Part shown: positions 1 through 49,862 of the stretch, one piece after another
How the letters are laid out: every line of letters begins with the position of its first letter
Position numbering within the stretch: the first letter of the stretch is position 1
From: a virus
DNA length: 49,862 nucleotides
IMG/VR virus record: IMGVR_UViG_3300037156_000185
Span: 1 to 49,862 of that record
Direction: 5' to 3' (one strand)
Notes under the pieces: generated by a model
What the model was told of the DNA's origin: nothing
The model's input: only the letters and a program-made list of their open reading frames with translations
Databases searched by the model: none
Position numbers and translations under genes: made by a program

Positions 1-42
1 TCGATGTCGAAGGCCGAGAAACTACCACGCAATAGCCGAAAC

Positions 43-68
43 AAAAAGGCCGCCCCGTGGGGCGGCCT
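43..68 (-). terminator. Rho-independent terminator of the leftward lysis/replication operon
   Basis: A GC-rich hairpin with 8-10 bp arms (47-56 pairing with 59-68) is followed on the minus strand by a run of T. It lies just past the stop of the last leftward gene, so it most likely ends that operon. Confidence 0.85.
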
Positions 69-93
69 ACGTTGCGAGCCATGCTTAGCATCG

Positions 94-417
94 TTAGGCT
101 GCGGGGGCAGCCGGTGTATTGGCGGCCACAGCCGCGGCAAGCGCGGTCGAGGACGTGGTCAGCGACGCGGTGAGCGCCGCAAGCTTGGCGGGATCAGTGC
201 CGGCGGCGGTGATCTGGGCGACGAGACCCTGGATCAGCGTGACCGCCGATGCTTCGATAGTGGTATCCTGAGCGACTTCAGCGGTCAGGTCGTCGAGTTC
301 CTTGCTCATTTTGAGCTCCATGTGAATGATGAAGTTTTGCGAATGCAGGATAGCTAGCACACCGCGCTCGATGCGATCCAGCTGCATCCGATTTGGATCG
401 AAGTCGAAAAGGGCCAC
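94..417 (-). CDS. Small phage protein with helical N-terminus and Ala-rich tail
   Basis: Predicted 107-residue protein, last gene of the leftward lysis operon. The start is a GTG at 417 preceded by AAGGAAC, the ribosome-binding motif used throughout this phage. An internal ATG at 309 also has a good GGAG signal and would give 71 residues beginning MSKELDD. The N-terminal third looks helical or coiled-coil, the centre holds 'SAVTLIQGL', and the tail is rich in Ala and Thr. Proteins of this shape are frequent in phages of Proteobacteria, often near lysis or tail genes, but I know no function. No membrane segment is evident. Confidence 0.7.
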   Translation of the reverse strand: MALFDFDPNRMQLDRIERGVLAILHSQNFIIHMELKMSKELDDLTAEVAQDTTIEASAVTLIQGLVAQITAAGTDPAKLAALTASLTTSSTALAAAVAANTPAAPAA

Positions 418-430
418 GCGATCGTTCCTT

Positions 431-625
431 CTATGGCGTTACGGGGCACAACGCATTGTAGACCCGGTTGGATGCACGCACCTGCGTGATAGTTTCAGGC
501 GTGTCGTGCTTCGAATAGGTGATGACCCTGAAGGACGAGCACGACGAATCGATGAACCTAGTCGCGCTGGTTAGGGTCGTGCTGCACCCCATTGGCAAAC
601 TGATCAGCATCAGCACGGGCAGCAT
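431..625 (-). CDS. Candidate outer-membrane spanin (Rz1-like lipoprotein)
   Basis: A 64-residue frame begins at the ATG at 625 with a hydrophobic stretch 'MLPVLMLISLPMGC', followed by Ser/Thr. This looks like a short lipoprotein signal sequence with a Cys at about position 14. The residues before the Cys (P-M-G) deviate from a canonical lipobox. The rest (CSSFR, Y-S-K-H-D-T-P-E-T, NR-Y-ALC) resembles small phage lysis-region proteins of alphaproteobacteria. Its first half overlaps the neighbouring inner spanin candidate in another frame, the classic Rz/Rz1 arrangement. Known role: o-spanins join the i-spanin to fuse inner and outer membranes at lysis. An in-frame upstream ATG at 712 would put a non-signal-like extension before the hydrophobic segment, so I prefer 625. 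Confidence 0.65.
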   Translation of the reverse strand: MLPVLMLISLPMGCSTTLTSATRFIDSSCSSFRVITYSKHDTPETITQVRASNRVYNALCPVTP

Positions 626-770
626 TCGCCAGATCGATGTGCTTCTGCACTTCGGCGTTAGCTTCGGCATTGGCTGCGGCCTTTCCTTGCTGGTACCATT
701 GCTGCTGTTCAAAGATCGTGACCAAGGCGTTGATCAGCTTGAACAACGCCAAGGCAAGTTGAAGGCCCAT
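558..770 (-). CDS. Candidate inner-membrane spanin (Rz-like)
   Basis: Seventy residues: one N-terminal hydrophobic segment (about 2-20), then a charged, Ala/Gln/Glu-rich segment likely to form a periplasmic coiled coil. This is the architecture of an i-spanin, although it is shorter than typical Rz proteins. The start overlaps the preceding stop by one base (TGATG). The downstream lipoprotein gene begins inside this gene in another frame, which supports the spanin-pair reading. Function is inferred from architecture and position after the endolysin, not from a recognised family. Confidence 0.6.
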   Translation of the reverse strand: MGLQLALALFKLINALVTIFEQQQWYQQGKAAANAEANAEVQKHIDLANAARADADQFANGVQHDPNQRD

Positions 771-970
771 CAGGGCGCCGGCGCCGCGAGCACCGCTTCG
801 ATCTTGGTGATCAGCGTCTTGCCGAAGACGAGAGCCGCCTGCAGCTTGACTTTGCCGCTATCGGTCGACGCGAGCTCCTTCAGCTCGGCTTCGACGATGT
901 TGACGTCATCGGGGATGCCCGGCAGCAGGGCGACGATCCACTGGACGATGGTGGGGAGGAGAGAAAGCAT
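770..970 (-). CDS. Small lysis-operon protein of unknown function
   Basis: Sixty-six residues with a hydrophobic N-terminal segment (about 1-18, 'LLPTIVQWIVALLPGIP'), an acidic middle and an Ala-rich C-terminus that may be a second weakly hydrophobic helix. The start at 970 has a GGAG-type signal. It sits between a 45-residue membrane peptide and the spanin pair, so a holin-like or holin-regulating role is possible but unproven. Confidence 0.6.
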   Translation of the reverse strand: MLSLLPTIVQWIVALLPGIPDDVNIVEAELKELASTDSGKVKLQAALVFGKTLITKIEAVLAAPAP

Positions 971-988
971 GACGGTAGGCTCCGTTGG

Positions 989-1126
989 TTAAGGGCGAGT
1001 GCCCAGGGAAGAAATCCAGTTGATGGCGTATACAACGCCACTAGAGAACAGCATGGCGAGAACTACGATCACAACGCCCAAGGCGAGAAGCAGCGCTAAG
1101 AGCAGCAATCCAGAAGCCGTGCTCAC
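989..1126 (-). CDS. Single-span membrane peptide, candidate holin
   Basis: A 45-residue ORF starting with GTG at 1126 that overlaps the endolysin stop by four bases (GTGA). After five polar residues there is one very hydrophobic helix (about 6-28, Leu/Val/Ala), a short amphipathic region with Tyr and Trp, and a basic C-terminus. Position directly after the endolysin and the single transmembrane span make a pinholin- or holin-like role plausible. Translational coupling supports that the ORF is real. No family is recognised. Confidence 0.65.
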   Translation of the reverse strand: MSTASGLLLLALLLALGVVIVVLAMLFSSGVVYAINWISSLGTRP

Positions 1127-1926
1127 GTACTGACCCACGTGAGCGCAGCGGTCGTGAGTGGGCCAACAACTCCGTCAGGAACGAGCCCACGCGATCGCTG
1201 GAAGTTGACCACGGCGGCTTTGGTCATCGGCCCCATCTGGTTATCCACTGTCAGCAGCGGAGAAGCGCCGAGGCTATTCAACCGGGTTTGCATCCACGCA
1301 ACTAGCCCGACAGGATTCGGCGGCGTGATAGTCGAGGCGGACAGTGGAACGGGAGCAGCCGGTGCCGACGTTCCGGTGAGCATGTCGGCTCCCTTGAACG
1401 CGGCGAGGAAATGGTCCGCGTAGCCAGCAATCAGCGCGGCGCGATCAGTGCCGTTGATAATCCGGCGCGCGGCCATAAAATCGTGCTGGACTGGACCGAT
1501 ATAGGCGTCAAGGTTCTTGCCGGTGAACCAGCCGCCGACCATGCCGTTGACAAGAATCTTGGCGGCAATATCGGGCTCGAGCGCCAGGTCGTAGTTGGCC
1601 AGTAGCCGGCCACCAAGACCGAGCGCATCGTCGGCCTTCTGGTAGTTGTAGCGCCAGGTTAGCTGGACATAGCCACGGCCATATGGCGCTTTGCCGCTCT
1701 GGTCGACCACGCCATAAGGATGCCCGGCGCCATGACCGTACTCGGCGATCGGCTGCATGGTCGCGGCAGTCTCATGAAGAACCGTGGCGAGTACATAGGC
1801 TTGCTGCGGCACGATCAGACCAGCGATGGCGGGCAGCAGGACGTTGAAGCCATCGAGCTGCGGTTGAGCCAACGAACCGTGGAACAGGTTCTGGCGAACT
1901 GAGGCGAGGAACTTGGTATCGTCCAT
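1123..1926 (-). CDS. Endolysin: GH19-like lysozyme/chitinase domain plus peptidoglycan-binding domain
   Basis: A 267-residue cell-wall hydrolase. The N-terminal half (about 1-180) has the GH19/lysozyme-like pattern: 'VLHETAATMQP' with the probable catalytic Glu, then 'YGRGYVQLTWRYNY' and 'NYDLALEPDIAAKILVNGM', typical of phage GH19-type endolysins. Residues about 200-265 form a PG_binding_1 domain ('MQTRLNSLGASPLLTVDNQMGPMTKAAVVNFQ'-like repeat, 'GLVPDGVVGPLTTAAL'). There is no signal peptide, so export would need a holin. The gene starts 3 bases after the prim-pol/helicase stop and is translationally coupled to the small membrane peptide downstream. Known role of the family: cleavage of the glycan strands of peptidoglycan at the end of infection. 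Confidence 0.88.
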   Translation of the reverse strand: MDDTKFLASVRQNLFHGSLAQPQLDGFNVLLPAIAGLIVPQQAYVLATVLHETAATMQPIAEYGHGAGHPYGVVDQSGKAPYGRGYVQLTWRYNYQKADDALGLGGRLLANYDLALEPDIAAKILVNGMVGGWFTGKNLDAYIGPVQHDFMAARRIINGTDRAALIAGYADHFLAAFKGADMLTGTSAPAAPVPLSASTITPPNPVGLVAWMQTRLNSLGASPLLTVDNQMGPMTKAAVVNFQRSRGLVPDGVVGPLTTAALTWVST

Positions 1927-1929
1927 GCG

Positions 1930-4269
1930 TCACAAAGCCTTCCGCTGAAAAGAAACTACGCTGCCGCTCGCCTTGATCGGTCTCACGAGCGGCCCGTTTT
2001 TGCCGACCTCTTCTATCATGGATTTCACGTCCGTCAAAATAGCGGTCGAGCAGGTTCCGACCAGCCGTACCGAGCGCATTTTGCCTTCGACCATGTGCCG
2101 GTCGGGGCCAAGCAGCCGAGACGATTTCTTTGAGAATATGCGTTCGGCGGTGCGCTGCCAATCTTCCGGAAATTCGTAACTCTCAGCGATCATAACTTCC
2201 TCGATCAGCAGCAGGAATTGATCCTTGACCATCAGCGCGCCCGCCGGCGCGGCAAGCACCGCGGCCGCGGCGCGGTCAAGATCGGATGTTCCAGCATCCA
2301 CCATGTCAGCCTTGGCGGCGGTCATCGGCGGCGCGACGAAGGGGTTATAGCCGGCAAGGTCTACGGCGAGCAGTTCTCGGGCGAAAGCGCCGATGTTAGC
2401 CGGGCTCGTCATCCACCGCCGCACGGTGCCCCAGAAAATGGCCGATGCCGCCGGACCGTTGGTCAGGATGGCGATGCGCCGGTCCTCGGCGGGCAGCACG
2501 AAGGCGTCAGAATGGTTGGTGGCGATGAAGAATGAAGCGTAAGTGCGCTCGTCCGAATTTCTGACACTCTTACGGTTGATGTGCATCGTGCGGGTGTTGG
2601 GGTCGATCAGCGTCTTTAGGTGCTCGTAGGCGTTGGTGCGTGTCTGCCAGCGCGTCATGGTGCTGTCTGTTTCAGTGGCCTCATCGACGGCGACGATCAG
2701 CGACTCGGTCATCCACTCGTTATATTGCGACTGGCTACCTTTACCGGTCAGGGTGTTGAACTGGATGCGCTTAACATACTTCGAACCGAACAGTATGCTC
2801 ATCACGTCGATCATCGTGCCGCGGCCGGTGCCGAAATCCTTGGCCACCATCACCACAGCCGGGCCTGGGACCTCTGGGTGTTGCAGCTTGTAAGACAGCC
2901 ATTGAATGAAGAACTTCCGTTCAGCCAGATCTGGTAGCAGGCTCTCAATCAACTGCATGCCGATCGTCGCGTCTCCGCCTAGCGGGTGCACCGGTGGACT
3001 GTAGGTGTTTAGATGGAAGGCGGTATCATTGACAAAGATCAGCTTGCCAGCCTGGTCAGGCCGCATCTGCATATCCTTGACCGTCAGTCGCCCAGGGTGC
3101 TCAAGCCACAGATCGGTAAGGTATATTTTTTGCTCGCCGCCAGCCGGGCCGTGACGCACTTCCATGTGGTTTTTCATGTTGTCGCGGAACTGGCGCACGG
3201 TGTTGACCATGAAGCCCTGCTCGGTGTCACAGATCACGGCATCAGACTCAACGTGCACGTAGCGCTTCAGCGCCTTAGCTAAGTTATCGTCGAGCGGCGC
3301 GCGTGGATCAAGGATCAGGTTCTCCGGCTCGGGCGGCACAGCTTCCGGAAAACGCTCGGCGAGCAGCGCCCCCAGCTCCTCCATGCTGACGCTGATATCG
3401 TCCTCGAGCGGGAAGTGGCTAGTATAGGTGCCGTGATCCGAGATGCACACGGTGCCATTGACGAGGCTGACCATGCCCGCCCAGGACCCAGACGTCGGGC
3501 GGAAGCTGTCGACGGTACAGCGCCAGACGTCGTTCGGATTGGCGGCGAGCGCTTCGGCCAGCTCGGCGACGCTCATCTCGCCCTGGTCCTTGACGTTGAA
3601 CAGCATGTCGGGCGTCAGATCGTAGACGTGCGTGTAGCCGCCATCGGTACCGCCAGCGGCGCTGGCGCGCGTCAGGCCGTGGCTTTCGAAAAAGGCGGAG
3701 CAGAAATCCTTGAGCGCTTCGACCTGTTGCAGGGTGATGACCGGCAGGTCCATGTACTGGTGCTCGAGCAGGCTTTCCTCGGGCCACTGGTAGGCGGTGT
3801 TCTCGTCGCGTTGCCCGTAGGCGGCGAACTGGCATCCGGCGCCAAGGATTTCGACGGCGTAGCCTGGATCATCTTCGGTCATCGCGGGCGTTTTGAAATG
3901 CCCGGTGGTGCGCTTGCCGATCTTATCGGATGTTCGGTAGACCCAGAGCTCGCGTGGCGGCCGGCCAACGCGGACGAATAGGCTCTCGTCAATCAGGCCT
4001 TCGTTGACCACCTCGTCGAGCAGATCGTTGAGCAGGGCGCCATCGTCGATGTCCCAATCGAGCGCGATGACGTCACCGCATCTGATGCCGGTATCGAGGA
4101 AGGCGCGGGAGCGCGCCCATTGGCGGCTCTGGATAATCTCGGGCGTGACCTTGAGCGTGCTCCACTCCTTGATCAGGCAAAGCTTGGATTTATTGGCGAG
4201 CGGCGTGAAGCCGTTGTCGTAGAGCTTGAGACGCAAGAGCGTCCGATCCGTGCGCGGGTCTAGCGTCAT
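1930..4269 (-). CDS. Bifunctional DNA primase-polymerase (prim-pol) / SF3-type helicase
   Basis: A 779-residue replication protein. The N-terminal domain (about 1-200) matches bifunctional prim-pol (AEP superfamily): 'GDVIALDWDID' near residues 65-75 carries the catalytic Asp pair, followed by 'YAVEILGAGCQFAAYG'. The C-terminal half (about 400-700) is a D5/DUF5906-like SF3 helicase: P-loop-like 'KDFGTGRGTM' near 480, Walker B 'LIVAVDEATE' near 525, and the sensor-like 'SFFIATNHSDAFVLPAEDRR'. The P-loop has Arg-Gly where Lys-Ser/Thr is usual, which is odd for an active ATPase. It would prime and unwind phage DNA with the DNA polymerase upstream. The 3' neighbour is the endolysin, an unusual pairing of replication and lysis in one operon. 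Confidence 0.85.
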   Translation of the reverse strand: MTLDPRTDRTLLRLKLYDNGFTPLANKSKLCLIKEWSTLKVTPEIIQSRQWARSRAFLDTGIRCGDVIALDWDIDDGALLNDLLDEVVNEGLIDESLFVRVGRPPRELWVYRTSDKIGKRTTGHFKTPAMTEDDPGYAVEILGAGCQFAAYGQRDENTAYQWPEESLLEHQYMDLPVITLQQVEALKDFCSAFFESHGLTRASAAGGTDGGYTHVYDLTPDMLFNVKDQGEMSVAELAEALAANPNDVWRCTVDSFRPTSGSWAGMVSLVNGTVCISDHGTYTSHFPLEDDISVSMEELGALLAERFPEAVPPEPENLILDPRAPLDDNLAKALKRYVHVESDAVICDTEQGFMVNTVRQFRDNMKNHMEVRHGPAGGEQKIYLTDLWLEHPGRLTVKDMQMRPDQAGKLIFVNDTAFHLNTYSPPVHPLGGDATIGMQLIESLLPDLAERKFFIQWLSYKLQHPEVPGPAVVMVAKDFGTGRGTMIDVMSILFGSKYVKRIQFNTLTGKGSQSQYNEWMTESLIVAVDEATETDSTMTRWQTRTNAYEHLKTLIDPNTRTMHINRKSVRNSDERTYASFFIATNHSDAFVLPAEDRRIAILTNGPAASAIFWGTVRRWMTSPANIGAFARELLAVDLAGYNPFVAPPMTAAKADMVDAGTSDLDRAAAAVLAAPAGALMVKDQFLLLIEEVMIAESYEFPEDWQRTAERIFSKKSSRLLGPDRHMVEGKMRSVRLVGTCSTAILTDVKSMIEEVGKNGPLVRPIKASGSVVSFQRKAL

Positions 4270-4502
4270 TGCGCGATCTCAACCGACCGCAGAGACGGCT
4301 CAAAAACTATCGGTTGCGGAAGCACGCTTTGCGCGGCGGCCATATTATGAGCGGTAAAACGTAGCCAACACGGCAGACAACCGCACGCTAGCCGGTCCTG
4401 CCGAACTTTCGCCGGGACCATATCGGCGGAGGCTAGCTGCGCGAGCCGCTGCTCGCCGTGCGCGGGGCAGTACCAGACAATATACACTGGTTCTTCGGTC
4501 AT
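4266..4502 (-). CDS. Small zinc-ribbon-like protein
   Basis: Seventy-eight residues from the ATG at 4502, which overlaps the methyltransferase stop (ATGA). Its own stop overlaps the prim-pol start. A Cys-x2-His pair ('CPAH') and a C-G-C-x2-C cluster ('CGCLPC') could bind one zinc ion. No family is recognised. Its place between methyltransferase and primase suggests a nucleic-acid-related role. Confidence 0.6.
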   Translation of the reverse strand: MTEEPVYIVWYCPAHGEQRLAQLASADMVPAKVRQDRLACGCLPCWLRFTAHNMAAAQSVLPQPIVFEPSLRSVEIAQ

Positions 4503-5020
4503 ATCGTTCGCCCATAAAACTGCGGTGCTTCGTTGCCCGGCATGCCGAACAGATGCCAAGCGCAGTTGTCCTTACCGGTCATGGTTGACTCCGGGATCCA
4601 CTTTACCCGCCCAACGGAAACGATTTTACGTAGGCGTGGCAAATACGGCGTAGCCTGGCGAGTGTGCACCCAGTCGGCATCGAACAGCAACCAGGTCGGA
4701 TGCTGATCAGACAGCGCCACGATCAGTTCGTGCAACAAAGGGCGAGCCCATGGCGGGTTGGTGATGAAGCAATCGATGTTGCCGATCAGCCTGGTGCGAG
4801 CATCCTGCCGATCGATATCGGCGCGACCCGGTTCGATATCCCATGCTCGAGCGCAGTAATGCCCGGCAGCCGTCAGATGGTCGATCAGCGCGCCATCGCC
4901 GGCGCACGGCTCACAAAACCGTGTGCCAGGCTTGAGATGTGCCAAGAGCGGCTGCACGGCTAGCGCCGGAGTCGGATAGAAATCGCGCTCGATCCGCGCG
5001 AAGTCGCTGCGCTTGCCCAT
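4499..5020 (-). CDS. Class I SAM-dependent DNA methyltransferase (N6-adenine type)
   Basis: A 173-residue compact methyltransferase. It starts with the phage-typical 'RDFYPTPALAVQPLL', followed by SAM-binding motif I 'FCEPCAGDGALIDHL' (about 35-50), 'ARAWDIEPG' (acidic residue binding the ribose) and catalytic motif IV 'NPPW' (about 90). There is no target-recognition domain of size, as in short phage orphan enzymes, and no restriction partner nearby. Likely role: modifying phage DNA to evade host restriction; target sequence unknown. It sits in the replication operon between polymerase and prim-pol. Confidence 0.82.
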   Translation of the reverse strand: MGKRSDFARIERDFYPTPALAVQPLLAHLKPGTRFCEPCAGDGALIDHLTAAGHYCARAWDIEPGRADIDRQDARTRLIGNIDCFITNPPWARPLLHELIVALSDQHPTWLLFDADWVHTRQATPYLPRLRKIVSVGRVKWIPESTMTGKDNCAWHLFGMPGNEAPQFYGRTI

Positions 5021-5085
5021 GGTTGGCCCCGGTTCCCTTCAGTCATGCGCGCCGTTGAAGCAGGCGCGTCGCTCATTCAGTGCGG

Positions 5086-7317
5086 CTACTTATGGTAGTA
5101 CCAATCGGTCTCGATCTCGGCGGCCAATGGCAGCCCCTGCGACCAATCGAAGCCTCGGACCATAACTTCTTTCAGACGCTTGGAAAAGGGCAGCGCTTCT
5201 GTTTCATCGACCTCGACACCGATTTCGTCGTGCGTATGAAGCACAGTCATCGCTTCGGTTTCTTCATCTTCTAGCCGTACAAGTGTCTGCCGTAAAATAG
5301 AAGCCGCTAGCCCTTGCGTATTATTTTCAACAAAAAGCCCGGACCATAAAGAACGACGCCCCATTCCTTTAAGATGTACTATAGCGTTTTGTTGCTCGCC
5401 GAATTTTTCTACCTTCTGGATCTTAGCCATCGGATAAACAATAGGCCGCCCGTCTGGCAAGAAACAGACCAGCGTGCCGCCCATTAGATCAGGCGCAAAT
5501 TGATAGCGAACACGCCCGGCAGTATGTATAGACATTGGAGAAGAGAGCGCGGCAAAGGCGGCTTCTTCGCAGCGGTTGCCGAATACGCGCGCCCATTTAT
5601 TCCGGTCGCGCCAGCCATCGACCCAGAGTTTAGCATCCTCATTAGTAAGTCTGAAGCCATAATTGCGCGCCATTCTTTTGAGCGCACCAGTAGAACCCAG
5701 AAAACCCAAAGATAGCACCTTCACTTTACCGGCCTGCCGGAAGGTCTTTGCTTCCCTATCGCCGTTCTTATAGCGCTCCCAGATCACGTCAGCTGGTAGG
5801 CCAGCAAGGTCTTCGGCATTCAGCACATAGACGTCGGGCACATTGGGGTTGGCGTCACTCTCACGAAACGGATCAAGTACAGCGCGCTCGGCGTCGCGGC
5901 TCTTGGCTAGCCAGGGGTTGACGCGCGCCTCGATTGCAGACCAGTCCCCCCAGACAAACTTCCTTCTTTTGGGGGCGATGAAGGTCGGACGGATGGCGCG
6001 CGACAATACGGCAGTCACAGCTGTCTGGCCGCGCGCCGCCTTTCCGACGTCTTCTTTTTTCTCGCTTAGCGGCACATGGCGTAACTGCTCAATCGGTACC
6101 CGCGCTGCGATCATGTCAAGTACGTCAAGCTCATTTGGCAGCTGATCGTGCGAAAGATTATGCTCCTGAATATTTTTACTTGAGAAGCGGCCCGATTGAC
6201 CTGCGCCGTTGAACACATAGGCATTGTAGATACGTCCGTCAACTTCCTGATCCAGCATCTTTTGAAATTTAACCGACGACGATGCGCGGCCATACTGTAG
6301 CAGGTCTATAAGATCGATTACGTCATCAGCCGGTGGCGCATCTGATAGGTCAATTTCTTCTAACAGCCGCGTCATCACATCTTTAGCGCCGGTGATACGC
6401 GTGACAGCGCCAGTCTCCTCATCGCGCGCCTTGACCATGAACTCGCGCAAATCATCGGGCAGCCGGTCGAATACCCACTCGTTGATCTGCTTGGTTAGCG
6501 TCGGACTAGTGATCACACCGTTCGTTAATCGCGAACATTCGGCGGCTACAAACTCGGCTTCTTCCTCGCGATATTGGACCGCGCCGCGCGCCACGTCCAG
6601 ATCCACGAGCTTGCCGCGGTCATTGATCCGCTCTGAAACCCAGTATTCCTGCCACTCGCTGGCATCCAAAGGCCGCGTCGTCTTCCACACGGCACGCATC
6701 AGCTCGGTGTCCTGCACTGAGTAGTCGAGATAGAGCGCCCAAGCTTCGATCGCCGTTTCTATAGCTTGCTCGGCTGTTCGCCCTTTGGCGATCATGGCGT
6801 CAAGGTCAGCCGGCGCGCCGGGCAGCGGCTCGGCGCGATTGGCGAAGCGCTGCATAATCGCCTTACCGCCAATTGTTTTGTGTCCAAGGCCGAGCATCCT
6901 CCCCGCCCATTCTAGGCTGCCGGGAAGATTCGAAGCTTGGCATTGGGATTGAGAATCCAGGACTTGCTCGAGACGCAATTCGGGAAAGTCGTAGTCAGGC
7001 GTCGCGATCTGCTGCCAGACGGCCCGATCGAACCCAGCGTTGTGGGCAACCACATAGCCCTCGTCGCGCGCCAGATGCACGCCGATCATCACCGGCGGCG
7101 GGCCGTAGTCCGCCATGCGCTGTTCGACATAGGCCCAAACCTCCGGCGCCAGCTCGTCACTCAGGTCGGGGCACCAGAGTTTGATCGGGGCGTCGTCGAT
7201 CGCCCAGGATAGGAGTAGCGGTCGGGTGCTCGTGTCGAGCACGTATTTGAGCGTTCCGGTAACCGGCAGGTCGGCGAGGGACTGGGTTTCCCAATCGAAA
7301 TAAAGGAGAGACGCCAC
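5086..7317 (-). CDS. Family A DNA polymerase with 3'-5' exonuclease
   Basis: I choose the GTG start at 7317 because an AAGGAACC signal lies 5-12 bases upstream and the protein then begins with exonuclease motif I; this gives 743 residues. Exonuclease motifs: 'YFDWET' (6-11), 'VVAHNAGFD', 'YSVQDTELM'. Polymerase motifs: 'GQSGRFSSKNIQEHNL', motif A 'FVWGDWSAIEARV' (catalytic Asp), motif B 'RQAGKVKVLSLGFLG', motif C 'VLHTHDEIGVEV' near 692. This is the phage replicative polymerase, working with prim-pol/helicase. The middle of the gene, about 5,280-6,560, is visibly AT-richer than its flanks and uses different codons, suggesting a recombinational patch from another phage. Confidence 0.92.
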   Translation of the reverse strand: MASLLYFDWETQSLADLPVTGTLKYVLDTSTRPLLLSWAIDDAPIKLWCPDLSDELAPEVWAYVEQRMADYGPPPVMIGVHLARDEGYVVAHNAGFDRAVWQQIATPDYDFPELRLEQVLDSQSQCQASNLPGSLEWAGRMLGLGHKTIGGKAIMQRFANRAEPLPGAPADLDAMIAKGRTAEQAIETAIEAWALYLDYSVQDTELMRAVWKTTRPLDASEWQEYWVSERINDRGKLVDLDVARGAVQYREEEAEFVAAECSRLTNGVITSPTLTKQINEWVFDRLPDDLREFMVKARDEETGAVTRITGAKDVMTRLLEEIDLSDAPPADDVIDLIDLLQYGRASSSVKFQKMLDQEVDGRIYNAYVFNGAGQSGRFSSKNIQEHNLSHDQLPNELDVLDMIAARVPIEQLRHVPLSEKKEDVGKAARGQTAVTAVLSRAIRPTFIAPKRRKFVWGDWSAIEARVNPWLAKSRDAERAVLDPFRESDANPNVPDVYVLNAEDLAGLPADVIWERYKNGDREAKTFRQAGKVKVLSLGFLGSTGALKRMARNYGFRLTNEDAKLWVDGWRDRNKWARVFGNRCEEAAFAALSSPMSIHTAGRVRYQFAPDLMGGTLVCFLPDGRPIVYPMAKIQKVEKFGEQQNAIVHLKGMGRRSLWSGLFVENNTQGLAASILRQTLVRLEDEETEAMTVLHTHDEIGVEVDETEALPFSKRLKEVMVRGFDWSQGLPLAAEIETDWYYHK

Positions 7318-7396
7318 GGTTTGGGTTCCTTCCGAGAAGACAAAAAGCAAGACCGGCAGCGCGATACCGCCGGTCTCGTAGGTTTGTCGCGAAGGC

Positions 7397-7639
7397 TTAG
7401 TCGAGCGTTGGCGGTGTCGGCGCCGGCATCCAAAACAATGCTCCCGCTGGGGCTTCGATAGTATGCTCGTCTTCGAAACGCCAGCATGCACCCCACATGG
7501 ACGTCATCACGTAGCTACCGAACACCGGCTCACCGAAGTGCGCATCCGGGTGCAGCCACAACATTACGCGCTCACCGTTGAACGGCGCGACGCGGGTATC
7601 TACCGGCGTAGTCTGGTCGATCAGCTGCCACGTGCTCAA
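7397..7639 (-). CDS. DUF551-like small protein
   Basis: Eighty residues with a TTG start at 7639 overlapping the upstream stop (TTGA). 'RVMLWLHPD' followed by a Trp-rich middle and a final 'ALFWMPAPTPP' recalls DUF551-type phage proteins, where a C-terminal 'WMPLP' motif is common. Similarity is by eye only. Function unknown. Confidence 0.6.
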   Translation of the reverse strand: MSTWQLIDQTTPVDTRVAPFNGERVMLWLHPDAHFGEPVFGSYVMTSMWGACWRFEDEHTIEAPAGALFWMPAPTPPTLD

Positions 7640-7962
7640 TCGCTGCTCTCCGTCTGTTCGTCATCCTCGGCGTCGGCGGGCGAAGGTGTACCCACGGCCT
7701 GGGAGTAGACGTGCACGAGGGCGTCCTGCTCGAGGCGATCGGCTACGTCCATGGCGCGGCGGCGAATGATGATCCGCATGATCTTGGGATCCAGGCCAAA
7801 ATCTTTTGCTTCCCCGAAGATTTCCTTGCGGTCCTCTTGCAGGGTGCCGATCTCTTCGTTGACGTTCTCGATACGCTCGATCAGCGAGCGCAGCTGAGCG
7901 TGAGCTACGGGAGCGGCATTGCCGCCCCCGTCGATGTCCGGTTGGTTCCTTATCCTGGCCAT
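7636..7962 (-). CDS. GapR-like DNA-binding protein (DUF2312)
   Basis: A 108-residue protein with a DUF2312/GapR core at about 21-95: 'AQLRSLIERIENVNEE...DRKEIFGEAKDFGLD', 'IIIRRRAMDVADRLEQDALVHVYSQAVG'. In alphaproteobacteria GapR is a nucleoid protein that clamps overtwisted DNA ahead of replication and transcription and stimulates topoisomerases. Here the core is preceded by about 20 extra residues and followed by an acidic tail. It is coupled to genes of the replication operon, next to a putative ssDNA-binding protein. A role in managing supercoiling during phage replication, or in competing with host GapR, is inference. Confidence 0.85.
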   Translation of the reverse strand: MARIRNQPDIDGGGNAAPVAHAQLRSLIERIENVNEEIGTLQEDRKEIFGEAKDFGLDPKIMRIIIRRRAMDVADRLEQDALVHVYSQAVGTPSPADAEDDEQTESSD

Positions 7963-7965
7963 GGC

Positions 7966-8838
7966 CTAGCGCCTCATGCGCCGGCGAGGCGTCGCTTCGG
8001 CCTCACCGTGCATCTGCGCCTTTGCACGCTCGTTTTCATACTCCTTGGCGAGCTCGGCTTCATCGCGCTCACTCGGCTTGTCAACGTCAACGGCAACCGC
8101 TTCGGCGACGGCTGCCTGGGTAGCGACTGCGGCAGGACGAGCGCGGCGCCGGCCGGTGTCTTCAACGGGAGTTGGCTCAGGCTCTTTAACGGCTTCGGCG
8201 ACCGGCGGCGCAGTGTCATCCATGGTCCGCCATTCGACGATCTGGAATACTGGATTGTGAATCCAGCCGTACTGCTTGTGCTTATACTTGTCGAAGGTGA
8301 GTTTGCCGACGGCGACGATCTCATCGCCCTTCTGCACCTGATCAAGTAACGCGTTGGTTAGCGCCCCGAACAGCTTCATGGCACCGGTCGACGACTGCTT
8401 GTACTCGACGATGGTTTCCTCATCCTCGCCGCTGACGCAGACGAAATCAACGGAACGCTGAGCCTGGTACTGCAACTGCGATCGGGCACCAGTCTTCTTG
8501 TCCGGCGTGCCCATTGGCAGTTCGGGCAGGCTATCGACTGGCGGCAGGGGGCGGTTAATCGGCACCATGATCTCCTGCACCGGCGCGCCGCCGGCGTTGG
8601 TGTCCCAGGCCACCCAACCATGCTTGAGCGACATCGGATTGGCTGCCCATAGGCTGGTATCTTCGATCACGGTCTCTTCCTGGCCGAACAGCCAGTCGCC
8701 ATTGTTTTTGTCCATCTTCAGGAAGGCCTTGTCGCCGCCGACACTCGGCATCGACATCGCCGCGTTGTTGAGCGACTTGGCCAGATCTTCGCGGCTGATC
8801 AGTCCGGTGCCACCGGTACGTGTTACGATCGCGTTCAT
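7966..8838 (-). CDS. Replication-associated protein, possible single-stranded DNA-binding protein
   Basis: A 290-residue protein. About 1-200 form a globular domain rich in beta-strand-like stretches ('VDFVCVSGEDEETIVEYKQSS', 'GDEIVAVGKLTFDKYKHKQYGWIHNPVFQIVEW'), followed by a long Ala/Val/Glu/Arg-rich low-complexity tail. Folded domain plus charged tail, and position between the DUF2800 nuclease and GapR-like gene, fit a phage SSB analogue. I do not recognise a canonical OB-fold signature, so this rests on context. Confidence 0.55.
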   Translation of the reverse strand: MNAIVTRTGGTGLISREDLAKSLNNAAMSMPSVGGDKAFLKMDKNNGDWLFGQEETVIEDTSLWAANPMSLKHGWVAWDTNAGGAPVQEIMVPINRPLPPVDSLPELPMGTPDKKTGARSQLQYQAQRSVDFVCVSGEDEETIVEYKQSSTGAMKLFGALTNALLDQVQKGDEIVAVGKLTFDKYKHKQYGWIHNPVFQIVEWRTMDDTAPPVAEAVKEPEPTPVEDTGRRRARPAAVATQAAVAEAVAVDVDKPSERDEAELAKEYENERAKAQMHGEAEATPRRRMRR

Positions 8839-8870
8839 GTTTTCTCTTTGCTTTTAGGTTACATTTCAGT

Positions 8871-10058
8871 TTATCGGCCAGAAAGTCTCTCGGCCAGGAG
8901 CTGCAGCGCTTGCGGGGCCATGACCACAGCGGGTCGCTTGTCGGCCACGGGCGCTAGAGTTGTGCCGCTGGACGACTTGTCGACCAGGGCGGCGGGCAGT
9001 TCAGCAGGAAGGCCGTTACGTTTCAAGGCGTCTTCGGCCTGCGCGGGCGAAATGATCTTCTTGACATGGCGATCGGCGGCGGGCAGGCCGAGTTTGGAGA
9101 AATATTTTATCGCTTTCACCTCATCCGCCCACTTGCGCGTGGCGCGCTTAGCGACGAGCTTCCAGCCGTTGACCGGCATGCCCTTCTCCATCTGATCGTG
9201 CGCCAGCTCTTTGATGAAGTTGCCAAGCTCGATCAGCAGGTCCGCCTGGGGTAGCCACTCTTCGATGTGCTCTTGCATAGCGTCACGCGGGATCAGTTGC
9301 ACGTCGGCGGCGAGATTTTGATAAAGCGGACAGCCACTCTTCGCGGAACAAAATTTGCAGTAGGGGCCCATCTTCAGCGGCGCGTCGGGGAGCAGCGCCG
9401 TCTCGACGGCCATGCGCAACTCGACGCCGAACGCCTCTAGCTGGCGCGTGGTTGTCATCCAACGTGTGAAGCGCTCGCCATCGTTCACCCGAGGCTGGGC
9501 AATGAACACTTCGACGGGCTTGTCATCGGCGAAGAACTTCGCCGTCGCCGGCGTATGCATAGCGGCTAGGGCGTAGTATTTCAGCTGCGGGTTGTCTTCG
9601 GCATCAACGGCCACGCCCCGTCCGAATTTAAAATCGTAAACAACTGTCCGATCTTTCGCGGAACCCACCACATCGGTAGTACCAAAAGCGTTCTCAATAC
9701 CGGGGAAGATAACTCGCTGCTCGGAAAAGAAATCGATGCCGCCAAGAGATTGGTCGAGGTCGTCCCAATGATCGAGGACCGGTCGGACGGCATCATTGAA
9801 CATCTCCTCGTCGATGGTGTAGCCGTTGAAAGTCAGGCCGATCACGTCGGTGTCGGTCTTGGCGATGCCCGACATGATCATATCCATCGCCATATGAAGA
9901 GCTGTGCCCTCCGCGGCGAAGTCGGATTCGACGTTAGGATATTGCGCGCACAGCTGTACACTGCCAGGGCACTGCAGCACGCGCCCCGCGCTCGAGCCGC
10001 CGACAACGGTTGAGTGCGCGCGGGCCGTGTGATCGGCGACGGCGAGGACGTTATTCAC
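8871..10058 (-). CDS. DUF2800 (RecB/Cas4-like PD-(D/E)XK) nuclease
   Basis: A 395-residue DUF2800 protein. N-terminal 'HSTVVGGSSAGRVLQCPGSVQLC' and 'AAEGTALHMAMDMIM' are the family hallmark. The nuclease core includes 'GTTDVVGSAKDRTVVYDFKFGRG' (catalytic D-x-K) and 'LKYYALAAM' (QxxxY-like). The C-terminal part has 'CKFCSAKSGCPLY', which with the N-terminal Cys can hold an iron-sulfur cluster, as in Cas4/AddB-type enzymes. It starts with GTG at 10058, overlapping the upstream stop. Presumed role: processing DNA ends in phage replication or recombination. Confidence 0.88.
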   Translation of the reverse strand: MNNVLAVADHTARAHSTVVGGSSAGRVLQCPGSVQLCAQYPNVESDFAAEGTALHMAMDMIMSGIAKTDTDVIGLTFNGYTIDEEMFNDAVRPVLDHWDDLDQSLGGIDFFSEQRVIFPGIENAFGTTDVVGSAKDRTVVYDFKFGRGVAVDAEDNPQLKYYALAAMHTPATAKFFADDKPVEVFIAQPRVNDGERFTRWMTTTRQLEAFGVELRMAVETALLPDAPLKMGPYCKFCSAKSGCPLYQNLAADVQLIPRDAMQEHIEEWLPQADLLIELGNFIKELAHDQMEKGMPVNGWKLVAKRATRKWADEVKAIKYFSKLGLPAADRHVKKIISPAQAEDALKRNGLPAELPAALVDKSSSGTTLAPVADKRPAVVMAPQALQLLAERLSGR

Positions 10059-10234
10059 TAGCTGGGTTCCTTTCGTGCGGCTTCATACTCATTCAGCAAA
10101 GTCACGATGCGCTCGGCGACGTCGGGATCGGTGCACACGGCGATCGGCTCCAGACGTCGGTTTCTATCGTAGATGTGCAGCCTAGCGCCAGCGCCGCCGG
10201 GGACGTTCTCATCGCGCCAATGGTAACGTTCCAA
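10058..10234 (-). CDS. Small protein of unknown function in replication operon
   Basis: Fifty-eight residues from a TTG at 10234 preceded by GAAAGGAACC at the usual distance. A TTG at 10249 inside that motif is less likely. The sequence is polar, ending 'DVAERIVTLLNEYEAARKE', an amphipathic helix. It overlaps the following DUF2800 gene. No family is recognised. Confidence 0.6.
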   Translation of the reverse strand: MERYHWRDENVPGGAGARLHIYDRNRRLEPIAVCTDPDVAERIVTLLNEYEAARKEPS

Positions 10235-10245
10235 GGCGGTTCCTT

Positions 10246-10521
10246 TCAATCTTCGAAGGTATCGGTTGTGGGGGGATCCATGATAGCGGGGCGGCCGGCG
10301 CCAGCGCGCCGAGAACGCGGGGCACCGATGAGGCTGACCGGCACCTTGCCGGTGAGGTCAGGTTTCTTGGCGTCGACATAGTCCTTGAGCAGGGCGCCAA
10401 CGATCGCCGCGCGGCTGGTCTGGTACTTGCGCGCCAGGGCGTCGAGGATGACGAGCTCGCGCTCGAACAGATGCAAGTGCACCTCGCGCTTGTCGCCGCG
10501 ATCGAGGTCTTCCAAGCTCAC
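10246..10521 (-). CDS. Ribbon-helix-helix DNA-binding protein
   Basis: Ninety-one residues. 'KREVHLHLFERELVILDALARKYQTSRAAIVGALLKDYVD' (about 11-50) has the pattern of a short beta-strand followed by two helices, as in Arc/MetJ/CopG regulators. The C-terminal half is basic and probably flexible. Second gene of the leftward operon, so it may regulate that promoter; this is inference. Confidence 0.65.
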   Translation of the reverse strand: MSLEDLDRGDKREVHLHLFERELVILDALARKYQTSRAAIVGALLKDYVDAKKPDLTGKVPVSLIGAPRSRRAGAGRPAIMDPPTTDTFED

Positions 10522-10522
10522 C

Positions 10523-10726
10523 TCAGTCCTCGCCGGCGGTGAGGATCATCGGCGTGTCATTGTCGGCGGGCGTGTAGGTGCCCGCGTCTTCAGCGTACTT
10601 GTCAAGGACGGCGTTGAGCGCCATGTCAAGAACGTCACCATAGGCGAATCCGATGGCACGCAATTCTTTGGCGTTTACCGTCTTAAGTTCGCCGTCGTCG
10701 TTGATGATGATCATAAAGTCCAGCAT
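10523..10726 (-). CDS. First gene of leftward replication operon, unknown function
   Basis: Sixty-seven residues from ATG 10726, chosen because AAAGGAG lies 5-11 bases upstream. It begins 'MLDFMIIINDDGELKTV' and has an acidic C-terminus. No family is recognised. It is promoter-proximal to the replication genes. Confidence 0.65.
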   Translation of the reverse strand: MLDFMIIINDDGELKTVNAKELRAIGFAYGDVLDMALNAVLDKYAEDAGTYTPADNDTPMILTAGED

Positions 10727-10753
10727 CCCGTGGCTCCTTTCGCGTTTCAATGC

Positions 10754-10783
10754 TTGACACCTAGCAGCTTCATCTGCTAATTA
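10754..10783 (+). promoter_or_regulatory. Rightward promoter with internal dyad
   Basis: TTGACA (10754-10759) and TAATTA (10778-10783) are 18 bases apart, or CTAATT at 17. Between them lies a perfect inverted repeat TAGCAG-N6-CTGCTA (10762-10779), a likely operator. This is the only gap between the leftward replication operon and the rightward VRR-NUC/helicase operon, so both promoters probably lie here. I cannot identify a strong leftward -10. Confidence 0.55.
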
Positions 10784-10821
10784 CAAGCCATAAATTGGGC
10801 CGCTGAAAGGGACCGTAAAAG

Positions 10822-10980
10822 ATGCGCAATAAATACCCGGGCATCTGCTACCAATGCAACAAGCCGGTCCTCCCTGATCAAGGCCATTTCGAACGGTACG
10901 CCGGGGGTTGGCGGGTACAGCACGTCGCCTGCGCCATCATTGCTCGGCAGAAAAGGAATGCCGATGCCCAAAAAGCGTGA
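10822..10980 (+). CDS. Small zinc-finger protein
   Basis: Fifty-two residues with GAAAGGGA upstream of the ATG. 'GICYQCNKPV' (Cys-x2-Cys) and 'RVQHVACAII' (His-x3-Cys) form a plausible single C2HC zinc site, a common layout in small phage proteins. First gene of the rightward operon. Its last 17 bases overlap the start of the HNH/VRR-NUC hybrid gene. Confidence 0.7.
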   Translation: MRNKYPGICYQCNKPVLPDQGHFERYAGGWRVQHVACAIIARQKRNADAQKA

Positions 10981-11587
10981 ACTGGAGCGGACGCTCGAGG
11001 AGAGGTGCGTCGCCAAGGTCGAAGCGATCGGCGGCAAGGCGCTAAAGCTCAAGCTCGACGGCGTGCTCATCTCAAAGATGCGCGCTAACGAGCTGCTGCT
11101 ACCCGCTAGACGTGTTCGCTATTGGCTGGATTACGACCCGCTTACCGGCGTGCTAACGCGAAGGCACAACTCACATAGGTGCGCGGCCGGGGCCATCTAC
11201 GGACGCGCTAACGGTAACGGCTACCTAAAAAGCACTTTGGAAGGGCTCACTTTTTACGCTCACCGCGTAGCTTGGGCCCACGCTCACGGGTGTTGGCCGG
11301 AATTTGCCATCGACCACGTAGACGGCAATCGCGCAAATAACCGGCTATCAAATCTACGCGTAGCCACGTGGTCGCAGAATAACCACCACAAAAAAGCAAT
11401 TCGGGCGGGTCTAAAAGGTGCTTTCACAGCGCATACTCTGGCCTCTGGAGAGCTTATGTGGCGGTCGATCATCCGTATCGGCGGCATAAACACTCACCTC
11501 GGCGTATTCACTACCGAACAAGCCGCACACGAAGAATATTGTCTAGCCGCTGCAAGGTACTTTGGCGTCTTCGCGAGGTCCGAATGA
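10964..11587 (+). CDS. HNH homing endonuclease fused to a truncated VRR-NUC N-terminus
   Basis: A 207-residue protein from ATG 10964 (AGG 7 bases upstream). Residues 1-34 ('KKRELERTLEERCVAKVEAI', 'GGKALKLKLDGV') parallel the N-terminus of the VRR-NUC protein encoded next. At about 35 the sequence switches to an HNH_3-type endonuclease: 'YDPLTGVLTRR', 'GYLKSTLEGLTFYAHRVAW', catalytic 'AIDHVDGNRANNRLSNLR'. The C-terminal 60 residues resemble an AP2-like DNA-binding domain ('GVFTTEQAAHEEYCLAAARYFG'). It ends overlapping the VRR-NUC start (ATGA). The fusion suggests a mobile HNH gene inserted in a VRR-NUC gene whose intact copy now follows. Codon use after the fusion point is AT-richer. Confidence 0.82.
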   Translation: MPKKRELERTLEERCVAKVEAIGGKALKLKLDGVLISKMRANELLLPARRVRYWLDYDPLTGVLTRRHNSHRCAAGAIYGRANGNGYLKSTLEGLTFYAHRVAWAHAHGCWPEFAIDHVDGNRANNRLSNLRVATWSQNNHHKKAIRAGLKGAFTAHTLASGELMWRSIIRIGGINTHLGVFTTEQAAHEEYCLAAARYFGVFARSE

Positions 11588-11874
11588 AGCAGCGCGAGTT
11601 AGAGCGTTCCATCGAAGATCGGTGCGTGCAGAAAATAGAAGCGCTCGGAGGTAAGGCGTTTAAATTGGTGCTCGCGGGGTCACGAGGATTTCCAGACAGA
11701 ACAGTGCTGCTTCCCGACGGACGCTGCTGGTTTTGCGAGTTTAAAAGACCCCAAACCGGCGTCGTGTCGGCGCAACAACGTAAGTTCAAGTTCATGCTCA
11801 ACCTGCTCGGCTTCCATGTGTACCATGTGGACAACGACGCCGAGTTCGATTCAATCCTGGAGGAATGGCGATGA
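11584..11874 (+). CDS. VRR-NUC domain nuclease
   Basis: A 96-residue stand-alone VRR-NUC (PD-(D/E)XK fold): 'EDRCVQKIEALGGKAFKL', 'GFPDRTVLLPDGRCWFCEFKRP' (catalytic PD...ExK), 'QRKFKFMLNLLGFHVYHVDN'. Phages often pair it with a SNF2-like helicase, as here; together they are thought to process branched DNA. The start overlaps the HNH stop, so translation is coupled. A second, divergent copy of its first 30 codons sits at the start of the HNH gene. Confidence 0.88.
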   Translation: MKQRELERSIEDRCVQKIEALGGKAFKLVLAGSRGFPDRTVLLPDGRCWFCEFKRPQTGVVSAQQRKFKFMLNLLGFHVYHVDNDAEFDSILEEWR

Positions 11875-12116
11875 GCAGCAATCTGGTATGGAAAATTATT
11901 CGCCCAAGCGTCGACAAGGGCTTGAGCACGGGCACAAAGTTTTTGTTGCGTAAGCACTTCGGCGAACCGGTTAACGTTGAACTTGACCAAGGAAACCTAC
12001 CCTATCTCTATGGTGCCCGTGACGCTTCCTCTGACGCTGACATTATCGAAGACTTGTCGCGCCTTATCAAAGAACTAGAAGCCGGGCACCGGTTGGCGCT
12101 GGACGAAGTTTATTGA
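11871..12116 (+). CDS. Hypothetical protein
   Basis: Eighty-one residues from ATG 11871, with GGAGGA 9-14 bases upstream and overlap with the VRR-NUC stop (ATGA). Contains 'DADIIEDLSRLIKELEAGHR', a predicted helix. No family is recognised. Part of the nuclease/helicase operon. Confidence 0.65.
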   Translation: MSSNLVWKIIRPSVDKGLSTGTKFLLRKHFGEPVNVELDQGNLPYLYGARDASSDADIIEDLSRLIKELEAGHRLALDEVY

Positions 12117-12130
12117 CCGGAGGAATGACG

Positions 12131-12316
12131 ATGGCACAGAAGAATATCGAAGACGACCCAGAAGCCATGTCGCTCGTAATGAAGCTGCACCAGCGTGGTT
12201 ACAAAGCCGATGAGGTACGTCGCTATATGGACCAAGTTGAGCTAGCCGCTAACCCGCTAAGCGCTACAGAGCGCCGCTGGTTCGATCCGAACGAGCCGCG
12301 CTGGGTGACAAAGTAG
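12131..12316 (+). CDS. Hypothetical small protein
   Basis: Sixty-one residues from ATG 12131, chosen over ATG 12125 and TTG 12113 because GGAGG (12119-12123) is 7 bases upstream. Polar and helical, with 'ATERRWFDPNEPRWVTK' at the end. It stops one base before the helicase start. No family is recognised. Confidence 0.6.
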   Translation: MAQKNIEDDPEAMSLVMKLHQRGYKADEVRRYMDQVELAANPLSATERRWFDPNEPRWVTK

Positions 12317-12317
12317 G

Positions 12318-14798
12318 ATGACCGGCCGCCCCTACAGCGCTCTCGACGAACTGCAGCAAAAAGCCATCGATGACCTTTATGAACACGATGAGCGCTTAGC
12401 GCTGCTCGAGACTGGCTTTGGCAAGACCGTGGCCGGTCTCACCGCCGGCGAGGAGCTGCGCGCGGCTGGCGTGATCAAACGCCCGCTAGTGTTCGCGCCG
12501 CTGCGCGTCGCCCAGAACACCTGGCCCCAGGAACGCGCCGAGTGGGCGCACCTCAACGACGTACCGATGGTCGAGTGGGGCGGCGAGCCGGCCAACTGGG
12601 CCCCAAGCCTCTGGCGCGACAGCCGGCAGCTCTACGGCCGCCGCCGGCATGCCGAGCAGCGCCTACCCAAAATCGAAGATGTTCGAAAAAGGCGGGAGAT
12701 CGAACACACGCTGGAGCACCTGTTAAAGAACGAAAGGGAAGTTAACAGGTCGATTCAAAAGACCATGCCTCCGGAGGCTTGGCACGTCACCAGTTTCGAG
12801 AACATCGAATGGCTGACCGATCTCTACGCCCCCGGCGAGTCGCCGTTCGATCTATGGATCGTCGATGAGACCGGGCGGGTCGCACGCAATCCGAAATCAC
12901 CGCGCTACAAGGCGCTGCGCAAGCACATGCCCCACGCCAAGATCCGGTGGGGGTTCAACGCCACGCCGGCGCCGGAGGGGGCTGAGGACCTTTTCGGCCA
13001 AGTGCAGTTGGTCGCCGGCAGGCGTCTATGGGGCTCTTCATTTTATAGCTGGCGGCAGAAGTTTTTCACGCCCGCGGATTATCAAGGCTACACCTGGCGT
13101 TTGCAGCTGGGCGCCTTTGACCTGCTGATGAACGACCTCAACAGCGTCGCCTTCCGCGTGCCTGCCGAGAAGCTGGCCTATCAGAAGAACATCACACACC
13201 GGCAGATCATGGTTGACCTGCCGCCAGTGGCGCGCGGCGCATACGATGAGATGGAAAAGACCATGGCCGTTGAGCTCGCGGCGCTCGGCCTACCCGACGG
13301 CGATCCGATCGTCGCGATGAGCGAGGCCGCGGCGTCGACCAAGCTCCGGCAGATAGTTCAAGGGTATTTGTACGAGGTAGACGACAAGGGCCGGCGCACT
13401 GTGCATATCCTGCACGATGAAAAGACCCAGGCGATCGCTGAGCTGATCGATTCGATGGGCCGGGAACCGCTGCTCATCGCATACGCCTTCGATCAGGATC
13501 TGGATAATCTGCGCAAGATCTGGAAAGGCATTCCATACCTTGGGCAGGGCGTGTCGTCAGCCGTGGCTAGCGATCACATCGCCAAGTGGAACAAGCGCGA
13601 GCTGCCGGTGCTGGCGATCCACCCGAATTGCCTCCATCCAGACACTTTAGTCTTGACTGAAGAAGCCGGATGGAAGAAGCTCATCGACGTTCGCGCCGAT
13701 GAGCGCGTGTTCGATGGGATTGAGTTCGTCACCCATAGCGGCTGCCAGATGTCCGGGGTTCGCCCGGTTATCGAGCGCTTCGGAATTGTGATGACGCCCG
13801 ACCACCGAGTCCTCGTCAACGACGAGTGGATAAAGGCCGAAGATGTACGAGATATTGGAAGTGTTCGCCGAGCGGCGCGTTACCACTACGCAGGCGCTGA
13901 AGGTCGCGTCAGTGCGCTGTTTGAATTGCGGGAAAGTGGTGGAGATGCTCCTTCAGAACGCGGTAAGGGCCAACAAAACCAAACGATCTTACTGCCCGTT
14001 TTGCATAAAAGAGACCTTCCATTATATGACCAACTCGCGCCCGTATCGCACCTGGCGCGGCCTGCTGGACCGGATCGAGAACCCAGAAAACCCGAGCTAC
14101 AAGCACTACGGCGGGCGTGGAATCACGGTCGATCCAAGCTGGCAACGGTTTCAGAATTTCTGGGCCGACATGCAGGAAGGTTATTCGGACGACCTGACAA
14201 TCGAGCGCATCAATGTGAACGGCAATTACTGCAAGGAGAACTGCTGCTGGGCTACGAATATGGAGCAGCAGGCCAACAAGCGCAACAATCGGATCGTGGA
14301 ATACAAGGGCCAGCAGATGCACTTCTCCGAATTTTGTCGCGTCGCGGACGTGACGAAAGGTGGGATCAGGTACTATCTCAACCGGTACGGAACCGGAGAC
14401 GCGGCGATGGCAGCGTACTTGAAATCGACCTACCCGAGATGGCGAGTCAGCCGGAAGGGCTACAAGTTTCGCAAAAAGTCTACGACCTCGTCGACTGCGG
14501 TCCCCGCCACCAGTTCGTAGTGCGAAATGACGCTGGTGAGGCGTTCATCGTCCATAACTCGGCCAGCCATGGCCTGAACCTGCAGTATGGCGGCCACCAC
14601 ATCGCCTGGCTGGCCCTACCCTGGAGCCTAGATGCCTTCAAGCAGAGTTGTGAAAGAATCGATCGGCGCGGTCAGACCAAGGCTTGCTACAGTCATCACA
14701 TCCTGGCGCGCGACACCATCGATCAGAAGGTGTCCGATGTGCTGGTGCAAAAGAACGCCGATCAGAACCTAATAATCCACGCGATCAGGAGCCTATGA
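12318..14798 (+). CDS. SNF2-like helicase/ATPase interrupted by an intein
   Basis: An 826-codon frame. Helicase residues 1-437 and 748-826 make a 516-residue SNF2-type protein: Walker A 'LLETGFGKTVA' (about 30-40), motif II 'LWIVDETGR' (about 180), motif III 'GFNATPAP', then the second RecA domain with 'EPLLIAYAFDQDLDNL'. Motif V 'HPN / SASHGLNLQYGG' is split exactly by a 310-residue insert that begins with Cys438 and ends with His-Asn before Ser748. Motif VI is 'QSCERIDRRGQT'. Splicing would be needed for activity, since motif V is broken. It follows VRR-NUC, its usual phage partner. Much of the insert, about 510-710, looks like out-of-frame translation of the HNH gene it contains. Confidence 0.87.
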   Translation: MTGRPYSALDELQQKAIDDLYEHDERLALLETGFGKTVAGLTAGEELRAAGVIKRPLVFAPLRVAQNTWPQERAEWAHLNDVPMVEWGGEPANWAPSLWRDSRQLYGRRRHAEQRLPKIEDVRKRREIEHTLEHLLKNEREVNRSIQKTMPPEAWHVTSFENIEWLTDLYAPGESPFDLWIVDETGRVARNPKSPRYKALRKHMPHAKIRWGFNATPAPEGAEDLFGQVQLVAGRRLWGSSFYSWRQKFFTPADYQGYTWRLQLGAFDLLMNDLNSVAFRVPAEKLAYQKNITHRQIMVDLPPVARGAYDEMEKTMAVELAALGLPDGDPIVAMSEAAASTKLRQIVQGYLYEVDDKGRRTVHILHDEKTQAIAELIDSMGREPLLIAYAFDQDLDNLRKIWKGIPYLGQGVSSAVASDHIAKWNKRELPVLAIHPNCLHPDTLVLTEEAGWKKLIDVRADERVFDGIEFVTHSGCQMSGVRPVIERFGIVMTPDHRVLVNDEWIKAEDVRDIGSVRRAARYHYAGAEGRVSALFELRESGGDAPSERGKGQQNQTILLPVLHKRDLPLYDQLAPVSHLARPAGPDREPRKPELQALRRAWNHGRSKLATVSEFLGRHAGRLFGRPDNRAHQCERQLLQGELLLGYEYGAAGQQAQQSDRGIQGPADALLRILSRRGRDERWDQVLSQPVRNRRRGDGSVLEIDLPEMASQPEGLQVSQKVYDLVDCGPRHQFVVRNDAGEAFIVHNSASHGLNLQYGGHHIAWLALPWSLDAFKQSCERIDRRGQTKACYSHHILARDTIDQKVSDVLVQKNADQNLIIHAIRSL
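13629..14558 (+). other. Intein in helicase motif V
   Basis: The insert has the splicing blocks of an intein. Block A begins with Cys1 ('CLHPDTLVLTEEAGWKKLIDV'-like). Block B is 'FGIVMTPDHRVLVN' with the T-x-x-H signature. Block F is 'KVYDLVDCGPRHQFVV' and block G is 'AFIVHN' followed by Ser+1 of the helicase. Length is 310 residues, but only about 70 N-terminal and 40 C-terminal residues look like splicing domain. The middle is Arg/Gln/Gly-rich with no endonuclease motifs in this frame. Insertion in a conserved ATPase motif is typical of inteins. Known chemistry: Cys1 and Asn-end/Ser+1 support standard protein splicing. Confidence 0.85.
13912..14520 (+). CDS. HNH homing endonuclease nested out of frame inside the intein
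   Basis: Read one base off the helicase/intein frame, this gives 202 residues from GTG 13912, with GAAGG 8 bases upstream; an ATG at 13843 in the same frame lacks a comparable signal. It starts with a zinc ribbon ('VRCLNCGK' ... 'YCPFC'), then the common phage HNH pattern: 'RTWRGLLDRIENPENPSYKHYGGRGI', 'WQRFQNFWADM', 'LTIERINVNGNYCKENCCWA', 'EQQANKRNN'. A C-terminal 'EYKGQQMHFSEFCRVADVTKGGI' looks like a NUMOD/HTH DNA-binding segment. The last 20 residues overlap intein block F and are probably not conserved. It is translated independently if the GTG is used; it would make the intein mobile. Confidence 0.85.
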   Translation: MRCLNCGKVVEMLLQNAVRANKTKRSYCPFCIKETFHYMTNSRPYRTWRGLLDRIENPENPSYKHYGGRGITVDPSWQRFQNFWADMQEGYSDDLTIERINVNGNYCKENCCWATNMEQQANKRNNRIVEYKGQQMHFSEFCRVADVTKGGIRYYLNRYGTGDAAMAAYLKSTYPRWRVSRKGYKFRKKSTTSSTAVPATSS

Positions 14799-14959
14799 CC
14801 AACAACCAGAACAAGGCTTTGCTCGCCCGCTCGCGCGGCGCCATGCCGCGCTTCCTCGCGTTTATGCGGCTGCTACGCGAGGCAGCGGCGCCGGCTGCCC
14901 CGGCGCGAACGCGGCTACAAGGCCGGCCTAAAGGCTCACGCCGCGCCGGCGAGCGCTAG
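14795..14959 (+). CDS. Small basic protein
   Basis: Fifty-four residues, start overlapping the helicase stop (ATGA). Very basic and Ala/Arg-rich, with 'PRFLAFMRLLREAAAPAAPA'. Its end overlaps the end of the convergent membrane-protein gene by 24 bases. No family is recognised; the C-terminus looks disordered and possibly nucleic-acid binding. Confidence 0.5.
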   Translation: MTNNQNKALLARSRGAMPRFLAFMRLLREAAAPAAPARTRLQGRPKGSRRAGER

Positions 14960-15142
14960 GATCCGCGGCAGCACCACCAGTAGGACGGCGATCAGCACGG
15001 CTAGGACCAGCACGATGTTGGCGATCTTGGTGAACGGCTCACCGAGGCCCATTGAGTTAATCGCCCACTGGAACAGGAAGTAGCAGATGGCGATGACGCC
15101 GAGCAGGACGAGGATGATGACGATCGTGGTAATTACGCTCAT
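14936..15142 (-). CDS. Two-span membrane protein (Thivi_2564-like)
   Basis: Sixty-eight residues from ATG 15142. Two transmembrane helices (about 2-25 and 40-65) flank a short loop 'NSMGLGEPFTK'. The layout matches small phage Thivi_2564-type membrane proteins of unknown role. With two spans and this size, a holin function is possible, though it lies away from the endolysin. Confidence 0.7.
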   Translation of the reverse strand: MSVITTIVIILVLLGVIAICYFLFQWAINSMGLGEPFTKIANIVLVLAVLIAVLLVVLPRILALAGAA

Positions 15143-15189
15143 GGCCGTAAGCCTCCGCGCGGAAAGCGCGCCACCTCTATAACACACGA

Positions 15190-15218
15190 AGGCCCCGACC
15201 GGTTGCCCGGTCGAGGCC
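15190..15218 (-). terminator. Hairpin between leftward genes, weak terminator
   Basis: A long GC-rich stem (GGCC, then GACCGG pairing with CCGGTC and GGCC, four-base loop) lies between the membrane protein and the next upstream leftward gene. On the minus strand it is followed by TTC and a loose T-rich stretch, so termination may be partial. Confidence 0.5.
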
Positions 15219-15257
15219 TCATCGCATATACTGAGGAACGTTAGGACCCAAGAGGCA

Positions 15258-15533
15258 TCACCTCGCTTTCCAGTTCTCCAGCTCGCGTCGCAGCGCACCG
15301 GCGGCGGCAATGGTTTCTCGGCTGAGCATGCCGCCATTCGATGCTGTCCATTGGCCGGCGACCATGATGCCGTTGTCATCGCGCGAGACGGCGTCGACGA
15401 CTGCCTTGGCTTTGACGGTCAAGGCGTGGATAGCCGCCGCGAATCGTTCGCCCGACAGACCATCCGCATTCGATGTCAGGTCGCGAATCTCCCACGTGCC
15501 AACGTTACTTGCCGCCGTCCAATCTTCGATCAT
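15258..15533 (-). CDS. Hypothetical protein
   Basis: Ninety-one residues from ATG 15533, overlapping the upstream stop (ATGA). Contains 'ERFAAAIHALTVKAKAVVDAV' and a C-terminal helix 'AGALRRELENWKAR'. No family is recognised. Confidence 0.6.
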   Translation of the reverse strand: MIEDWTAASNVGTWEIRDLTSNADGLSGERFAAAIHALTVKAKAVVDAVSRDDNGIMVAGQWTASNGGMLSRETIAAAGALRRELENWKAR

Positions 15534-15670
15534 TTCTTGGGGCCTTTCCGGCTCTTGCCGGCGACGTTCAGCGCGATGGCAACACTTTGCCGCTGACTTT
15601 TGCCCGCAGCCATCTCTGTTTTTATGTTGGAAGAAACGTCGGACTTCGAAGAGCCCTTCTTCAACGGCAT
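15530..15670 (-). CDS. Small Lys-rich phage protein (DUF6496-like)
   Basis: Forty-six residues with GAAAGAGG 6 bases upstream. 'MPLKKGSSKSDVSSNIKTEM', then 'GKSQRQSVAIALNVAGKSRK', follows the pattern of a very common tiny phage protein (K-K-G-x-S, N-I-x-x-E, Q-x-V-A-I-A-L) whose function is unknown. It is coupled to the downstream gene by ATGA. Confidence 0.75.
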   Translation of the reverse strand: MPLKKGSSKSDVSSNIKTEMAAGKSQRQSVAIALNVAGKSRKGPKK

Positions 15671-15682
15671 GGCGAACCTCTT

Positions 15683-16309
15683 TCAATCGTTAGGGGCGGC
15701 GTACTCGCGCACGAATTGCGCGGTCTTGTGGGCGGCGAGCAGCGCGGGGTCGACGAGCTTGGCGATGACCTGGCTAAAGAAGAACCGCCCGTCACCGACC
15801 TCGGCGATGAGCGTCAGGTTCTCGTGCACGAGTTTGATCACCAAGCGCCCGTTTTCGATCTCGAGCACAGGCGGAACCTGGGTACGCATGACAATGTACG
15901 CAGTCGACGGTTTTTCTACGCTGGTACCATTGGCTATCTTTCCCCACGACACTCCGTCTAACTGCACCTCCGTGACCTGGTCTGCATACTGGGCGTCGAC
16001 AAGCGTCTGAGCTTCCGACGTCTCTTCAGGCCAACGAGCCGAAGCAGCCTGCTCGCTATCGGTAAACTCGTCCACGATCCGGTTATGGACGACCTCGTCC
16101 GCATCATCCGCGTTGGTCCACTCGGCGACAAGATCCAGGCTGGCGTTGCCGTAGAAATGCCGGCCGTCGAGGTAGTACCTACGCCCTCCAGCGCCAAGGA
16201 TCCAACCGAGTAGATCACCATCCATTGACCCGCGTTCCATGGGCCCGCAGCAATAGCCGTCGCGTGTCCGATAGAATTTGCCGATCTCGGGGGCGATGGT
16301 GTCAGTCAT
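15683..16309 (-). CDS. Hypothetical protein
   Basis: A 208-residue protein with two parts. The N-terminal 75 residues ('GKFYRTRDGYCCGPMERGS', 'YYLDGRHFYG') look like a small beta-rich domain found in phage early proteins. The rest is polar, ending with a mixed alpha/beta stretch ('LEIENGRLVIKLVHENLTLIAEVG'). No catalytic motif is seen. It is adjacent to the Acb2-like gene with no gap. Confidence 0.65.
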   Translation of the reverse strand: MTDTIAPEIGKFYRTRDGYCCGPMERGSMDGDLLGWILGAGGRRYYLDGRHFYGNASLDLVAEWTNADDADEVVHNRIVDEFTDSEQAASARWPEETSEAQTLVDAQYADQVTEVQLDGVSWGKIANGTSVEKPSTAYIVMRTQVPPVLEIENGRLVIKLVHENLTLIAEVGDGRFFFSQVIAKLVDPALLAAHKTAQFVREYAAPND

Positions 16310-16585
16310 TCACTCGTCCTCCGGCAGCTTGACGCGCCCCGGCTGGAACACGGCCCGGTTGAGCGCCATGAAACCAATCTGGATATGACTACGTGCTTCC
16401 AGCAACCAACCAAATTGGTCGGTTACCATCGCAGACGTGGATTCAGGGACCTCGTTCATCAGAGCGTCAATTTTGCGCAGCAAACGTTCTTCGTCGACCT
16501 TGAACTCGTTGACCAGCGCGATGTTGGCGTCGGATTGCGAGCGATAGCCGCTCACCGGCGGCCCGGGCTTGAGATCATCAGTCAT
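16310..16585 (-). CDS. Acb2/Tad1-hairpin-like protein, candidate anti-CBASS sponge
   Basis: Ninety-one residues. The pattern 'GYRSQSDANIALVNEFKVDEERLL', a variable linker, then 'LLEARSHIQIGFMALNRAVFQP' matches the Acb2 family by eye: a GYR motif, a long helix with I-x-L-x-N-x-x-K, and a second helix ending R-x-H-x-Q-x-G-F-M-A-L-x-R-A. Acb2 proteins form hexamers that bind the cyclic oligonucleotide signals of CBASS and so block that defence. It sits in a run of small early genes, a usual place for anti-defence functions. Which nucleotide it binds cannot be read from the sequence. Confidence 0.72.
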   Translation of the reverse strand: MTDDLKPGPPVSGYRSQSDANIALVNEFKVDEERLLRKIDALMNEVPESTSAMVTDQFGWLLEARSHIQIGFMALNRAVFQPGRVKLPEDE

Positions 16586-16790
16586 TCATTGTCTCCCACT
16601 CTTTGACTTCCGGAATCGCGATCCATTCCCGCTCATCAGCCGGTCCGATCCAGAGTTGCTCGATGAACCATGTGTAATGCCAGCCATCCGAAAACTGGCG
16701 AGACTTCTTGACCGCCTCACGCCGACTGTGCGCACGCATCTCGGTCGTCCGCGTCCAATAACCGCCATTCCTGAAAACCATATTACTCAT
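16578..16790 (-). CDS. Hypothetical Trp-rich protein
   Basis: Seventy residues with six Trp and many basic and acidic residues ('HYTWFIEQLWIGPADEREWI'). The stop lies inside the start region of the Acb2-like gene, giving an 8-base overlap. No family is recognised. Confidence 0.6.
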   Translation of the reverse strand: MSNMVFRNGGYWTRTTEMRAHSRREAVKKSRQFSDGWHYTWFIEQLWIGPADEREWIAIPEVKEWETMND

Positions 16791-17008
16791 CCTAGCCTCA
16801 CATCAGCGGTTGCAAGATCTTCCAGCGCGCTCGTCACCGCCTGATGGATCGTAGCGTGTATGCGCGTGCGCGATCCATCGGCGGGGAATTCGTGCGCTTG
16901 TTCGAGCAGGGTGAGAACGCGCACGGCGATAAGGTTCGCCATGAACCGGTGCGAGCGCGGATCAGTCAGGTTCACGTCGTCGCCATGAAAATCGTCGCCG
17001 CTAGTCAT
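16787..17008 (-). CDS. Hypothetical protein
   Basis: Seventy-three residues from ATG 17008, overlapping the upstream gene. A helix-rich protein: 'HRFMANLIAVRVLTLLEQAH', 'RIHATIHQAVTSALEDLATA'. Its stop overlaps the next start by four bases. No family is recognised. Confidence 0.6.
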   Translation of the reverse strand: MTSGDDFHGDDVNLTDPRSHRFMANLIAVRVLTLLEQAHEFPADGSRTRIHATIHQAVTSALEDLATADVRLG

Positions 17009-17198
17009 CGCAGTAGTCCTCGTAGCTGTCGTAGACCTTGACGCCGTCAATCCAGCGGTACTTTGGCTTTGGCCAGTTGGCGATCGATCGCGCATAACTG
17101 GTACGCTGCTCGGCGAGCAGGGCCTCCTGTTCCTGTGGTGTCATGGCGTCCAAGAGCTGCTTGGCGCGGACAAACAGCTCAGCGAGGTTGTCGGTCAT
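17001..17198 (-). CDS. Hypothetical protein
   Basis: Sixty-five residues, helical N-terminal half ('NLAELFVRAKQLLDAMTPQE') and an acidic Tyr-rich end. Overlaps neighbours on both sides, so translation is coupled. No family is recognised. Confidence 0.6.
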   Translation of the reverse strand: MTDNLAELFVRAKQLLDAMTPQEQEALLAEQRTSYARSIANWPKPKYRWIDGVKVYDSYEDYCDD

Positions 17199-17413
17199 TT
17201 ACACACCCTATTAATCTCGCCGTAATTTGCTGCGCTGTAATAGTCGGCGCCAACCAGCACTCGCCCTTTTTCGCGGCTTTCGACTTTGTCGATAACCATC
17301 TGCCAACCGGTGTCGGCATCGAGCAGTCGCACTTCGGCGTCCTGCGGGAACTTCAGCAACTGCGCGACCAGCGCGCCGACAGTTACAAAAAACTCCGGAC
17401 CTTCGTCAGGCAT
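17195..17413 (-). CDS. Hypothetical protein
   Basis: Seventy-two residues. 'VGALVAQLLKFPQDAEVRLLDADTGWQMVIDKV' is reminiscent of short phage proteins with 'L-x-x-L-x-x-x-P-x-D-A-x-V' in their N-terminus, which are common but uncharacterised. Coupled to both neighbours. Confidence 0.6.
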   Translation of the reverse strand: MPDEGPEFFVTVGALVAQLLKFPQDAEVRLLDADTGWQMVIDKVESREKGRVLVGADYYSAANYGEINRVCK

Positions 17414-17597
17414 TGTGAGCCTCCTTCTTGCCGTGGTGCGGCATGTATTTCGAGCGCGCTAGCTTGGAAGCCGGCAGCGGGTCGTATTGCACGCGGATCT
17501 GCGCCAATTTCAGGCGCTCGTGCAGCGCAGCCGTTTCAGCTTTCTTGGCCGCCACGCGAGCGTGGTAACGGCGAACCTGGCGTGAGGGAGTGGTCAT
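17406..17597 (-). CDS. Small basic protein, first gene after the structured leader
   Basis: Sixty-three residues from ATG 17597, with AGGAG 6 bases upstream. Basic helix ('RQVRRYHARVAAKKAETAAL'). It is the promoter-proximal coding gene of the leftward accessory operon, about 670 bases downstream of the inferred start of transcription. Confidence 0.6.
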   Translation of the reverse strand: MTTPSRQVRRYHARVAAKKAETAALHERLKLAQIRVQYDPLPASKLARSKYMPHHGKKEAHNA

Positions 17598-17636
17598 TTC
17601 GGCTCCTGGAATTTCTAGCAACTTTTTCGAAATCGG

Positions 17637-18266
17637 GGTGGCGCGATCCGTATCGTTGTGGCCGGTCGCGCCACCCTCTATCTGACAGGCCGTGGGGATT
17701 CCGCTCGGTACCGGTTGTTGACCAACGAGCCAAACGTCCCCTTTGGCTCAACCGGTCCGCCTGTCAAAAAGTTCAGCGCCGGGTTCGCCCGGAGCGGGGG
17801 TTTGTGTAAAGCGCCCCCGGCGCCTTTCCTCCCCAACAAAGCCGAGTAGGCGCAGTTGAGTAGAGGTATCGTTGCCGCGCTGGCGCGGCGAATTTGTTGC
17901 CCCGATTAACGACTCGGGGCCACGTCGGGCTACATTTTCCCGGCTTCTGGTGATTTGCCTACACCGCCTTACTGACCGATCCGGTTTCTAGCCTGTCCTT
18001 CTGACCCGACATGGGGCAGGCATAGCTTGCATTCATCCTAACCCCGGCGCCGAGACGTCGGAAAATAGTCGGGAAGCGAGAATTCGTTGCCCTGTTGGGT
18101 TTGAATCCAACGGCTCGGGCTTCCGTCTAGCCGCAGGTGGCCTTATCAACGCTCCTGCGTAGCGACCCTCCTACGGGCTATGTTTGACTGGCCTATCCGA
18201 GTTGCGCGTGCGTCCCGGTTCACATGTTCTTCAGCAGCTTCTCACCAGTCAAGGCTGCATTAGCGG
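17637..18266 (-). ncRNA. Candidate large structured RNA or structured 5' leader
   Basis: A 630-base stretch without a credible gene but with unusually dense perfect inverted repeats. They are: 17637-17646 with 17666-17675 (10 bp); 17683-17690 with 17759-17766, enclosing 17710-17717/17749-17756 and 17727-17734/17742-17749; 17874-17880 with 17883-17889; 17899-17905 with 17914-17920; 18184-18191 with 18245-18252. A leftward promoter ends just upstream (18273-18302), so the segment should be transcribed from the minus strand. I do not recognise a known class. It could be a free-standing RNA, a cis-regulatory leader, or both. Strand is inferred from the promoter. Confidence 0.5.
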
Positions 18267-18272
18267 ACCTCA

Positions 18273-18302
18273 CCTATAGTCGATCCAAATCCAGTCTGTC
18301 AA
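18273..18302 (-). promoter_or_regulatory. Leftward promoter of the accessory operon/structured RNA
   Basis: On the minus strand TTGACA (18302-18297) and TATAGG (18278-18273) are separated by 18 bases. It faces away from the rightward promoter at 18310, and the two -35 boxes form the dyad TGTCAA-N7-TTGACA. Confidence 0.7.
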
Positions 18303-18309
18303 GCTCAGG

Positions 18310-18338
18310 TTGACAAATATTTTTCGACGGTCTATATA
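18310..18338 (+). promoter_or_regulatory. Rightward promoter giving a leaderless regulator mRNA
   Basis: TTGACA (18310-18315), 17-base spacer, TATATA (18333-18338). Transcription should start near 18345, at or next to the ATG at 18346, so the regulator mRNA is probably leaderless, as for several phage repressors. Confidence 0.75.
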
Positions 18339-18345
18339 AGCGCTC

Positions 18346-18561
18346 ATGAAGACCCCCGAACAAGCTTGGGCGGATATCCGTTCCACGCAATATCTTGTCG
18401 ATATCGCCAAACGGCTGGAGATCAGCCGCGCCGCCGTCAGCGCTTGGAAGCGCGTGCCAGCTGAGCGCGTGCTGGCGCTATCGACGATCCTCGGCGTGCC
18501 GAAGGAAGCTTTGCGGCCCGACCTCTATCCACTCCCCGTTCCAGACCCCTGGAACCTCTAA
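18346..18561 (+). CDS. Cro/YdaS-like helix-turn-helix regulator
   Basis: Seventy-one residues. 'YLVDIAKRLEISRAAVSAWKR' (about 17-37) is a clear HTH of the Cro/YdaS type, followed by 'VPAERVLALSTILGVPKEALRPDLYP', typical of these proteins. It is transcribed from a strong divergent promoter and has no Shine-Dalgarno because the start codon lies at the inferred transcription start. It probably binds the dyad between the two promoters and controls the early switch; no partner repressor is visible next to it. Confidence 0.82.
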   Translation: MKTPEQAWADIRSTQYLVDIAKRLEISRAAVSAWKRVPAERVLALSTILGVPKEALRPDLYPLPVPDPWNL

Positions 18562-18574
18562 AAGGACAAAAATA

Positions 18575-19390
18575 ATGCCCCCCACCAAAACCCCGACCTG
18601 GGCGACTGAATTCGCGCAGTTCCTGCTCGACAGCGTCAAAGTGCCCTACGAAAGCCTAGCGCAGCATTTCCGCGATAGCGATTGGAAGTACCGCCTATTG
18701 CAGAAGAACGTCACACCGACGCCCGACGGCTCGATCCTAGTCGACACCGAAATCCACATCGGGCGGACCGCCGATCGCCTGGAATTCTTCGACACCGTAA
18801 CGCTGCGCCTGCCGCCGGGGCCCGGACCGGTCACGCTGGTGACGCGTGTGCAACTCGAGCAGTCGCTGCTCGCCGTGGTCTTCGGGCGTTTCCCGCCGCA
18901 GATCATTGCTGCGCCCACCGCTAACGCCGTACCGCCTCCAGGCGTCGGGCAGATGAACGGTGGCGATGCCCGACACGTCAATATGGGCGACGCCGATGTC
19001 GTGCTGCCCGGCGAAGATGGTGGGGAGTACGTCAAGGACGACGCGCCGGTGGTGAATGTCATCCTCAAACGCGAGCCGGACGGCCTGCCGATCTTCGTCG
19101 ATCTCTACGCTCTCGGTGAGGAGGATGGCTCGACTGGTGCTATCATCGATTCGGTGCTCGCCGAGGTCGATAGCTTTCTGAAGCTCGCCTCCTCGGTTGA
19201 GCAGATCAACGCCCTGGCGATCAAGAACCCCGACATGAAGGCTTTCCTCAAAGATCTGGGCGATGATCGCGATCGCGCTGAATTGCGCTCCATGGTCGAG
19301 GCCCGTATGCGCGAACTCACCGTCCCCGCCGCCGCGGCTGCGGCCGTCAACGCGCCACGGCGCCGGGTACGCGCCCCGCAGACCAACTAA
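18575..19390 (+). CDS. Hypothetical early protein
   Basis: A 271-residue protein from ATG 18575, with AAAGGAC 6-12 bases upstream. Three regions are visible: an alpha/beta N-terminal part (about 1-115), a Pro/Gly-rich middle containing 'NGGDARHVNMGDADVVLPGED', and a helical C-terminal part ('AELRSMVEARMREL') with an Ala-rich basic tail. No family is recognised. Second gene after the HTH regulator. Confidence 0.65.
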   Translation: MPPTKTPTWATEFAQFLLDSVKVPYESLAQHFRDSDWKYRLLQKNVTPTPDGSILVDTEIHIGRTADRLEFFDTVTLRLPPGPGPVTLVTRVQLEQSLLAVVFGRFPPQIIAAPTANAVPPPGVGQMNGGDARHVNMGDADVVLPGEDGGEYVKDDAPVVNVILKREPDGLPIFVDLYALGEEDGSTGAIIDSVLAEVDSFLKLASSVEQINALAIKNPDMKAFLKDLGDDRDRAELRSMVEARMRELTVPAAAAAAVNAPRRRVRAPQTN

Positions 19391-19420
19391 GAACCGTGTA
19401 ACGCTGAAAGGAACCAAACC

Positions 19421-19759
19421 ATGACCGACATTGCATCCATACTAGATCGGGCGAGACAGGCGATGGGGCCGGATCGGGAGATCGATGCGGAGATCTATCG
19501 GCTTGTCTATGACGGAGGCTGGACCTCCCGCATCATTACGCTCCCCGCCTACACCGGCTCACTCGATGCCATAATCGGGTTGATCGAGGCGAAGCTGCCG
19601 GGGTGGAACATGGCCGTGTGGATCGACGAGGAGCCGCAGGCAAACCTCTACCCAAAAGCGCAGCCATTCCCCGCCGAAATGGACATCTACGAGAGTGGCG
19701 AGACGCCCGCACTAGCTCTGACATGCGCATTCCTCCAAGCGTGGGAGTCGGTGAAATGA
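19421..19759 (+). CDS. Phage ABA-sandwich domain protein
   Basis: A 112-residue protein with CTGAAAGGAACC at 19404-19415. 'PAYTGSLDAIIGLIEAKLPGW' and the terminal 'ETPALALTCAFLQAWE' are the conserved ends of the small phage ABA-sandwich family, widespread in phage early regions and of unknown function. Confidence 0.7.
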   Translation: MTDIASILDRARQAMGPDREIDAEIYRLVYDGGWTSRIITLPAYTGSLDAIIGLIEAKLPGWNMAVWIDEEPQANLYPKAQPFPAEMDIYESGETPALALTCAFLQAWESVK

Positions 19760-20145
19760 CCCAGCTGAGCGACGACATACTGGCCGCATTGGATGCCCTT
19801 CCCGCCACGCTCGGGTGGGACGCCATCATAGCTCGTGTTTCTCCAAAAAGCGTGCAGTCCATGGCCACTGAGCTTCGTGACGCTCGCGAGAAGCTGGCGA
19901 AGTACGAGGGCCGCCGCCGCGTGGCGAAATGGGCCGGTGACCCTACGGTGCTCTATCCGAACGCCGATGTAGAAATTTTAGCGGAGGACGGCACCGACCC
20001 CTCCGTTCCGGCTCGACGCGCATGCTGGATTCGCTACTGGCCATCAAGTCGGGACTTTCCGGCGTACCGGTCGTGCGATCTTAGCGACCTCGATTTTGAA
20101 GAGGATCCCGCTGCCTTCCCGCAATCCAAGCCGGGGGTGAAGTGA
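19756..20145 (+). CDS. Hypothetical protein with coiled-coil segment
   Basis: A 129-residue protein from ATG 19756, overlapping the upstream stop (ATGA). 'SPKSVQSMATELRDAREKLAKYEGRRR' is a helix nearly repeated in the gene at 20633 ('SPERVRSMASELRDVREKVARYE'), so the two share a domain. The second half is acidic. No family is recognised. Confidence 0.6.
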   Translation: MTQLSDDILAALDALPATLGWDAIIARVSPKSVQSMATELRDAREKLAKYEGRRRVAKWAGDPTVLYPNADVEILAEDGTDPSVPARRACWIRYWPSSRDFPAYRSCDLSDLDFEEDPAAFPQSKPGVK

Positions 20146-20636
20146 TGAAAAACTTAGGCTATTTGCTCGCAGCAGCAGCGATGGCGCGCGTTGGTTCGGT
20201 CACCGCCCCTGATAGGGCCCAGACAACAACTGCTCCAGTTGAACTGCCTCACCGCCCGAGAGTCGGTGAAATGACCAAGCCAATCGCCTGCGCCGTGCTG
20301 GATAAATACGGGTGCCCCGCAAAGCTGCTTTGGACTGAGGCCCTGACGGACACAGTCCACGGCGACATGGACATCGAGTTCCCGACTGGAGCGCCCCATA
20401 GAACGATTCCGCTCTACGCCGTAGAATCGGACAATGCTCTTGAAACTGTTCGGTCGATGATAAAACCAGACTCAATCCTGGTCGCATCAGAAATTCGGGC
20501 TGACCGATTCCCACGCAAAGCCATATTCAATGCGCTGACCTACCTGACCAAAACCGGCGAGTTGGTGCGCATTGGATACGGCAGATATCAGTCTCCACCA
20601 TCTGACCTACCGGCCCTTGAAAGCAACCCCAAATGA
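20145..20636 (+). CDS. Protein with C-terminal winged-helix-like domain
   Basis: A 163-residue frame from ATG 20145. The first 20 residues are hydrophobic ('NLGYLLAAAAMARVGS'). The C-terminal 50 ('IKPDSILVASEIRADRFPRKAIFNALTYLTKTGELVRIGYGRY') read as a winged helix. An internal ATG at 20271 is preceded by the same AGTCGGTGAA context as the gene at 19756, so a 121-residue product starting there is quite possible; the hydrophobic N-terminus would then not be translated. Confidence 0.6.
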   Translation: MKNLGYLLAAAAMARVGSVTAPDRAQTTTAPVELPHRPRVGEMTKPIACAVLDKYGCPAKLLWTEALTDTVHGDMDIEFPTGAPHRTIPLYAVESDNALETVRSMIKPDSILVASEIRADRFPRKAIFNALTYLTKTGELVRIGYGRYQSPPSDLPALESNPK

Positions 20637-20962
20637 CCAAGCTGAGCGACGAAGAACTGGTCGAGATCATCGACGGCACAATCGGAGTCACGCCGGGGCC
20701 GTGGTATTGGGACGAGGGCGGCCTGCGCACTGAATGGGATGATCAAGAGCACATCATCTGGCCGGTGAACGCTATCCCTGGCGAGAACTTAGGGGCGTGC
20801 GGCCGGCTCTCAGAACCCCATGCAGCAGTCAACGCCGCCCACATCGCCCGCCTCTCTCCTGAGCGTGTGCGGTCCATGGCCTCCGAGCTTCGTGACGTCC
20901 GCGAGAAGGTGGCGCGATACGAGGCGGCGCTCGCGGCCATTGCCGATCGCTGGCGGGATTGA
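20633..20962 (+). CDS. Small early protein related to the 19756 gene
   Basis: A 109-residue protein, start overlapping the upstream stop (ATGA). 'VTPGPWYWDEGG' and 'NAAHIARLSPERVRSMASEL' are typical of phage early proteins that begin with a 'TPGPW' motif. Shares its C-terminal coiled coil with the 129-residue protein at 19756. Confidence 0.65.
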   Translation: MTKLSDEELVEIIDGTIGVTPGPWYWDEGGLRTEWDDQEHIIWPVNAIPGENLGACGRLSEPHAAVNAAHIARLSPERVRSMASELRDVREKVARYEAALAAIADRWRD

Positions 20963-21188
20963 GACGTTCAAGTCGTGCGAAGGCGGCCCGGGGCACAGCT
21001 ATGCAGAACCCACGGTTAGATTTGAAGGCGGTCTAGGGGAAGGCCCGCGGGCCTTCTCCGTCGCTGTCTCAAATGGACTGCCAGTAGTGCGACTTCGAAG
21101 AGTGTGGGGTGTAGATAATGAAATGCTTCATGGGCCGTGGTGGGAAATGACTTTCTCGCCAAACTATGAGCTTGAGGGCCGGCAATGA
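20940..21188 (+). CDS. Probable 5'-truncated or frameshifted early protein
   Basis: 'GIETFKSCEGGPGHSYAEPT', then 'VRFEG', 'NGLPVVRLRRVWGV', 'GPWWEMTF' match a conserved small phage protein, but a good start is lacking. A TTG at 20940 inside the previous gene gives 82 residues. Alternatively the frame joins the preceding gene by a +1 or -2 shift. The conserved block normally sits after a short N-terminal helix, which could be supplied by the preceding frame. Start therefore uncertain. Confidence 0.5.
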   Translation: MPIAGGIETFKSCEGGPGHSYAEPTVRFEGGLGEGPRAFSVAVSNGLPVVRLRRVWGVDNEMLHGPWWEMTFSPNYELEGRQ

Positions 21189-21190
21189 GC

Positions 21191-21219
21191 TTGACGGTTC
21201 GTAACCGATCGGCTATATA
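21191..21219 (+). promoter_or_regulatory. Rightward promoter without a downstream gene
   Basis: TTGACG (21191-21196), 17-base spacer, TATATA (21214-21219) followed by AGC, nearly the same core as the promoter at 18310. All genes downstream for 8 kb are on the other strand. Confidence 0.65.
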
Positions 21220-21225
21220 AGCCAT

Positions 21226-21312
21226 CGGTAAAGGCGTGGTTTCCTTTGCCGCCGTCCTCTGGGATGGTTCCTTTCAGAGAAGGCCCGGATCGCGAAAGCG
21301 TTCCGGGTCTTC
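21226..21312 (+). ncRNA. Candidate small RNA complementary to the phage ribosome-binding motif
   Basis: A unit of about 87 bases from the inferred start of the promoter at 21191 to a GC-rich hairpin (21281-21310). It contains GGTTCCTTTCAG (21266-21277), the exact complement of CTGAAAGGAACC found upstream of starts at 19421, 22733, 28300 and 28539. It also has a second, looser copy GGTTTCCTTTG near 21238. No ORF longer than about 20 codons lies in it. Function as an antisense regulator of translation is inference. Confidence 0.45.
21279..21312. terminator. Hairpin between convergent transcription units
   Basis: CCCGGA/TCCGGG-type stem with a GCGAAAGC-containing loop between the end of the rightward genes (21188) and the end of the leftward operon (21319). 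Probably terminates both directions; the T-tracts are weak. Confidence 0.6.
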
Positions 21313-21318
21313 GCTGTT

Positions 21319-21744
21319 TCAAGGAATGATCCCGAGCATTTGCGCGGCCACTGCGGCGCGTAGGCCTTTGCGCATTATATTTCTATAGTCAGCGAGCAGC
21401 TCGAGCGGGACGGCAAAGCCGCGCCGGAGATCCACGGCGCCCTTGCGATCGTTGGTGACGCCTAGCCGGCTGGCGAGCACGCGCACGCTCGCCGGTGTGC
21501 TGCCGGTGGCCGCGGCGATGGCGCTTGGGGCTAGGCCCTTGGCGTAGCCGTCGATCACCGCCTGGCGCAGTACGTCATCCTTCGGGCGTCCGGTGCGCGA
21601 CGGTTTGAAATATCCAGAACTGATGCCGACCATGTAGGCGTAGCGCTCGGTGCAGCCGGCCACCTGCGCCGCCTTGACGATACCCATGCCGGCCTTGAAG
21701 GCGCGGCGCAGGCGGGCGGCCTTGGTCCTGGGGCGAGCGGTCAT
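21319..21744 (-). CDS. Helix-turn-helix DNA-binding protein
   Basis: A 141-residue basic protein with two HTH-like segments: 'KAGMGIVKAAQVAGCTERYAYMVG' and 'GYAKGLAPSAIAAATGSTPASVRVLASRLGV'. Between them is a basic linker 'KPSRTGRPKDD'. It could be a transcription factor or recombination accessory. It is not near the terminase, so a packaging role is less likely. Last gene of the long leftward accessory operon. Confidence 0.65.
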   Translation of the reverse strand: MTARPRTKAARLRRAFKAGMGIVKAAQVAGCTERYAYMVGISSGYFKPSRTGRPKDDVLRQAVIDGYAKGLAPSAIAAATGSTPASVRVLASRLGVTNDRKGAVDLRRGFAVPLELLADYRNIMRKGLRAAVAAQMLGIIP

Positions 21745-22265
21745 CTTCCATGCTCCTGCCGGTAAACGGCCATGTCCTGGTCATTGCGTGGGATGGGTTT
21801 CTCGCCCGTGGCGAGCTCGACGTCGGCGGGCGGGATCATATCGCTCTCAGCGAAATTGACCATGATGCCGCGCATTTCCTCGGCGAGGTAGAAACTGAGG
21901 TTCTGGCGCGCGAGGCCCGGCTTGACGCGTAATTTGCGTGCGGCGATCTGCAGCGTGTATTGGCGCCCGTAGCGTGTGAACTTGGCGCCGTGCGGATCGT
22001 AGGACGGCGGTTCGATGCGCATGAGGACCGCCGGGATGCCCATGTCTAGGAGTCTTGCAAACTCGATACGGTGCTTCTTGTAGCGGTCGGCCTTGGGCGT
22101 GCGATCGAAGAAATACACCTTGTAGAGCGTGTCGTGCATTCTTAGGAGTTCAAAGATCAGATCCTCGCTGATCAGGAACTTCAGAGCGGTCTTGTCGTCG
22201 CGCAGCACGCCCCGACGGGCCATGGAGATCGACTCAACACGGATGCGCTGCTCGACGTGGGGCAT
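21741..22265 (-). CDS. Hypothetical protein
   Basis: A 174-residue protein. Alpha/beta composition with 'LIFELLRMHDTLYKVYFFDR', 'LLDMGIPAVLMRIEPP' and 'RQYTLQIAARKLRV'. An internal ATG (residue 15) is an alternative start. It overlaps the HTH gene by four bases. No family is recognised. Confidence 0.65.
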   Translation of the reverse strand: MPHVEQRIRVESISMARRGVLRDDKTALKFLISEDLIFELLRMHDTLYKVYFFDRTPKADRYKKHRIEFARLLDMGIPAVLMRIEPPSYDPHGAKFTRYGRQYTLQIAARKLRVKPGLARQNLSFYLAEEMRGIMVNFAESDMIPPADVELATGEKPIPRNDQDMAVYRQEHGR

Positions 22266-22733
22266 CTACTGATCCGGAAACAGTTTGTCGGTCGGCATCG
22301 CCGCGATGTCGGTAACCGTCGGGCTGTCAGGCCTGACCGGGGGGCCGCCCTGCCCGACGTACCGGGGATCGTCGGGTGCCGTGGCTTCCATCACCGGGTC
22401 GAACCAACTGTTCGGCGGAAGATGCGCCTGCTCGTAAATAAGGACACATGCGCGGTCCGCTGGCGACAGGTCGGCGTTAAGGATGATGATGGCGTTGCCG
22501 GTGAGGGTGCTGTCGTGCTGGTAGGTGCACCCATAGAGCACGGCGGTCATGCGCTCGGCATCCTTGTGGCAGTCCGCGGCCATGCGCCAGGCGGGATCCG
22601 TATAGACGTACGTTGTCACGCTTGGCGGCTGGCGGGCCCAAGCCGGGGGCATGGTGGCGGGATCGCACGGGCCCTGGGCGTAAGCTGGGGCGGTCCCGGC
22701 GATGAGGGTGGCGAGGATCAGGGCGGTTCTCAT
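22266..22733 (-). CDS. Secreted phage protein with signal peptide, degenerate zincin-like motif
   Basis: A 155-residue protein from ATG 22733, preceded by CTGAAAGGAACC. 'MRTALILATLIAGTAPAYA' is a clear signal peptide with an A-x-A cleavage site. The mature part has four Cys and 'ADRACVLIYEQAHLPPNSWFDP', which sits where a zinc peptidase HExxH helix would be but has Tyr for the first His. It probably acts in the periplasm; the motif change argues against peptidase activity. Function unknown. Confidence 0.65.
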   Translation of the reverse strand: MRTALILATLIAGTAPAYAQGPCDPATMPPAWARQPPSVTTYVYTDPAWRMAADCHKDAERMTAVLYGCTYQHDSTLTGNAIIILNADLSPADRACVLIYEQAHLPPNSWFDPVMEATAPDDPRYVGQGGPPVRPDSPTVTDIAAMPTDKLFPDQ

Positions 22734-22746
22734 TGGTCGGTTCCTT

Positions 22747-22962
22747 TCAGGCTTTAGCGGGTAGCACGCGCACGCTGAAGACGTGGTGCACCTCGCAGTA
22801 GTCGGCGTTCTCGGCGTAGACGGGTAGGGCGCAGAAGACGTGCGCGCCATGGTGGCCAACGGGCCATCGACATTGGCCGTTAACATGGTGCTCAACAGTG
22901 ACCGGGCTCGAGCCGGGGAGTGGGTGCCAGATCCGATCGGCTGGGGTGCTGGCGTCGGTCAT
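22747..22962 (-). CDS. Small Cys/His protein with GcrA-like C-terminal motif
   Basis: Seventy-one residues. 'GQCRWPVGHHGAHVFCALPV' followed by 'DYCEVHHVFSV' has the C-R-W-P, F-x-C, Y-C-x-x-H spacing seen at the C-terminus of GcrA, the alphaproteobacterial cell-cycle regulator acting with sigma-70 and methylated DNA. The N-terminal HTH of GcrA is missing. It may bind zinc and interfere with host transcription, but resemblance is limited to this motif. Confidence 0.6.
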   Translation of the reverse strand: MTDASTPADRIWHPLPGSSPVTVEHHVNGQCRWPVGHHGAHVFCALPVYAENADYCEVHHVFSVRVLPAKA

Positions 22963-23243
22963 GCGCTGTCACCTTTAAGCCGGTCAAGCTCGCTTTTTCG
23001 AATCAGGATCCACGTATCCAATTCGACAGGCGCGTTATCGGGGTCGACACCGGTCGCCTCTGCTACAGCTTTCGCGGCTGACCAGTACATCGCCCAGGCG
23101 GGCATAAATTCTTCCTGCTGTGGAATGCGGTAGCAGGACGTATCTAGCCGCTGCACTTCATATCGCGCGATAGGGCCGTCCAAGTTGTCGGCTCCATGGC
23201 GGCTGACGAACATGGCGCGGGCGATTTTTTCGATGTTGTTCAT
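22959..23243 (-). CDS. Hypothetical protein
   Basis: Ninety-four residues beginning 'NNIEKIARAMFVSRHGADN', a pattern of many small phage proteins ('I-E-x-I-A-R-A-M'). Contains a helix 'WAMYWSAAKAVAEATGV'. Start overlaps nothing upstream; stop overlaps the GcrA-like start. Confidence 0.65.
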   Translation of the reverse strand: MNNIEKIARAMFVSRHGADNLDGPIARYEVQRLDTSCYRIPQQEEFMPAWAMYWSAAKAVAEATGVDPDNAPVELDTWILIRKSELDRLKGDSA

Positions 23244-23255
23244 CTGCGGAATTCC

Positions 23256-23978
23256 TTACGCTGGGTAGTTCCCGAACACCGCTTCGCCGCTCAACTCCGC
23301 AGTGTGCGGTGGGTCGCGCAAATCGGCGATGTACTCGCCCAACGTCGGGAAAGCTTCCTCGATCTCGCCCCATGTCGGCCATTCACCGGTTGCCGCCTTG
23401 CGGTCCGCGGGCCAGTTGGTCGTCTGGCGATACTCGGCATGGTGTGCTTCGCGCGCCTCGACAACGGCGGTGAAAAAATGCTCGACGTGCTCGGGCAACA
23501 TCGACGCCTCGTGCGCGTCCTGGCGAGCGCAATACTGCTCCCACGTCGTGTTATAGGTAGCAAGATCGGCGCGGCCGATCTCAGTCAAGCCGCGCCCTTC
23601 TTCACGCGACCAGCGCCGCCCGCACGCCTGCACTTCCGTAGCGCCATAGTGGCCGGGGGTTACAACAGACCGCGGCAGATCGACCCGGACGTTGATATCC
23701 CAATGTTCTGTGGCCGCGTTATAGATGCGAACCGAAATCTCGGTGATCGATTTGGCGGCGCCATAGCGGGTCAGGACCGCCATGTCGTCGGCCGGATAGA
23801 TGCGCTCGAGGTGGGCGGCGACGGTTTCGCCGACATCGGCGGCGTCACGCTCCGCCTCGAGGCGGGCGTTCACCGCGGTCCAGGTGTTTTGCAAAAGCGC
23901 CGATAAGACGCCCGCGTCGGCGCGTGGCTTGAACCGGGATTTGGCGTTTGGTACTTGCGCAGCGGTTACCGTGATCAT
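23256..23978 (-). CDS. Hypothetical protein
   Basis: A 240-residue acidic protein. The N-terminal part has 'ALLQNTWTAVNARLEAERDAAD', and the C-terminal half is rich in charged residues and Trp. No family or motif is recognised. Overlaps the upstream gene by four bases. Confidence 0.6.
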   Translation of the reverse strand: MITVTAAQVPNAKSRFKPRADAGVLSALLQNTWTAVNARLEAERDAADVGETVAAHLERIYPADDMAVLTRYGAAKSITEISVRIYNAATEHWDINVRVDLPRSVVTPGHYGATEVQACGRRWSREEGRGLTEIGRADLATYNTTWEQYCARQDAHEASMLPEHVEHFFTAVVEAREAHHAEYRQTTNWPADRKAATGEWPTWGEIEEAFPTLGEYIADLRDPPHTAELSGEAVFGNYPA

Positions 23979-24214
23979 GGCGTTAACTCCGTAGCCTTGA
24001 CGAAAGTGGCGATGAACGCCGCGCGGCCGAGTTCGGTTTCAAATCCCCACCATGTTTGGCCGTCGCCGGCGGGAACAGCAATGAAATTGCCGATGGCGTC
24101 GGGGTCGAAGGTGCGCGCGACGTCGGAAGGCGTTGGTTCCATGGTCGGACACTCCGCATGGAAGGGGTAGGCGGCCTGGTGGAGCGTCCAATAGGATCGG
24201 TTGCGCGGGGTCAT
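23975..24214 (-). CDS. Hypothetical protein
   Basis: Seventy-nine residues with 'GDGQTWWGFETELGRAAFIATFVKA', a mixed alpha/beta stretch. Start overlaps the RHH gene stop. No family is recognised. Confidence 0.6.
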   Translation of the reverse strand: MTPRNRSYWTLHQAAYPFHAECPTMEPTPSDVARTFDPDAIGNFIAVPAGDGQTWWGFETELGRAAFIATFVKATELTP

Positions 24215-24408
24215 TTGGTCGGTTCCTTTTCAGACTGCCATACGGCTTTCGGCCAGATGTCGGGGTTGTCGATCGCGTCCTCGAGCAGCAATAGGATCTG
24301 GAGGTTCAGACTGCGCTGATTGAGCGCCGCCAGGGCGGTGAGGCGCGCATGCAGGGCTGGGGGGAGGCGCAGCGTTAGTCTGGCGCGGACGTCGGGCTGG
24401 TCGGTCAT
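24211..24408 (-). CDS. Arc-like ribbon-helix-helix DNA-binding protein
   Basis: Sixty-five residues. 'RARLTLRLPPALHARLTALAALNQRSLNLQILLLLEDAI' (about 8-46) matches Arc/Mnt-type RHH proteins: a beta-strand with L-R-L-P, then two helices with R-S-L-N. Likely a phage transcriptional regulator. Coupled by ATGA to genes on both sides. Confidence 0.8.
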   Translation of the reverse strand: MTDQPDVRARLTLRLPPALHARLTALAALNQRSLNLQILLLLEDAIDNPDIWPKAVWQSEKEPTK

Positions 24409-24623
24409 GGGATCAGCTCCACATGTTCGTAAGATGCCGGCGTTAGATGACCCGCGTTTTTAAGAAGCGCATCCAAACTGAATGACGTGGTGTAGCTACC
24501 GTAGCTATCGGACTCGGTTCCGTCGGGCCGTAAAAGGATTAGGGCCCATGCGGCTTCGTTGCCGACGCAATGACGGATGCGAAAGCGGCGAGGGCTTTCG
24601 ATGAGGGTGTGTTGCGTGCTCAT
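24405..24623 (-). CDS. Hypothetical protein
   Basis: Seventy-two residues with GAAAGGAACC upstream. Beta-rich ('RFRIRHCVGNEAAWALILLRPDG', 'SYGSYTTSFSLDALL'). No family is recognised. Confidence 0.6.
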   Translation of the reverse strand: MSTQHTLIESPRRFRIRHCVGNEAAWALILLRPDGTESDSYGSYTTSFSLDALLKNAGHLTPASYEHVELIP

Positions 24624-24693
24624 GGCGTGGTTCCTTTCGATCTTCTGGTGCTGCCCGCGTTGCGGCGGGCAGGGCGAGAGGGTCAGGCGCGGA

Positions 24694-24795
24694 TCAAAAC
24701 CAACCCACCCCGCGACCGATTAGGGCCACAAACGCCACCAACAGGCAGAGCGCGCTCAGGGTGTTGAGGGTTGGGATGGCGGGCGGGGCCTTCAT
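24694..24795 (-). CDS. Tiny membrane protein
   Basis: Thirty-three residues, start overlapping the upstream stop (ATGA). One hydrophobic helix 'LSALCLLVAFVALIG' followed by 'RGVGWF'. Coupling and composition support expression; function unknown. Confidence 0.55.
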   Translation of the reverse strand: MKAPPAIPTLNTLSALCLLVAFVALIGRGVGWF

Positions 24796-24977
24796 GGCTT
24801 GACCTCCCAGATTGTGACGCCATCCGACATCACCACTACGGCGAGCACGTCGTTAGGACTGTTCTTTGCGATTAGTCCCGCAACGCGCTTGGCTTCTGTC
24901 TTCGTGGAAACGGTCGCAACTGCCGGGTGAAGCGTGCAGTCATCGGTTTCGATGTGGATTGTGTAGGTCATTTCCAT
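24792..24977 (-). CDS. Hypothetical protein behind its own promoter
   Basis: Sixty-one residues from ATG 24977, with AGGAG 5 bases upstream. 'VSTKTEAKRVAGLIAKNSPNDVLAVVVMSDGVTIWEV' reads as a small alpha/beta protein. First gene downstream of the leftward promoter at 25015-25043. Confidence 0.65.
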   Translation of the reverse strand: MEMTYTIHIETDDCTLHPAVATVSTKTEAKRVAGLIAKNSPNDVLAVVVMSDGVTIWEVKP

Positions 24978-25009
24978 CGTCTCCTGAGCGTCGCTAGGTT
25001 GATCTGATG

Positions 25010-25043
25010 GTGTCAATATGACACCACTCGTTGCTGATGTCAA
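25010..25043 (-). promoter_or_regulatory. Leftward promoter overlapped by a GTGTCA palindrome
   Basis: On the minus strand TTGACA (25043-25038), 17-base spacer, CATATT (25020-25015). The palindrome GTGTCA-ATA-TGACAC (25010-25024) covers the -10, a likely repressor site. Confidence 0.65.
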
Positions 25044-25047
25044 GCGC

Positions 25048-25140
25048 TCAATCGAGATTAATAGTGAAAAGCAGCACCCAGACGCAGATGACGACAATGA
25101 CCACGCCGCCGCCGATAAAGAGCCATTCGAAGAGGGTCAT
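25048..25140 (-). CDS. Tiny membrane protein
   Basis: Thirty residues: polar start, then one hydrophobic helix 'FIGGGVVIVVICVWVLLFTI'. Start overlaps the upstream stop by four bases. Function unknown. Confidence 0.55.
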   Translation of the reverse strand: MTLFEWLFIGGGVVIVVICVWVLLFTINLD

Positions 25141-25493
25141 TCGTCAGGGCTCCTCGTTAAATCTGCGTCGAATGCCGCCTGGCCTGCGATGCCACCCCTT
25201 AAAGCCGCGGCGACTACCTTGCGCTGCCTAAGATTTTCGGAAATCACTGCCTCGATGTCGTTGCGCAGTTGGGCATAAAAAGCGCCGCGGATATCGATTT
25301 CGGACAAGAGCGAGCGGTTACGTGTTACTTCGGCGCTCTGATATTCGGCCGCCTTGGCGACGGCGCTATGGAGCTTGCGGCCGGCGAGGGAGAGCGAGCG
25401 CGATTCGCTCTTGAGCGTTTCCTCGATATCGTGGCCCTGGGCGCGCGTGGTTTCGATGGCGCGCTGCAGATCGTCATTGGTGTCGGTTGACAT
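25137..25493 (-). CDS. Helical/coiled-coil hypothetical protein
   Basis: A 118-residue protein from ATG 25493, with GAAAGGAAACC upstream. Nearly all helix: 'DDLQRAIETTRAQGHDIEETL', 'AVAKAAEYQSAEVTRNRSLL'. No family is recognised. Confidence 0.65.
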   Translation of the reverse strand: MSTDTNDDLQRAIETTRAQGHDIEETLKSESRSLSLAGRKLHSAVAKAAEYQSAEVTRNRSLLSEIDIRGAFYAQLRNDIEAVISENLRQRKVVAAALRGGIAGQAAFDADLTRSPDE

Positions 25494-25504
25494 TTGGTTT
25501 CCTT

Positions 25505-25582
25505 TCAGAGTGCCGCCAGCATGGCGGCGATGATGATCAGGGCGAAGAGAAGCAGGGCAAGGTCGGCTTTGCGGTCGGTCAT
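25505..25582 (-). CDS. Tiny membrane protein
   Basis: Twenty-five residues: 'MTDRKADLALLLFALIIIAA', then Met-Leu-Ala-Ala-Leu, one hydrophobic helix with a charged N-terminus. Start overlaps the upstream stop (ATGA). Very short, so supported mainly by coupling and composition. Confidence 0.45.
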   Translation of the reverse strand: MTDRKADLALLLFALIIIAAMLAAL

Positions 25583-25752
25583 TTGAACGGCTCTCCCTTG
25601 ACCCAGCCGACAACGCATTCGTAGCCGGGGTTGGCGGACCGGCAGGCGTTCTGCGATCCGGTTGGTACGTGTGAGCCGGTTAAAATGATCGCAGCTACGG
25701 AAAATAGGCTGCTGGTAAGCACGCCGACGATAAAGAAAGATCCAGGGCTCAT
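25579..25752 (-). CDS. Small membrane-anchored protein
   Basis: Fifty-seven residues from ATG 25752. Hydrophobic helix 'FFIVGVLTSSLFSVAAIILTG' then a polar tail with two Cys ('NACRSANPGYECVVGW') that may form a periplasmic disulfide. Coupled to tiny membrane-protein genes on both sides. Confidence 0.6.
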   Translation of the reverse strand: MSPGSFFIVGVLTSSLFSVAAIILTGSHVPTGSQNACRSANPGYECVVGWVKGEPFK

Positions 25753-25859
25753 GGCAAAATTCCTATGGTGAAGAGGAGCACGCCGGCGAGCAGGCCGAAG
25801 GCGAATCCGGCGGCCAGGGCGGCGGTGATGATGTCCTTTGTTCGGGGATCCTGGGTCAT
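25749..25859 (-). CDS. Tiny membrane protein
   Basis: Thirty-six residues: 'TQDPRTKDIITAALAAGFAF', continuing with a Gly/Leu-rich hydrophobic helix. Overlaps both neighbours by four bases. Function unknown. Confidence 0.55.
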   Translation of the reverse strand: MTQDPRTKDIITAALAAGFAFGLLAGVLLFTIGILP

Positions 25860-26227
25860 TTGGCGAGCCGATAGGCAACAATCGAACTCATGAGGTTGGT
25901 GGTGGTCCAACACCATATACCCGCGCAGGTTGGCGGCGGTTCGAAACCGGTATTGTTACGTATGTAGATAAGTGTGTCGGGCGGGACGGGGCACTCGCCA
26001 CCGGACCATGCAATCCACTCGTCGGCGTTGGGCATCTGTGCTTGCCAAGCGTCAGAGGCTGCTTGGCCAGTATCGTCGACGGGATAGCGAATCGCTAGCT
26101 TGACTTGGCTGTCGCGCAGAGTGAGGGCGGGATCGGGGTAGGCGCGCTCGAGGGCGGCGGCAATGCGCTCGAGGGCCGCGGCGACGCGATCGGTGGGATT
26201 GGTGGGGGTATAGTCATGGTCGGTCAT
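25856..26227 (-). CDS. Hypothetical protein with 'CPVP...AYR' domain
   Basis: A 123-residue protein. N-terminal coil ('AAALERIAAALERAYPDP'), then 'WIAWSGGECPVPPDTLIYI' ... 'IVAYRLAK'. The same W-x-x-x-G-x-x-C-P-V-P ... A-Y-R pattern occurs in the 57-residue protein at 37970. This short domain is frequent in phage proteins; function unknown. Confidence 0.65.
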   Translation of the reverse strand: MTDHDYTPTNPTDRVAAALERIAAALERAYPDPALTLRDSQVKLAIRYPVDDTGQAASDAWQAQMPNADEWIAWSGGECPVPPDTLIYIRNNTGFEPPPTCAGIWCWTTTNLMSSIVAYRLAK

Positions 26228-26682
26228 TTGCGTTTCTTCCTTCCAAGAAAAGCGATGGCATGCTCGGTGAAGGCGGTGACGCGCGTAGTGTAATCGAGTT
26301 GGCCGCGCAGATAGGCGGGCATGTCGTCCAGCAAATCGAGAAGTTGGCCGATAACGTAGCGCTCGTCCGGCTGCACAAGCTCGTAACGCGGGTTCAGGTT
26401 CATTTTATGCTGCGCGATGGCCTTGAGTTCGGCTGCGGTAGGATGCGAATAGAGCTGGGTCCGGAGGAGCTGTTCTTCCAGGGCGACGACTTCATACGGT
26501 TCAGCGAGCGCGCGCACGGCAGGCAGCAGCTGATCGAAACGTGGGATCCAGTGATCGCGCTTTAACTGGTGGACAGAGTAATCCCGGACAATATGCCGCG
26601 CGTGATCGTCCAGCATTTCGCGGACCAAGCCGCCGCCTTCGGCGACTAGTGGGGATGTAACGTATTCAGGCTCGGCGGTCAT
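26224..26682 (-). CDS. Hypothetical protein
   Basis: A 152-residue mostly helical protein: 'YVIGQLLDLLDDMPAYLRGQL', 'TEHAIAFLGRKKRK'. Overlaps the start of the tandem HNH-like gene's stop by four bases. No family is recognised. Confidence 0.6.
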   Translation of the reverse strand: MTAEPEYVTSPLVAEGGGLVREMLDDHARHIVRDYSVHQLKRDHWIPRFDQLLPAVRALAEPYEVVALEEQLLRTQLYSHPTAAELKAIAQHKMNLNPRYELVQPDERYVIGQLLDLLDDMPAYLRGQLDYTTRVTAFTEHAIAFLGRKKRK

Positions 26683-27620
26683 TCGGCAAGTTCCTTGTGA
26701 ACGGTGATGTTAGCCCAAGCGGTGTTGGTTTTGTCGCCATCCTTGAATCGGACGGTGCGACGGGCCGGCCACACACCTTGCCGCATGAAAACTGCCATGC
26801 TGGCGGCCGGATAATCGCGGCCAAAGAAACCGATGACCGGGCTGCCGTTGGTGTTGAGTTCGTCGGCACGCTCGCCCTTGGCCAAATCGATCTCACCTTC
26901 GAGCTTGGCCCGTCGTTTGGTGCGCGAGTGCTGAGCGCGGCGATAGAAAGCGCCGGTGCGCGGGTCATAGGCGAGCCAAACGCGAGCCTCGGCGAGGGTC
27001 AGCGAGCCTTCGTCGCCGGCGAGGGTATGCAGCTCGGTGAACAGCGGAATAGGCGCCGGATGGGCGTTGACGAAATCAACACCGGCTAGGCGTTCATAGT
27101 ACATCTCGGTGGCCTTGCCCAAAGTTCGGGCGTTGCCGATCAGGTATTTCAAGCCGTTGTCCTCGGGATGGAAAACCTGCCATTCGCTAGTCAGCGGCGA
27201 CTGGACAATATGTGCGATCGGCGAAGTTTGCCGAATGGCGTTCTGCTTTTGTAGTGCGCGGCGCCGGCGTTGCGACTTGCGGGCGGCAATGGCGTGTGGA
27301 TCCTCGCTCAGGGTCGGGCGGACATAGGACAGATTCGCCAGCGAACAGTTTGAATTGTCGAAGTCGGCGAACCGCGGTTCCCAGCCTTCGGGCGGCCATT
27401 CGCCGCGTAGATAGAACCAAGCCAGGCGATGCTTGTAATAGCGCCGGCCCTGGACAGTGATGACGCTGCGGCCATCGGGCAGGGCGAGGCCGGCCGGGGT
27501 GCCAATTTTGACCCGGTGCGATGGCGATATTCGCCAGTTGAAAACACCGGTTTCGGGGTCAAAAGCCAAGCGCCGGAGAAGCTCGACGTGAGAGAAGGTC
27601 TCGGGGGTCTTTGCGGGCAT
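26679..27620 (-). CDS. Tandem degenerate HNH-like protein, possibly DNA-binding
   Basis: A 313-residue protein from ATG 27620; upstream in-frame starts fall inside the promoter. Two copies of an HNH_3-like unit. The first has 'LRRLAFDPETGVFNWRISPS', 'GRRYYKHRLAWFYLRGEWPP', 'FADFDNSNCSLANLSYV'. The second has 'ARVWLAYDPRTGAFYRR', 'GRDYPAASMAVFMRQGVWP', 'VRFKDGDKTNTAWANITV'. In both, the catalytic His (normally in D-H-x-x-G-x) is missing: D-F-D-N and K-D-G-D-K instead. So it is probably not an active nuclease. A role in binding the repeated motifs in its own upstream region is inference. Confidence 0.7.
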   Translation of the reverse strand: MPAKTPETFSHVELLRRLAFDPETGVFNWRISPSHRVKIGTPAGLALPDGRSVITVQGRRYYKHRLAWFYLRGEWPPEGWEPRFADFDNSNCSLANLSYVRPTLSEDPHAIAARKSQRRRRALQKQNAIRQTSPIAHIVQSPLTSEWQVFHPEDNGLKYLIGNARTLGKATEMYYERLAGVDFVNAHPAPIPLFTELHTLAGDEGSLTLAEARVWLAYDPRTGAFYRRAQHSRTKRRAKLEGEIDLAKGERADELNTNGSPVIGFFGRDYPAASMAVFMRQGVWPARRTVRFKDGDKTNTAWANITVHKELAE

Positions 27621-27628
27621 GGTTTGAT

Positions 27629-27786
27629 AAGCACCAACGTTTCTGAGTTGACGCATACTAACGTCTTTTGCACCGAGTGTCAATTGCGGTAAGCGTGAAT
27701 CGGTTAGCATTGGTGCGAGCGCTTACCATGAATGATGTTTGAACGAAAAGACAGCAGTAAGCCTAATCGACGAAACGTTGGTGCTT
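27629..27786. repeat. 158-base interrupted palindrome with promoter
   Basis: Three matched blocks share one centre (27707.5): 27629-27643 with 27772-27786 (15 bp perfect), GTCTTTT at 27663-27669 with its complement at the mirrored position, and 27688-27695 with 27720-27727 (GGTAAGCG/CGCTTACC). Spacing is equal on both sides. TTGGTGC repeats lie at 27631 (reverse), 27710 and 27778. It is probably an operator or replication element. Confidence 0.7.
27655..27683 (-). promoter_or_regulatory. Leftward promoter of the tandem HNH-like gene
   Basis: On the minus strand TTGACA (27683-27678), 17-base spacer, TAGTAT (27660-27655), giving transcription from about 27648, 28 bases before the ATG at 27620. 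It lies inside the left arm of a 158-base dyad. Confidence 0.65.
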
Positions 27787-27837
27787 TAAGCTGGGGCAGC
27801 GTAAACACCTGTGAGATAAGGCTTTTTCGCCGGTTAG

Positions 27838-27972
27838 AAAGTTCTAAAGCACCAAGGATTAGAAAGATTGGATAGCATATAGGAGACTAGACATATAAGT
27901 AGCGGTAAAAGATATGTCTGGTGCCCTATAGCCCTATGGAAATAGATCAATCTTGGTGTTTTAGAACTTTGA
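27838..27972. repeat. 135-base AT-rich imperfect palindrome
   Basis: Outer arms at about 27838-27860 and 27949-27972 match at 21 of about 23 bases (AAAGTTCTAAA-R-CACCAAG). Inner blocks include AGACATAT (27889-27896) with ATATGTCT (27912-27919). The arms stay similar almost to the centre near 27904. Much more AT-rich than its surroundings. It carries two more copies of the GCACCAA motif. No gene lies in it. Confidence 0.7.
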
Positions 27973-28039
27973 AAAGGGCCGCCGAATGCGCCGCCGTCAC
28001 CGCGGTAAACAGGGCGGCGGCGCACGGTTTCCAGCGTGG

Positions 28040-28300
28040 TCAGCTGTCGAATTCCAGGTCGAGCAACAGATCATCGGCATCGTCCAAAGGCTCGGCGTCA
28101 TCGGTGGCGTCGAGGAGGAGCGCCAAAGTTTCCGCGGCGGCAAGGGCGAGCTCGCGGGTAGGGTGGCGCATGAGGGCGTGCGCCTGGTGGCGTGCAAGGC
28201 GCGTCAGGGCGTGCGAGCGTGGCAGGATATGGGATAGGCTCCAAAGTAGCGAGACGGTCCCAGTGGGCGAATTTGAGGGGGTAGAGGCGTGGATGCGCAT
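28040..28300 (-). CDS. Hypothetical protein with acidic tail
   Basis: Eighty-six residues from ATG 28300, preceded by CTGAAAGGAACC. Basic, helical N-terminal two thirds and a very acidic end ('DATDDAEPLDDADDLLLDLE'). No family is recognised. The 340 bases after its stop are noncoding and hold the two palindromes. Confidence 0.6.
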   Translation of the reverse strand: MRIHASTPSNSPTGTVSLLWSLSHILPRSHALTRLARHQAHALMRHPTRELALAAAETLALLLDATDDAEPLDDADDLLLDLEFDS

Positions 28301-28311
28301 AGCGGTTCCTT

Positions 28312-28539
28312 TCAGGGTGTGGTTTCGGTTAGATACTCGTGGCCAGCTCGAGCGCTTGCTTCCAAGGATAGCGCGGCAAGGTTGTTGCCGTTGGGCGCGA
28401 AGCCGGATTCGATTCGCATTGCCCACATGCGTAGCGCGTCGGGATGGGTGTCGTAATAGCGCCAATGGCGCGCGGCGCGGTCGCATTCCTCGGTGAGGCG
28501 CCGAATCAGTTCGTCTTTGTCGAGGTCGGTCCAGGGCAT
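28312..28539 (-). CDS. Hypothetical protein
   Basis: Seventy-five residues preceded by CTGAAAGGAACC. Begins 'PWTDLDKDELIRRLTEECDR' and is helical and charged. No family is recognised. Confidence 0.65.
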   Translation of the reverse strand: MPWTDLDKDELIRRLTEECDRAARHWRYYDTHPDALRMWAMRIESGFAPNGNNLAALSLEASARAGHEYLTETTP

Positions 28540-28558
28540 GGCGGGGTTCCTTTCAGGT

Positions 28559-29177
28559 TTACACGTGCATGATCTTGTTGATGGCGCGTATTGCGATCAT
28601 CGCTAGGTGTGCGAGTTCTTCCTTTTTGAAGGCTTTGAGCAACAGCTCGGTGTCAACGCGGCCTTGTTCTAGCTCGTGTTTGGCACGCCAACCCATGCCG
28701 GCACGAGTGGGCGTTTTGAGTAGCTCGGCTTTGATTTCCGCGATTGTGTTGATCGCTTCCAAGCGAGCGCTAGCGAGTTCGGCCAGGTCTTCGGTGAGAC
28801 TGCCTAGCTGGGCGGCAAGGTCTTCGGCAAGCTTGTCCAGCATGCCGTCGAGGGCTTGCTTAAGCTCTTTGTTGGGTTTCTTTCCGGGGCGCTGATTGAG
28901 GATGAGGACGCCAACGGGATCAGAGTCGACGGTTACGGTAGCGGCGCCGATCTGTTCGGCTGCCTGGTTCCAGGCTTGCTCGTCGGCTTGCTTTTCGGCG
29001 TCGCGAATTGCTTCGTCGTGTGACGTCTGTAGTTCGCGTTCGTGTGTGTGTGTTCTGGAGGTCTAGGATTGTCGCCCAAAGGCGCGGGGCGTCGGGGTGG
29101 GCGTCAAGATCGGCGATGCTGTAAGGGCGCGCGTTGTACGCCGTTAAAGGTGCGCGGGCATCGAGAAGGCTGAACAT
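28559..29177 (-). pseudogene. Coiled-coil gene split by a frameshift at an (AC)6 repeat
   Basis: The first 43 codons (29177 to about 29050) read 'MFSLLDARAPLTAYNARPYS' to 'ATILDLQNTHT'. At the dinucleotide run 29041-29052 the frame changes. The normal continuation, in another frame, is 'ERELQTSHDEAIRDAEKQAD', 'GAATVTVDSDPVGVLI', then the coiled coil to 'INKIMHV' at 28559. Beyond the repeat the original frame gives only Arg/Ser-rich nonsense to 28920. Adding one AC unit would restore a 206-residue protein. It may be phase-variable, a recent mutation, or a sequencing error. An internal ATG at 28843 could still express the last 94 residues. Confidence 0.65.
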
Positions 29178-29254
29178 TTTGGTTTGTCCTTTCAGGGAGG
29201 GCGGGCGTTCACGTAAAAGCGCGCGGCGATGGTCGGCGCGCTTTGGCCTGAGCG

Positions 29255-29452
29255 TTAGGTTTGCGCGGCGGCGGTGAGGCGCCGCTTAGCATCGCGGGCA
29301 ATTTCTCGCCGCATGCCAGGCGAGAAGCTTTCCCACTGGTCTGAGGTACCGTTGAAGGCCCCGGCAGGAAGCTGGTCTAGCGTCGGGGTCTCAGTTGTGG
29401 GCGGGTAGGACCAGAAGTTTTTTGGGGCGGGGTGGTTACGGTCGATGCGCAT
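29255..29452 (-). CDS. Hypothetical protein
   Basis: Sixty-five residues with GAAAGGAACC upstream. Pro/Thr-rich N-terminus, then a basic helix 'GMRREIARDAKRRLTAA'. No family is recognised. Confidence 0.6.
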   Translation of the reverse strand: MRIDRNHPAPKNFWSYPPTTETPTLDQLPAGAFNGTSDQWESFSPGMRREIARDAKRRLTAAAQT

Positions 29453-29525
29453 TTTCGGTTCCTTTCGAGGGGATGGTTGACAGGCTCAGTGAAGCGCGCG
29501 GGTTAAGGCGCGCTTGGCTGAAGTG

Positions 29526-29783
29526 TCAGAGAGACGGTTTCCAGCCGGACGCCTTCAGCTCATCGCCTAGCAGCGGTTCAAAGGCTTTTGCAGCGATAGG
29601 TGCCCAGGTTTTGAAGCGGGTGGCTTCGTCGCCTTGCGTTTTGCACCGGTCGCAGAAGCCGGAGGTAAACCCGTCGGCGGTTGTGCCTAGCCACGTGGCG
29701 GGTTTGCCGCACTCGTGGTTAAAGCTGCCATAGTTGGCGTTATGGCACTTGCCGTCGGTGGCGTAAGAATTGATGGCGGTCAT
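29526..29783 (-). CDS. Small zinc-binding protein
   Basis: Eighty-five residues with GAAAGGAACC upstream. Cys/His residues in 'GKCHNANYGSFNHECGKPA' and 'GFCDRCKTQGDEATRF' could form one or two zinc sites. First gene of the long leftward accessory operon, directly behind its promoter. Confidence 0.65.
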   Translation of the reverse strand: MTAINSYATDGKCHNANYGSFNHECGKPATWLGTTADGFTSGFCDRCKTQGDEATRFKTWAPIAAKAFEPLLGDELKASGWKPSL

Positions 29784-29813
29784 TTTCGGTTCCTTTCATT
29801 TCTCTATGACCTG

Positions 29814-29842
29814 ACTATTTCATGGTGTCAGAGTGGTGTCAA
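29814..29842 (-). promoter_or_regulatory. Leftward promoter of the accessory operon with GTGTCA repeats
   Basis: On the minus strand TTGACA (29842-29837), 17-base spacer, AATAGT (29819-29814). GTGTCA occurs at 29825-29830 and 29836-29841, 11 bases apart on one DNA face, resembling the site at 25010. Confidence 0.65.
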
Positions 29843-29928
29843 ATGCTAAATAGCACCCCCACTAAAATAGTTTGGCGCCGGATCGTCAGGGCTGGCGCGG
29901 CTAGGGGATTGCGAGCGCTGGCGGCGGC

Positions 29929-30552
29929 GTGGTAAACGCGAGGCGATACCAACGCTACGGCAAGGTTTATAGGTTCAAGGTGCTAGCTGAAACCACCCGG
30001 CCAACTCCGGTTGATGTGCTCGATCATACAGACGGGCTTGACGGGCTCACCTCGCGCCAGCAACTATTTGTTTCGCTTTGCTTCTCCGGGTTGACGGATA
30101 CCGAAGCATATCGCCAGGCGGGCGACTGCAGTCGTATGAGCGAAGCGACTATAGGTCGGCATGCGTATGACATGGCACACTTGCCTAGAGTTCAGGCAAA
30201 GCTACGCCAGTTGCAAGATAAGAGGGACCAGCAGTCAACGCTTGCCGCCAATCTAACAAGAGATTGGATAACTAAAAGGATAATGTATCTCGCCGACAAT
30301 TCTGACAAAGACAGTGTAAAGCTTGCCAGTCTCATAGCGCTCGGAAAACACGTTGGCATTGATCTTTTCCGTGAGACCACACGCGTCGAGCGCGTCGAAA
30401 GAACGCCCGAAGATATTGATAGGGAGCTCGAAGCGCAGCTCAAGAGTCTTGCCAATACTATCGAAGGTTCCGCTCGAGCGATCGTCACCAAGCCGTTCAC
30501 GCCAGCGCCTTCGGCGGATGCACGTTCGCGTCGCAAACACAAGCCCGCTTAA
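29929..30552 (+). CDS. terS: Terminase small subunit
   Basis: A 207-residue protein, start GTG 29929 with a weak ribosome-binding signal. 'LTSRQQLFVSLCFSGLTDTEAYRQAG' followed by 'IGRHAYDMAHLPRVQAKLRQLQDKRD' is the pattern of small terminase proteins: an N-terminal HTH that binds the packaging site, then a coiled coil for oligomerisation. It recognises phage DNA and activates the large subunit, here 2.8 kb downstream with six small genes in between. Confidence 0.8.
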   Translation: MVNARRYQRYGKVYRFKVLAETTRPTPVDVLDHTDGLDGLTSRQQLFVSLCFSGLTDTEAYRQAGDCSRMSEATIGRHAYDMAHLPRVQAKLRQLQDKRDQQSTLAANLTRDWITKRIMYLADNSDKDSVKLASLIALGKHVGIDLFRETTRVERVERTPEDIDRELEAQLKSLANTIEGSARAIVTKPFTPAPSADARSRRKHKPA

Positions 30553-30559
30553 TAGCGAA

Positions 30560-30612
30560 CGGACTGTTCACTGATAGCGAACAGTGCCATGTTGGCGGAG
30601 GTAGTGTCCGCC
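30560..30612 (+). terminator. Two hairpins after the small terminase gene
   Basis: ACTGTTC-N9-GAACAGT and GGCGGA-N7-TCCGCC lie back to back after the terS stop. No T-tract follows, so they may be weak terminators or packaging-related structure. Confidence 0.4.
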
Positions 30613-30666
30613 GAGCCTCGGCCGTAAGTCCTTGTCAGTTATAGCTGTTATCGCGGCGCTAGATTA

Positions 30667-30690
30667 TCAGCCCCACATTCAGCCCCACAT
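30667..30690 (+). repeat. Tandem 12-base direct repeat
   Basis: TCAGCCCCACAT is repeated exactly twice without spacer in the gap after terS. Such repeats near terminase genes can be binding sites of the small subunit; no direct evidence. Confidence 0.7.
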
Positions 30691-30723
30691 CCCCTCGGTG
30701 AATGGCCAACCTATCGATTGTTC

Positions 30724-30752
30724 TTGACAGTTCCCGGCGCATGCTTAATAGT
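30724..30752 (+). promoter_or_regulatory. Rightward promoter of structural region
   Basis: TTGACA (30724-30729), 17-base spacer, AATAGT (30747-30752), the same -10 as the promoter at 29814. The next gene starts at 30781 behind GAAAGGAC. Confidence 0.6.
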
Positions 30753-30780
30753 GGGGGTGTTAATTGAAAGGACAAACCAA

Positions 30781-31008
30781 ATGGCCATCCACCTCGCTAC
30801 CGCAACCTACCAGCCGGCTTACGGCAGCCCTGTCGCTGCCTACATCGCGCCGTACCAGACCACGCGCCGCGGCCAGCGCGTCACAGCCTACCGCTGGCAC
30901 GCTGAAGGCGGACAGCATGTCGGCTACCTGCCGTTCGCTACAGTCGAGCGCGGCATGCGCGCCGTCGCTACTGATCACCGCTTCACCAACGTTGCGCTGG
31001 CGGAGTGA
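30781..31008 (+). CDS. Hypothetical protein
   Basis: Seventy-five residues, rich in Ala, Tyr and Arg ('YIAPYQTTRRGQRVTAYRWH'). Located behind its own promoter and followed by a hairpin, so it may be a single-gene unit. No family is recognised. Confidence 0.6.
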   Translation: MAIHLATATYQPAYGSPVAAYIAPYQTTRRGQRVTAYRWHAEGGQHVGYLPFATVERGMRAVATDHRFTNVALAE

Positions 31009-31392
31009 TCGCCGGCGGATGGTCAGCCCAGATGATTAGGGCGTGACCATCCAAGGCTGCATGCGTGAGGCGCTGAGGTGGATGCTGTTGACCTTGGTGT
31101 TTCATGCGTGATGGTGTGGGTTGGAGCATGTGCGGCGCGGCGCTCGAGGCTGTTGGCGATTCGGCGATCGGCTGGCGCTGGCGGATTGGCGCGTGTGGCC
31201 GGATGGGTGGCGGGGTGGCGCCCCACCGCGGGCTGAGCGGGACTCCAGCTATAGATTAGGACTAGCCTTGTTCGTCGCGCTCTCACCTAAAAGCTATATT
31301 TTTCAGAAAATAAAAACCAAAACCGGACCGGCTTGCCGCAGTCCCCTCCCCCGCGCTAACCTGACCTCCGCCAACCCAGGAGCGCCCAGTCA
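31009..31392 (+). other. Noncoding stretch with one hairpin
   Basis: A 384-base gap. A perfect 9-bp inverted repeat (GGATGGTCA at 31017-31025 with TGACCATCC at 31044-31052) follows the previous stop and may terminate it. A short AT-rich run lies at about 31285-31320. I see no convincing gene on either strand. Confidence 0.5.
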
Positions 31393-31647
31393 ATGACCCT
31401 CAATGTCGTCCAGTTGCACGAAGATCCGACTCTCATCAACGATATTCCTAATCAGCTCCGCAATCTCGCCGATCGCCTGGAGGCCGGCGAAGAAACCGCC
31501 GATGCTGTCCTGGTGATCGTCGCCGGCGCCGACAACGAGTGGCCGACGATGCACAACTGGGGCGGCTATCTGCGGAACCGCGAACTGATCGGACTGCTCG
31601 AGATCGCCAAAGCGCACACCTTCAACGTCATGAGCGCGCCCGAATGA
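31393..31647 (+). CDS. Hypothetical protein
   Basis: Eighty-four residues. 'PNQLRNLADRLEAGEETADAVLVIVAG' and 'REL IGLLEIAKAHTFN' give an alpha/beta pattern common in small phage proteins near terminase. No family name is known to me. Stop overlaps the next start. Confidence 0.65.
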   Translation: MTLNVVQLHEDPTLINDIPNQLRNLADRLEAGEETADAVLVIVAGADNEWPTMHNWGGYLRNRELIGLLEIAKAHTFNVMSAPE

Positions 31648-31883
31648 CCAACACCGAGATCATGATTGAGCTCGACCGAAAGCACCGTGCGCTCCGGTCA
31701 GGCAATAGATGGGCTATCACCCGCCTGCAAACCGATGGCTCCTACGATCTCGTCAGCGCCTGGAACGGCGGCCGAAGGTCTCTGTACCGCTGGTGTGAAA
31801 ACAATGATGTTCACCCCGACCGCGACGCCGAAGCCGCGCTCGAACTGATCCCCGAACTCGACGGCTTCCGCGACCGCGGCTAG
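31644..31883 (+). CDS. Hypothetical protein
   Basis: Seventy-nine residues from ATG 31644 (ATGA overlap). Contains 'NRWAITRLQTDGSYDLVSAW' and an acidic C-terminus. No family is recognised. Confidence 0.6.
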   Translation: MTNTEIMIELDRKHRALRSGNRWAITRLQTDGSYDLVSAWNGGRRSLYRWCENNDVHPDRDAEAALELIPELDGFRDRG

Positions 31884-31933
31884 ACACCACCGCACAGCCG
31901 TGCTACACGATCCAACAATAGGGACCGTTAATA

Positions 31934-32257
31934 ATGGCGCACGAAGTCCATCCGGACATGTCGATCTATCACGTGCACGTGTATTCCGCTCTTCGCGAGG
32001 CATGGTGGTACTTCGGCAGCGCCCCGAGTCAGTATGAAATCCAGCTCGCTTGCCGGTGCTCGAGCACAACCGTGCACCAGGCCTACGCTGAATTGCGGCG
32101 CCGCGGCCTGATCACCGCCCCCAAGCACGGTACGAGAGTGGCCAAGCCAACCGATCTCACCCGGACCATTTCCAAAACTGAGCCTGACCCATGGGCCGAC
32201 CTGGTCGAGGATGATGGAAAACCAAAGTACTGGAAGCTTCCCGACGACCATGCGTGA
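31934..32257 (+). CDS. GntR-like winged-helix regulator
   Basis: A 107-residue protein. 'PSQYEIQLACRCSSTTVHQAYAELRRRGLITAPKHGTRV' (about 32-70) is a winged helix of the GntR type: helix-turn-helix, then the wing 'KHGTRV'. There is no effector domain; the acidic tail is short. Possibly controls late genes. Confidence 0.7.
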   Translation: MAHEVHPDMSIYHVHVYSALREAWWYFGSAPSQYEIQLACRCSSTTVHQAYAELRRRGLITAPKHGTRVAKPTDLTRTISKTEPDPWADLVEDDGKPKYWKLPDDHA

Positions 32258-32327
32258 CGAAACCGACGAGACCGTCTACGCGTTATTGAACCGCCTCAAC
32301 CATCAATGGACACAAGGATCGCCTACC

Positions 32328-32780
32328 ATGAAAGCCAAAGACGTCTTCAAAAACGAATTCCTGACCAACCTCGGCACTGACCATGTCGCCGTCGACGCTC
32401 GTGGCATGCCTTACTCGCGCGCCGGCAACCGCGAAGCCGTGGTACGCGCTGCCCCCGACGCCGCGGCGTATTTCACTGGTGAAGATTTTGACCCGGTGTC
32501 AGTGTCTGTTCCCGCGCCCCCGGCGATTCCTATCCCGGTCCCGAGCGCTCCCGCGGCTCCGCCGGTCACCCCAACTGAGGAACCGGTGTTCGTCATGCCG
32601 ATCGGCGATCTGCCGGACACCCCGAAGCCTGACTGGTCCAGTGAACCGGTTTACACTGGTACCGGTACGCCGCCAGTCAGCGGGCATTTCGGACAGGCCC
32701 CCATTAAGCCAATGGCCAGCGAAAATCCGCACGTCACCGACCCGATGCTGGTCACAGCGCCAAAGGCCCCGCTCAATTAA
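32328..32780 (+). CDS. Pro-rich hypothetical protein
   Basis: A 150-residue protein from ATG 32328 (AAGGA about 9 bases upstream); an ATG at 32250 would add 26 residues and cannot be excluded. Conserved-looking N-terminus 'MKAKDVFKNEFLTNLGTDHV', then a long Pro/Ala/Val-rich low-complexity segment. No family is recognised. Confidence 0.6.
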   Translation: MKAKDVFKNEFLTNLGTDHVAVDARGMPYSRAGNREAVVRAAPDAAAYFTGEDFDPVSVSVPAPPAIPIPVPSAPAAPPVTPTEEPVFVMPIGDLPDTPKPDWSSEPVYTGTGTPPVSGHFGQAPIKPMASENPHVTDPMLVTAPKAPLN

Positions 32781-33296
32781 ATGGTTCGGTACCGCTATTG
32801 GTGGGTCAGGACGTCGGTACGCGGCGCGCCTGACGCTACCCGCGTCAAACAAGCCGTAGCCCAAGGCTGGGAACTGGTCAGCGCTGGAGACTGGCCAGAA
32901 GGCATGCCGACGTCCTACGATAATTTGGGCAAGGACAATCTCGCGCTCTATCGCTTACCAGAAATACAAGCGCAAGAACACCAAGCGCGCTTGCAGAATC
33001 GCAATGCCACGGAGTTCAACCGCTCCGTGGACGCGTACCTGAGACGCGATCGAGATACGGATAACGCAAAGTTCGCCTTCTACCCCGGACATGAGGATCT
33101 GGAACCGCGACGGGAACCCAAACCAGCCTACACCGCCGCGACTTTCTATAGCCCCGAGAATCTAGTCATATACCCCGATCGGGCGGTCGAATTGGCCGCC
33201 TACAAAGCGCACGTCGCCGAGCACGGCGAGCGTTTCCCGATGGCATACTTTGTCGGCAAGAACTACAAAAAGCCAAGGCGAAAAACGCCCAAGTGA
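32781..33296 (+). CDS. Virion-region protein, paralogue of the gene at 39997
   Basis: A 171-residue protein. 'YRYWWVRTSVRGAPDATRVK' followed by 'QGWELVSAGDWPEGMPTS' and 'LALYRLPEIQAQEHQARLQN' resembles the protein at 39997 ('YTFRWCRAESRNQSDHRTYQ', 'EGWEPVRAEDH', 'LCKMPDEMVEQRRRYYAKLS'). Both look like one small phage domain found near capsid genes. Function unknown. Confidence 0.65.
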   Translation: MVRYRYWWVRTSVRGAPDATRVKQAVAQGWELVSAGDWPEGMPTSYDNLGKDNLALYRLPEIQAQEHQARLQNRNATEFNRSVDAYLRRDRDTDNAKFAFYPGHEDLEPRREPKPAYTAATFYSPENLVIYPDRAVELAAYKAHVAEHGERFPMAYFVGKNYKKPRRKTPK

Positions 33297-33394
33297 TTGA
33301 CGAGCAGACCCTAAACTACGCCCTGCGCAACATCAGCCAGCTGGACGCCGCCCAAAAGGCGCGCGTCCTGCAGCTGCTCGAGGAACGCGCGTAA
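33293..33394 (+). CDS. 33-residue duplicate of the TerL N-terminus
   Basis: GTG start overlapping the previous stop, stop overlapping the TerL start (TAATG). 'IDEQTLNYALRNISQLDAAQ', then 'KARVLQLLEERA', aligns with residues 2-33 of TerL ('TEHDLQFAIRNIAQLDPIQ', 'KARVLSLVEERE'). Probably the stub of an older terL whose body was replaced. It may still be translated and may help couple translation to TerL. Confidence 0.65.
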   Translation: MIDEQTLNYALRNISQLDAAQKARVLQLLEERA

Positions 33395-35067
33395 TGGCGC
33401 TCACCGAGCATGATCTACAATTCGCGATCCGAAATATCGCTCAATTGGACCCGATCCAAAAGGCCCGGGTGCTTTCGCTCGTGGAAGAGCGCGAGAAGAT
33501 GCGCAAAATCCAAGCCGCACGTGACCATTTTCTGCCCTTCGTTACTCTTATGTGGCCAGACTTTATTCCTGGCGCGCACCATACGATAATGGCTGAAGCC
33601 TTTGAAGAGGTGGTGAAAGGCAATATTAAGCGCCTAATCATCAACATGCCACCACGTTTTACTAAGAGCGAGCTATCAAGCTGGTTACTTCCAGCATGGG
33701 TCATGGGTAGAAAACCTACCGAAAAAGTAATTCAGGCTAGTAATACAGAAGCGCTAGCCTCCGGTTTCGGTCGTAAGGTAAGGAATCTTATCAGCGGCGA
33801 TAACAATGACACCGACCAGACAGTAAATATGTTTAAACGGGTGTTTCCAAACGTATGGCTTGCTAAGGATAGTCAAGCAGCAGCGGGTTGGCATACAAAC
33901 AGGGGAGGCGAATACTTTGCCATCGGAGTAAATGGCAAAGTAACTGGAAAAGGAGCCTCGCTAGCTGTGCTGGATGACTTACATTCTGAACAAGAGGCTA
34001 AGCAAGCAGAAACTAACCCCGCTGTGTTTGACATGGTATGGTCGTGGTATTCTTCAGGAATCCGCCAAAGATTGCAGCCGGGAGGAAAGATAGTCATACC
34101 CATGACTAGGTGGTCCAAGCGAGATATTGCCGGACGACTTATCAAACAGATGCAAGATGCCGAAGGACCCGCCGATAAGTGGGAAGTCATCAGCTTTCCA
34201 GCTATCCTGGACGAGGGGGAACCGACCGAACGTTCAATGTGGCCCGGATTCTGGCCCCTCGATGAACTGCAGAAGACCCGCGCGGCCCTGCCCGTAGCTA
34301 AATGGCAGGCGCAATATATGCAGGAACCGACGTCTGACACGGCGGCCATCCTCAAACGCGAATACTGGCGCATCTGGGGCGAGGACAAAGAGGTCGACCT
34401 GAAGGAAGGGCGCACCAGCTGTCCCAGTCCGCAGCACGCCGTCGCCTGGGGGCAGGGAAAGCCACCCGCCTGCGATTACATTATACAATCTTGGGATTGC
34501 GCGACAGGGACAAAGGATCGAAGTCACCCTAGCGCCATGACCGAGTGGGGGGTGTTCAGGACGGAAGACTCGAAGACCGGCAAAACCATCAACAACATTT
34601 TCCTGCTTAGCTCGTTCAAGCGCCGCATGGAGTTTCCTGAGCTAAAGGCCAAAGCCAAGCAATTCTATGAAGAAAGCATGCCGGATAGCCTCTTGATCGA
34701 AAACAAGAGCGCCGGAATACAACTGTTACAAGAATTTCGCGCTATGGGCATACCAGCGCTGTCTTTTGATAAGTCCAGCCGTGGTAAGTCGACAGGAGTG
34801 CGCGGGGTAGGCACGAACGACAAGACCGCGCGCGCGAATATCATTGTCGATATTTTCGCGAGCGGCTATGTATGGGCGCCTGACACACGCTTTGCCGAGG
34901 AGGTCATCATGCAGTGCGCCGACTTCCCGAACGGAGAAGAAGACGATCTTGTCGATACGACCGTCCAGGCCATGATGCGTTTTCGCGCCGGCGGCCTAAT
35001 CCGTACCGAGCACGATGAAGAAGAGGAGCGCGACCAGCCCCGCGCTCGCCGCCGGAGGTACTATTGA
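33394..35067 (+). CDS. terL: Terminase large subunit
   Basis: A 557-residue packaging motor. ATPase: 'RLIINMPPRFTKSELSSWLL' (P-loop variant, about 72-90), Walker B 'GASLAVLDDLHSEQEA' with the DD pair (about 190), coupling motif 'VIPMTRWSKRDIAGRLI'. Nuclease: 'YIIQSWDCATGTKDRS' (catalytic Asp), 'SLLIENKSAGIQLLQEF', and an acidic cluster near the C-terminus. It cuts and pumps DNA into proheads with TerS and the portal. The first ~800 bases are visibly AT-richer than the rest, pointing to a recombination joint near 34,200. Confidence 0.93.
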   Translation: MALTEHDLQFAIRNIAQLDPIQKARVLSLVEEREKMRKIQAARDHFLPFVTLMWPDFIPGAHHTIMAEAFEEVVKGNIKRLIINMPPRFTKSELSSWLLPAWVMGRKPTEKVIQASNTEALASGFGRKVRNLISGDNNDTDQTVNMFKRVFPNVWLAKDSQAAAGWHTNRGGEYFAIGVNGKVTGKGASLAVLDDLHSEQEAKQAETNPAVFDMVWSWYSSGIRQRLQPGGKIVIPMTRWSKRDIAGRLIKQMQDAEGPADKWEVISFPAILDEGEPTERSMWPGFWPLDELQKTRAALPVAKWQAQYMQEPTSDTAAILKREYWRIWGEDKEVDLKEGRTSCPSPQHAVAWGQGKPPACDYIIQSWDCATGTKDRSHPSAMTEWGVFRTEDSKTGKTINNIFLLSSFKRRMEFPELKAKAKQFYEESMPDSLLIENKSAGIQLLQEFRAMGIPALSFDKSSRGKSTGVRGVGTNDKTARANIIVDIFASGYVWAPDTRFAEEVIMQCADFPNGEEDDLVDTTVQAMMRFRAGGLIRTEHDEEEERDQPRARRRRYY

Positions 35068-35136
35068 TCCCGGCGCTCCATTCTTTTTTAACCAATAAGC
35101 TACCAATTTCAAGCGCTTACGTCAAGGGGCTAAGGC

Positions 35137-37626
35137 ATGGCTGACGCCTCGCGTATCGGGTCGGGCATCGCCAATCCGGACCTCGATCAATACGATATGA
35201 GCAATGCCTCGATCGAGCCGACGCCTAGCGGCGGGGCTATCGTCAATCTCGACGGACCGCCTAAGCCCCCCGCGGCGGATATCCCGTTCGATGGCAATCT
35301 CTGCGATCTGCTGACTACCCAGGATCTCGGCCGCCTCGGCGGCGACATCGTTCGCCTGACCGATGAAGACGATCGCTCCCGCATGGAGTGGCGGCAGACC
35401 TACGCCCGCGGTCTCACTCTCCTCGGCCTGAAATACGAGCAGCGCACCGAGCCGTGGGAGAACGCCTGCGGCGCTTTCCATCCGATGCTCCTGGAAAGCG
35501 TCATCCGCTTCAACGCCCAGGAGATGATGGACATCTTCCCGGCGAGCGGCCCGGTGAAGACCGAGATCATCGGGCGCGTCACCGACGATAAGGAAGCCCA
35601 GGCGCGCCGCGTCGAAACCGACCTAAACTGGTTGGCCTGCGAGAAGATCAAAGGCTATCGGCAAGAAACCGATATGCTCTTGTTCAACCTACCGCTCGCC
35701 GGCACGGTCTTCCGCAAATTCCGTTTCGATACCAGGCGTAAATTTCCAGCTGCCGAATATGTGCTGCCCGAGCACGTCGTCATGCCCTATAGCGCGGCGA
35801 GCCTCGAAAGCACCGAGCGCTTCGCCATCATCCTGATGAAGACGCAGAACTGGATCAAAGCTAAGATCGCCGAAGGTTTCTACCGCGACATCGGCGATGT
35901 CGGCATGGGCGTTGTCAAGACCGACGAGATCAGCCAGGAAAAGGACCGCATCGAAGGGCGATCCAACACCAACACCGCCGAGGACTATCTGCACCGGCTC
36001 TACGAGTCGAACATCGATTGGTACCTCGAGGAAGATAACCTTAACCCTACCAAACTGCCGGTACCGTATGTCATCACCGTCGACACGGTGAGCCAGAAGG
36101 TCCTGAGCATCCGGCGCAACTGGAAACAGGGCGACGAGGCATTCGAACGCCAGATCAACCTGGTCCAACACAAATACATGCCGGGCTTCGGGCCTTACGG
36201 CATCGGGCTGATCAACATCCTCGGCGGCTTAACTGAGAGTGCCACCAGCATCCTGCGCCAGCTCGTCGACGCCGGCACGCTTTCCAACCTGCCCGCCGGC
36301 TATAAGACCAAAGCCGCGCGAATCATCGGCGATTCTGAGCCTATTGGCCCCGGTGAATGGCGCGATGTCGACGTCGGCATGGACACACTCAGGGAATCCT
36401 TCTTCCCGCTGCCCTACAAAGAGCCGAGCACGGTTCTCGCGGCCCTTTTGGGCCAGATCGTCGACGAAGGGCGCCGGATCGGCTCCGTCGCCGACATGAA
36501 AATCACCGACATGACCGGCCAGAACATGCCGGTCGGCACGACGCTTGCCATTATCGAGCGCTCAATGAAGGTGATGAGCGCGGTCCAACAGCGGCTCTAC
36601 GAGAGCTTCAAGAACGAATTCAAGGTGATCGCCGAGATTGCCCACGATTTCATGGGCAAAACGCCATACCCGTTCGAGCTCGAGCCGCAAGAGCAGCAGT
36701 CTACCCGCGAGCAAGACTACGACTATCAGAAGGTCAGCGTTATCCCAGTCGCTGATCCGAACGCTACCACCATGGCGCAGCGCATCATGGTGCTACAGGC
36801 GATCATCCAGCTATCGCAGACGGCGCCGCAGATTTATGACCTTCCGGCGCTGCATACCGACATGATCGGCGTGCTTGGCAGCAACAAGGCAAGCCTCTAT
36901 ATCCCGCCCAAGACTCAGGTGCTGCCCGCCGACCCGGTCACCGAGAACATGCACCTGCTCAATAGCCAGCCGGTCAAAGCCGGCCCGGCGCAGGATCATA
37001 AGGCGCACATCACCGTGCACATGATGGCCGCGCAGGACCCGCAGATTGTTAAGCTACTGACTAACAATCCCTCGGCGCCCGGCATCCAGGCCGCCTTGCA
37101 GGCGCATGTGCTTGAGCATCTAGCCTTCGAATACCGGACCGAGATCGAACAGCAGCTCGGGGCGCCCTTGCCGCCGCCAGATCAGCCACTACCCGACGAC
37201 GTCGAATACAATCTCTCCGGCATCATCGCCCAGGCGGCGCAGAAGCTGTTCTCCAAGAACCAGGCCGACGCCGAGCAAGCGCAGATACAGCAAAACCTGC
37301 AGGACCCGGTCATCCAGAACGAAACCCGCGCCCTCGACATCAAACAGCAGGCTGAGCACAACAAGTTCATGCTCGGCATGGCCAATCTTGACGCCAAGGG
37401 CCAGGATCGCCTTGCCAACACCTTGCAGATGATCTTCCGCGAGATGTCGGAAACCGATCGCGCCGTGCTCGCCGCCGAACTAAGCTCGAAAACCTTGCTT
37501 AGCAACGAGCAGATCAAGGAAGCTGAGATGTCATCCGACCTGACGCAAGGTGTAATGGGCCATATGGCCAAGCTGCTCGTCGCCAAGGTCGCCGCCGATA
37601 GCGCGCCACCACCGGGAGCCGCCTGA
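35137..37626 (+). CDS. Portal protein
   Basis: An 829-residue portal, longer than average. Recognisable parts: 'WENACGAFHPMLLESVIRFN', 'EMMDIFPASGPVKTEI', 'YVLPEHVVMPYSAASLESTE', a central 'GFGPYGIGLINILGGLTESA', 'ATSILRQLVDAGTLSNLPAG', and a C-terminal Gln-rich coiled coil (about 700-800). This layout belongs to portals of the P22-like/large portal type. It forms the dodecameric DNA gate of the capsid and docks TerL. It follows TerL after a 69-base gap. Confidence 0.88.
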   Translation: MADASRIGSGIANPDLDQYDMSNASIEPTPSGGAIVNLDGPPKPPAADIPFDGNLCDLLTTQDLGRLGGDIVRLTDEDDRSRMEWRQTYARGLTLLGLKYEQRTEPWENACGAFHPMLLESVIRFNAQEMMDIFPASGPVKTEIIGRVTDDKEAQARRVETDLNWLACEKIKGYRQETDMLLFNLPLAGTVFRKFRFDTRRKFPAAEYVLPEHVVMPYSAASLESTERFAIILMKTQNWIKAKIAEGFYRDIGDVGMGVVKTDEISQEKDRIEGRSNTNTAEDYLHRLYESNIDWYLEEDNLNPTKLPVPYVITVDTVSQKVLSIRRNWKQGDEAFERQINLVQHKYMPGFGPYGIGLINILGGLTESATSILRQLVDAGTLSNLPAGYKTKAARIIGDSEPIGPGEWRDVDVGMDTLRESFFPLPYKEPSTVLAALLGQIVDEGRRIGSVADMKITDMTGQNMPVGTTLAIIERSMKVMSAVQQRLYESFKNEFKVIAEIAHDFMGKTPYPFELEPQEQQSTREQDYDYQKVSVIPVADPNATTMAQRIMVLQAIIQLSQTAPQIYDLPALHTDMIGVLGSNKASLYIPPKTQVLPADPVTENMHLLNSQPVKAGPAQDHKAHITVHMMAAQDPQIVKLLTNNPSAPGIQAALQAHVLEHLAFEYRTEIEQQLGAPLPPPDQPLPDDVEYNLSGIIAQAAQKLFSKNQADAEQAQIQQNLQDPVIQNETRALDIKQQAEHNKFMLGMANLDAKGQDRLANTLQMIFREMSETDRAVLAAELSSKTLLSNEQIKEAEMSSDLTQGVMGHMAKLLVAKVAADSAPPPGAA

Positions 37627-37970
37627 TGCTCACTCATAGTGAGAGTAACGCTGAGTTAAGTGTGCTGCGTCTGTTTATCGCCCACGAGGTACCTGATATA
37701 TGGTACTATGAAGATCTGTACCTGACGCCAGACGCCCTAGCTCCCGTGCGCGATACGGCAGATGAATTAGGGCTGGAACGCGATAGTTTCGGGCCAGCGG
37801 TATTTTCTGGGCCTCTGACTTTCAGAGATGTTGAAGCTGGCCGAGAATGCGTTCAGCGAGCCGCAGAACGGCATAAAAAGTTATTCGATCAGATGACTCC
37901 GCTAGTTCAAGATGAGCGCGAAAGCCTTCCGTTGCCAAAGTGCATGCTGCCATCACCGGGAGCCGTCTGA
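37626..37970 (+). CDS. Hypothetical protein
   Basis: A 114-residue acidic protein, start overlapping the portal stop by one base. 'VPDIWYYEDLYLTPDALAPV' is distinctive, but no family is recognised. Confidence 0.6.
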   Translation: MLTHSESNAELSVLRLFIAHEVPDIWYYEDLYLTPDALAPVRDTADELGLERDSFGPAVFSGPLTFRDVEAGRECVQRAAERHKKLFDQMTPLVQDERESLPLPKCMLPSPGAV

Positions 37971-38143
37971 TGTGGATCGAATATACAGGCGCCAATTGTC
38001 CTGTACCCGCCGGCACAATTGTTGATGCCCATCTACAGCATTCATACGGTGGAATGACTATCTGGCGATCCGTTCGCGCCGATAAAGTGTGGGGCAAGCG
38101 ACTCTGGGGTGTTTTGATTCTCGCTTATCGAGTGCACGCATGA
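37970..38143 (+). CDS. Small 'CPVP...AYR' domain protein
   Basis: Fifty-seven residues from ATG 37970 (TGATG overlap). 'WIEYTGANCPVPAGTIVDAH' and the final 'ILAYRVHA' share the pattern of the C-terminal part of the protein at 25856. A short beta-rich domain common in phages; role unknown. Confidence 0.65.
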   Translation: MWIEYTGANCPVPAGTIVDAHLQHSYGGMTIWRSVRADKVWGKRLWGVLILAYRVHA

Positions 38144-38334
38144 GCACTATCGACCGCGAAATCGCTACCAAACTCGATGATGTGGTCAAAAAGCTGCTGA
38201 GTGGCGCCGCATCCGACTATGCTGCCTACGCTTCACTTGTGGCGCGCTATCGGGTATTGAAGGAACTTGCCGACTTCCTGGACGAACAACGAGCCACCAA
38301 ACAAGGAGACGATCCACCCGATGCCGAAGACTGA
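38140..38334 (+). CDS. Hypothetical helical protein
   Basis: Sixty-four residues from ATG 38140 (ATGA overlap). Two helices: 'EIATKLDDVVKKLLSGA' and 'ARYRVLKELADFLDEQRA', then an acidic tail. No family is recognised. Its end overlaps the GroES-like start. Confidence 0.65.
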   Translation: MSTIDREIATKLDDVVKKLLSGAASDYAAYASLVARYRVLKELADFLDEQRATKQGDDPPDAED

Positions 38335-38791
38335 CGCTGCACTGAGCCTCAAGGACAAGTTCCCAAAGCTCAATCTCTCGCCCGCACCAGCGACGGGCCC
38401 CCAGAAAGCGCCATCCGATCTCGATTCGTCCACCGAGATGATCATCCTGCCCGATCCGGTTGGCTATAATATGCTCATCGCCTTGCCGACGATGGCCGAG
38501 CAAACTAGGGGCGGAATTATTCTCCTGACAGCTACCAATGAGCGCGAACGCGCGGCGGCGGTCATCGGCACGGTGCTGGCGCTGGGTCCTCTCTGCTACA
38601 AGGACCTGAAACGCTTCCCCGATGGTAAGCCCTGGTGCCAGGTCGGCACCACGGTCATGTTCTCGCGTTACTCCGGCATGCGTTTCAAGTCCAAGGATAC
38701 CGAGACTGGTGAGATGGTCGAGTATCGCATGCTCAGCGACGACCAGATCGTCGGCACGGTGCCCGAGGGCGCTGAAGTTGGAGGGCTCTGA
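38321..38791 (+). CDS. GroES-like co-chaperonin
   Basis: A 156-residue protein from ATG 38321 with AAGGAG upstream. Residues about 40-150 match the Cpn10 fold: 'ILPDPVGYNMLIALPTMAEQ', 'TRGGIILLTATNERERAAAV', 'IGTVLALGP', 'VGTTVMFSRYSGMRFKSKD', 'YRMLSDDQIVGTVPE'. The mobile-loop region is 'AEQTRGGIILL'. Like T4 gp31, it may adapt host GroEL for folding of the capsid protein; it lies between portal and capsid genes. Confidence 0.82.
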   Translation: MPKTDAALSLKDKFPKLNLSPAPATGPQKAPSDLDSSTEMIILPDPVGYNMLIALPTMAEQTRGGIILLTATNERERAAAVIGTVLALGPLCYKDLKRFPDGKPWCQVGTTVMFSRYSGMRFKSKDTETGEMVEYRMLSDDQIVGTVPEGAEVGGL

Positions 38792-38793
38792 AC

Positions 38794-39006
38794 ATGACCG
38801 ACACAGTAGAAACGCACGCTGAAATGGAAGAGGCTATCTACGCCTTTATCGAAGCCAAAATAGCTGAAAAGTATCCGCCAGCTGAGTATGACGTTTCCTA
38901 TGTTTTTGACAGCGCGAAGGGTTTCTCCATTTCAGCCGCGATGAACGCTAAGGCTATGGAAAAGCACTACCCGGAACTGGGGAGTTCTGAACATGGCCCG
39001 CGGTAA
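38794..39006 (+). CDS. Hypothetical protein
   Basis: Seventy residues, acidic N-terminal helix 'EMEEAIYAFIEAKIAEKYPP' and 'SYVFDSAKGFSISAAMNAKA'. Overlaps the scaffold gene start by 14 bases. No family is recognised. Confidence 0.6.
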   Translation: MTDTVETHAEMEEAIYAFIEAKIAEKYPPAEYDVSYVFDSAKGFSISAAMNAKAMEKHYPELGSSEHGPR

Positions 39007-40000
39007 ATTTCAGCCCCGCACGGCACCTCTCGCCAACACCCACGAGATTCCAGGTGATGATGACGCCGGCAAGGTGCGTATTGATCTCGACGCCGCCGAC
39101 CCCGACGCGTTCGAGGTGGTCGAAGTCGATGACACGCCCGAGGCCGACAAAGGAAAAGATAGCGACTGGCATGGACCGTCACTAGCGGATCAGGAAGTCG
39201 ACCTACGTAATCTATCGGCCAAAAAGACCGTCCAGCGTATTGAACGACTACGCGCTGAAACGCACACCGAACGGCGCGGTCGAGAAATCGCTGAACGCGA
39301 GCGCGATGCAGCAGTACAGCGTATCCAGGCGCAGGAATCCGAGATCCAGCGCCTGCGCCTTGTCACCGAGTCAGGCAACAACGCACTGGTCGGCAGCATG
39401 CGCGCCGAACGGGAATCACGTATCGCCGATGCCTCTCGCCGGCTCGAGCAGGCGCATGCCGAAGGCAATAGCGCTGCCATCGCCAAAGCTACCGCCGACA
39501 TGGGCATGGCCCAAGCCGAACTGGTCGCCATCAATACCCGGGCCCCGACACCTGCAGCACCAGCCGCGCCAATTCAACAGCAGCCAGTTCAGCAACAGGC
39601 GCCGCGCATCGCGCCACGCGCTCTTGACTGGGTGCGACGTAATAGTTGGTTCGATGCCAATGGCGCCGATGAAAAAAGCCGTGAGGCTCTGCACATCAAT
39701 GAGACCTTGAGCCGCCAAGGTGTTGACCCCAATAGCGAAGCCTATACACGAGAATTGGACAAGCGCTTGAAAGCGGTATATCCAGATCATGAACCTTTCG
39801 ACGAGGCACGCTCCACTCCCCGCCGAACGAACACGGTAGCCGATGGCGGACGCCCCAATGGTAGTCCAGTCGGCGGCGCACCGCGCACAGTGGAGTTGAC
39901 TTCGTCTCAGGTCGCTCTCGCCAAGCGACTGAATGTTCCGCTGAAAGAGTACGCAAAATCCTTGCAGCAATACGAAGCAAAACTGAGAGGCGCACAATGA
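38993..40000 (+). CDS. Capsid scaffolding protein
   Basis: A 335-residue protein in the scaffold position before the capsid gene. Acidic N-terminus, long coiled coil (about 75-190, 'VQRIERLRAETHTERRGREI' onward), a Pro/Gln-rich linker ('PAAPAAPIQQQPVQQQAPRI') and a C-terminal segment with 'LAKRLNVPLKEYAKSLQQYE', typical of scaffold proteins that bind coat subunits with their C-terminal helices. It would guide prohead assembly and leave before packaging. Confidence 0.75.
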   Translation: MARGKFQPRTAPLANTHEIPGDDDAGKVRIDLDAADPDAFEVVEVDDTPEADKGKDSDWHGPSLADQEVDLRNLSAKKTVQRIERLRAETHTERRGREIAERERDAAVQRIQAQESEIQRLRLVTESGNNALVGSMRAERESRIADASRRLEQAHAEGNSAAIAKATADMGMAQAELVAINTRAPTPAAPAAPIQQQPVQQQAPRIAPRALDWVRRNSWFDANGADEKSREALHINETLSRQGVDPNSEAYTRELDKRLKAVYPDHEPFDEARSTPRRTNTVADGGRPNGSPVGGAPRTVELTSSQVALAKRLNVPLKEYAKSLQQYEAKLRGAQ

Positions 40001-40488
40001 GCGACATGGCCAACGATCCCTGGGACTTCGATGCTCCCACAACTCGCGCGCCGCGCCAGCTCGAAACGCGTCAGCGTTCGGAACGCGCTCGTGAATGGCA
40101 ACCGTCGACGATCCTGCCCGACCCTATCCCGCAAGATGGGTATACTTTCCGGTGGTGCAGGGCCGAGTCACGGAACCAGTCCGACCATCGAACCTATCAG
40201 AAGCGTCTACGTGAAGGGTGGGAGCCGGTTCGCGCCGAGGATCACCAGGAACTGATGACGGATATAGGTCTCGGGGCTACGCAGAAGACCGGAATCGTCG
40301 AAGTCGGCGGTCTGATCCTCTGCAAGATGCCTGATGAGATGGTTGAACAACGGCGCCGGTATTACGCTAAGCTGTCCCGCGGCCAGGTTGAGGCCGCCGA
40401 AGACAACTATATGCGTGATCCGCACGAAGTGGCCGAGCGGCTGTTCAAGAAACGGCGTGAAAACGTCTTTGGACAAAACCCGCGCTGA
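39997..40488 (+). CDS. Capsid-region protein, paralogue of the gene at 32781
   Basis: A 163-residue protein overlapping the scaffold stop by four bases. 'YTFRWCRAESRNQSDHRTYQ', 'REGWEPVRAEDHQE', 'IVEVGGLILCKMPDEMVEQR' is a conserved phage pattern usually found between scaffold and capsid genes. Function unknown, likely a head-associated factor. Confidence 0.7.
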   Translation: MSDMANDPWDFDAPTTRAPRQLETRQRSERAREWQPSTILPDPIPQDGYTFRWCRAESRNQSDHRTYQKRLREGWEPVRAEDHQELMTDIGLGATQKTGIVEVGGLILCKMPDEMVEQRRRYYAKLSRGQVEAAEDNYMRDPHEVAERLFKKRRENVFGQNPR

Positions 40489-40518
40489 ACAAGCGCGACA
40501 GCTCTCAGGAGGACTTAA

Positions 40519-41100
40519 ATGTCCGCTTCCGCATATCCCTATGGGATGGTGCCGGTAACCAACTATGGTTCCGGCTACAACACCCAGGGCTTCGACACCT
40601 ATACCGTCCTCGATGGTTACGCGACTTCGATCTTCTACGGCGACGTGGTCAAGATCGCCGCCGACGGCACTATCCAGAAGGACACCGGCACCTCGACCCT
40701 GACGCCGCTCGGTGTCTTCCTCGGTTGCCGCTACGTCAGCCCTTCGCTTGGCTATGTCTATGATGCGCAGTGCTGGCCGGCTTCGACCACCACAGGCTAC
40801 ACCGTCTATGCCAAGGTGCAGACCTTCACCTGGAGCGTTTACGCTATCCAGGCCGACGGCTCCGTCGCCTTGACGGCGGTCGGCGACAACGCCGCGATCG
40901 TGCAGACCGCCGGCAATACGACCTTCCCGCAGAAGAGCAAGAACGCGCTCAGCGCTAGTTCGGTCAACACCACCTCGACGCTGCCGTTGCGCATCGTTGG
41001 GCTGGTCGAATCGCCCGACAATGCGTGGGGCGATGCCTTCACTGAGGTTCTCGTGGTCTTCAACAACACCCAGCAGCTCCTCGTAGCTACTGGCGTTTAA
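40519..41100 (+). CDS. Virion structural protein, probable decoration protein
   Basis: A 193-residue beta-rich, Thr/Ser-rich protein with AGGAGG upstream. It begins 'MSASAYPYGMVPVTNYGSGYN' and has few charged residues. Position directly before the capsid gene suggests a decoration or minor head protein. Assignment is from context and composition. Confidence 0.65.
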   Translation: MSASAYPYGMVPVTNYGSGYNTQGFDTYTVLDGYATSIFYGDVVKIAADGTIQKDTGTSTLTPLGVFLGCRYVSPSLGYVYDAQCWPASTTTGYTVYAKVQTFTWSVYAIQADGSVALTAVGDNAAIVQTAGNTTFPQKSKNALSASSVNTTSTLPLRIVGLVESPDNAWGDAFTEVLVVFNNTQQLLVATGV

Positions 41101-41116
41101 GAAAGGAGTCTGACAA

Positions 41117-42040
41117 ATGGCTGCAATTTCCAGAGCTCAGCTCCTTCACGAGCTGCTTCCCGGTCTCAACGCCCTGTTCGGCATGGAATACGCGCGCTAC
41201 GAAATGGAGCACGCGGAAGTCTACACCGAACACTCGTCCGAGCGTTCGTTCGAACAGGACCAGAAGGTCACCGGTTTCCGCACAGCGCCGCAGAAGCAGG
41301 AAGGTTCCGCTACCTTCTTCGATACGGCCCAGGAAGGCTACACCACCCGCTACACGATGCTCACCTACTCGATGGGCTTTGCGCTGACGCAGGAAGCCTT
41401 CGAAGACAATCTGTATGACTCGCTCTCGGCTCGCTACACTCGCGAGCTGGCGCGCGCCATGGCCAACACCATGCAGATCAACGCGATGGTGCCGTTCAAT
41501 ACTGGCTTCACGGCTCTCGCGAGCGGTGGCTATGGTGTCGGCGACAGCGTCCCGCTGTTCTCTACCGCCCACCCGCAGGTTGCGGGCCCCACCATCTCGA
41601 ACACGCCGACCGTCGCGGTCGACCTGAACGAGACCAGCCTCGAGGCGGCCACCATCCAGATCGCCAAGTGGACGGATGACCGCGGCAAGCTCATCAACGC
41701 ACGCGTGCGTAAGATGATCGTGCCGGTCGACGAGCAGTACACCGCCATCCGGACGCTGGAAACCCAGCTGCAGCCCGGTACGGCGAACAATGACGTCAAC
41801 GCCATCCGGACGTCGGCGGCGGTGCCGGAAGGGTTCGCGGTGAATCACTTTTTAACTGATCCGAACGCATTCTTCCTGCTGACGGACGTGCCCGAGGGGG
41901 CCAAGTATTTTAACCGTGTGCCTATCTCTGAAGACAATGACGGAGATTTTGATACGGGCAACCTTCGTTATCGGATTCGCCAAAGGTACGCCTTCGGGGT
42001 GTCGGACTTCCTAGCCCTTTGGGCTTCGCCGGGTGCCTGA
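41117..42040 (+). CDS. Major capsid protein (HK97 fold)
   Basis: A 307-residue protein with GAAAGGAG upstream. 'YTTRYTMLTYSMGFALTQEAFEDNLY' and 'ELARAMANTMQINAMVPFNTGF' are the E-loop/spine-helix region of HK97-type coats, followed by 'PLFSTAHPQVAG' and the C-terminal 'NRVPISEDNDGDFDTGNLRYRIRQRYAFGVSDF'-type strand, a frequent ending of this group. It follows scaffold genes and precedes a strong terminator. The last ~200 bases are AT-richer than the rest, next to a homing endonuclease gene. Confidence 0.88.
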   Translation: MAAISRAQLLHELLPGLNALFGMEYARYEMEHAEVYTEHSSERSFEQDQKVTGFRTAPQKQEGSATFFDTAQEGYTTRYTMLTYSMGFALTQEAFEDNLYDSLSARYTRELARAMANTMQINAMVPFNTGFTALASGGYGVGDSVPLFSTAHPQVAGPTISNTPTVAVDLNETSLEAATIQIAKWTDDRGKLINARVRKMIVPVDEQYTAIRTLETQLQPGTANNDVNAIRTSAAVPEGFAVNHFLTDPNAFFLLTDVPEGAKYFNRVPISEDNDGDFDTGNLRYRIRQRYAFGVSDFLALWASPGA

Positions 42041-42065
42041 TTAAGCTGCTAAATCAGCTACTTAG

Positions 42066-42095
42066 AGGCCCGCCTCGGCGGGCCTTTTTGTTTTT
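42066..42095 (+). terminator. Strong Rho-independent terminator after the capsid gene
   Basis: AGGCCCGCC/GGCGGGCCT stem with a two- to four-base loop followed by TTTTTGTTTTT. Confidence 0.92.
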
Positions 42096-42113
42096 AGAAA
42101 TTTATGAACTTGG

Positions 42114-42142
42114 TTGCAACTTCCGCATAAGTGTGTTACATA
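42114..42142 (+). promoter_or_regulatory. Promoter of the endonuclease VII-like gene
   Basis: TTGCAA (42114-42119), 17-base spacer, TACATA (42137-42142), located between the capsid terminator and the start at 42167, whose ribosome-binding site is GGGAG. Confidence 0.5.
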
Positions 42143-42166
42143 CCAGGCATATAAGGGAGCCGAAGT

Positions 42167-42901
42167 ATGAAAACGTGCACAAAATGTGGAGCAACGAAGC
42201 CGCTAGATAACTTTCCGAACGAGGCCAGACGTTCAGATGGTAAGTACCCTTGGTGCCGTCCGTGCCTATCGAAACATCGTAAGGACCGGTATGAAAAGCG
42301 GGACAGAAAGTTCTGGATAACAAATAAAGTATGCCCCAGATGCAAACGGGACCTTCCTAGAGAGCAGTTCCGAAAATTCTACCAAGGAACTTTGCATACC
42401 TGGTGTGTAGAATGCGAAGACGAGGTAACCTTTTTTGAAGCTAACGGTTTCTACCAATGCGGGTCATGCATGGAGTGGAAGTCTACCACTGAATTTTACC
42501 CGTCTAAACGGCACAAGCATAGATCGCAGTGCATAGCGTGTGGAAAGAGTTACCACGTAGACAATAAGGACGCTATTCGCAACCGGTCGCTTCAGAAATA
42601 CTTCGGAATTACGCTTGAGCAATACAAGGAATTGCTGTTTATTCAGAACGGAAAATGCCCGGTGTGCTTAAAAAGGTTCGAAGAAGGGAATTTTTCGTAC
42701 CCTGTAGACCACGCCCATACCGGGCCGCATCGAGGCCGTATTCGCGCTATCGTACACGATGAGTGCAATCGGTTTGTTCTCTGGTTGCATGAAGATGGGG
42801 CGCAGTTAAGAGCCGCAGCGCGCCTAATTGAAAATCCGTTAACCGAGTGGGTGGTCCCTGAACCGTGGATTAACGCGGACCGCGCGGCTAAAAGACGCTA
42901 A
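42167..42901 (+). CDS. Endonuclease VII-like homing endonuclease with zinc fingers
   Basis: A 244-residue protein. Three Cys-rich units in tandem ('CTKCGATKPLDNFPNEARRS' with 'WCRPC'; 'VCPRCKRDLPREQFRKFY' with 'WCVEC'; 'QCGSCMEWKSTTEFYPSK' with 'QCIACG'), then the recombination endonuclease VII domain: 'KYFGITLEQYKELLFIQNGK', 'CPVC', catalytic 'PVDHAHTGPHRGRIRAIVHD', 'ECNRF'. Free-standing genes of this type are mobile in phages. It has its own promoter and is bounded by two terminators. Codon use is AT-richer than the structural genes. Confidence 0.88.
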   Translation: MKTCTKCGATKPLDNFPNEARRSDGKYPWCRPCLSKHRKDRYEKRDRKFWITNKVCPRCKRDLPREQFRKFYQGTLHTWCVECEDEVTFFEANGFYQCGSCMEWKSTTEFYPSKRHKHRSQCIACGKSYHVDNKDAIRNRSLQKYFGITLEQYKELLFIQNGKCPVCLKRFEEGNFSYPVDHAHTGPHRGRIRAIVHDECNRFVLWLHEDGAQLRAAARLIENPLTEWVVPEPWINADRAAKRR

Positions 42902-42997
42902 GCACAAGATCCCAGTATCCTAGCCGACAAACAGCTGCTACCAATCGAGAGCTTGAGCTAGAATCCTTTCTCCGGCTCGAGCACCCTGTACCAACTC

Positions 42998-43035
42998 AAA
43001 GGCCCCATCCAAACGTGGGCCTTTCTTTTTTGCCC
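42998..43035 (+). terminator. Rho-independent terminator after the endonuclease gene
   Basis: AAAGGCCC/GGGCCTTT stem, 11-base loop, followed by CTTTTTT. It isolates the endonuclease gene from the next virion genes. Confidence 0.88.
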
Positions 43036-43147
43036 CCGTTGCTCTAGGGTCGGCGGCACTGGGACCATATAGCCGTTTCTTGCCGGGCCCGGACGGTGCT
43101 GCTGCAACGAGGAAACGGCGAGTTTTGCAGAAACGAAAGGGTCACTC

Positions 43148-44119
43148 ATGACCACCTTTGCAGACGGCATATTCCAGTTTGGCGGCCTGCCCGTCGGTAA
43201 CGGCACCATCCCCACCACCTTTGGCAACGTCTATTTCGTCGACGCGGTGAACGGCGTCAACACCGGTTCCGGCAGTAGCCCCACGGGCGCCTGGAAGACC
43301 GTCGAGTACGCTTATAGCCGGGTGAAGAACAACAACGACGACATCATCGCCATCCGCGGCGGTTCAACCGACAACGTGCTGAGCGCTTCGCTCGCCGTAA
43401 CCAACAGCCGCGTGCACTTCATCGGGCTCGATGGTGCCTGGCGCCAGTACGGTCAGGGCGCCAAGCTCTCGATCACGGCGAGCAGCGGCGCGACCAACAT
43501 CGCCGCCATCATCAACACCGGTACGCGCAACACCTTTTCCAACCTCAAGGTCATCAGCAATTCGGTCGTGGCGCAGGGCCTCTACGCTTTGGCCGAGGGC
43601 GGTGAGTACGCACAGTATAGCAATTGCGAATTCTACCTGTCCTCGCATCTCGACCTGACCACCGCCGCGCACGCCGTGGTCAACGGCGACAGCGCGCAGT
43701 TTGCCAACTGCACCTTCGGATCGCTGGCGGACGCCATCACGGCGACCTCGCTGCATCCGGCGCTGCTGTTGACCAAGAACATCGTTACGGCGAGCTCGGT
43801 CAGCCGCGACGTGAAGTTTTCGGACTGCCTGTTCTGGACCCAGGCGGTCAACACCGCCAACAGCCTGGTTTATTCGGGCGGCGCCGCCGACGTCGAGCGC
43901 ATGATGCTGTTTAAGCGTTGCGGCTTCATCAACAACAAGATCGCCGGAGCGGTCCCTGCGCAGGCGATCGCGTGCGCATCCTCGCTGACCGTCGGCCAGA
44001 TCATCCTCGATCCGGAATGCTTCGGGGCGAACGTGACCAAGTTGTCGACGAGCACGGGCGTCATCGTTACCGGCGCGGCACCAAGCAGCGGTACTGGTAT
44101 CGGTGTCAACGCGGCGTAA
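43148..44119 (+). CDS. Virion protein with predicted right-handed beta-helix
   Basis: A 323-residue protein with GAAAGGG upstream. 'FGNVYFVDAVNGVNTGSGSSPTGAWKTVEYA' is the usual opening of phage pectate-lyase-like beta-helix domains, followed by rungs of N/G/T-rich strands ('NTFSNLKVISNSVVAQGLY', 'YSNCEFYLSS', 'FANCTFGSL'). Could be a head or tail decoration or short spike. No catalytic residues are obvious. Confidence 0.72.
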   Translation: MTTFADGIFQFGGLPVGNGTIPTTFGNVYFVDAVNGVNTGSGSSPTGAWKTVEYAYSRVKNNNDDIIAIRGGSTDNVLSASLAVTNSRVHFIGLDGAWRQYGQGAKLSITASSGATNIAAIINTGTRNTFSNLKVISNSVVAQGLYALAEGGEYAQYSNCEFYLSSHLDLTTAAHAVVNGDSAQFANCTFGSLADAITATSLHPALLLTKNIVTASSVSRDVKFSDCLFWTQAVNTANSLVYSGGAADVERMMLFKRCGFINNKIAGAVPAQAIACASSLTVGQIILDPECFGANVTKLSTSTGVIVTGAAPSSGTGIGVNAA

Positions 44120-44131
44120 GGAGATCAGATC

Positions 44132-44278
44132 ATGGCTAAGATGACGATGAAGAACTTCGAGAAGTCTGCCGCCGATACCAAAGGTGGCAAGGAAGGCAAA
44201 GAGGGCTCACCCAAGGAATTGGCAGCCGACAAGAAGGGCCTCGCGGCCATGAACGCCAAACGCAAGGGAAAGAAGTAA
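44132..44278 (+). CDS. Small Lys-rich virion-region protein
   Basis: Forty-eight residues with AAGGAGA upstream. 'NFEKSAADTKGGKEGKEGSP', then 'KELAADKKGLAAMNAKRKGKK', a pattern of small basic proteins common between phage structural genes. Too short for the usual ORF cut-off, but well supported by its ribosome-binding site and tight spacing. Confidence 0.75.
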   Translation: MAKMTMKNFEKSAADTKGGKEGKEGSPKELAADKKGLAAMNAKRKGKK

Positions 44279-44806
44279 ATGGCCCTCTCATACGCTGATA
44301 TCATCGCCGGCAACGTCTTCATCGGCTCGACGGCTGCCGCTGGTGTTGCCCTACCGATCTCCACCGGCACCGCCGTCACCTGTGCGCTGTGGAACACCTC
44401 GACGACGCGCAACGCCATGCTGCTCGGTGTCGCCATCGGCTACACCTCGGGCACCATCGCCCTTGGCGAGTTCGGTATCGCCAACCAGGCGGCCGGCAAC
44501 CAGGTCACCGCCGGCGCGGCGATCACCGCGGCAACGGCGGGCACCCCCAAGAACGCCTATCTCGGCGCCGGTACGAGCTCGGCGATGACCTTTATCCCGG
44601 CGACAGCGACACTCGCCGGTGGCGGTACCGCCGTGATGTGGCTCGGCTCTTCAAGCGAGTCGGCTACCCCCGGACTCGGCATGTTCAACAGTTATCGTTG
44701 GCTCGATGCGCCGCTAGTGCTGCCGCCTGGGCAGATCGCCTTCCTCTGCGCGTCTGTAGCGCAGACGGCACTGGTCACCTGCTCGATGATCTGGCAGGAA
44801 ATCTGA
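44279..44806 (+). CDS. Virion structural protein
   Basis: A 175-residue Ala/Gly/Thr-rich, beta-type protein with few charges ('YADIIAGNVFIGSTAAAGVA', 'LVLPPGQIAFLCASVAQTAL'). Directly follows the Lys-rich gene. Resembles phage surface or fibre-like small proteins by composition; no family named. Confidence 0.65.
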   Translation: MALSYADIIAGNVFIGSTAAAGVALPISTGTAVTCALWNTSTTRNAMLLGVAIGYTSGTIALGEFGIANQAAGNQVTAGAAITAATAGTPKNAYLGAGTSSAMTFIPATATLAGGGTAVMWLGSSSESATPGLGMFNSYRWLDAPLVLPPGQIAFLCASVAQTALVTCSMIWQEI

Positions 44807-44833
44807 CGCCAGTTCGGCGCGTAGGAGAACGAC

Positions 44834-45529
44834 ATGGCGGTTTCCAAGTTCCGACTGCAGGACTGGCGCCTCGGCTGGCTGGTTAAACAGGGCAACGGGG
44901 TCGTAGCGATTCCGGCGGTGACGTTGGTCGATAGCACCGGCGCAGTGCTCGGTACCAGCGGCGCACCGCTACCGGTAACAGTTATCACTGAAGCGTCCGG
45001 TGCGCTTACCAAGGTCGAAGGTGTCGATGGCGCAACGATCGCTACGGCCACCAACCCCTTCCCGATCGAAATCACTGACGGCACGAACGGTATCGCGGCG
45101 GTCAAGGCGGCATCGACTGCCCCAGTAGCGGTTGACAAGGCAGTCGTCGTCGCCATCAGTCCAAATGGACAGCTGTCTGCGGGCCAGGCTCTTATGGCGG
45201 CTAGCGTACCTACCGTGCCCGCCAGCGATTACTATCCGACCGCTGCGACGTATAAAAACATTGCAGCAGGTCAGGCCACAACGGTTGTCAAGGCGAGCGC
45301 AGGCGTCCTCTATTCGATCACCTTCAATGGCCCAGCGACTGCAACCAACACGACTACGGTCTATGACAACGCCAGTACCTCCGGGACCGTGATTGCGATC
45401 CCGCTGGCGACCGCCGTTGTCTCGCCGACGACAATTACCTTCGGGCCGAACGGCGTCGCCTTTGCGCTCGGGTTGACCATCATCACCGCGACGGCTAATG
45501 GCGCCAACATGACCGTGGCGTACCGCTAA
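44834..45529 (+). CDS. Virion structural protein
   Basis: A 231-residue Ala/Thr/Val-rich protein with 'VTLVDSTGAVLGTSGAPLPV' near the N-terminus, a motif seen in phage receptor-binding or adaptor proteins, and a jelly-roll-like C-terminus ('GVLYSITFNGPATATNTTTV'). TAGGAGA lies upstream. Role inferred from context. Confidence 0.65.
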   Translation: MAVSKFRLQDWRLGWLVKQGNGVVAIPAVTLVDSTGAVLGTSGAPLPVTVITEASGALTKVEGVDGATIATATNPFPIEITDGTNGIAAVKAASTAPVAVDKAVVVAISPNGQLSAGQALMAASVPTVPASDYYPTAATYKNIAAGQATTVVKASAGVLYSITFNGPATATNTTTVYDNASTSGTVIAIPLATAVVSPTTITFGPNGVAFALGLTIITATANGANMTVAYR

Positions 45530-46756
45530 ATGGCGGGTGAAGCATCATCGGCGCTTCTGCTCTCCCGTATCCAGGGGCCAGGGTTGTTCGGGGCCGGTTC
45601 GCCTGCCGGGCTTTACCTCGGCAATGAACCGTCCGGCCTCGCCATCGACTTCGGCAACAATAGCGCATTGGTGCGCGGCAACCCTGGCCAATACCTTGGC
45701 ACACCTGCCGGGTTACTGACCTGCACGCGGGCATCGTCGGCGACCTATTTCGACGCCAACGGTATCCTGCAAACTGTCGGGAACAATGTCCTGCGGCGGG
45801 ACCATAATATCGTGACACTTGCGGCATTGGGGCTGCGCAGTGAAGGCACGCGCACTAATGCCGTCCTGTGGAACCGCGACCTTACGAACGCGGCGTGGAC
45901 GCCGAGCAATATCACTGCGGCGCTCGACCAGACCGGCATCGACGGGATCGTTAATTCCGCATCGAGCCTCACGGCCACGGCCGGGAACGGCACGATCTTG
46001 CAGGCGATCACGCTGACTAACCACGCAGCCTTCCAGACGGCCTACGTCAAGTGGATAACTGGCTCCGGCGTCGTTAACATGACGATGGATGGCGGCACCA
46101 CGTGGACTGCAGTTACCGTCACGGCGGCCTGGACGCGCGTGTCAATACCGGGTCAGACGCTGGTCAATCCGAATGTTGGTTTCCGTATTGTCACTAGCGG
46201 TGACGCGATTGCCGTGGATTTTGTCCAGAACGAAAATAACGTAGACGCGACATCCCCGATTGCGACGACTACTACTGCGGTGACGAGATCGGGAGATTCG
46301 GTCAAACTGCTCACGACGGCATTTCCGTATAGCGCTCTCGCCTCAACTATCGATGTGCACAGCGCGCAGGCATCGGCCATTTCGGGCAGTAATTTCTTCG
46401 ATTTGCAGACGGCATCTGGCAGCGCTAACGAAATTATAACTCAGCAGGCTAGTGGCTCCGTCATGAACGTCGGCATTGGGGCGGGGGGTGTCGGCCAAAC
46501 CACAACCGGTAACGTCACGTCTCCCGCAAATACGCTGTTTAATCATGCCCTCGCAGTGCAAGCCAACGACTTTGCATTCTCAAGGAATGGCGCCACTTGT
46601 ATCACGGCTGCGACTATCACAATGCCATCGGCGGCTACTCAACTTTCTATTGGCATTAACATCGGCAACGGTATTGCTCTTAACGGCACCATTCTTAAAC
46701 TGAAGTACCTACCCCGCCGGGCGACCAACGCCGAATTGCAGGCATTTTCGACATGA
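45530..46756 (+). CDS. Virion/fibre-like protein with possible carbohydrate-binding fold
   Basis: A 408-residue protein starting right after the previous stop. The central part ('TCTRASSATYFDANGILQTV', 'LRSEGTRTNAVLWNRDLTNA', 'NITAALDQTGIDG') matches a pattern frequent in phage minor structural proteins that carry a concanavalin/CBM-like domain. The rest is Thr/Ala/Asn-rich. A receptor- or glycan-binding role is plausible. Confidence 0.7.
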   Translation: MAGEASSALLLSRIQGPGLFGAGSPAGLYLGNEPSGLAIDFGNNSALVRGNPGQYLGTPAGLLTCTRASSATYFDANGILQTVGNNVLRRDHNIVTLAALGLRSEGTRTNAVLWNRDLTNAAWTPSNITAALDQTGIDGIVNSASSLTATAGNGTILQAITLTNHAAFQTAYVKWITGSGVVNMTMDGGTTWTAVTVTAAWTRVSIPGQTLVNPNVGFRIVTSGDAIAVDFVQNENNVDATSPIATTTTAVTRSGDSVKLLTTAFPYSALASTIDVHSAQASAISGSNFFDLQTASGSANEIITQQASGSVMNVGIGAGGVGQTTTGNVTSPANTLFNHALAVQANDFAFSRNGATCITAATITMPSAATQLSIGINIGNGIALNGTILKLKYLPRRATNAELQAFST

Positions 46757-47190
46757 TTGACCTCATCATCCGCACCAAAACCCAAGCCGTGTGGCAGGCC
46801 ATTGCGCAGGCGAGGCATATTATCTCCGCCGACCCCGATAATCCGGGTCAGTTCATCGTCGCCCCTGACTTCGCGGTCGATGAAATCGGCAATGTCGCGC
46901 TCACCACTGGCGTGATTGATACCTGGTGGACGGTAAACCTACGCATCTTCTCGGATGCTGCGCTGGCCGACCAAGCCCCGCTCGATCTAACGGTCCCCGC
47001 CGATCCGAACGGCACGGTGTACCAGTTTGCCCGGTCGCGTATCGCGGCGGCGCTACGCAATGGAGCGACTGTTGTCACGACGCCGCAGGGCTGGACCGCC
47101 TATCAGAATGCGACCGGGACCGCCCAAGTTGTCGATCCTCGCACCGTCACTACTCCCCCGAGAGTGTGGTACGGGGCGATGAGCTTCTAG
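46753..47190 (+). CDS. Hypothetical structural-region protein
   Basis: A 145-residue protein overlapping the previous stop (ATGA). 'RTKTQAVWQAIAQARHII' and 'TVPADPNGTVYQFARSRIAAAL' are visible but not assignable. Confidence 0.6.
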   Translation: MIDLIIRTKTQAVWQAIAQARHIISADPDNPGQFIVAPDFAVDEIGNVALTTGVIDTWWTVNLRIFSDAALADQAPLDLTVPADPNGTVYQFARSRIAAALRNGATVVTTPQGWTAYQNATGTAQVVDPRTVTTPPRVWYGAMSF

Positions 47191-47217
47191 CCCCACGCCC
47201 ACTCATCAAATGTGCTC

Positions 47218-47313
47218 ATGCCTAAAGGCCTCCAAACGCTCATTCTCGCCGCCGCCAGCTGGGGCCTCGTAGGCTGGATTGTGGTCGGCGTTCGTGCGAT
47301 AGTCGGGGCCTGA
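47218..47313 (+). CDS. Tiny membrane protein
   Basis: Thirty-one residues with one hydrophobic helix ('LQTLILAAASWGLVGWIVVG'). No clear ribosome-binding site; it fills the gap before the adaptor gene. Tentative. Confidence 0.4.
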   Translation: MPKGLQTLILAAASWGLVGWIVVGVRAIVGA

Positions 47314-47332
47314 GATCTCGTAGGAGGCTGCC

Positions 47333-48058
47333 ATCGCCCTTTCTGGACTTACCTCGTTCAATATGGATGTGAAAGACATCATTGAGGAGGCCTACGAAAG
47401 ATGTGGCGTAGAAATCCGGAATGGTTGGGAAGCCGCGAGTGCTCGTCGTAGTCTTTCTTTACTTATGTTGGAGTGGGCCAATAGAGGGGTCAACCTCTGG
47501 ACTGTTGAGGAACGCGATCTTGTTCTTACACCCGGCCAGGATACTTACACGCTCGGCACCGATATTGTTGATCTGATCGAACAGATGATCCAGATCCCGA
47601 ATGTCACGCAGACCACTCGGTACAATTTGACCCGCGTGTCTGTTTCTACGCAAGCTACCCGCACTAATCCGACGATTACAGCGCGCCCTACCGAAATTTA
47701 CATCGATCGGCAACAGGCAGCGCCGGTCATTCATGTATGGCCTATCCCGGATATCGCTGGTTATACGCTTAATTACTGGTTTCTTCGGCGTATTGACGAT
47801 CCGGGCGCGTTCACTAACAATGTAGATGTGCCCTTTCGCTTCTTGCCAGCACTAATCGCTGGTCTAGCCTACTATCTCGCAGTAAAAGTTTTGACCGCGG
47901 ACCGGGCCGACACACGGTGGGCGGTCATGTTCCAAGAACAACGTATAATTAGACTTGCTAATGACTATGAGGCTACTTTCCTAGCGGCTGCGCAAGAGGA
48001 CAGGGAAAAAGCCACACTTTCAATTACTCCCCGCGGTAGCTCTTACAGAGTACATTAG
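47333..48058 (+). CDS. Head-tail adaptor-like protein with probable ATC start
   Basis: Starting at ATC 47333 gives 241 residues beginning (M)ALSGLTSFNMDVKDIIEEAY, the usual N-terminus of this phage family, and AGGAGG lies 5 bases upstream. The first ATG (47363) lacks any signal and drops ten conserved-looking residues. Further motifs: 'ERCGVEIRNGWEAASARRSL', 'LLMLEWANRGVNLWTVEE', 'PARPTEIYIDRQ'-like stretch, 'PVIHVWPIPD'. The family sits at the portal-tail interface of short-tailed phages. AT-richer than upstream genes, near the GIY-YIG gene. Confidence 0.72.
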   Translation: MALSGLTSFNMDVKDIIEEAYERCGVEIRNGWEAASARRSLSLLMLEWANRGVNLWTVEERDLVLTPGQDTYTLGTDIVDLIEQMIQIPNVTQTTRYNLTRVSVSTQATRTNPTITARPTEIYIDRQQAAPVIHVWPIPDIAGYTLNYWFLRRIDDPGAFTNNVDVPFRFLPALIAGLAYYLAVKVLTADRADTRWAVMFQEQRIIRLANDYEATFLAAAQEDREKATLSITPRGSSYRVH

Positions 48059-48397
48059 ATGGGCCAGCCCGGTGGAGTTACTCAAGCTGTTATCAGGCCA
48101 CCTTGGGCTCTTGGCCTTTGCGACCGGTGCGGCTTCCACTTTCATTTGAATGATCTACATGCGGAGACATATGATCTTCGTCCAAACGGCTTACTCGTGT
48201 GCCGCGTTTGCTTGGACATTGATCAGGAGCAGCTCCAGCTTGGCCGTGTTGCTCTGAATGACCCCCAGAGCCTTCTCAATCCACGTCCCGACACCGGGCG
48301 CCAGGGGTCCATATCCCTGTTTGGTTGGCTCCCGGCGGGGAATCCGCTAACCAATATCCAATGCCAAGTTGGTGTGGTAGAAGTGCTGATCGCGTAG
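48059..48397 (+). CDS. Zinc-ribbon virion-region protein
   Basis: A 112-residue protein. 'LCDRCGFHFHLNDLHAETYD' with 'LLVCRVCLDIDQEQ' gives two Cys-x2-Cys pairs, one zinc site. This protein is often found next to the adaptor gene in related phages; function unknown. Confidence 0.7.
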   Translation: MGQPGGVTQAVIRPPWALGLCDRCGFHFHLNDLHAETYDLRPNGLLVCRVCLDIDQEQLQLGRVALNDPQSLLNPRPDTGRQGSISLFGWLPAGNPLTNIQCQVGVVEVLIA

Positions 48398-48408
48398 GAG
48401 ACAGACGC

Positions 48409-48621
48409 ATGAAAAACATGGTGAAGGTAAAGACTGCCAGCATGGATGGCGGCGCGGCTGGCGGCCTCGGGCGACTCGAGAAGTCGATGGCCGTGGGCGG
48501 CAGCACGCCGGGCAGCATGGACGGCAAGGCGAAGAAGCCTGTCACCATGGGAGATACCAAGATCTCGGGGTCGATGGGCGGCATGCCCAAGAACGCCCCG
48601 GCACCGAAAAGGAAACTGTGA
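48409..48621 (+). CDS. Small Gly/Met/Lys-rich protein
   Basis: Seventy residues with TAGGAGA upstream. Repetitive 'SMDGGAAGGLGRLEKSMAVG', 'SMGGMPKNAPAPKRK'. Low-complexity, probably disordered; function unknown. Confidence 0.65.
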   Translation: MKNMVKVKTASMDGGAAGGLGRLEKSMAVGGSTPGSMDGKAKKPVTMGDTKISGSMGGMPKNAPAPKRKL

Positions 48622-48824
48622 CCATGCAGATCAATGAAAAGCGCGGCTGGGGCGCTGCCGCCCCGCGCCTGCGGCTACAGCGTCCGCCGATCCCACGTTA
48701 CGGCATCTCGCCGCAGTTGGCGCCGCCTGGCCTGACCGCGCGCGATCGTGAGTGTCTCAACTCGCCGATCGTCGCGACGCCCCAGGCAGTCGTTGAAGAC
48801 GCTGACGGGGATACGCCCGACTGA
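48618..48824 (+). CDS. Pro/Arg-rich hypothetical protein
   Basis: Sixty-eight residues; GTG 48618 overlaps the previous stop, ATG 48624 is the alternative. Pro/Arg-rich ('RLRLQRPPIPRYGISPQLAP') with an acidic end. The endonuclease gene starts at its last base. Confidence 0.55.
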   Translation: MTMQINEKRGWGAAAPRLRLQRPPIPRYGISPQLAPPGLTARDRECLNSPIVATPQAVVEDADGDTPD

Positions 48825-49696
48825 TGGGCGGTACAGCGATAAGCGCGATTGTCTACCAGGCCACCAATCAGGTGAATGGGCATCGCTATATCGGCTTTAC
48901 AACACAGGGCTTGGCCGTGCGTGAAGCGCAGCATCGTAAGGACGCGCGCAGTAAAAAGGCTGGGTTTCGCTTTCACCACGCCATGCGCAAGTATGGGCAG
49001 GAGAATTTCGTATTTGAGGTGCTCTTCGATTTTCTTGACGATGAGGAGCTGGCCAAGGTCTACGAATGGGAGATGATCTCCAAACACAAGCCGGAATATA
49101 ACCTGACAGCGGGGGGTGATGGCGGGTCGCTGCACCCCGAGACTCGCGCTAAGATTAGCGCAGCTACGATGGGTCGGCCTGGTTCACACACCGGTAAAAA
49201 ATTCAGCGCCGAAACGCGCAAGAAGATGGGCGATGTTCAGCGTGGACGACCGTCGAAATTGAAGGGCCGAACAGTTTCGGAGGAAGTCCGACGCAAGATG
49301 AGCGCGGGCCAGATGGGGCATCCTGGCTGGAATAAGGGCGGCACGATAAGCGAAGAAACTAAGCGTAAAATTAGCGAAGGGCATAAAGGGCAAATACCCT
49401 GGATCCTCGGTAAAACGCATAGCGATGAAACTAAGCAGAAAATCGGCGCCGCGCTGAAACAGGCTTTTGCTACGCCTTCCGAAAAACGTATCGCATCATT
49501 AGCTAACAATGTTCTCACCGCGATAGCGGCTAATAAAGTACCCGTAAAGTGTATTACAGACGGGCATATTTTCAATAGCTCAGCTGATGCAGACCGGTTC
49601 TATGGTTTTTGTCTTGGGTCAGTTCGTAAGGTAGTATCGGGAAAAAGAGAGCATACCCGCGGGCTAGTATTTATACGTTGTGAGGATGTCAAATGA
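48824..49696 (+). CDS. GIY-YIG homing endonuclease with NUMOD3 repeats
   Basis: A 290-residue protein. GIY-YIG domain at about 8-95: 'AIVYQATNQVNGHRYIGFTT' (the two Tyr motifs), 'MRKYGQENFVFEVL' and the catalytic Glu in 'YEWEMISKHKPEYNLTAGGDG'. Then four or five NUMOD3 units ('HPETRAKISAATMGRPG', 'SAETRKKMGDVQRGRPS', 'SEEVRRKMSAGQMGHPG', 'SEETKRKISEGHKG', 'SDETKQKIGAALKQA'). Finally a NUMOD1-like HTH ('SADADRFYGFCLGSVRKV'). It is inserted between virion genes without disrupting either, coupled to both by short overlaps. Confidence 0.93.
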   Translation: MGGTAISAIVYQATNQVNGHRYIGFTTQGLAVREAQHRKDARSKKAGFRFHHAMRKYGQENFVFEVLFDFLDDEELAKVYEWEMISKHKPEYNLTAGGDGGSLHPETRAKISAATMGRPGSHTGKKFSAETRKKMGDVQRGRPSKLKGRTVSEEVRRKMSAGQMGHPGWNKGGTISEETKRKISEGHKGQIPWILGKTHSDETKQKIGAALKQAFATPSEKRIASLANNVLTAIAANKVPVKCITDGHIFNSSADADRFYGFCLGSVRKVVSGKREHTRGLVFIRCEDVK

Positions 49697-49862
49697 CTAC
49701 TCTCGCAGTAATTACCTCAGACATCCAAAGTTATTCAACGTATGATTCGGCTGATTTTATTGCGCAGATACCGCGCTGTATCCAGGAATCGGAAGAGAGA
49801 ATTTGGTACGTCATACAGCTTCCCTCATTCCGCCGCGGAGTTACTGGTACTTTTGACATCGG
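49693..49862 (+). CDS. Virion structural protein, partial at window edge
   Basis: The first 56 codons of a gene running off the window, start overlapping the endonuclease stop (ATGA). 'SADFIAQIPRCIQESEERIW' is a conserved opening of phage head-tail connector-region proteins. No more can be said from the fragment. Confidence 0.65.
   Translation, partial: MTTLAVITSDIQSYSTYDSADFIAQIPRCIQESEERIWYVIQLPSFRRGVTGTFDI

Follow-up and report, generated by a model that had tools for sequence, protein, structure and literature searches.

The DNA analysed here (the window) is a stretch of 49,862 nucleotides, positions 1–49,862 of the IMG/VR virus record IMGVR_UViG_3300037156_000185. On its plus strand lies a phage helicase ORF that holds a putative intein, and the DNA of the intein also contains, in the +1 frame relative to the helicase, a gene for an HNH protein. 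The features of the locus, with the evidence for each, are as follows:

12318–14798, plus strand: helicase precursor, DEAD/SNF2-type phage helicase, 826 aa with the intein included (PHROG_62 DNA helicase, E 2.3e-86)
13629–14558, plus strand: putative class-1 intein, 310 aa, Cys1 to His-Asn with Ser+1, splitting the helicase directly before SASHGL (motifs; alignment with the intein-free helicase L005)
13629–13928, plus strand: predicted N-terminal splicing domain (Hint), intein residues 1–100, with block B TPDH at 13794–13805 (AlphaFold, Foldseek)
13832–13836, plus strand: Shine-Dalgarno-like AAAGG, 6 nt upstream of ATG 13843 and within the intein W-I-K-A codons (−3.2 kcal/mol, which is weak; clade mean −6.9)
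13843–14520, plus strand: nested HNH endonuclease gene, 225 aa, +1 relative to the helicase, stop TAG at 14518–14520 (PHROG match, L004, AlphaFold)
13912–13914, plus strand: GTG, the start given in the initial annotation, not conserved (Ala codon in L004; model strands upstream)
13918–14004, plus strand: zinc-ribbon cysteines C26, C29, C51 and C54 of the HNH protein ((nearly) invariant across nested HNH proteins)
13938–14462, plus strand: dual-coded linker, intein residues 104–278, predicted to be disordered; open, sequence not conserved (pLDDT mostly <50; identity as the HNH frame forces)
14107–14277, plus strand: HNH core, YGGRGITV ... LTIERINVNGNYCKENCCWATNMEQQANKR (HNH protein alignment A8; PHROG HNH matches)
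14466–14558, plus strand: C-terminal splicing motifs, intein residues 280–310, VYDLVDCGPRHQFVV...FIVHN (pLDDT ~95; conserved in 34–36 inteins)

The helicase frame reads as a single ORF with zero stops across the insert. Cys1 is encoded at 13629 and the terminal His-Asn at 14553–14558, followed by Ser, and together with the block B TxxH the window thus has every class-1 element (Cys1, TxxH, terminal His-Asn and Cys, Ser or Thr at +1), as the initial annotation had described. Among 34 aligned inteins, residues C1, T56, H59, H309 and N310 are invariant. In the AlphaFold model (34 related inteins), pLDDT is about 90–97 for residues 1–100 and about 95 for residues 280–310, while it falls below 50 nearly throughout residues 104–278, the stretch that also encodes the HNH protein; the two outer segments are confidently predicted to form a Hint fold. 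The best Foldseek matches of the model are solved inteins (probability 1.0), with E-values above 0.001, which the disorder of more than half of the chain probably explains. In the suggested profile search, residues 1–22 match the intein N-terminal profile TIGR01445 at 14.4 bits, under the cut-off of 24.5, which is a limit of the profile and not a biological feature. The intein-free helicase L005, 52% identical over the best segment, aligns continuously over the junction (HP/SAGHGL), and this alignment places the insert, in frame, at a site that is conserved in the extein. As known for its family, the intein would be expected to splice autocatalytically.

One base off inside the intein, as had been claimed, the 225-aa ORF with its zinc-ribbon cysteines matches the PHROG HNH families phrog_3377 (E 4.6e-42) and phrog_374 (E 9.6e-42). 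Its core is conserved as ERID..NC.W...N.R, with Arg (ERID) in place of the canonical first His, a replacement also found in free-standing HNH relatives (e.g., L007, L009, and L015). The mean pLDDT of the AlphaFold model is 86.9, and its strands are confident from residue 2 onwards. The proposed search against HNH families was positive in PHROGs, but none of the Pfam HNH models matches the nested protein; likewise, no significant Foldseek match of the model to solved HNH structures and no PDB sequence match were found. Because the curated intein and Pfam HNH profiles stay below their cut-offs, intein and HNH gene are identified here by their motifs, relatives, PHROG matches, and structure models. 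From what is known of the family, the nested protein would be expected to cleave DNA and to support homing.

A second HNH gene is located at 10940–11874 (PF13392, E 1.5e-15). Its first ~25 codons resemble the beginning of the ORF that follows (MKQRELERSIEDRCVQKIEALGGKAFKL), apparently a VRR-NUC nuclease gene. A free-standing HNH gene inserting there possibly duplicated part of the start of that ORF.

The nested gene very probably starts at ATG 13843 and not at GTG 13912, which had been proposed together with a GAAGG signal. That GTG was rejected: it is an Ala codon in the homologue L004, while codon 71 of the intein, read in the HNH frame, is a start codon in all 26 relatives at the helicase site (ATG in 24/26, GTG in 2/26). 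The Shine-Dalgarno energy at the codon-71 start averages −6.9 kcal/mol, whereas 568 other ATGs average −2.4 kcal/mol (P 8e-13), and in the window AAAGG at 13832–13836 would serve. The confident model strands from HNH residue 2 also support this start. In this clade the signal sits in the codons of the intein W-V-E-A motif, and the conserved start position may be partly a consequence of the intein codons; in other clades, starts recur at positions 30, 48, 62, or 67. Starting at ATG 13843, the stretch read in two frames is 675 bases long, so the dual reading noted earlier is upheld while its length of ~600 bases is not.

Ribosomes might instead enter the HNH frame by frameshifting, making an extein-intein-HNH fusion and no free-standing endonuclease. 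Such a route would suit the overlapping frames and the offset, which is usually +1, and phages do use programmed frameshifts. However, a stop in the HNH frame lies just ahead of the start (the ORF opens at 13834 in the window, and directly at the ATG in L008 and L014), and the start and its Shine-Dalgarno signal are conserved at one place per clade, which makes frameshifting highly unlikely.

How the two frames evolve can be seen by comparison with L004 (IMGVR_UViG_3300002307_002699), which has the same precursor architecture and length, no indels, and 20.6% nucleotide differences, with zero stops in the intein frame and in the HNH frame. Counted by helicase codon position, the differences number 83/35/29 in the overlap and 45/31/161 in the N-extein; those in the overlap are concentrated on HNH third positions. 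Within the overlap, the intein frame has an amino-acid identity of 0.510, close to that simulated from the HNH frame alone (0.494 ± 0.016), and no stop is seen in that frame where 2.8 are expected. Conservation of the HNH protein through third-position substitutions holds for this pair and over 192 pairs, while extra amino-acid constraint in the intein frame gave no clear sign in 5 of 7 pairs and was marginal in 2. In the codon-substitution comparison that had been suggested, HNH third positions absorb the changes and the intein frame is kept free of stops. The middle, described earlier as a junk-like linker, is predicted to be disordered, and its identity is only what the HNH frame forces.

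Two surveys were used to ask how common the architecture is. In the intein-first survey, viral and genome contigs were scanned with the intein N-terminal block, named phages and loci found via the HNH protein were added, and the loci were classified by HMM. This yielded 105 complete inteins with an out-of-frame nested HNH gene (89 in +1 and 16 in +2) and 15 mini-inteins of 109–183 aa. An HNH in the intein's own frame was found in none of the 105 HNH-bearing inteins; the survey was seeded with nested members, and “never in frame” holds for this intein family. Nine more N-block matches without a C-block in the same ORF stand outside the counted classes; of those inspected, L031 and L059 are cut off where the contig stops, several belong to counted loci as a second intein-like block, and L038 is broken. 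In the HNH-first survey, contigs were scanned with the HNH protein and the best 80 loci classified: 22/80 lie inside an ORF with both intein blocks, all in +1, the remaining 58/80 have no overlapping ORF at all, and again 0/80 have the HNH in the intein's frame. The initial annotation had presented a single case; the architecture is real, but it is not a one-off and, as the 105 nested loci show, a large intein family has it as a rule.

Where the host protein was tested, it was an SNF2/DEAD helicase or a family A DNA polymerase, and there are several distinct insertion sites. Most loci are metagenomic, and the named isolates agree with them. Sources include APSE-1, Sodalis SO-1, Salmonella Ent1, E. 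coli Pubbukkers, Caulobacter GB2A, and Shewanella SFCi1, as well as contigs of Paenibacillus, Alicyclobacillus, Clostridium homopropionicum, and others; the loci on bacterial contigs are presumably prophages. An 87% tblastn match to Caulobacter phages was discarded, as it joined polymerase and helicase pieces; the Caulobacter polymerase itself carries a nested intein (L001). The helicase ORF at L035 (1793–5215) has a LAGLIDADG_3 domain (residues 240–304) in addition to an intein with a nested HNH.

Selection was assessed by shuffling the synonymous codons of each HNH gene, with protein and codon usage fixed. For the window this predicts 5.8 stops in the intein frame, with a probability of 0.002 for none. 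Over the nested loci, a mean of 7.4 stops is expected per locus, and zero were observed in 105/105; the demand that both blocks share an ORF biases the set towards open cases, though among complete loci with an N-block only L038 was found broken. Collapsed to 88 DNA clusters at 80% identity, the loci should hold 597 stops in the intein frame, where 0 were seen; the third frame has on average 13.2 stops per locus. The overlapping frame is open for 22/22 HNH genes inside inteins and 0/58 free-standing relatives, so the second frame is open only where an intein needs it. Both contrasts indicate selection on the intein frame for openness and not for sequence. L038 (88–2452) is alone among complete loci in having its intein ORF broken, by an apparent frame shift in the overlap that is either real decay or a sequencing error.

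These counts bear on two other explanations. To our knowledge, the endonuclease is in frame in the HEN-containing inteins reported to date, and a simple first guess is that intein and HNH were once a single in-frame protein whose middle was moved out of frame by compensating frameshifts, whether by mutation or by sequencing error. However, the offset is found in more than 100 loci from different contigs and isolates, with none in frame, the HNH start and Shine-Dalgarno signal are conserved, and the openness is far above chance. Sequence errors cannot recur in this way over phage isolates and distinct contigs, nor do the homologues lack an open host frame through the insert (L004, for example, and all 105 nested loci); by the comparative data the frame slip appears already refuted, and we give it practically no weight.

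The insert might also be a self-splicing RNA intron with an HNH ORF, the open helicase frame being accidental. Phage group I introns often carry HNH ORFs, and the record of Sodalis SO-1 (NC_013600, gp38/gp39; L128, 2094–5282) does annotate its polymerase with a “type I self-splicing intron”. The motifs there are those of an intein, however, and no Rfam intron match was obtained for the window or for seven loci including SO-1, on which ground a group I or II intron was rejected. In addition, the window has the intein motifs and the Hint model, and an RNA intron needs no open frame, whereas 105/105 are open against 7.4 stops expected. An intron is thus extremely improbable.

In a tree of 170 HNH proteins, the nested genes fall into a few large groups, apart from the free-standing ones, with 3 changes between the nested and free states, at least 2 of them forced by well-supported branches; the +2 cases lie nearly all in one group. 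Distances between inteins and between their HNH proteins are correlated (Mantel rho 0.56, 0/999 permutations), so the two for the most part travel together. Loss can be seen in L060 and L061 (~4001–4936), near-identical polymerase genes from one metagenome, of which one has a 312-aa intein with the nest and the other a 135-aa intein; in the latter the nested HNH has been deleted cleanly, in the intein frame. Here the endonuclease was lost and the intein retained, as the homing cycle predicts. This polymerase gene also holds a second, upstream mini-intein. Two mini-inteins at the helicase site, L049 and L055, retain the HNH start at intein residue 71 and the first HNH-like codons (MFEII and MLELL), apparently remnants after HNH deletion.

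Such mini-inteins without the nest, two of them with remnants of the HNH start, could mean that the intein still splices while the nested HNH is a decaying passenger without homing activity, and the Arg at the first His of the motif would fit this too. But the third-position substitutions in the window/L004 comparison and over 192 pairs show a conserved HNH protein, and its fold is predicted with confidence and with invariant residues, so we regard a passenger as unlikely.

In all likelihood, then, the window carries a mobile intein in which one stretch of DNA encodes splicing in one frame and the endonuclease in another. This was the core of the initial annotation, and it is well supported by the 105/105 open loci, the HNH-frame substitutions, the Hint and HNH models, L005, and the natural HNH deletions. 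Ribosomes starting at 12318 would read the helicase frame throughout and make the 826-aa precursor, in which the Hint domain (intein residues 1–100 and 280–310) would fold around a floppy linker of ~170 residues; the intein would then excise itself in cis, joining the helicase halves before SASHGL. Ribosomes initiating internally at ATG 13843, with a binding site within the intein codons, would translate the +1 frame into a free-standing zinc-ribbon HNH endonuclease. This enzyme would cut intein-free helicase alleles, and repair would copy the whole element in. In one frame selection preserves the amino acids of the HNH protein; in the other it preserves only freedom from stops.

As a joint proposition, we consider it quite likely that in a whole, widespread class of phage DNA polymerase and helicase inteins the homing endonuclease is an overlapping gene in another frame, with its ribosome-binding site and start within the splicing-domain codons; that the linker is arbitrary and kept only stop-free; that the arrangement arose at least twice, in +1 and +2; that loss occurs by intein-frame deletion; and that splicing and mobility are translated separately and can also be regulated and lost independently.

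Inteins are described as one polypeptide for splicing and homing; if our reading is true, dual coding keeps these two functions apart in a large phage class. A single stretch of DNA would be fully constrained in one frame and in the other only required to be open, providing a clean natural system for overlapping genes. It would also explain inteins of ~300 aa recorded without an endonuclease, such as Salmonella Ent1 gp37, and correct annotations. Intein surveys restricted to the host frame would overlook these endonucleases. Why the endonuclease is uncoupled would become testable, with independent dosage, freedom from inter-domain folding constraint, and easy loss as candidate reasons.

Among known systems, the window resembles canonical inteins of the PI-SceI type in that Hint is interrupted by endonuclease DNA before the last 30–40 residues, which fits the conserved HEN insertion site in inteins discussed in PMC6801210. 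It differs in that the endonuclease lies outside the precursor, being encoded by an overlapping gene that has a start of its own; it is not part of the splicing polypeptide. The nearest description among openly licensed PMC texts is that of ShiLan, where an HNH is encoded out of frame in a methylase insert that lacks intein splicing motifs and is predicted to stay in the methylase (PMC11855218). The two cases share an HNH in the other frame of a host-open insertion, no detected intron, and a mobile distribution, but the window has complete class-1 motifs, a predicted Hint fold, and ~100 relatives; inteins with a nested out-of-frame HNH are not mentioned in the sections of that paper considered here. 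With its motifs complete, the window does not belong with host-frame inserts of the ShiLan type.

In fractured genes, reportedly described by Dassa et al. in 2009, split inteins flank a free-standing endonuclease gene. There, as in the window, splicing and endonuclease are separate proteins at one phage locus. The host ORF of the window, however, is unbroken (12318–14798) and not divided into two ORFs with the endonuclease between them, its two frames are superimposed, and the intein would splice in cis. A 2025 preprint by Gosselin, Arsenault, and Gogarten is said to report actinobacteriophage inteins of “non-canonical architecture” and is possibly relevant. The novelty of the out-of-frame nested intein endonuclease is provisional, the literature compared being openly licensed PMC texts.

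The same architecture is present in sequenced isolates, namely APSE-1 P45/P46, Sodalis SO-1 gp38/gp39, and Salmonella vB_SenS-Ent1 gp37 (L128–L130), though their inteins are in the DNA polymerase and that of the window is in the helicase. In SO-1, Ent1, and Pubbukkers the HNH is in +2, compared with +1 in the window. The records treat the arrangement in different ways: SO-1 as an intron, APSE-1 as an overlapping HNH gene, and Ent1 as an intein annotated without the HNH. The out-of-frame HNH of the Ent1 polymerase intein (L130, 3501–7213) is unannotated, and this phage also has a helicase intein whose precursor includes, by its annotation, a LAGLIDADG endonuclease, so that both designs occur in one phage. 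Because SO-1 gp39 and APSE-1 P46 are annotated as overlapping genes, the DNA arrangement is already in the databases.

Follow-up and report, generated by a model that had tools for sequence, protein, structure and literature searches.

The interval from 17622 to 18345 of the virus record IMGVR_UViG_3300037156_000185, which was taken whole as the window (49,862 bases), may well be a structured cis-acting leader of an early leftward operon of the P_L type, and we favour this reading, tentatively, together with the mechanism that we propose for it below. The gene-free stretch is probably, to judge from its sequence, the long untranslated front of the early leftward mRNA. The window encodes an A-family DNA polymerase, a primase, a helicase, a DUF2800 nuclease and a terminase; among the best named relatives of the terminase are those of Pelagibacter phages HTVC027P and HTVC023P (42-47% identity). 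The sole homologue that we found of the region is in the virus contig IMGVR_UViG_3300002307_002699 (L090), in which gene order is conserved, the DUF2800 protein is 89% identical, and the Cro-like and first-ORF proteins are 70% identical to those of the window. The comparison thus rests on n=2 sequences, both metagenomic. The features are as follows.

17406 to 17597, minus strand: first gene of the leftward operon, encoding a 63-aa basic protein (70% identical in L090)
17636 to 17676, minus strand: 3′ hairpin of 11 bp, a bulged A, 3 bp and a 12-nt loop with CAACGA (z −5.3)
17680 to 17865, minus strand: middle part of the leader (z −2.3; no sequence similarity to L090)
17866 to 17929, minus strand: conserved core (53/60 identical to L090, 0/400 shuffles as good; z −3.6)
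17930 to 18266, minus strand: 5′ part of the leader, variable, structure not beyond chance (z +1.45; no L090 similarity)
18273 to 18302, minus strand: leftward promoter TTGACA-18-TATAGG, conserved in L090
18297 to 18315, no strand assigned: operator-like palindrome TGTCAA-N7-TTGACA, read from the sequence and overlapping the −35 box of each divergent promoter
18346 to 18561, plus strand: divergent Cro/YdaS-like regulator gene (PHROG 35 repressor; Pfam YdaS_toxin PF15943)

The first-pass annotation had placed a gene-free stretch at 17637-18266. These coordinates are correct and the stretch is real: all six frames from 17622 to 18345 lack a coding signal, with codon-usage scores that are low or broken by stops, and the equivalent gap in the relative (L090:3123-3673) is likewise non-coding in six frames by the same scores. 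The gene-free interval is bounded by a leftward gene starting at 17597 and by the rightward Cro/YdaS-like gene at 18346, and neither Rfam nor ARAGORN gave a match between these positions. The cumulative GC skew of the window has its minimum near 18-20 kb; near its maximum, upstream of the terminase region, is a long low-coding stretch (29701-31470). Elsewhere in the window we observed a 14-bp terminator-like hairpin with a weak T tail within the leftward operon (15189-15220, minus strand) and, at the end of the record, a GIY-YIG-type homing endonuclease gene (48824-49696).

Local alignment of the window with L090 revealed three conserved islands, namely the promoter, the core and the stretch from the 3′ hairpin to the start codon, each unmatched in 400 shuffles. 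The remainder has diverged: the 5′ and middle parts show no detectable similarity (361 and 346 of 400 shuffles, respectively, are as good), and the leader measures about 630 nt in the window against about 425 nt in L090. Searches of phage and plasmid records gave no convincing homologue, and searches with neighbouring genes found the region only in L090, the L091 contig ending before it. Other viral-contig matches in a pattern scan were coding-looking or due to chance, leaving only the L090 contig as real, and among the matches listed from a pattern scan of bacterial genomes most were in-frame GNEF codons or chance. When Cro loci, terminase relatives and 385 genomes belonging to one class were searched with a covariance model of the core, all matches were weak; the top-scoring one (33 bits, G172) corresponds to a GC-rich repeat preceding a trpD-like gene.

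The good leftward promoter described by the first-pass annotation is borne out by its conservation. Its counterpart in L090 is TTGACA-18-TATAAG, with 25 of 32 bases identical to the window's, a score that none of 400 shuffles equalled. The promoter stands back-to-back with that of the Cro/YdaS-like gene, and a Cro-like protein or repressor would be expected, from the sequence, to bind the palindrome between them; at the equivalent place L090 has TTTCAA-N7-TTGAAA, with the same 6-N7-6 geometry and different half-sites. The rightward promoter (TTGACA-17-TATATA, 18310-18346) ends 7 nt upstream of the Cro-like start codon, so that the Cro-like mRNA may be leaderless.

We compared the structure of the region with that expected by chance. 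Perfect stems of at least 7 bp number 15, against 11.6±3.5 in dinucleotide shuffles (61 of 300 shuffles reach 15), and the sole class above chance consists of stems spanning at most 120 nt (8 against 3.5±1.8; 8 of 300 shuffles). Hence, of the 630 hairpin-dense bases originally claimed, the local stems stand and the density over the whole length does not; for the most part, "630 nt of dense structure" is to be expected of GC-rich DNA. Folding of the whole region on the leftward strand is modestly better than shuffled (z −1.7 to −2.2), and the opposite strand folds at least as well (z −2.5 to −3.6). In L090, the leftward strand is the better of the two (z −2.3 vs −0.4 for the complement). Shuffled-control folding, by which the candidate RNA was to be judged, divides the leftward strand of the window: the 5′ half is no better than shuffled (18265-17930, z +1.45; 5′ half of L090, z +0.25), and the core (17929-17866, z −3.6) and 3′ hairpin (17679-17630, z −5.3) are better, as is the middle part (17865-17680, z −2.3). 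The sequences support a non-coding RNA, partly structured and running leftward from a good promoter, in that promoter and core are conserved, and the 3′ hairpin covaries, in one related phage.

The 3′ hairpin has the form GGGTGGCGCGA-CCG-[GCCACAACGATA]-CGG-A-TCGCGCCACCC in the window and GGGCGGCAGA-CGG-[TTCCAACGACG]-CCG-A-TCTGCCGCCC in L090 (L090:3598-3635). Between the two phages its stem has three two-sided changes (T-A to C-G, C-G to A-T and C-G to G-C), with one pair missing and none broken, and both phages retain the bulged A and CAACGA; the changes were counted by eye, MAFFT having misaligned the two arms. The covariation check in one related phage thus yielded compensatory changes in this hairpin and none elsewhere, and with only two sequences the support from covariation is thin. 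A descriptor scan of 1.35 Mb containing 2128 CAACRA sites found the hairpin shape only at the two homologous places. Downstream of the hairpin, the first gene of the leftward operon begins after 38 nt in both phages. Such a stable hairpin of 10-11 bp just upstream of the first gene, with stem letters that vary while pairing is kept, could be simply an RNase III site, an mRNA stabiliser or a translation barrier that has no dedicated protein partner, in which case the core would be a separate signal. We consider this unlikely, since pairing alone does not require the CAACGA loop motif and bulged A to be kept, or the core to be preserved nearly letter for letter.

The core is an approximately 60-nt two-hairpin element with GGCAACRA motifs, in the order hairpin GCCCCGA/TCGGGGC, AACAAATTC, hairpin GCCGCG/CGCGGC and AACGA. 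A further GGCAACGAATTC motif is found in the 5′ part (18084-18091), behind a hairpin at 18080-18121. The core model detected no second copy within the window, and the idea of tandem domains (three CAACGA at a spacing of about 215 nt) was rejected, the units being no more alike than shuffles. Because the core stems are letter-identical in both phages they show no covariation, and the letters themselves appear to be under constraint. The stems are also perfect palindromes, so the conserved palindromes might work as DNA, as operator, initiator or replication-origin sites beside the divergent promoters. The nearby GC skew minimum and the lack of preference for the leftward strand in the folding of the window would agree with this. 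However, the compensatory changes in the 3′ hairpin, with bulge and loop kept, argue for a folded strand, as does the strand preference in L090, and we regard a role as DNA sites as quite improbable.

The size of the region had further suggested a giant phage RNA of the GOLLD or ROOL class, a proposal that our searches leave unsupported. The suggested Rfam scan was negative: covariance models for GOLLD, ROOL, raiA and tmRNA gave nothing at gathering score in the whole window and nothing at E up to 10 in 17400-18600 or L090, and ARAGORN found no tmRNA in the window. The region resembles GOLLD and ROOL RNAs in being phage-encoded, non-coding and hundreds of nucleotides long, with its own promoter, conserved core and 3′ elements and variable intervening parts, but differs from them in matching neither family model, in being much less structured, in lacking a terminator and in its promoter-proximal position in an early operon. 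Furthermore, its length is not conserved, its 5′ half is neither conserved nor structured beyond chance in the two phages, and covariation, which in that class would back an extensive structure over the whole RNA, is here confined to the 3′ hairpin (n=2 sequences). The middle part has a long hairpin in the window (17771-17679; TTGACAGGC/GCCTGTCAG). In its place L090 carries, between the core and the 3′ hairpin, a tRNA-like element that lacks the T-arm (L090:3440-3495; loop UUGCGGA; 28.3 bits against an Rfam tRNA cut-off of 29, E 0.00088), for which a search of 385 genomes gave no matching source tRNA. GOLLD linkers at times contain phage tRNAs (PMC12286853), and vibriophage ICP1 makes an abundant non-coding transcript of ~800 nt, whose size was likened to GOLLD and ROOL (PMC7567579). 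Owing to these three observations, we still allow a very small probability to a free-standing large structured RNA like GOLLD or ROOL, which would accumulate in infection, perhaps self-assemble, and accommodate an insert resembling a tRNA within a variable linker. It is just as improbable that the region represents a large phage RNA of a new class, apart from these two, with the two-hairpin GGCAACRA core, the conserved 3′ hairpin and a variable linker able to host a T-armless tRNA-like element.

No U-tract that would make the 3′ hairpin an intrinsic terminator follows it (the next letters are CGATTTCGAAAAAG in the window and CGAAACTCAAAAAA in L090), and a terminator scan did not list it. The transcript therefore probably continues into the operon. 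The 63-aa protein encoded next has 14 R+K against 4 D+E and a helix predicted at residues 6-32; no known antiterminator or family was matched in Pfam, PHROGs or PDB. The lack of a U-tract, together with a conserved next gene for a basic protein with a helical N-terminus, makes a cis-acting leader the best fit. In L090 the counterpart of this gene (L090:3674-3856) contains one in-frame TAG, yet its final 13 residues match those of the window exactly; almost all other aligned L090 genes are free of stops.

The elements of the favoured cis-acting leader are read from the sequence: a promoter and a core that are both conserved, a regulator gene on the other side of the promoter, a 3′ hairpin that covaries, and the conserved gene of the basic protein. 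RNA polymerase would start near 18266 when the Cro/YdaS-like regulator permits, and the leader would be transcribed, whereupon the core and 3′ hairpin, both displaying CAACRA motifs, would fold. A protein would then bind the folded elements, the 63-aa basic protein being the most likely candidate, and this binding would control either how the operon is translated or how RNA polymerase behaves, much as lambda N acts via its nutL leader. The remainder of the leader would be a fast-evolving spacer. Possibly, by analogy with lambda N, the operon is autoregulated by this downstream protein. Early leftward transcripts of phage HK022 carry the put RNA, which likewise consists of two adjacent hairpins and which works in cis on RNA polymerase at both P_L and P_R; unlike put, the core described here is some 345 nt away from the predicted transcript start (170 nt in L090) and has no rightward copy.

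The nutL site of lambda is located about 200 bp upstream of N, and the RNA separating the two is highly structured; together with Nus factors, N represses the translation of its own mRNA (PMC5725501). The window shares with the lambda P_L leader an early leftward promoter facing a Cro-type gene, a long structured leader with hairpin elements, and a first gene whose product is small and basic, with an N-terminal basic helix (here predicted). In contrast to lambda, the leader is longer, boxA is not conserved, the rightward transcript has no copy of the core, and the 63-aa protein is not detectably related to N. Among four forms of boxA (the NusB/NusE site), the best window match was 9/11, equalled in 12 of 300 shuffles and without an L090 counterpart. 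A hairpin with a conserved loop is present that might be a counterpart of boxB, and binding of protein to it is what we propose. The likeness to lambda N is thus one of analogy, not membership. Against the leader reading stand the unconserved boxA, the lack of an antiterminator match for the basic protein, the TAG in the L090 frame, and the equally good folding of the opposite strand. As the operon seems short, antitermination may be unneeded.

In place of the giant RNA originally claimed, these results leave two short elements that can be tested and a single candidate for the protein partner. Should the proposed binding be true, it would represent N-like control lacking a recognisable boxA, and we found no record of such control in this phage group.

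Follow-up and report, generated by a model that had tools for sequence, protein, structure and literature searches.

A putative phage small RNA complementary to the ribosome-binding motif of the phage's own early genes

The locus and its predicted RNA

The window, that is, the whole stretch of DNA analysed here, is an IMG/VR virus record of 49,862 bases with a GC content of 58.8%. Plus-strand genes extend from 19421 to 20962, possibly with a further open reading frame (ORF) to 21188, and stop just upstream of the unit described below; a cluster of minus-strand genes begins at 21319 on its right and continues to about 31 kb, so that the unit lies at a convergent junction. The first-pass annotation had placed it in a region where all genes are on the opposite strand, which is accurate for the rightward side and passes over the plus-strand genes upstream. 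The features of the locus are as follows:

21191..21219, plus strand: promoter TTGACG (21191-21196), 17 nt, TATATA (21214-21219), by sequence
near 21226, plus strand: predicted transcription start of the RNA
21227..21250, plus strand: hairpin H1, with an 8-nt loop containing GUGGU (21236-21240), by fold and covariation
21251..21268, plus strand: hairpin H2, by fold
21266..21277, plus strand: anti-ribosome-binding-site (anti-RBS) segment GGTTCCTTTCAG, exact complement of the phage ribosome-binding motif CTGAAAGGAACC
21275..21316, plus strand: terminator-like hairpin H3, core 21279-21312, by fold
21319..21744, minus strand: last leftward gene before the unit, 141 aa, from the ORF list
21741..22265, minus strand: right syntenic marker gene, with an orthologue in all six phages compared, by alignment
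18575..19390, plus strand: left syntenic marker gene, with an orthologue in all six phages, by alignment

Both signals from which the locus had originally been proposed, a promoter with 17-base spacing and a hairpin about 60 bases after it, are present at these positions, the GC-rich core of H3 beginning 60 nt past the -10. Because the final T is missing from its -10, the promoter falls below the threshold of a strict sigma-70 scan of the window and is absent from the resulting list. The neighbouring 141-aa gene has no match in Pfam, PHROGs or NCBIfam. A second long palindrome, at 21020-21073(+) within the possible ORF 20820-21188, has GAAGGCCCG and GCTGT[CT]TCAA in common with the terminator hairpin of the RNA.

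The predicted RNA (21226-21317) folds into three hairpins with an energy of -51.1 kcal/mol and a z of -6.9, or -3.5 once the terminator is removed, and among 3,320 segments of 90 nt scanned for structure the one at 21241(+) ranks ninth by z. Between H2 and H3 the bases UCCUUU are predicted to be single-stranded, with an unpaired probability of about 1.0 across all six. The U-tract after H3 is weak (GCTGTTTC), and read-through past 21317 could, in the window fold, allow AAGGAA of the neighbouring gene to pair with UUCCUU and close the anti-RBS site. We rejected the possibility that the RNA encodes a peptide, since its GTG opens a frame of just 3 codons in one relative (G020) and 8 in another (G001). 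Elsewhere in the window, the most structured stretch is 15151-15240(-) (z -7.5), a GC-rich terminator-like hairpin with a weak U-tract, and 31021-31110(+), near the start of the leftward early cluster, holds a very long, near-perfect hairpin of about 20 pairs (z -5.4).

Conservation of the unit in related phages

Five collinear relatives of the window were found, all of them metagenomic phage records: G001 (67,049 bases), reached through a TerL search and collinear with the window for the greater part of its length, and, from later searches, G019 (21,098 bases), G020 (63,708 bases), G022 (44,858 bases) and G023 (17,301 bases). The left and right marker genes occur in all six phages, at 22-70% and 20-45% identity to the window, respectively, and the junction between them was read in each. 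Two further records, G025 (also G019b) and G030, share their source metagenomes with G019 and G023 and supply the complementary late region of the map; we treat them as probably the other part of those two phages.

Searches by DNA or by the near flanking proteins returned no relatives in the phages or viral_contigs sets, the left-marker protein had no match in the phages set, and TerL and DNA polymerase searches returned mostly distant phages. A left-marker profile run on 30 further records matched three, namely G022 and G023, which were both in the profile, and, weakly, G030. The motif word GAAAGGAACC occurs in 4 of 18 TerL-relative records (18 of the 80 fetched loci), only G001 having more than one copy. 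The pattern GGTTCCTTTCN{2,4}GAAGGCC matched four stretches in viral_contigs, comprising G001 and three others (L090, L091 and L093) that were set aside as unrelated on reading; the match in L093 resembles the ordinary ribosome-binding site of a leftward gene. Comparison of the phages also revealed that a helicase-like protein at 12318-14798(+) has, in the window and G019, about 310 inserted residues (436-747) that start with CLHP and finish with HN-S, whereas the aligned proteins of G001 and G020 lack them; the insert is presumably an intein, and the protein gave no match to an intein family.

In all six phages whose junction could be read, as the first-pass annotation had proposed to check, the same unit stands at the same junction and in the same order: TTG, a 17-nt spacer, a -10-like hexamer whose second base is A, a GUGGU element, an anti-RBS segment and a GC hairpin. 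The sequence ATCGGCTA around the -10 is common to the window, G019 and G022. A promoter and terminator scan of four relatives (G001, G019, G020 and G022) listed a promoter (10/12) in G001 and terminators in G001, G020 and G019, and these three terminators, at this place, have better U-tracts than that of the window; in G022 neither element passed the scan rules, though its hairpin ends in CCTTTTTCG. The anti-RBS segments differ from phage to phage:

Window: GGTTCCTTTCAG
G022: GGTTCCTTTCGA
G001: GGTTCCTTTCGG
G019: TTTTCCTTTCAG
G020: GGTTCCTTCGTG
G023: GGTCCTCCTTGG

GUGGU is the most constant element of the unit and, in five of the phages, occupies the loop of a 5' hairpin that covaries. Since the window H1 also contains GGTTTCCTTTG, a MAFFT alignment of the whole RNAs was misaligned, and H1 was instead aligned alone, anchored on GTGGT. 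Over the five phages, all 31 cells are paired and 5 of the 7 pairs change on both sides, a covariation score reached in none of 500 shuffles. G019 was excluded from this count because its hairpin is only CCAG/CUGG; it has no convincing GUGGU hairpin, and the model leaves few of its GUGGU bases unpaired. The predicted folds of G023 and G020 leave the anti-RBS segment partly paired. Without the terminator, z is -3.0 in G022, -2.3 in G001, +0.3 in G019, -0.8 in G020 and -0.5 in G023; in the last three the RNA is then no better than its shuffles, so that stability there comes mainly from the terminator.

A composite descriptor of the unit, written after the loci had been seen and with its distance limit widened once to take in G019, gave 17 matches in all the DNA searched, every one a copy of these six junctions, as compared with 2 in reversed sequence, 1, 0 and 2 in shuffles and 0-5 with permuted loop words. 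A covariance model (R1) built on four phages ranked the window unit second and misaligned (E 0.052) and G019 third (E 0.31), and with the window unit not cleanly found it is too weak as an independent test. The top match of this model, 29425-29488(+), lies antisense to start 29452 of an early gene; AAGGAACC is found at that start, and AACCACC early in the coding part.

Match between the RNA segment and early-gene ribosome-binding sites

The window contains five exact copies of CTGAAAGGAACC. Four sit 3-5 nt before the ATG starts at 19421, 22733, 28300 and 28539, precisely those before which the first-pass annotation had placed the motif, and the fifth is the RNA locus, with no start after it. 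Allowing up to two mismatches yields 17 sites against 2.9 expected, a number reached in none of 100 shuffles; the first-pass annotation had mentioned a dozen near matches and suggested a genome-wide count against chance. At thirteen of these 17 sites, an ORF of 52 codons or more begins with ATG, GTG or TTG within 3-10 nt, although one of the thirteen (10803) is doubtful, being opposite another ORF. Predicted targeting in the window is strongest at starts 22733, 28300, 5020, 28539, 25493, 29783, 24623 and 29452, and the sites located by motif search include:

22739..22750, minus strand: exact target motif, start 22733
28304..28315, minus strand: exact target motif, start 28300
28545..28556, minus strand: exact target motif, start 28539
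19404..19415, plus strand: exact target motif, start 19421
29788..29799, minus strand: near-exact target motif, start 29783
29457..29468, minus strand: target motif (10/12), start 29452
25497..25508, minus strand: near-exact target motif, start 25493
24629..24640, minus strand: target motif (10/12), start 24623

The shorter word GAAAGGAACC precedes starts in 9 of 10 copies in the window, 8 of 9 in G022 and 8 of 9 in G001, and in each of these phages the sole exception is the RNA locus. GAAAGGA is followed by ACC in 10/16, 9/17 and 9/12 cases, respectively, RNA locus included. Pairing with 16S rRNA accounts for GAAAGGA and not for ACC, which pairs by sequence with the RNA segment. GAAAGGAACC is absent from G019, G020 and G023 (G019b has two copies), and in these phages other words precede the starts: GGAAA(N)ACC or GGAGAAACC at 3 of 58 starts of G019b, as against 0 in the other phages; AACCAC at 9 of 115 starts of G020, against 0-2; and CAAGGAG at 6 of 40 starts of G023, against 0-3. 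The matching words of the RNA segments are GGTTTTTCC in G019, GTGGTT in G020 and CTCCTTG in G023. The early cluster of G020 (L102; oriented 10.4-19.3 kb) also displays an unusual module, AACCAC(N4-5)GGAGCACCTACC-ATG, before its starts.

We evaluated this correspondence by exchanging segments among phages, gene starts in all seed and duplex tests being defined by simple ORF rules rather than annotation. At early starts, only 4 of the 720 permutations, the own assignment included, matched or beat the assignment of each segment to its own phage; at late starts 353 of 720 were as good, which is unremarkable. This is the third version of the test: whole-RNA duplex energies and uneven segments gave no clean own-versus-other signal, since base composition dominated, and near-equal 16-nt segments with double-centred duplex energies were therefore used. 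Within single phages, the own segment was predicted to pair better with early than with late starts at significant levels in G001 (p 0.028) and G019 (p 0.001) and not in the window (p 0.63), G022 (0.43), G020 (0.09) or G023 (0.46), and pairing with 16S rRNA showed no early excess in any of the six. Seeds of 8 nt to the own segment were found at 10/38 early versus 0/26 late starts in the window, 5/40 versus 0/10 in G022, 7/26 versus 3/22 in G001 and 3/37 versus 0/23 in G020, with little at early starts of G019 (1/11) and none at those of G023 (0/13). Seeds to the H1 loop are not generally enriched at the starts of the six phages; ACCAC upstream of early starts is enriched in G020 only (10/35 versus 0.8 expected).

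Comparison with known RNAs, alternative explanations and proposed function

An Rfam scan of the window gave no match at the gathering threshold, and looser scans of the window, G001 and G023 units gave sub-threshold matches only. Among these, the alpha-r8 family, which we take to be the suhB-mmgR family (RF00519), reached 14.0 bits in the G001 unit against a gathering score of 41 and was not listed for the window or G023; CcsR1 (RF02791), a bacterial sRNA named for its C/U-rich anti-Shine-Dalgarno-like motif (CCUCCUCCC in the Rfam title), which the segment resembles, reached 12.7 bits in the G001 unit against 65.3 and was not listed for the window; and sar (RF00262) reached 12.4 bits against 43 in the window, on the other strand.

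The alpha-r8 sRNAs SisA-D of Caulobacter crescentus carry a single-stranded anti-Shine-Dalgarno-like stretch, UUUCCUCCCU, flanked by a weak hairpin upstream and a Rho-independent terminator downstream, and repress many targets (PMC12559287). They are closest in working to the putative RNA, sharing the open stretch, the hairpin before it and the terminator after it; a GC hairpin likewise follows the segment in all six phages, with a weak U-tract in the window. They differ in being chromosomal and bacterial, in having host targets and another core sequence (the UUUCCUCCCU 10-mer is in none of the six phage segments, the window having GGUUCCUUUCAG), and the part of the source at hand describes no GUGGU loop for them (PMC12559287). 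Phage precedents appear in a second source: the c4 antisense RNA of phages P1 and P7, which blocks a phage ribosome-binding site by pairing, and the sar RNA of phage P22, an antisense RNA controlling phage translation (PMC12197685). On that description the putative RNA resembles c4 in being phage-encoded and complementary to a phage ribosome-binding site, whereas c4 is aimed at one mRNA (ant) and the window segment matches many early genes; the single specific target mRNA of the c4/sar type is not what the window offers, where nine of ten GAAAGGAACC sites precede starts. A literature search, with most subscription papers outside its scope, yielded no example of a phage RNA directed against a ribosome-binding motif common to that phage's own genes. 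The RNA would work like the bacterial anti-Shine-Dalgarno sRNAs, yet it falls outside Rfam families at threshold.

The same features invite other explanations. The site could belong, as its ribosome-binding site, to a small leftward gene beyond the last early one, whether real or decayed, and the hairpin could be an ordinary terminator of convergent clusters, as convergent junctions are expected to carry; the minus-strand motif is a genuine ribosome-binding motif, and in G023 an ATG follows AAGGAGGACCG. We consider this unlikely, because five of the six phages have no start of a sizeable ORF at ribosome-binding distance and the G023 ORF runs antisense through the conserved left marker gene, so that the intact leftward gene named at the outset as the refuting observation did not emerge, and because promoter, GUGGU and complement would not all have been retained in every one of the six had the site decayed. 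Coincidence would mean that a convergent terminator chanced to contain the complement and to have a promoter-like match next to it. It has in its favour that such matches are common in the window (7 found between 15000 and 32000 versus 6.0 expected), but it seems very improbable given that six diverged phages have this assembly at a common junction, and given the covariation of H1 and the controls of the covariation, descriptor and swap tests.

Slightly more room, though still little, must be given to a real, structured RNA whose main target is the host, whether mRNAs whose ribosome-binding sites are similar, an sRNA of the host or a protein bound by GUGGU (taken jointly), the match to phage sites then reflecting only the shared Shine-Dalgarno core. 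UCCUUUC is also part of the 16S anti-Shine-Dalgarno tail, and the most constant element, GUGGU, finds a phage target only in G020; against this, the match takes in bases outside the Shine-Dalgarno core (ACC, AACCAC) and tracks the motif of each phage.

We conclude that the locus likely encodes a conserved phage small RNA. Its anatomy (promoter, 5' hairpin, open anti-RBS segment and terminator) is, as predicted, that of a trans-acting bacterial sRNA, and the general mark of trans-acting phage sRNAs, a promoter and terminator of their own outside coding sequence, is found by sequence and fold. Our main reading, to which we assign a probability of roughly two in three on the sequence evidence, is that this RNA acts at the ribosome-binding sites of the phage's own early genes to repress them. 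We infer transcription, pairing in the cell, repression and timing along the following lines. A phage small RNA of about 92 nt would be made from its own promoter and ended at its own terminator, with H1 displaying GUGGU at the 5' end; the single-stranded stretch between H2 and the terminator would pair with early-gene ribosome-binding sites and, occlusion being the simplest action, keep 30S subunits off many early mRNAs at once. Early gene translation would thereby be damped or shut off, whereas late (structural) genes, most of which are without the matching motif, would be spared. Were host polymerase to read the promoter from the start, the RNA would act as a self-limiting timer rather than a late switch.

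A broader proposal, for and against which we hold the odds to be even, is that the early genes of these phages bear a tag, in the form of an extended ribosome-binding motif specific to the phage, which a dedicated RNA recognises, tag and RNA co-evolving. If so, early translation would be switched genome-wide by RNA alone, with late genes spared, as well as much of the host where the extension (ACC, AACCAC) does not occur. The early-to-late switches of phages are usually attributed to sigma factors, polymerases or repressor proteins; one small RNA reading a shared motif would be a compact means of retiring an entire class of genes translationally, would account for the unusually uniform extended ribosome-binding site that the phage keeps, and would provide a natural example of multi-gene RNA control, in a model that the co-variation of RNA and motif across relatives makes directly testable.

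Follow-up and report, generated by a model that had tools for sequence, protein, structure and literature searches.

A giant palindromic gap overlapping the putative promoter of an HNH-like gene is a probable regulatory DNA element in an uncultured, probably podovirus-like phage

Two giant palindromes occupy the gap beside an HNH-like gene

In a linear 49,862-b IMG/VR entry that we took whole (the window; IMGVR_UViG_3300037156_000185), we found that a single intergenic gap holds two giant imperfect palindromes, and that this dyad region is a real and conserved DNA element, probably a regulatory one. A promoter/operator is the best-supported reading of the region and a replication origin comes second. 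The record probably covers only part of the genome of a podovirus-like phage that is uncultured; it encodes a terminase, a primase, a PolA-type polymerase, a helicase, an endolysin and tail genes. Among named phages, the nearest terminases are those of phage DSL-LC04 and of Pelagibacter phages HTVC027P and HTVC023P (<50% identity), and the nearest records that we found are uncultured: the pair G043 and G042 (capsid-like protein 81–86%), then G044, G004 and G040. We found no DNA similarity of the window to known phages or relatives (a 16-b match in G051 was discarded, as it appears to sit within a gene), and a DNA polymerase search of prokaryote genomes returned no prophage relative. The contigs of G004 and G040 end in 123–127-b overlaps, a sign of assembly.

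The gap, which the first-pass annotation had put at about 420 bases, measures 419 b (27621–28039) and separates the HNH gene (26679–27620, minus strand) from a small gene ending at 28040. Rescoring bore out the earlier description of dyad 1 (27629–27786) as a 158-b palindrome centred at 27707.5 with three mirrored blocks: the outer arms AAGCACCAACGTTT and AAACGTTGGTGCTT (27629–27642/27773–27786), the middle blocks GTCTTTT and AAAAGAC (27663–27669/27746–27752) and the inner blocks GGTAAGCG and CGCTTACC (27688–27695/27720–27727), besides which there is weaker pairing along the entire length. Dyad 2 is AT-rich and centred at 27904, as had been reported, and its length is 151 b (27829–27979) rather than 135 b; its outer arms are GCCGGTTAGAAAGTTCTAAAGCACCAAG and CTTGGTGTTTTAGAACTTTGAAAAGGGC and its inner arms lie at 27878–27896 and 27912–27930. 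The gap is AT-rich (GC about 0.46–0.47 vs about 0.59). After the small gene there is a GC-rich inverted repeat, TGCGCCGCCG/CGGCGGCGCA (27987–28024), which would form a terminator-like stem without a T tract and is absent from the terminator predictions.

When we computed an ungapped palindrome score at every centre of the window, the dyads ranked as the top two (46 of 80 pairs each, z 6.1; the next had 41), and with a gapped score the 400-b segment at 27601–28000 ranked first among 495 (49.1, z 12.1). Whether the gap was taken whole or each dyad by itself, not one of 4000 dinucleotide shuffles scored as high, which places the palindromes far beyond chance. In control sets, a palindrome with z > 8 turned up somewhere in 2 of the 80 viral contigs without relation to the window (689 kb in total) and in 8 of the 78 loci with an HNH gene (757 kb in total). 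Because some strong palindromes occur in these controls, the case leans on position as much as on strength.

A repeated motif and a putative promoter lie within the dyads

All five heptamer sites listed in the first-pass annotation are at the positions given there. TTGGTGC is found at 27631–27637 (minus strand, between the HNH-gene promoter and the start codon), 27710–27716 (plus, near the dyad 1 centre), 27778–27784 (plus, dyad 1 outer arm) and 27849–27855 (minus, dyad 2 left arm), and the variant TTGGTGT at 27953–27959 (plus, dyad 2 right arm). Two further variants had been missed: TCGGTGC at 27670–27676 (minus), in the promoter spacer, and CTGGTGC at 27918–27924 (plus), inside dyad 2. Written as YYGGTGY, the motif has seven copies within 329 b of the gap, one of which overlaps the promoter through its spacer. 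The gap holds 5 of the 20 TTGGTGY sites of the window within 330 bases (Poisson P about 2e-7, which is optimistic because it was computed once the motif had already been seen); elsewhere there are at most two per 400 b and no second cluster. A search of viral contigs for the pattern AAGCACCAA-N100..130-TTGGTGCTT listed 80 loci, which we rejected as chance matches by sequence, apparently coding DNA of unrelated phages.

Inside dyad 1 we found a sigma-70-like promoter by consensus match, TTGACA-17-TAGTAT (27655–27683, minus strand), with a motif copy, CTCGGTGC, in its spacer and a –35 element whose first base is 63 b ahead of the start codon of the HNH gene. Promoters of the form TTGACA-17-TAnnnn are present at –63 to –66 of the HNH start in four of the five phages of the clade, with scores out of 12 of 10 in the window, 8 in G040, 9 in G044 and 10 in G004; a score of 8 or better at that offset is reached at 0.9% of random positions, the offset window having been picked after the sites had been seen. 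G043 has no promoter scoring at the conserved offset. The spacer carries the local motif in the window (TCGGTGC) and in three more distant phages, L122 (TGTTCC), L106 (CTAAC) and G051 (TTAACAC); no significant motif was found in the spacer in G040, G043, G044, L331 or L153, and only one of the four outer-arm motifs of the window is near the promoter.

The neighbouring HNH-like protein appears to have lost its catalytic residue

The gene downstream of the promoter (26679–27620, minus) encodes a 313-aa protein with tandem HNH_3-like domains (Pfam HNH_3, E 6e-13). In both HNH_3 stretches the general-base His is replaced (PRFADFDN and VRFKDGD), and in the window, G004, G040, G043 and G044 other residues take its place in the H-N-N/H motif; in an alignment with other HNH_3 proteins, which have His at 30 of 38 scored sites, the window clade has F, Y or others. 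From its sequence, the protein thus looks catalytically dead. It belongs to the same family as I-HmuI (PDB 1u3e), a free-standing HNH_3 phage endonuclease, which is also its best fold match, but differs from it in having two tandem domains with the general-base His lost in both. The predicted fold has a pLDDT of 74 and a pTM of 0.37, so that single domains alone are usable; Smad MH1 DNA-binding domains are among its weak matches. The MH1 domain has been described as a homing-endonuclease fold that has degenerated and serves DNA binding, and is thus a precedent for a nuclease fold turned DNA binder. The pseudo-HNH protein is a plausible candidate ligand of the motif.

Homologues of the HNH gene are syntenic and full-length in G004 and G040 and shorter in G043 and G044, and HNH homologues at large are mostly single-domain and unlinked to palindromes. 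Across the palindromes from the HNH gene lies a gene for a small acidic protein of 86 aa (28040–28300, minus; its start is an internal Met of the ORF at 28040–28486), with homologues at the equivalent position in G043 and G044 (tblastn) and, by eye, probably in G004. The window has a second HNH_3 gene at 10940–11587 (plus, E 1.5e-15), which encodes a partial paralogue of the 26679–27620 protein. Sliding-clamp-like genes (L313 4326–4967, minus; L314 18149–18847, minus) adjoin the palindrome regions of G043 and G044, and none was found in the window.

Place and symmetry are kept in relatives while sequence is not

Conservation in relatives had been suggested as a check on the palindromes, and we found that their place and symmetry are kept and their sequence is not. 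Four of the five clade phages have an extreme palindrome in the gap between the small acidic gene and the HNH_3-type gene, with no similarity between them at the DNA level: besides the window, G040 (z 21.6, about 120 b), G044 (z 42.6, about 280 b) and G043 (z 15.2, about 220 b). In G043, two other segments outscore this gap in raw terms, though their z is lower. In G004, the gap has no giant palindrome (z –1.2, folding hardly better than shuffles) despite the HNH gene and the promoter, which suggests that the palindrome is dispensable for the promoter; a high-scoring window at 24001–24400 of G004 was set aside as it is GC-rich and lies elsewhere in that genome.

Among more distant relatives, a scan of 108 loci (terminase or capsid relatives and named phages, 1.14 Mb) gave four above z 8, three of which (L123, L127 and L153) are palindromes of 276–319 b located 2.0–2.5 kb upstream of the terminase. 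A looser scan added palindromes in L106, L122 and phage 023Pt_psg01, and in phage DSL-LC04 two complementary 47-b arms lie about 130 b apart in the gap upstream of an HNH gene. Upstream sequence of at least 2.5 kb is available at 33 of 84 terminase loci. Overall, the palindromes of the distant relatives, G051 among them, measure 230–440 bp and precede the terminase by 2–4 kb, and the motif repeated in them differs from phage to phage, for example TGTTCC in L127 and L122, CTAACA in L106, TAACACA in G051 and GTGCCA in 023Pt_psg01. In most of the more distant phages we recognised no HNH gene beside the palindrome, so there is no single ligand for all. A cis element that is kept as form and not as sequence is missed by homology searches, and this one was found through its gene neighbourhood. 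A word search of two papers on relatives (PMC9599517, PMC10611076) returned no mention of such a palindrome.

Palindromes near the terminase start in L112–L115 were rejected as short operator-like sites that are different in kind. In L112, L114 and L115, paired sites, GTGTAACACCTGTTACACT, lie about 440–520 b upstream of the terminase match; they fit the NtcA box GTAN8TAC, and the host is possibly a cyanobacterium. In L355, a near-perfect palindrome of 364 b takes up one end of the stretch (1–364) and covers part of gene X; it is probably an assembly chimera.

Arm covariation and mismatch composition in related palindromes

A search that started from a gene adjoining the palindromes of L123 and G051 led us to an alignable sister family (L331–L354), whose palindromes likewise lie upstream of the terminase. 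In 13 of its sequences there are 33 consensus pairs, which are formed in 92% of cells. Two-sided changes, which keep the arms complementary, occur in 14 of the 33 pairs, as compared to 10.2 expected in shuffles and 3–6 in slid controls, and in 48 cells, as compared to 17.2 in shuffles (0 of 500 as high); the structure was derived from the very alignment on which it was tested, and the independent events are few because the sequences fall into few groups. The pattern could equally be obtained by arm conversion. In this family, a promoter scoring 10–12 of 12 follows the palindrome, and 16-b operator-like palindromes specific to each phage recur around the giant palindrome and promoter. In L331, L345, L346 and L351–L354, in the gap after gene X, copies of these 16-b palindromes differ by group (TTTCCCACAGTGGGAAA, CTTTCGTACGGTACGAAAG, TTCATACGGTATGAA) and occupy like positions, with one copy at the apex of the giant palindrome in L351–L354; judged by sequence, they may be an operator of changing specificity. 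The gene adjoining the sister-family palindrome returned no fold match.

Each strand of the window gap is predicted to fold much more strongly than its shuffles (z –7.2 and –6.4). Rfam gave no match near the gathering score, and a tRNA search returned nothing. Across 15 palindromes with 588 mismatched positions, there are 68 G.T and 138 A.C mismatches on the strand whose transcription would run away from the terminase, close to the 60 and 133, approximately, that we calculated by hand from the base composition of the mismatches, which indicates that wobble pairs are preferred on neither strand. An asymmetry of G.T versus A.C (P 1e-6) that we had considered as an RNA signal is thus accounted for by composition, and the lack of a G.U excess points to DNA rather than RNA.

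Discussion

We consider it an even call that the gap is an operator/promoter control region that acts in cis as DNA, in which a motif-bound phage protein switches the promoter off. The TTGGTGC-type motif would be bound by a protein of the phage, for which the pseudo-HNH protein is a possible candidate. With the spacer copy occupied, the leftward promoter would be shut; more protein would load onto the mirrored copies of the two dyads, which would join the flanks by looping or cruciform extrusion. The result would be a sharp switch-off, that is, autoregulation. Between phages, the motif would change along with the binding protein while the layout stays. Of the functions guessed at in the first-pass annotation, a multi-site operator is thus the best supported, by the promoter in dyad 1, the motif in its spacer and a like promoter in three relatives, and a partition site is not borne out: we saw no ParA/ParM/TubZ-type gene among the subset of window proteins that we searched against families. 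A counterpoint to the operator model is that a simple operator needs no arm complementarity over 150–400 bp.

That the gap is a replication origin we regard as possible but doubtful. Here an initiator would bind the motif copies as iterons, copying would start by strand opening or cruciform extrusion at the AT-rich palindrome, and the promoter would either prime replication or be under the initiator's autoregulation; iteron replicons are the model for this. An AT-rich gap with iterons and one palindrome at a fixed place is consistent with this, as is G051 (L312), where about six direct 20-b copies of CTTAATACATGTGTTATGTT (16296–16410) stand beside a giant AT-rich inverted repeat; the clamp-like genes alongside the palindromes of G043 and G044 are suggestive only. 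In G022, the cumulative-skew minimum (50,780) is 0.9 kb from the palindrome (51,693), but the genes also diverge there. GC skew, which had been proposed as a check, does not switch at the dyads, and in the window clade its extremes track the switch in gene direction, which confounds it. The clade has no DnaA box, and we recognised no initiator gene, the neighbours being HNH_3-like and small proteins without a family. A broader and more speculative proposal is that a family of podovirus-like phages places a replication start or early-gene switch at a giant palindrome that evolves fast and is under selection for symmetry rather than for sequence, and that in the window clade the tandem pseudo-HNH reader is an autoregulating initiator/repressor.

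In the relatives that we looked at, the large terminase gene follows within 2–6.5 kb of the palindromes, and in the window the dyads are 2 kb from the small-subunit gene (29929–30552). A packaging or end-formation site bound by the small terminase subunit (pac, or a hairpin forming terminal repeats) might be so placed; we think this reading unlikely, since the position varies between subclades and a promoter is attached. It is very unlikely that the palindromes are long RNA hairpins of a leader or non-coding transcript. The folding of both strands and the sister-family covariation would agree with such a structure, but there is no Rfam match, G.U is not enriched beyond composition on either strand, and the promoter is at the distal end, so that most of the palindrome lies outside its transcript. 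We give least credence to a mobile inverted-repeat element, or template-switch events, whose functionless remnants are now decaying. Template switching could make arms alike and so mimic compensatory change, and the two dyads have TAAARCACCAA ends in common; against this, unrelated sequences occupy the equivalent place in relatives, the window has no other motif cluster, and by eye we recognised no direct target repeat.

Each of several known systems shares part of the layout. In iteron replicons such as pSC101, R6K and mini-F, which have an autoregulated initiator gene, a short motif is repeated in an AT-rich region, and some of its copies overlap the promoter of the following gene, whose product binds DNA. 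The gap shares this layout, with a putative DNA-binding protein, but the iterons of those replicons are for the most part direct repeats some 20 bp long, and there is no 150–400 bp palindrome. In parC of plasmid R1, ParR binds iterons around the par promoter. Iterons there flank and shut a promoter, as we propose for the gap, but they lie outside any giant palindrome, and we recognised no ParM/ParR-type genes in the window. Herpesvirus oriS and oriL are AT-rich palindromes with inverted initiator sites, and resemble the gap as imperfect AT-rich palindromes bearing inverted protein sites (putative here), although the virus and its proteins are unrelated; in comparison with these origins and with the iteron replicons, the gap is a candidate origin at most. 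Insect and nematode mitochondrial control regions have unusually long palindromes in non-coding DNA (PMC1762429), a likeness in setting between elements that are unrelated by descent.

If the gap controls early genes or replication, it would show where regulation is centred in a phage group that is widespread, for the most part uncultured and related to HTVC023P-type pelagiphages and phage DSL-LC04. The local motif would then help to find the DNA-binding proteins that go with it. Beside such an element, a relative of homing endonucleases that lacks the catalytic His would exemplify a nuclease turned regulator. Elsewhere in the window, the gene at 16310–16585 (minus) likely encodes an anti-CBASS protein, with homologues in G004 and G040; its product matches Pfam PF24729, the Acb2/Tad1 hairpin domain, at an E of 4e-11, which passes the cut-off.
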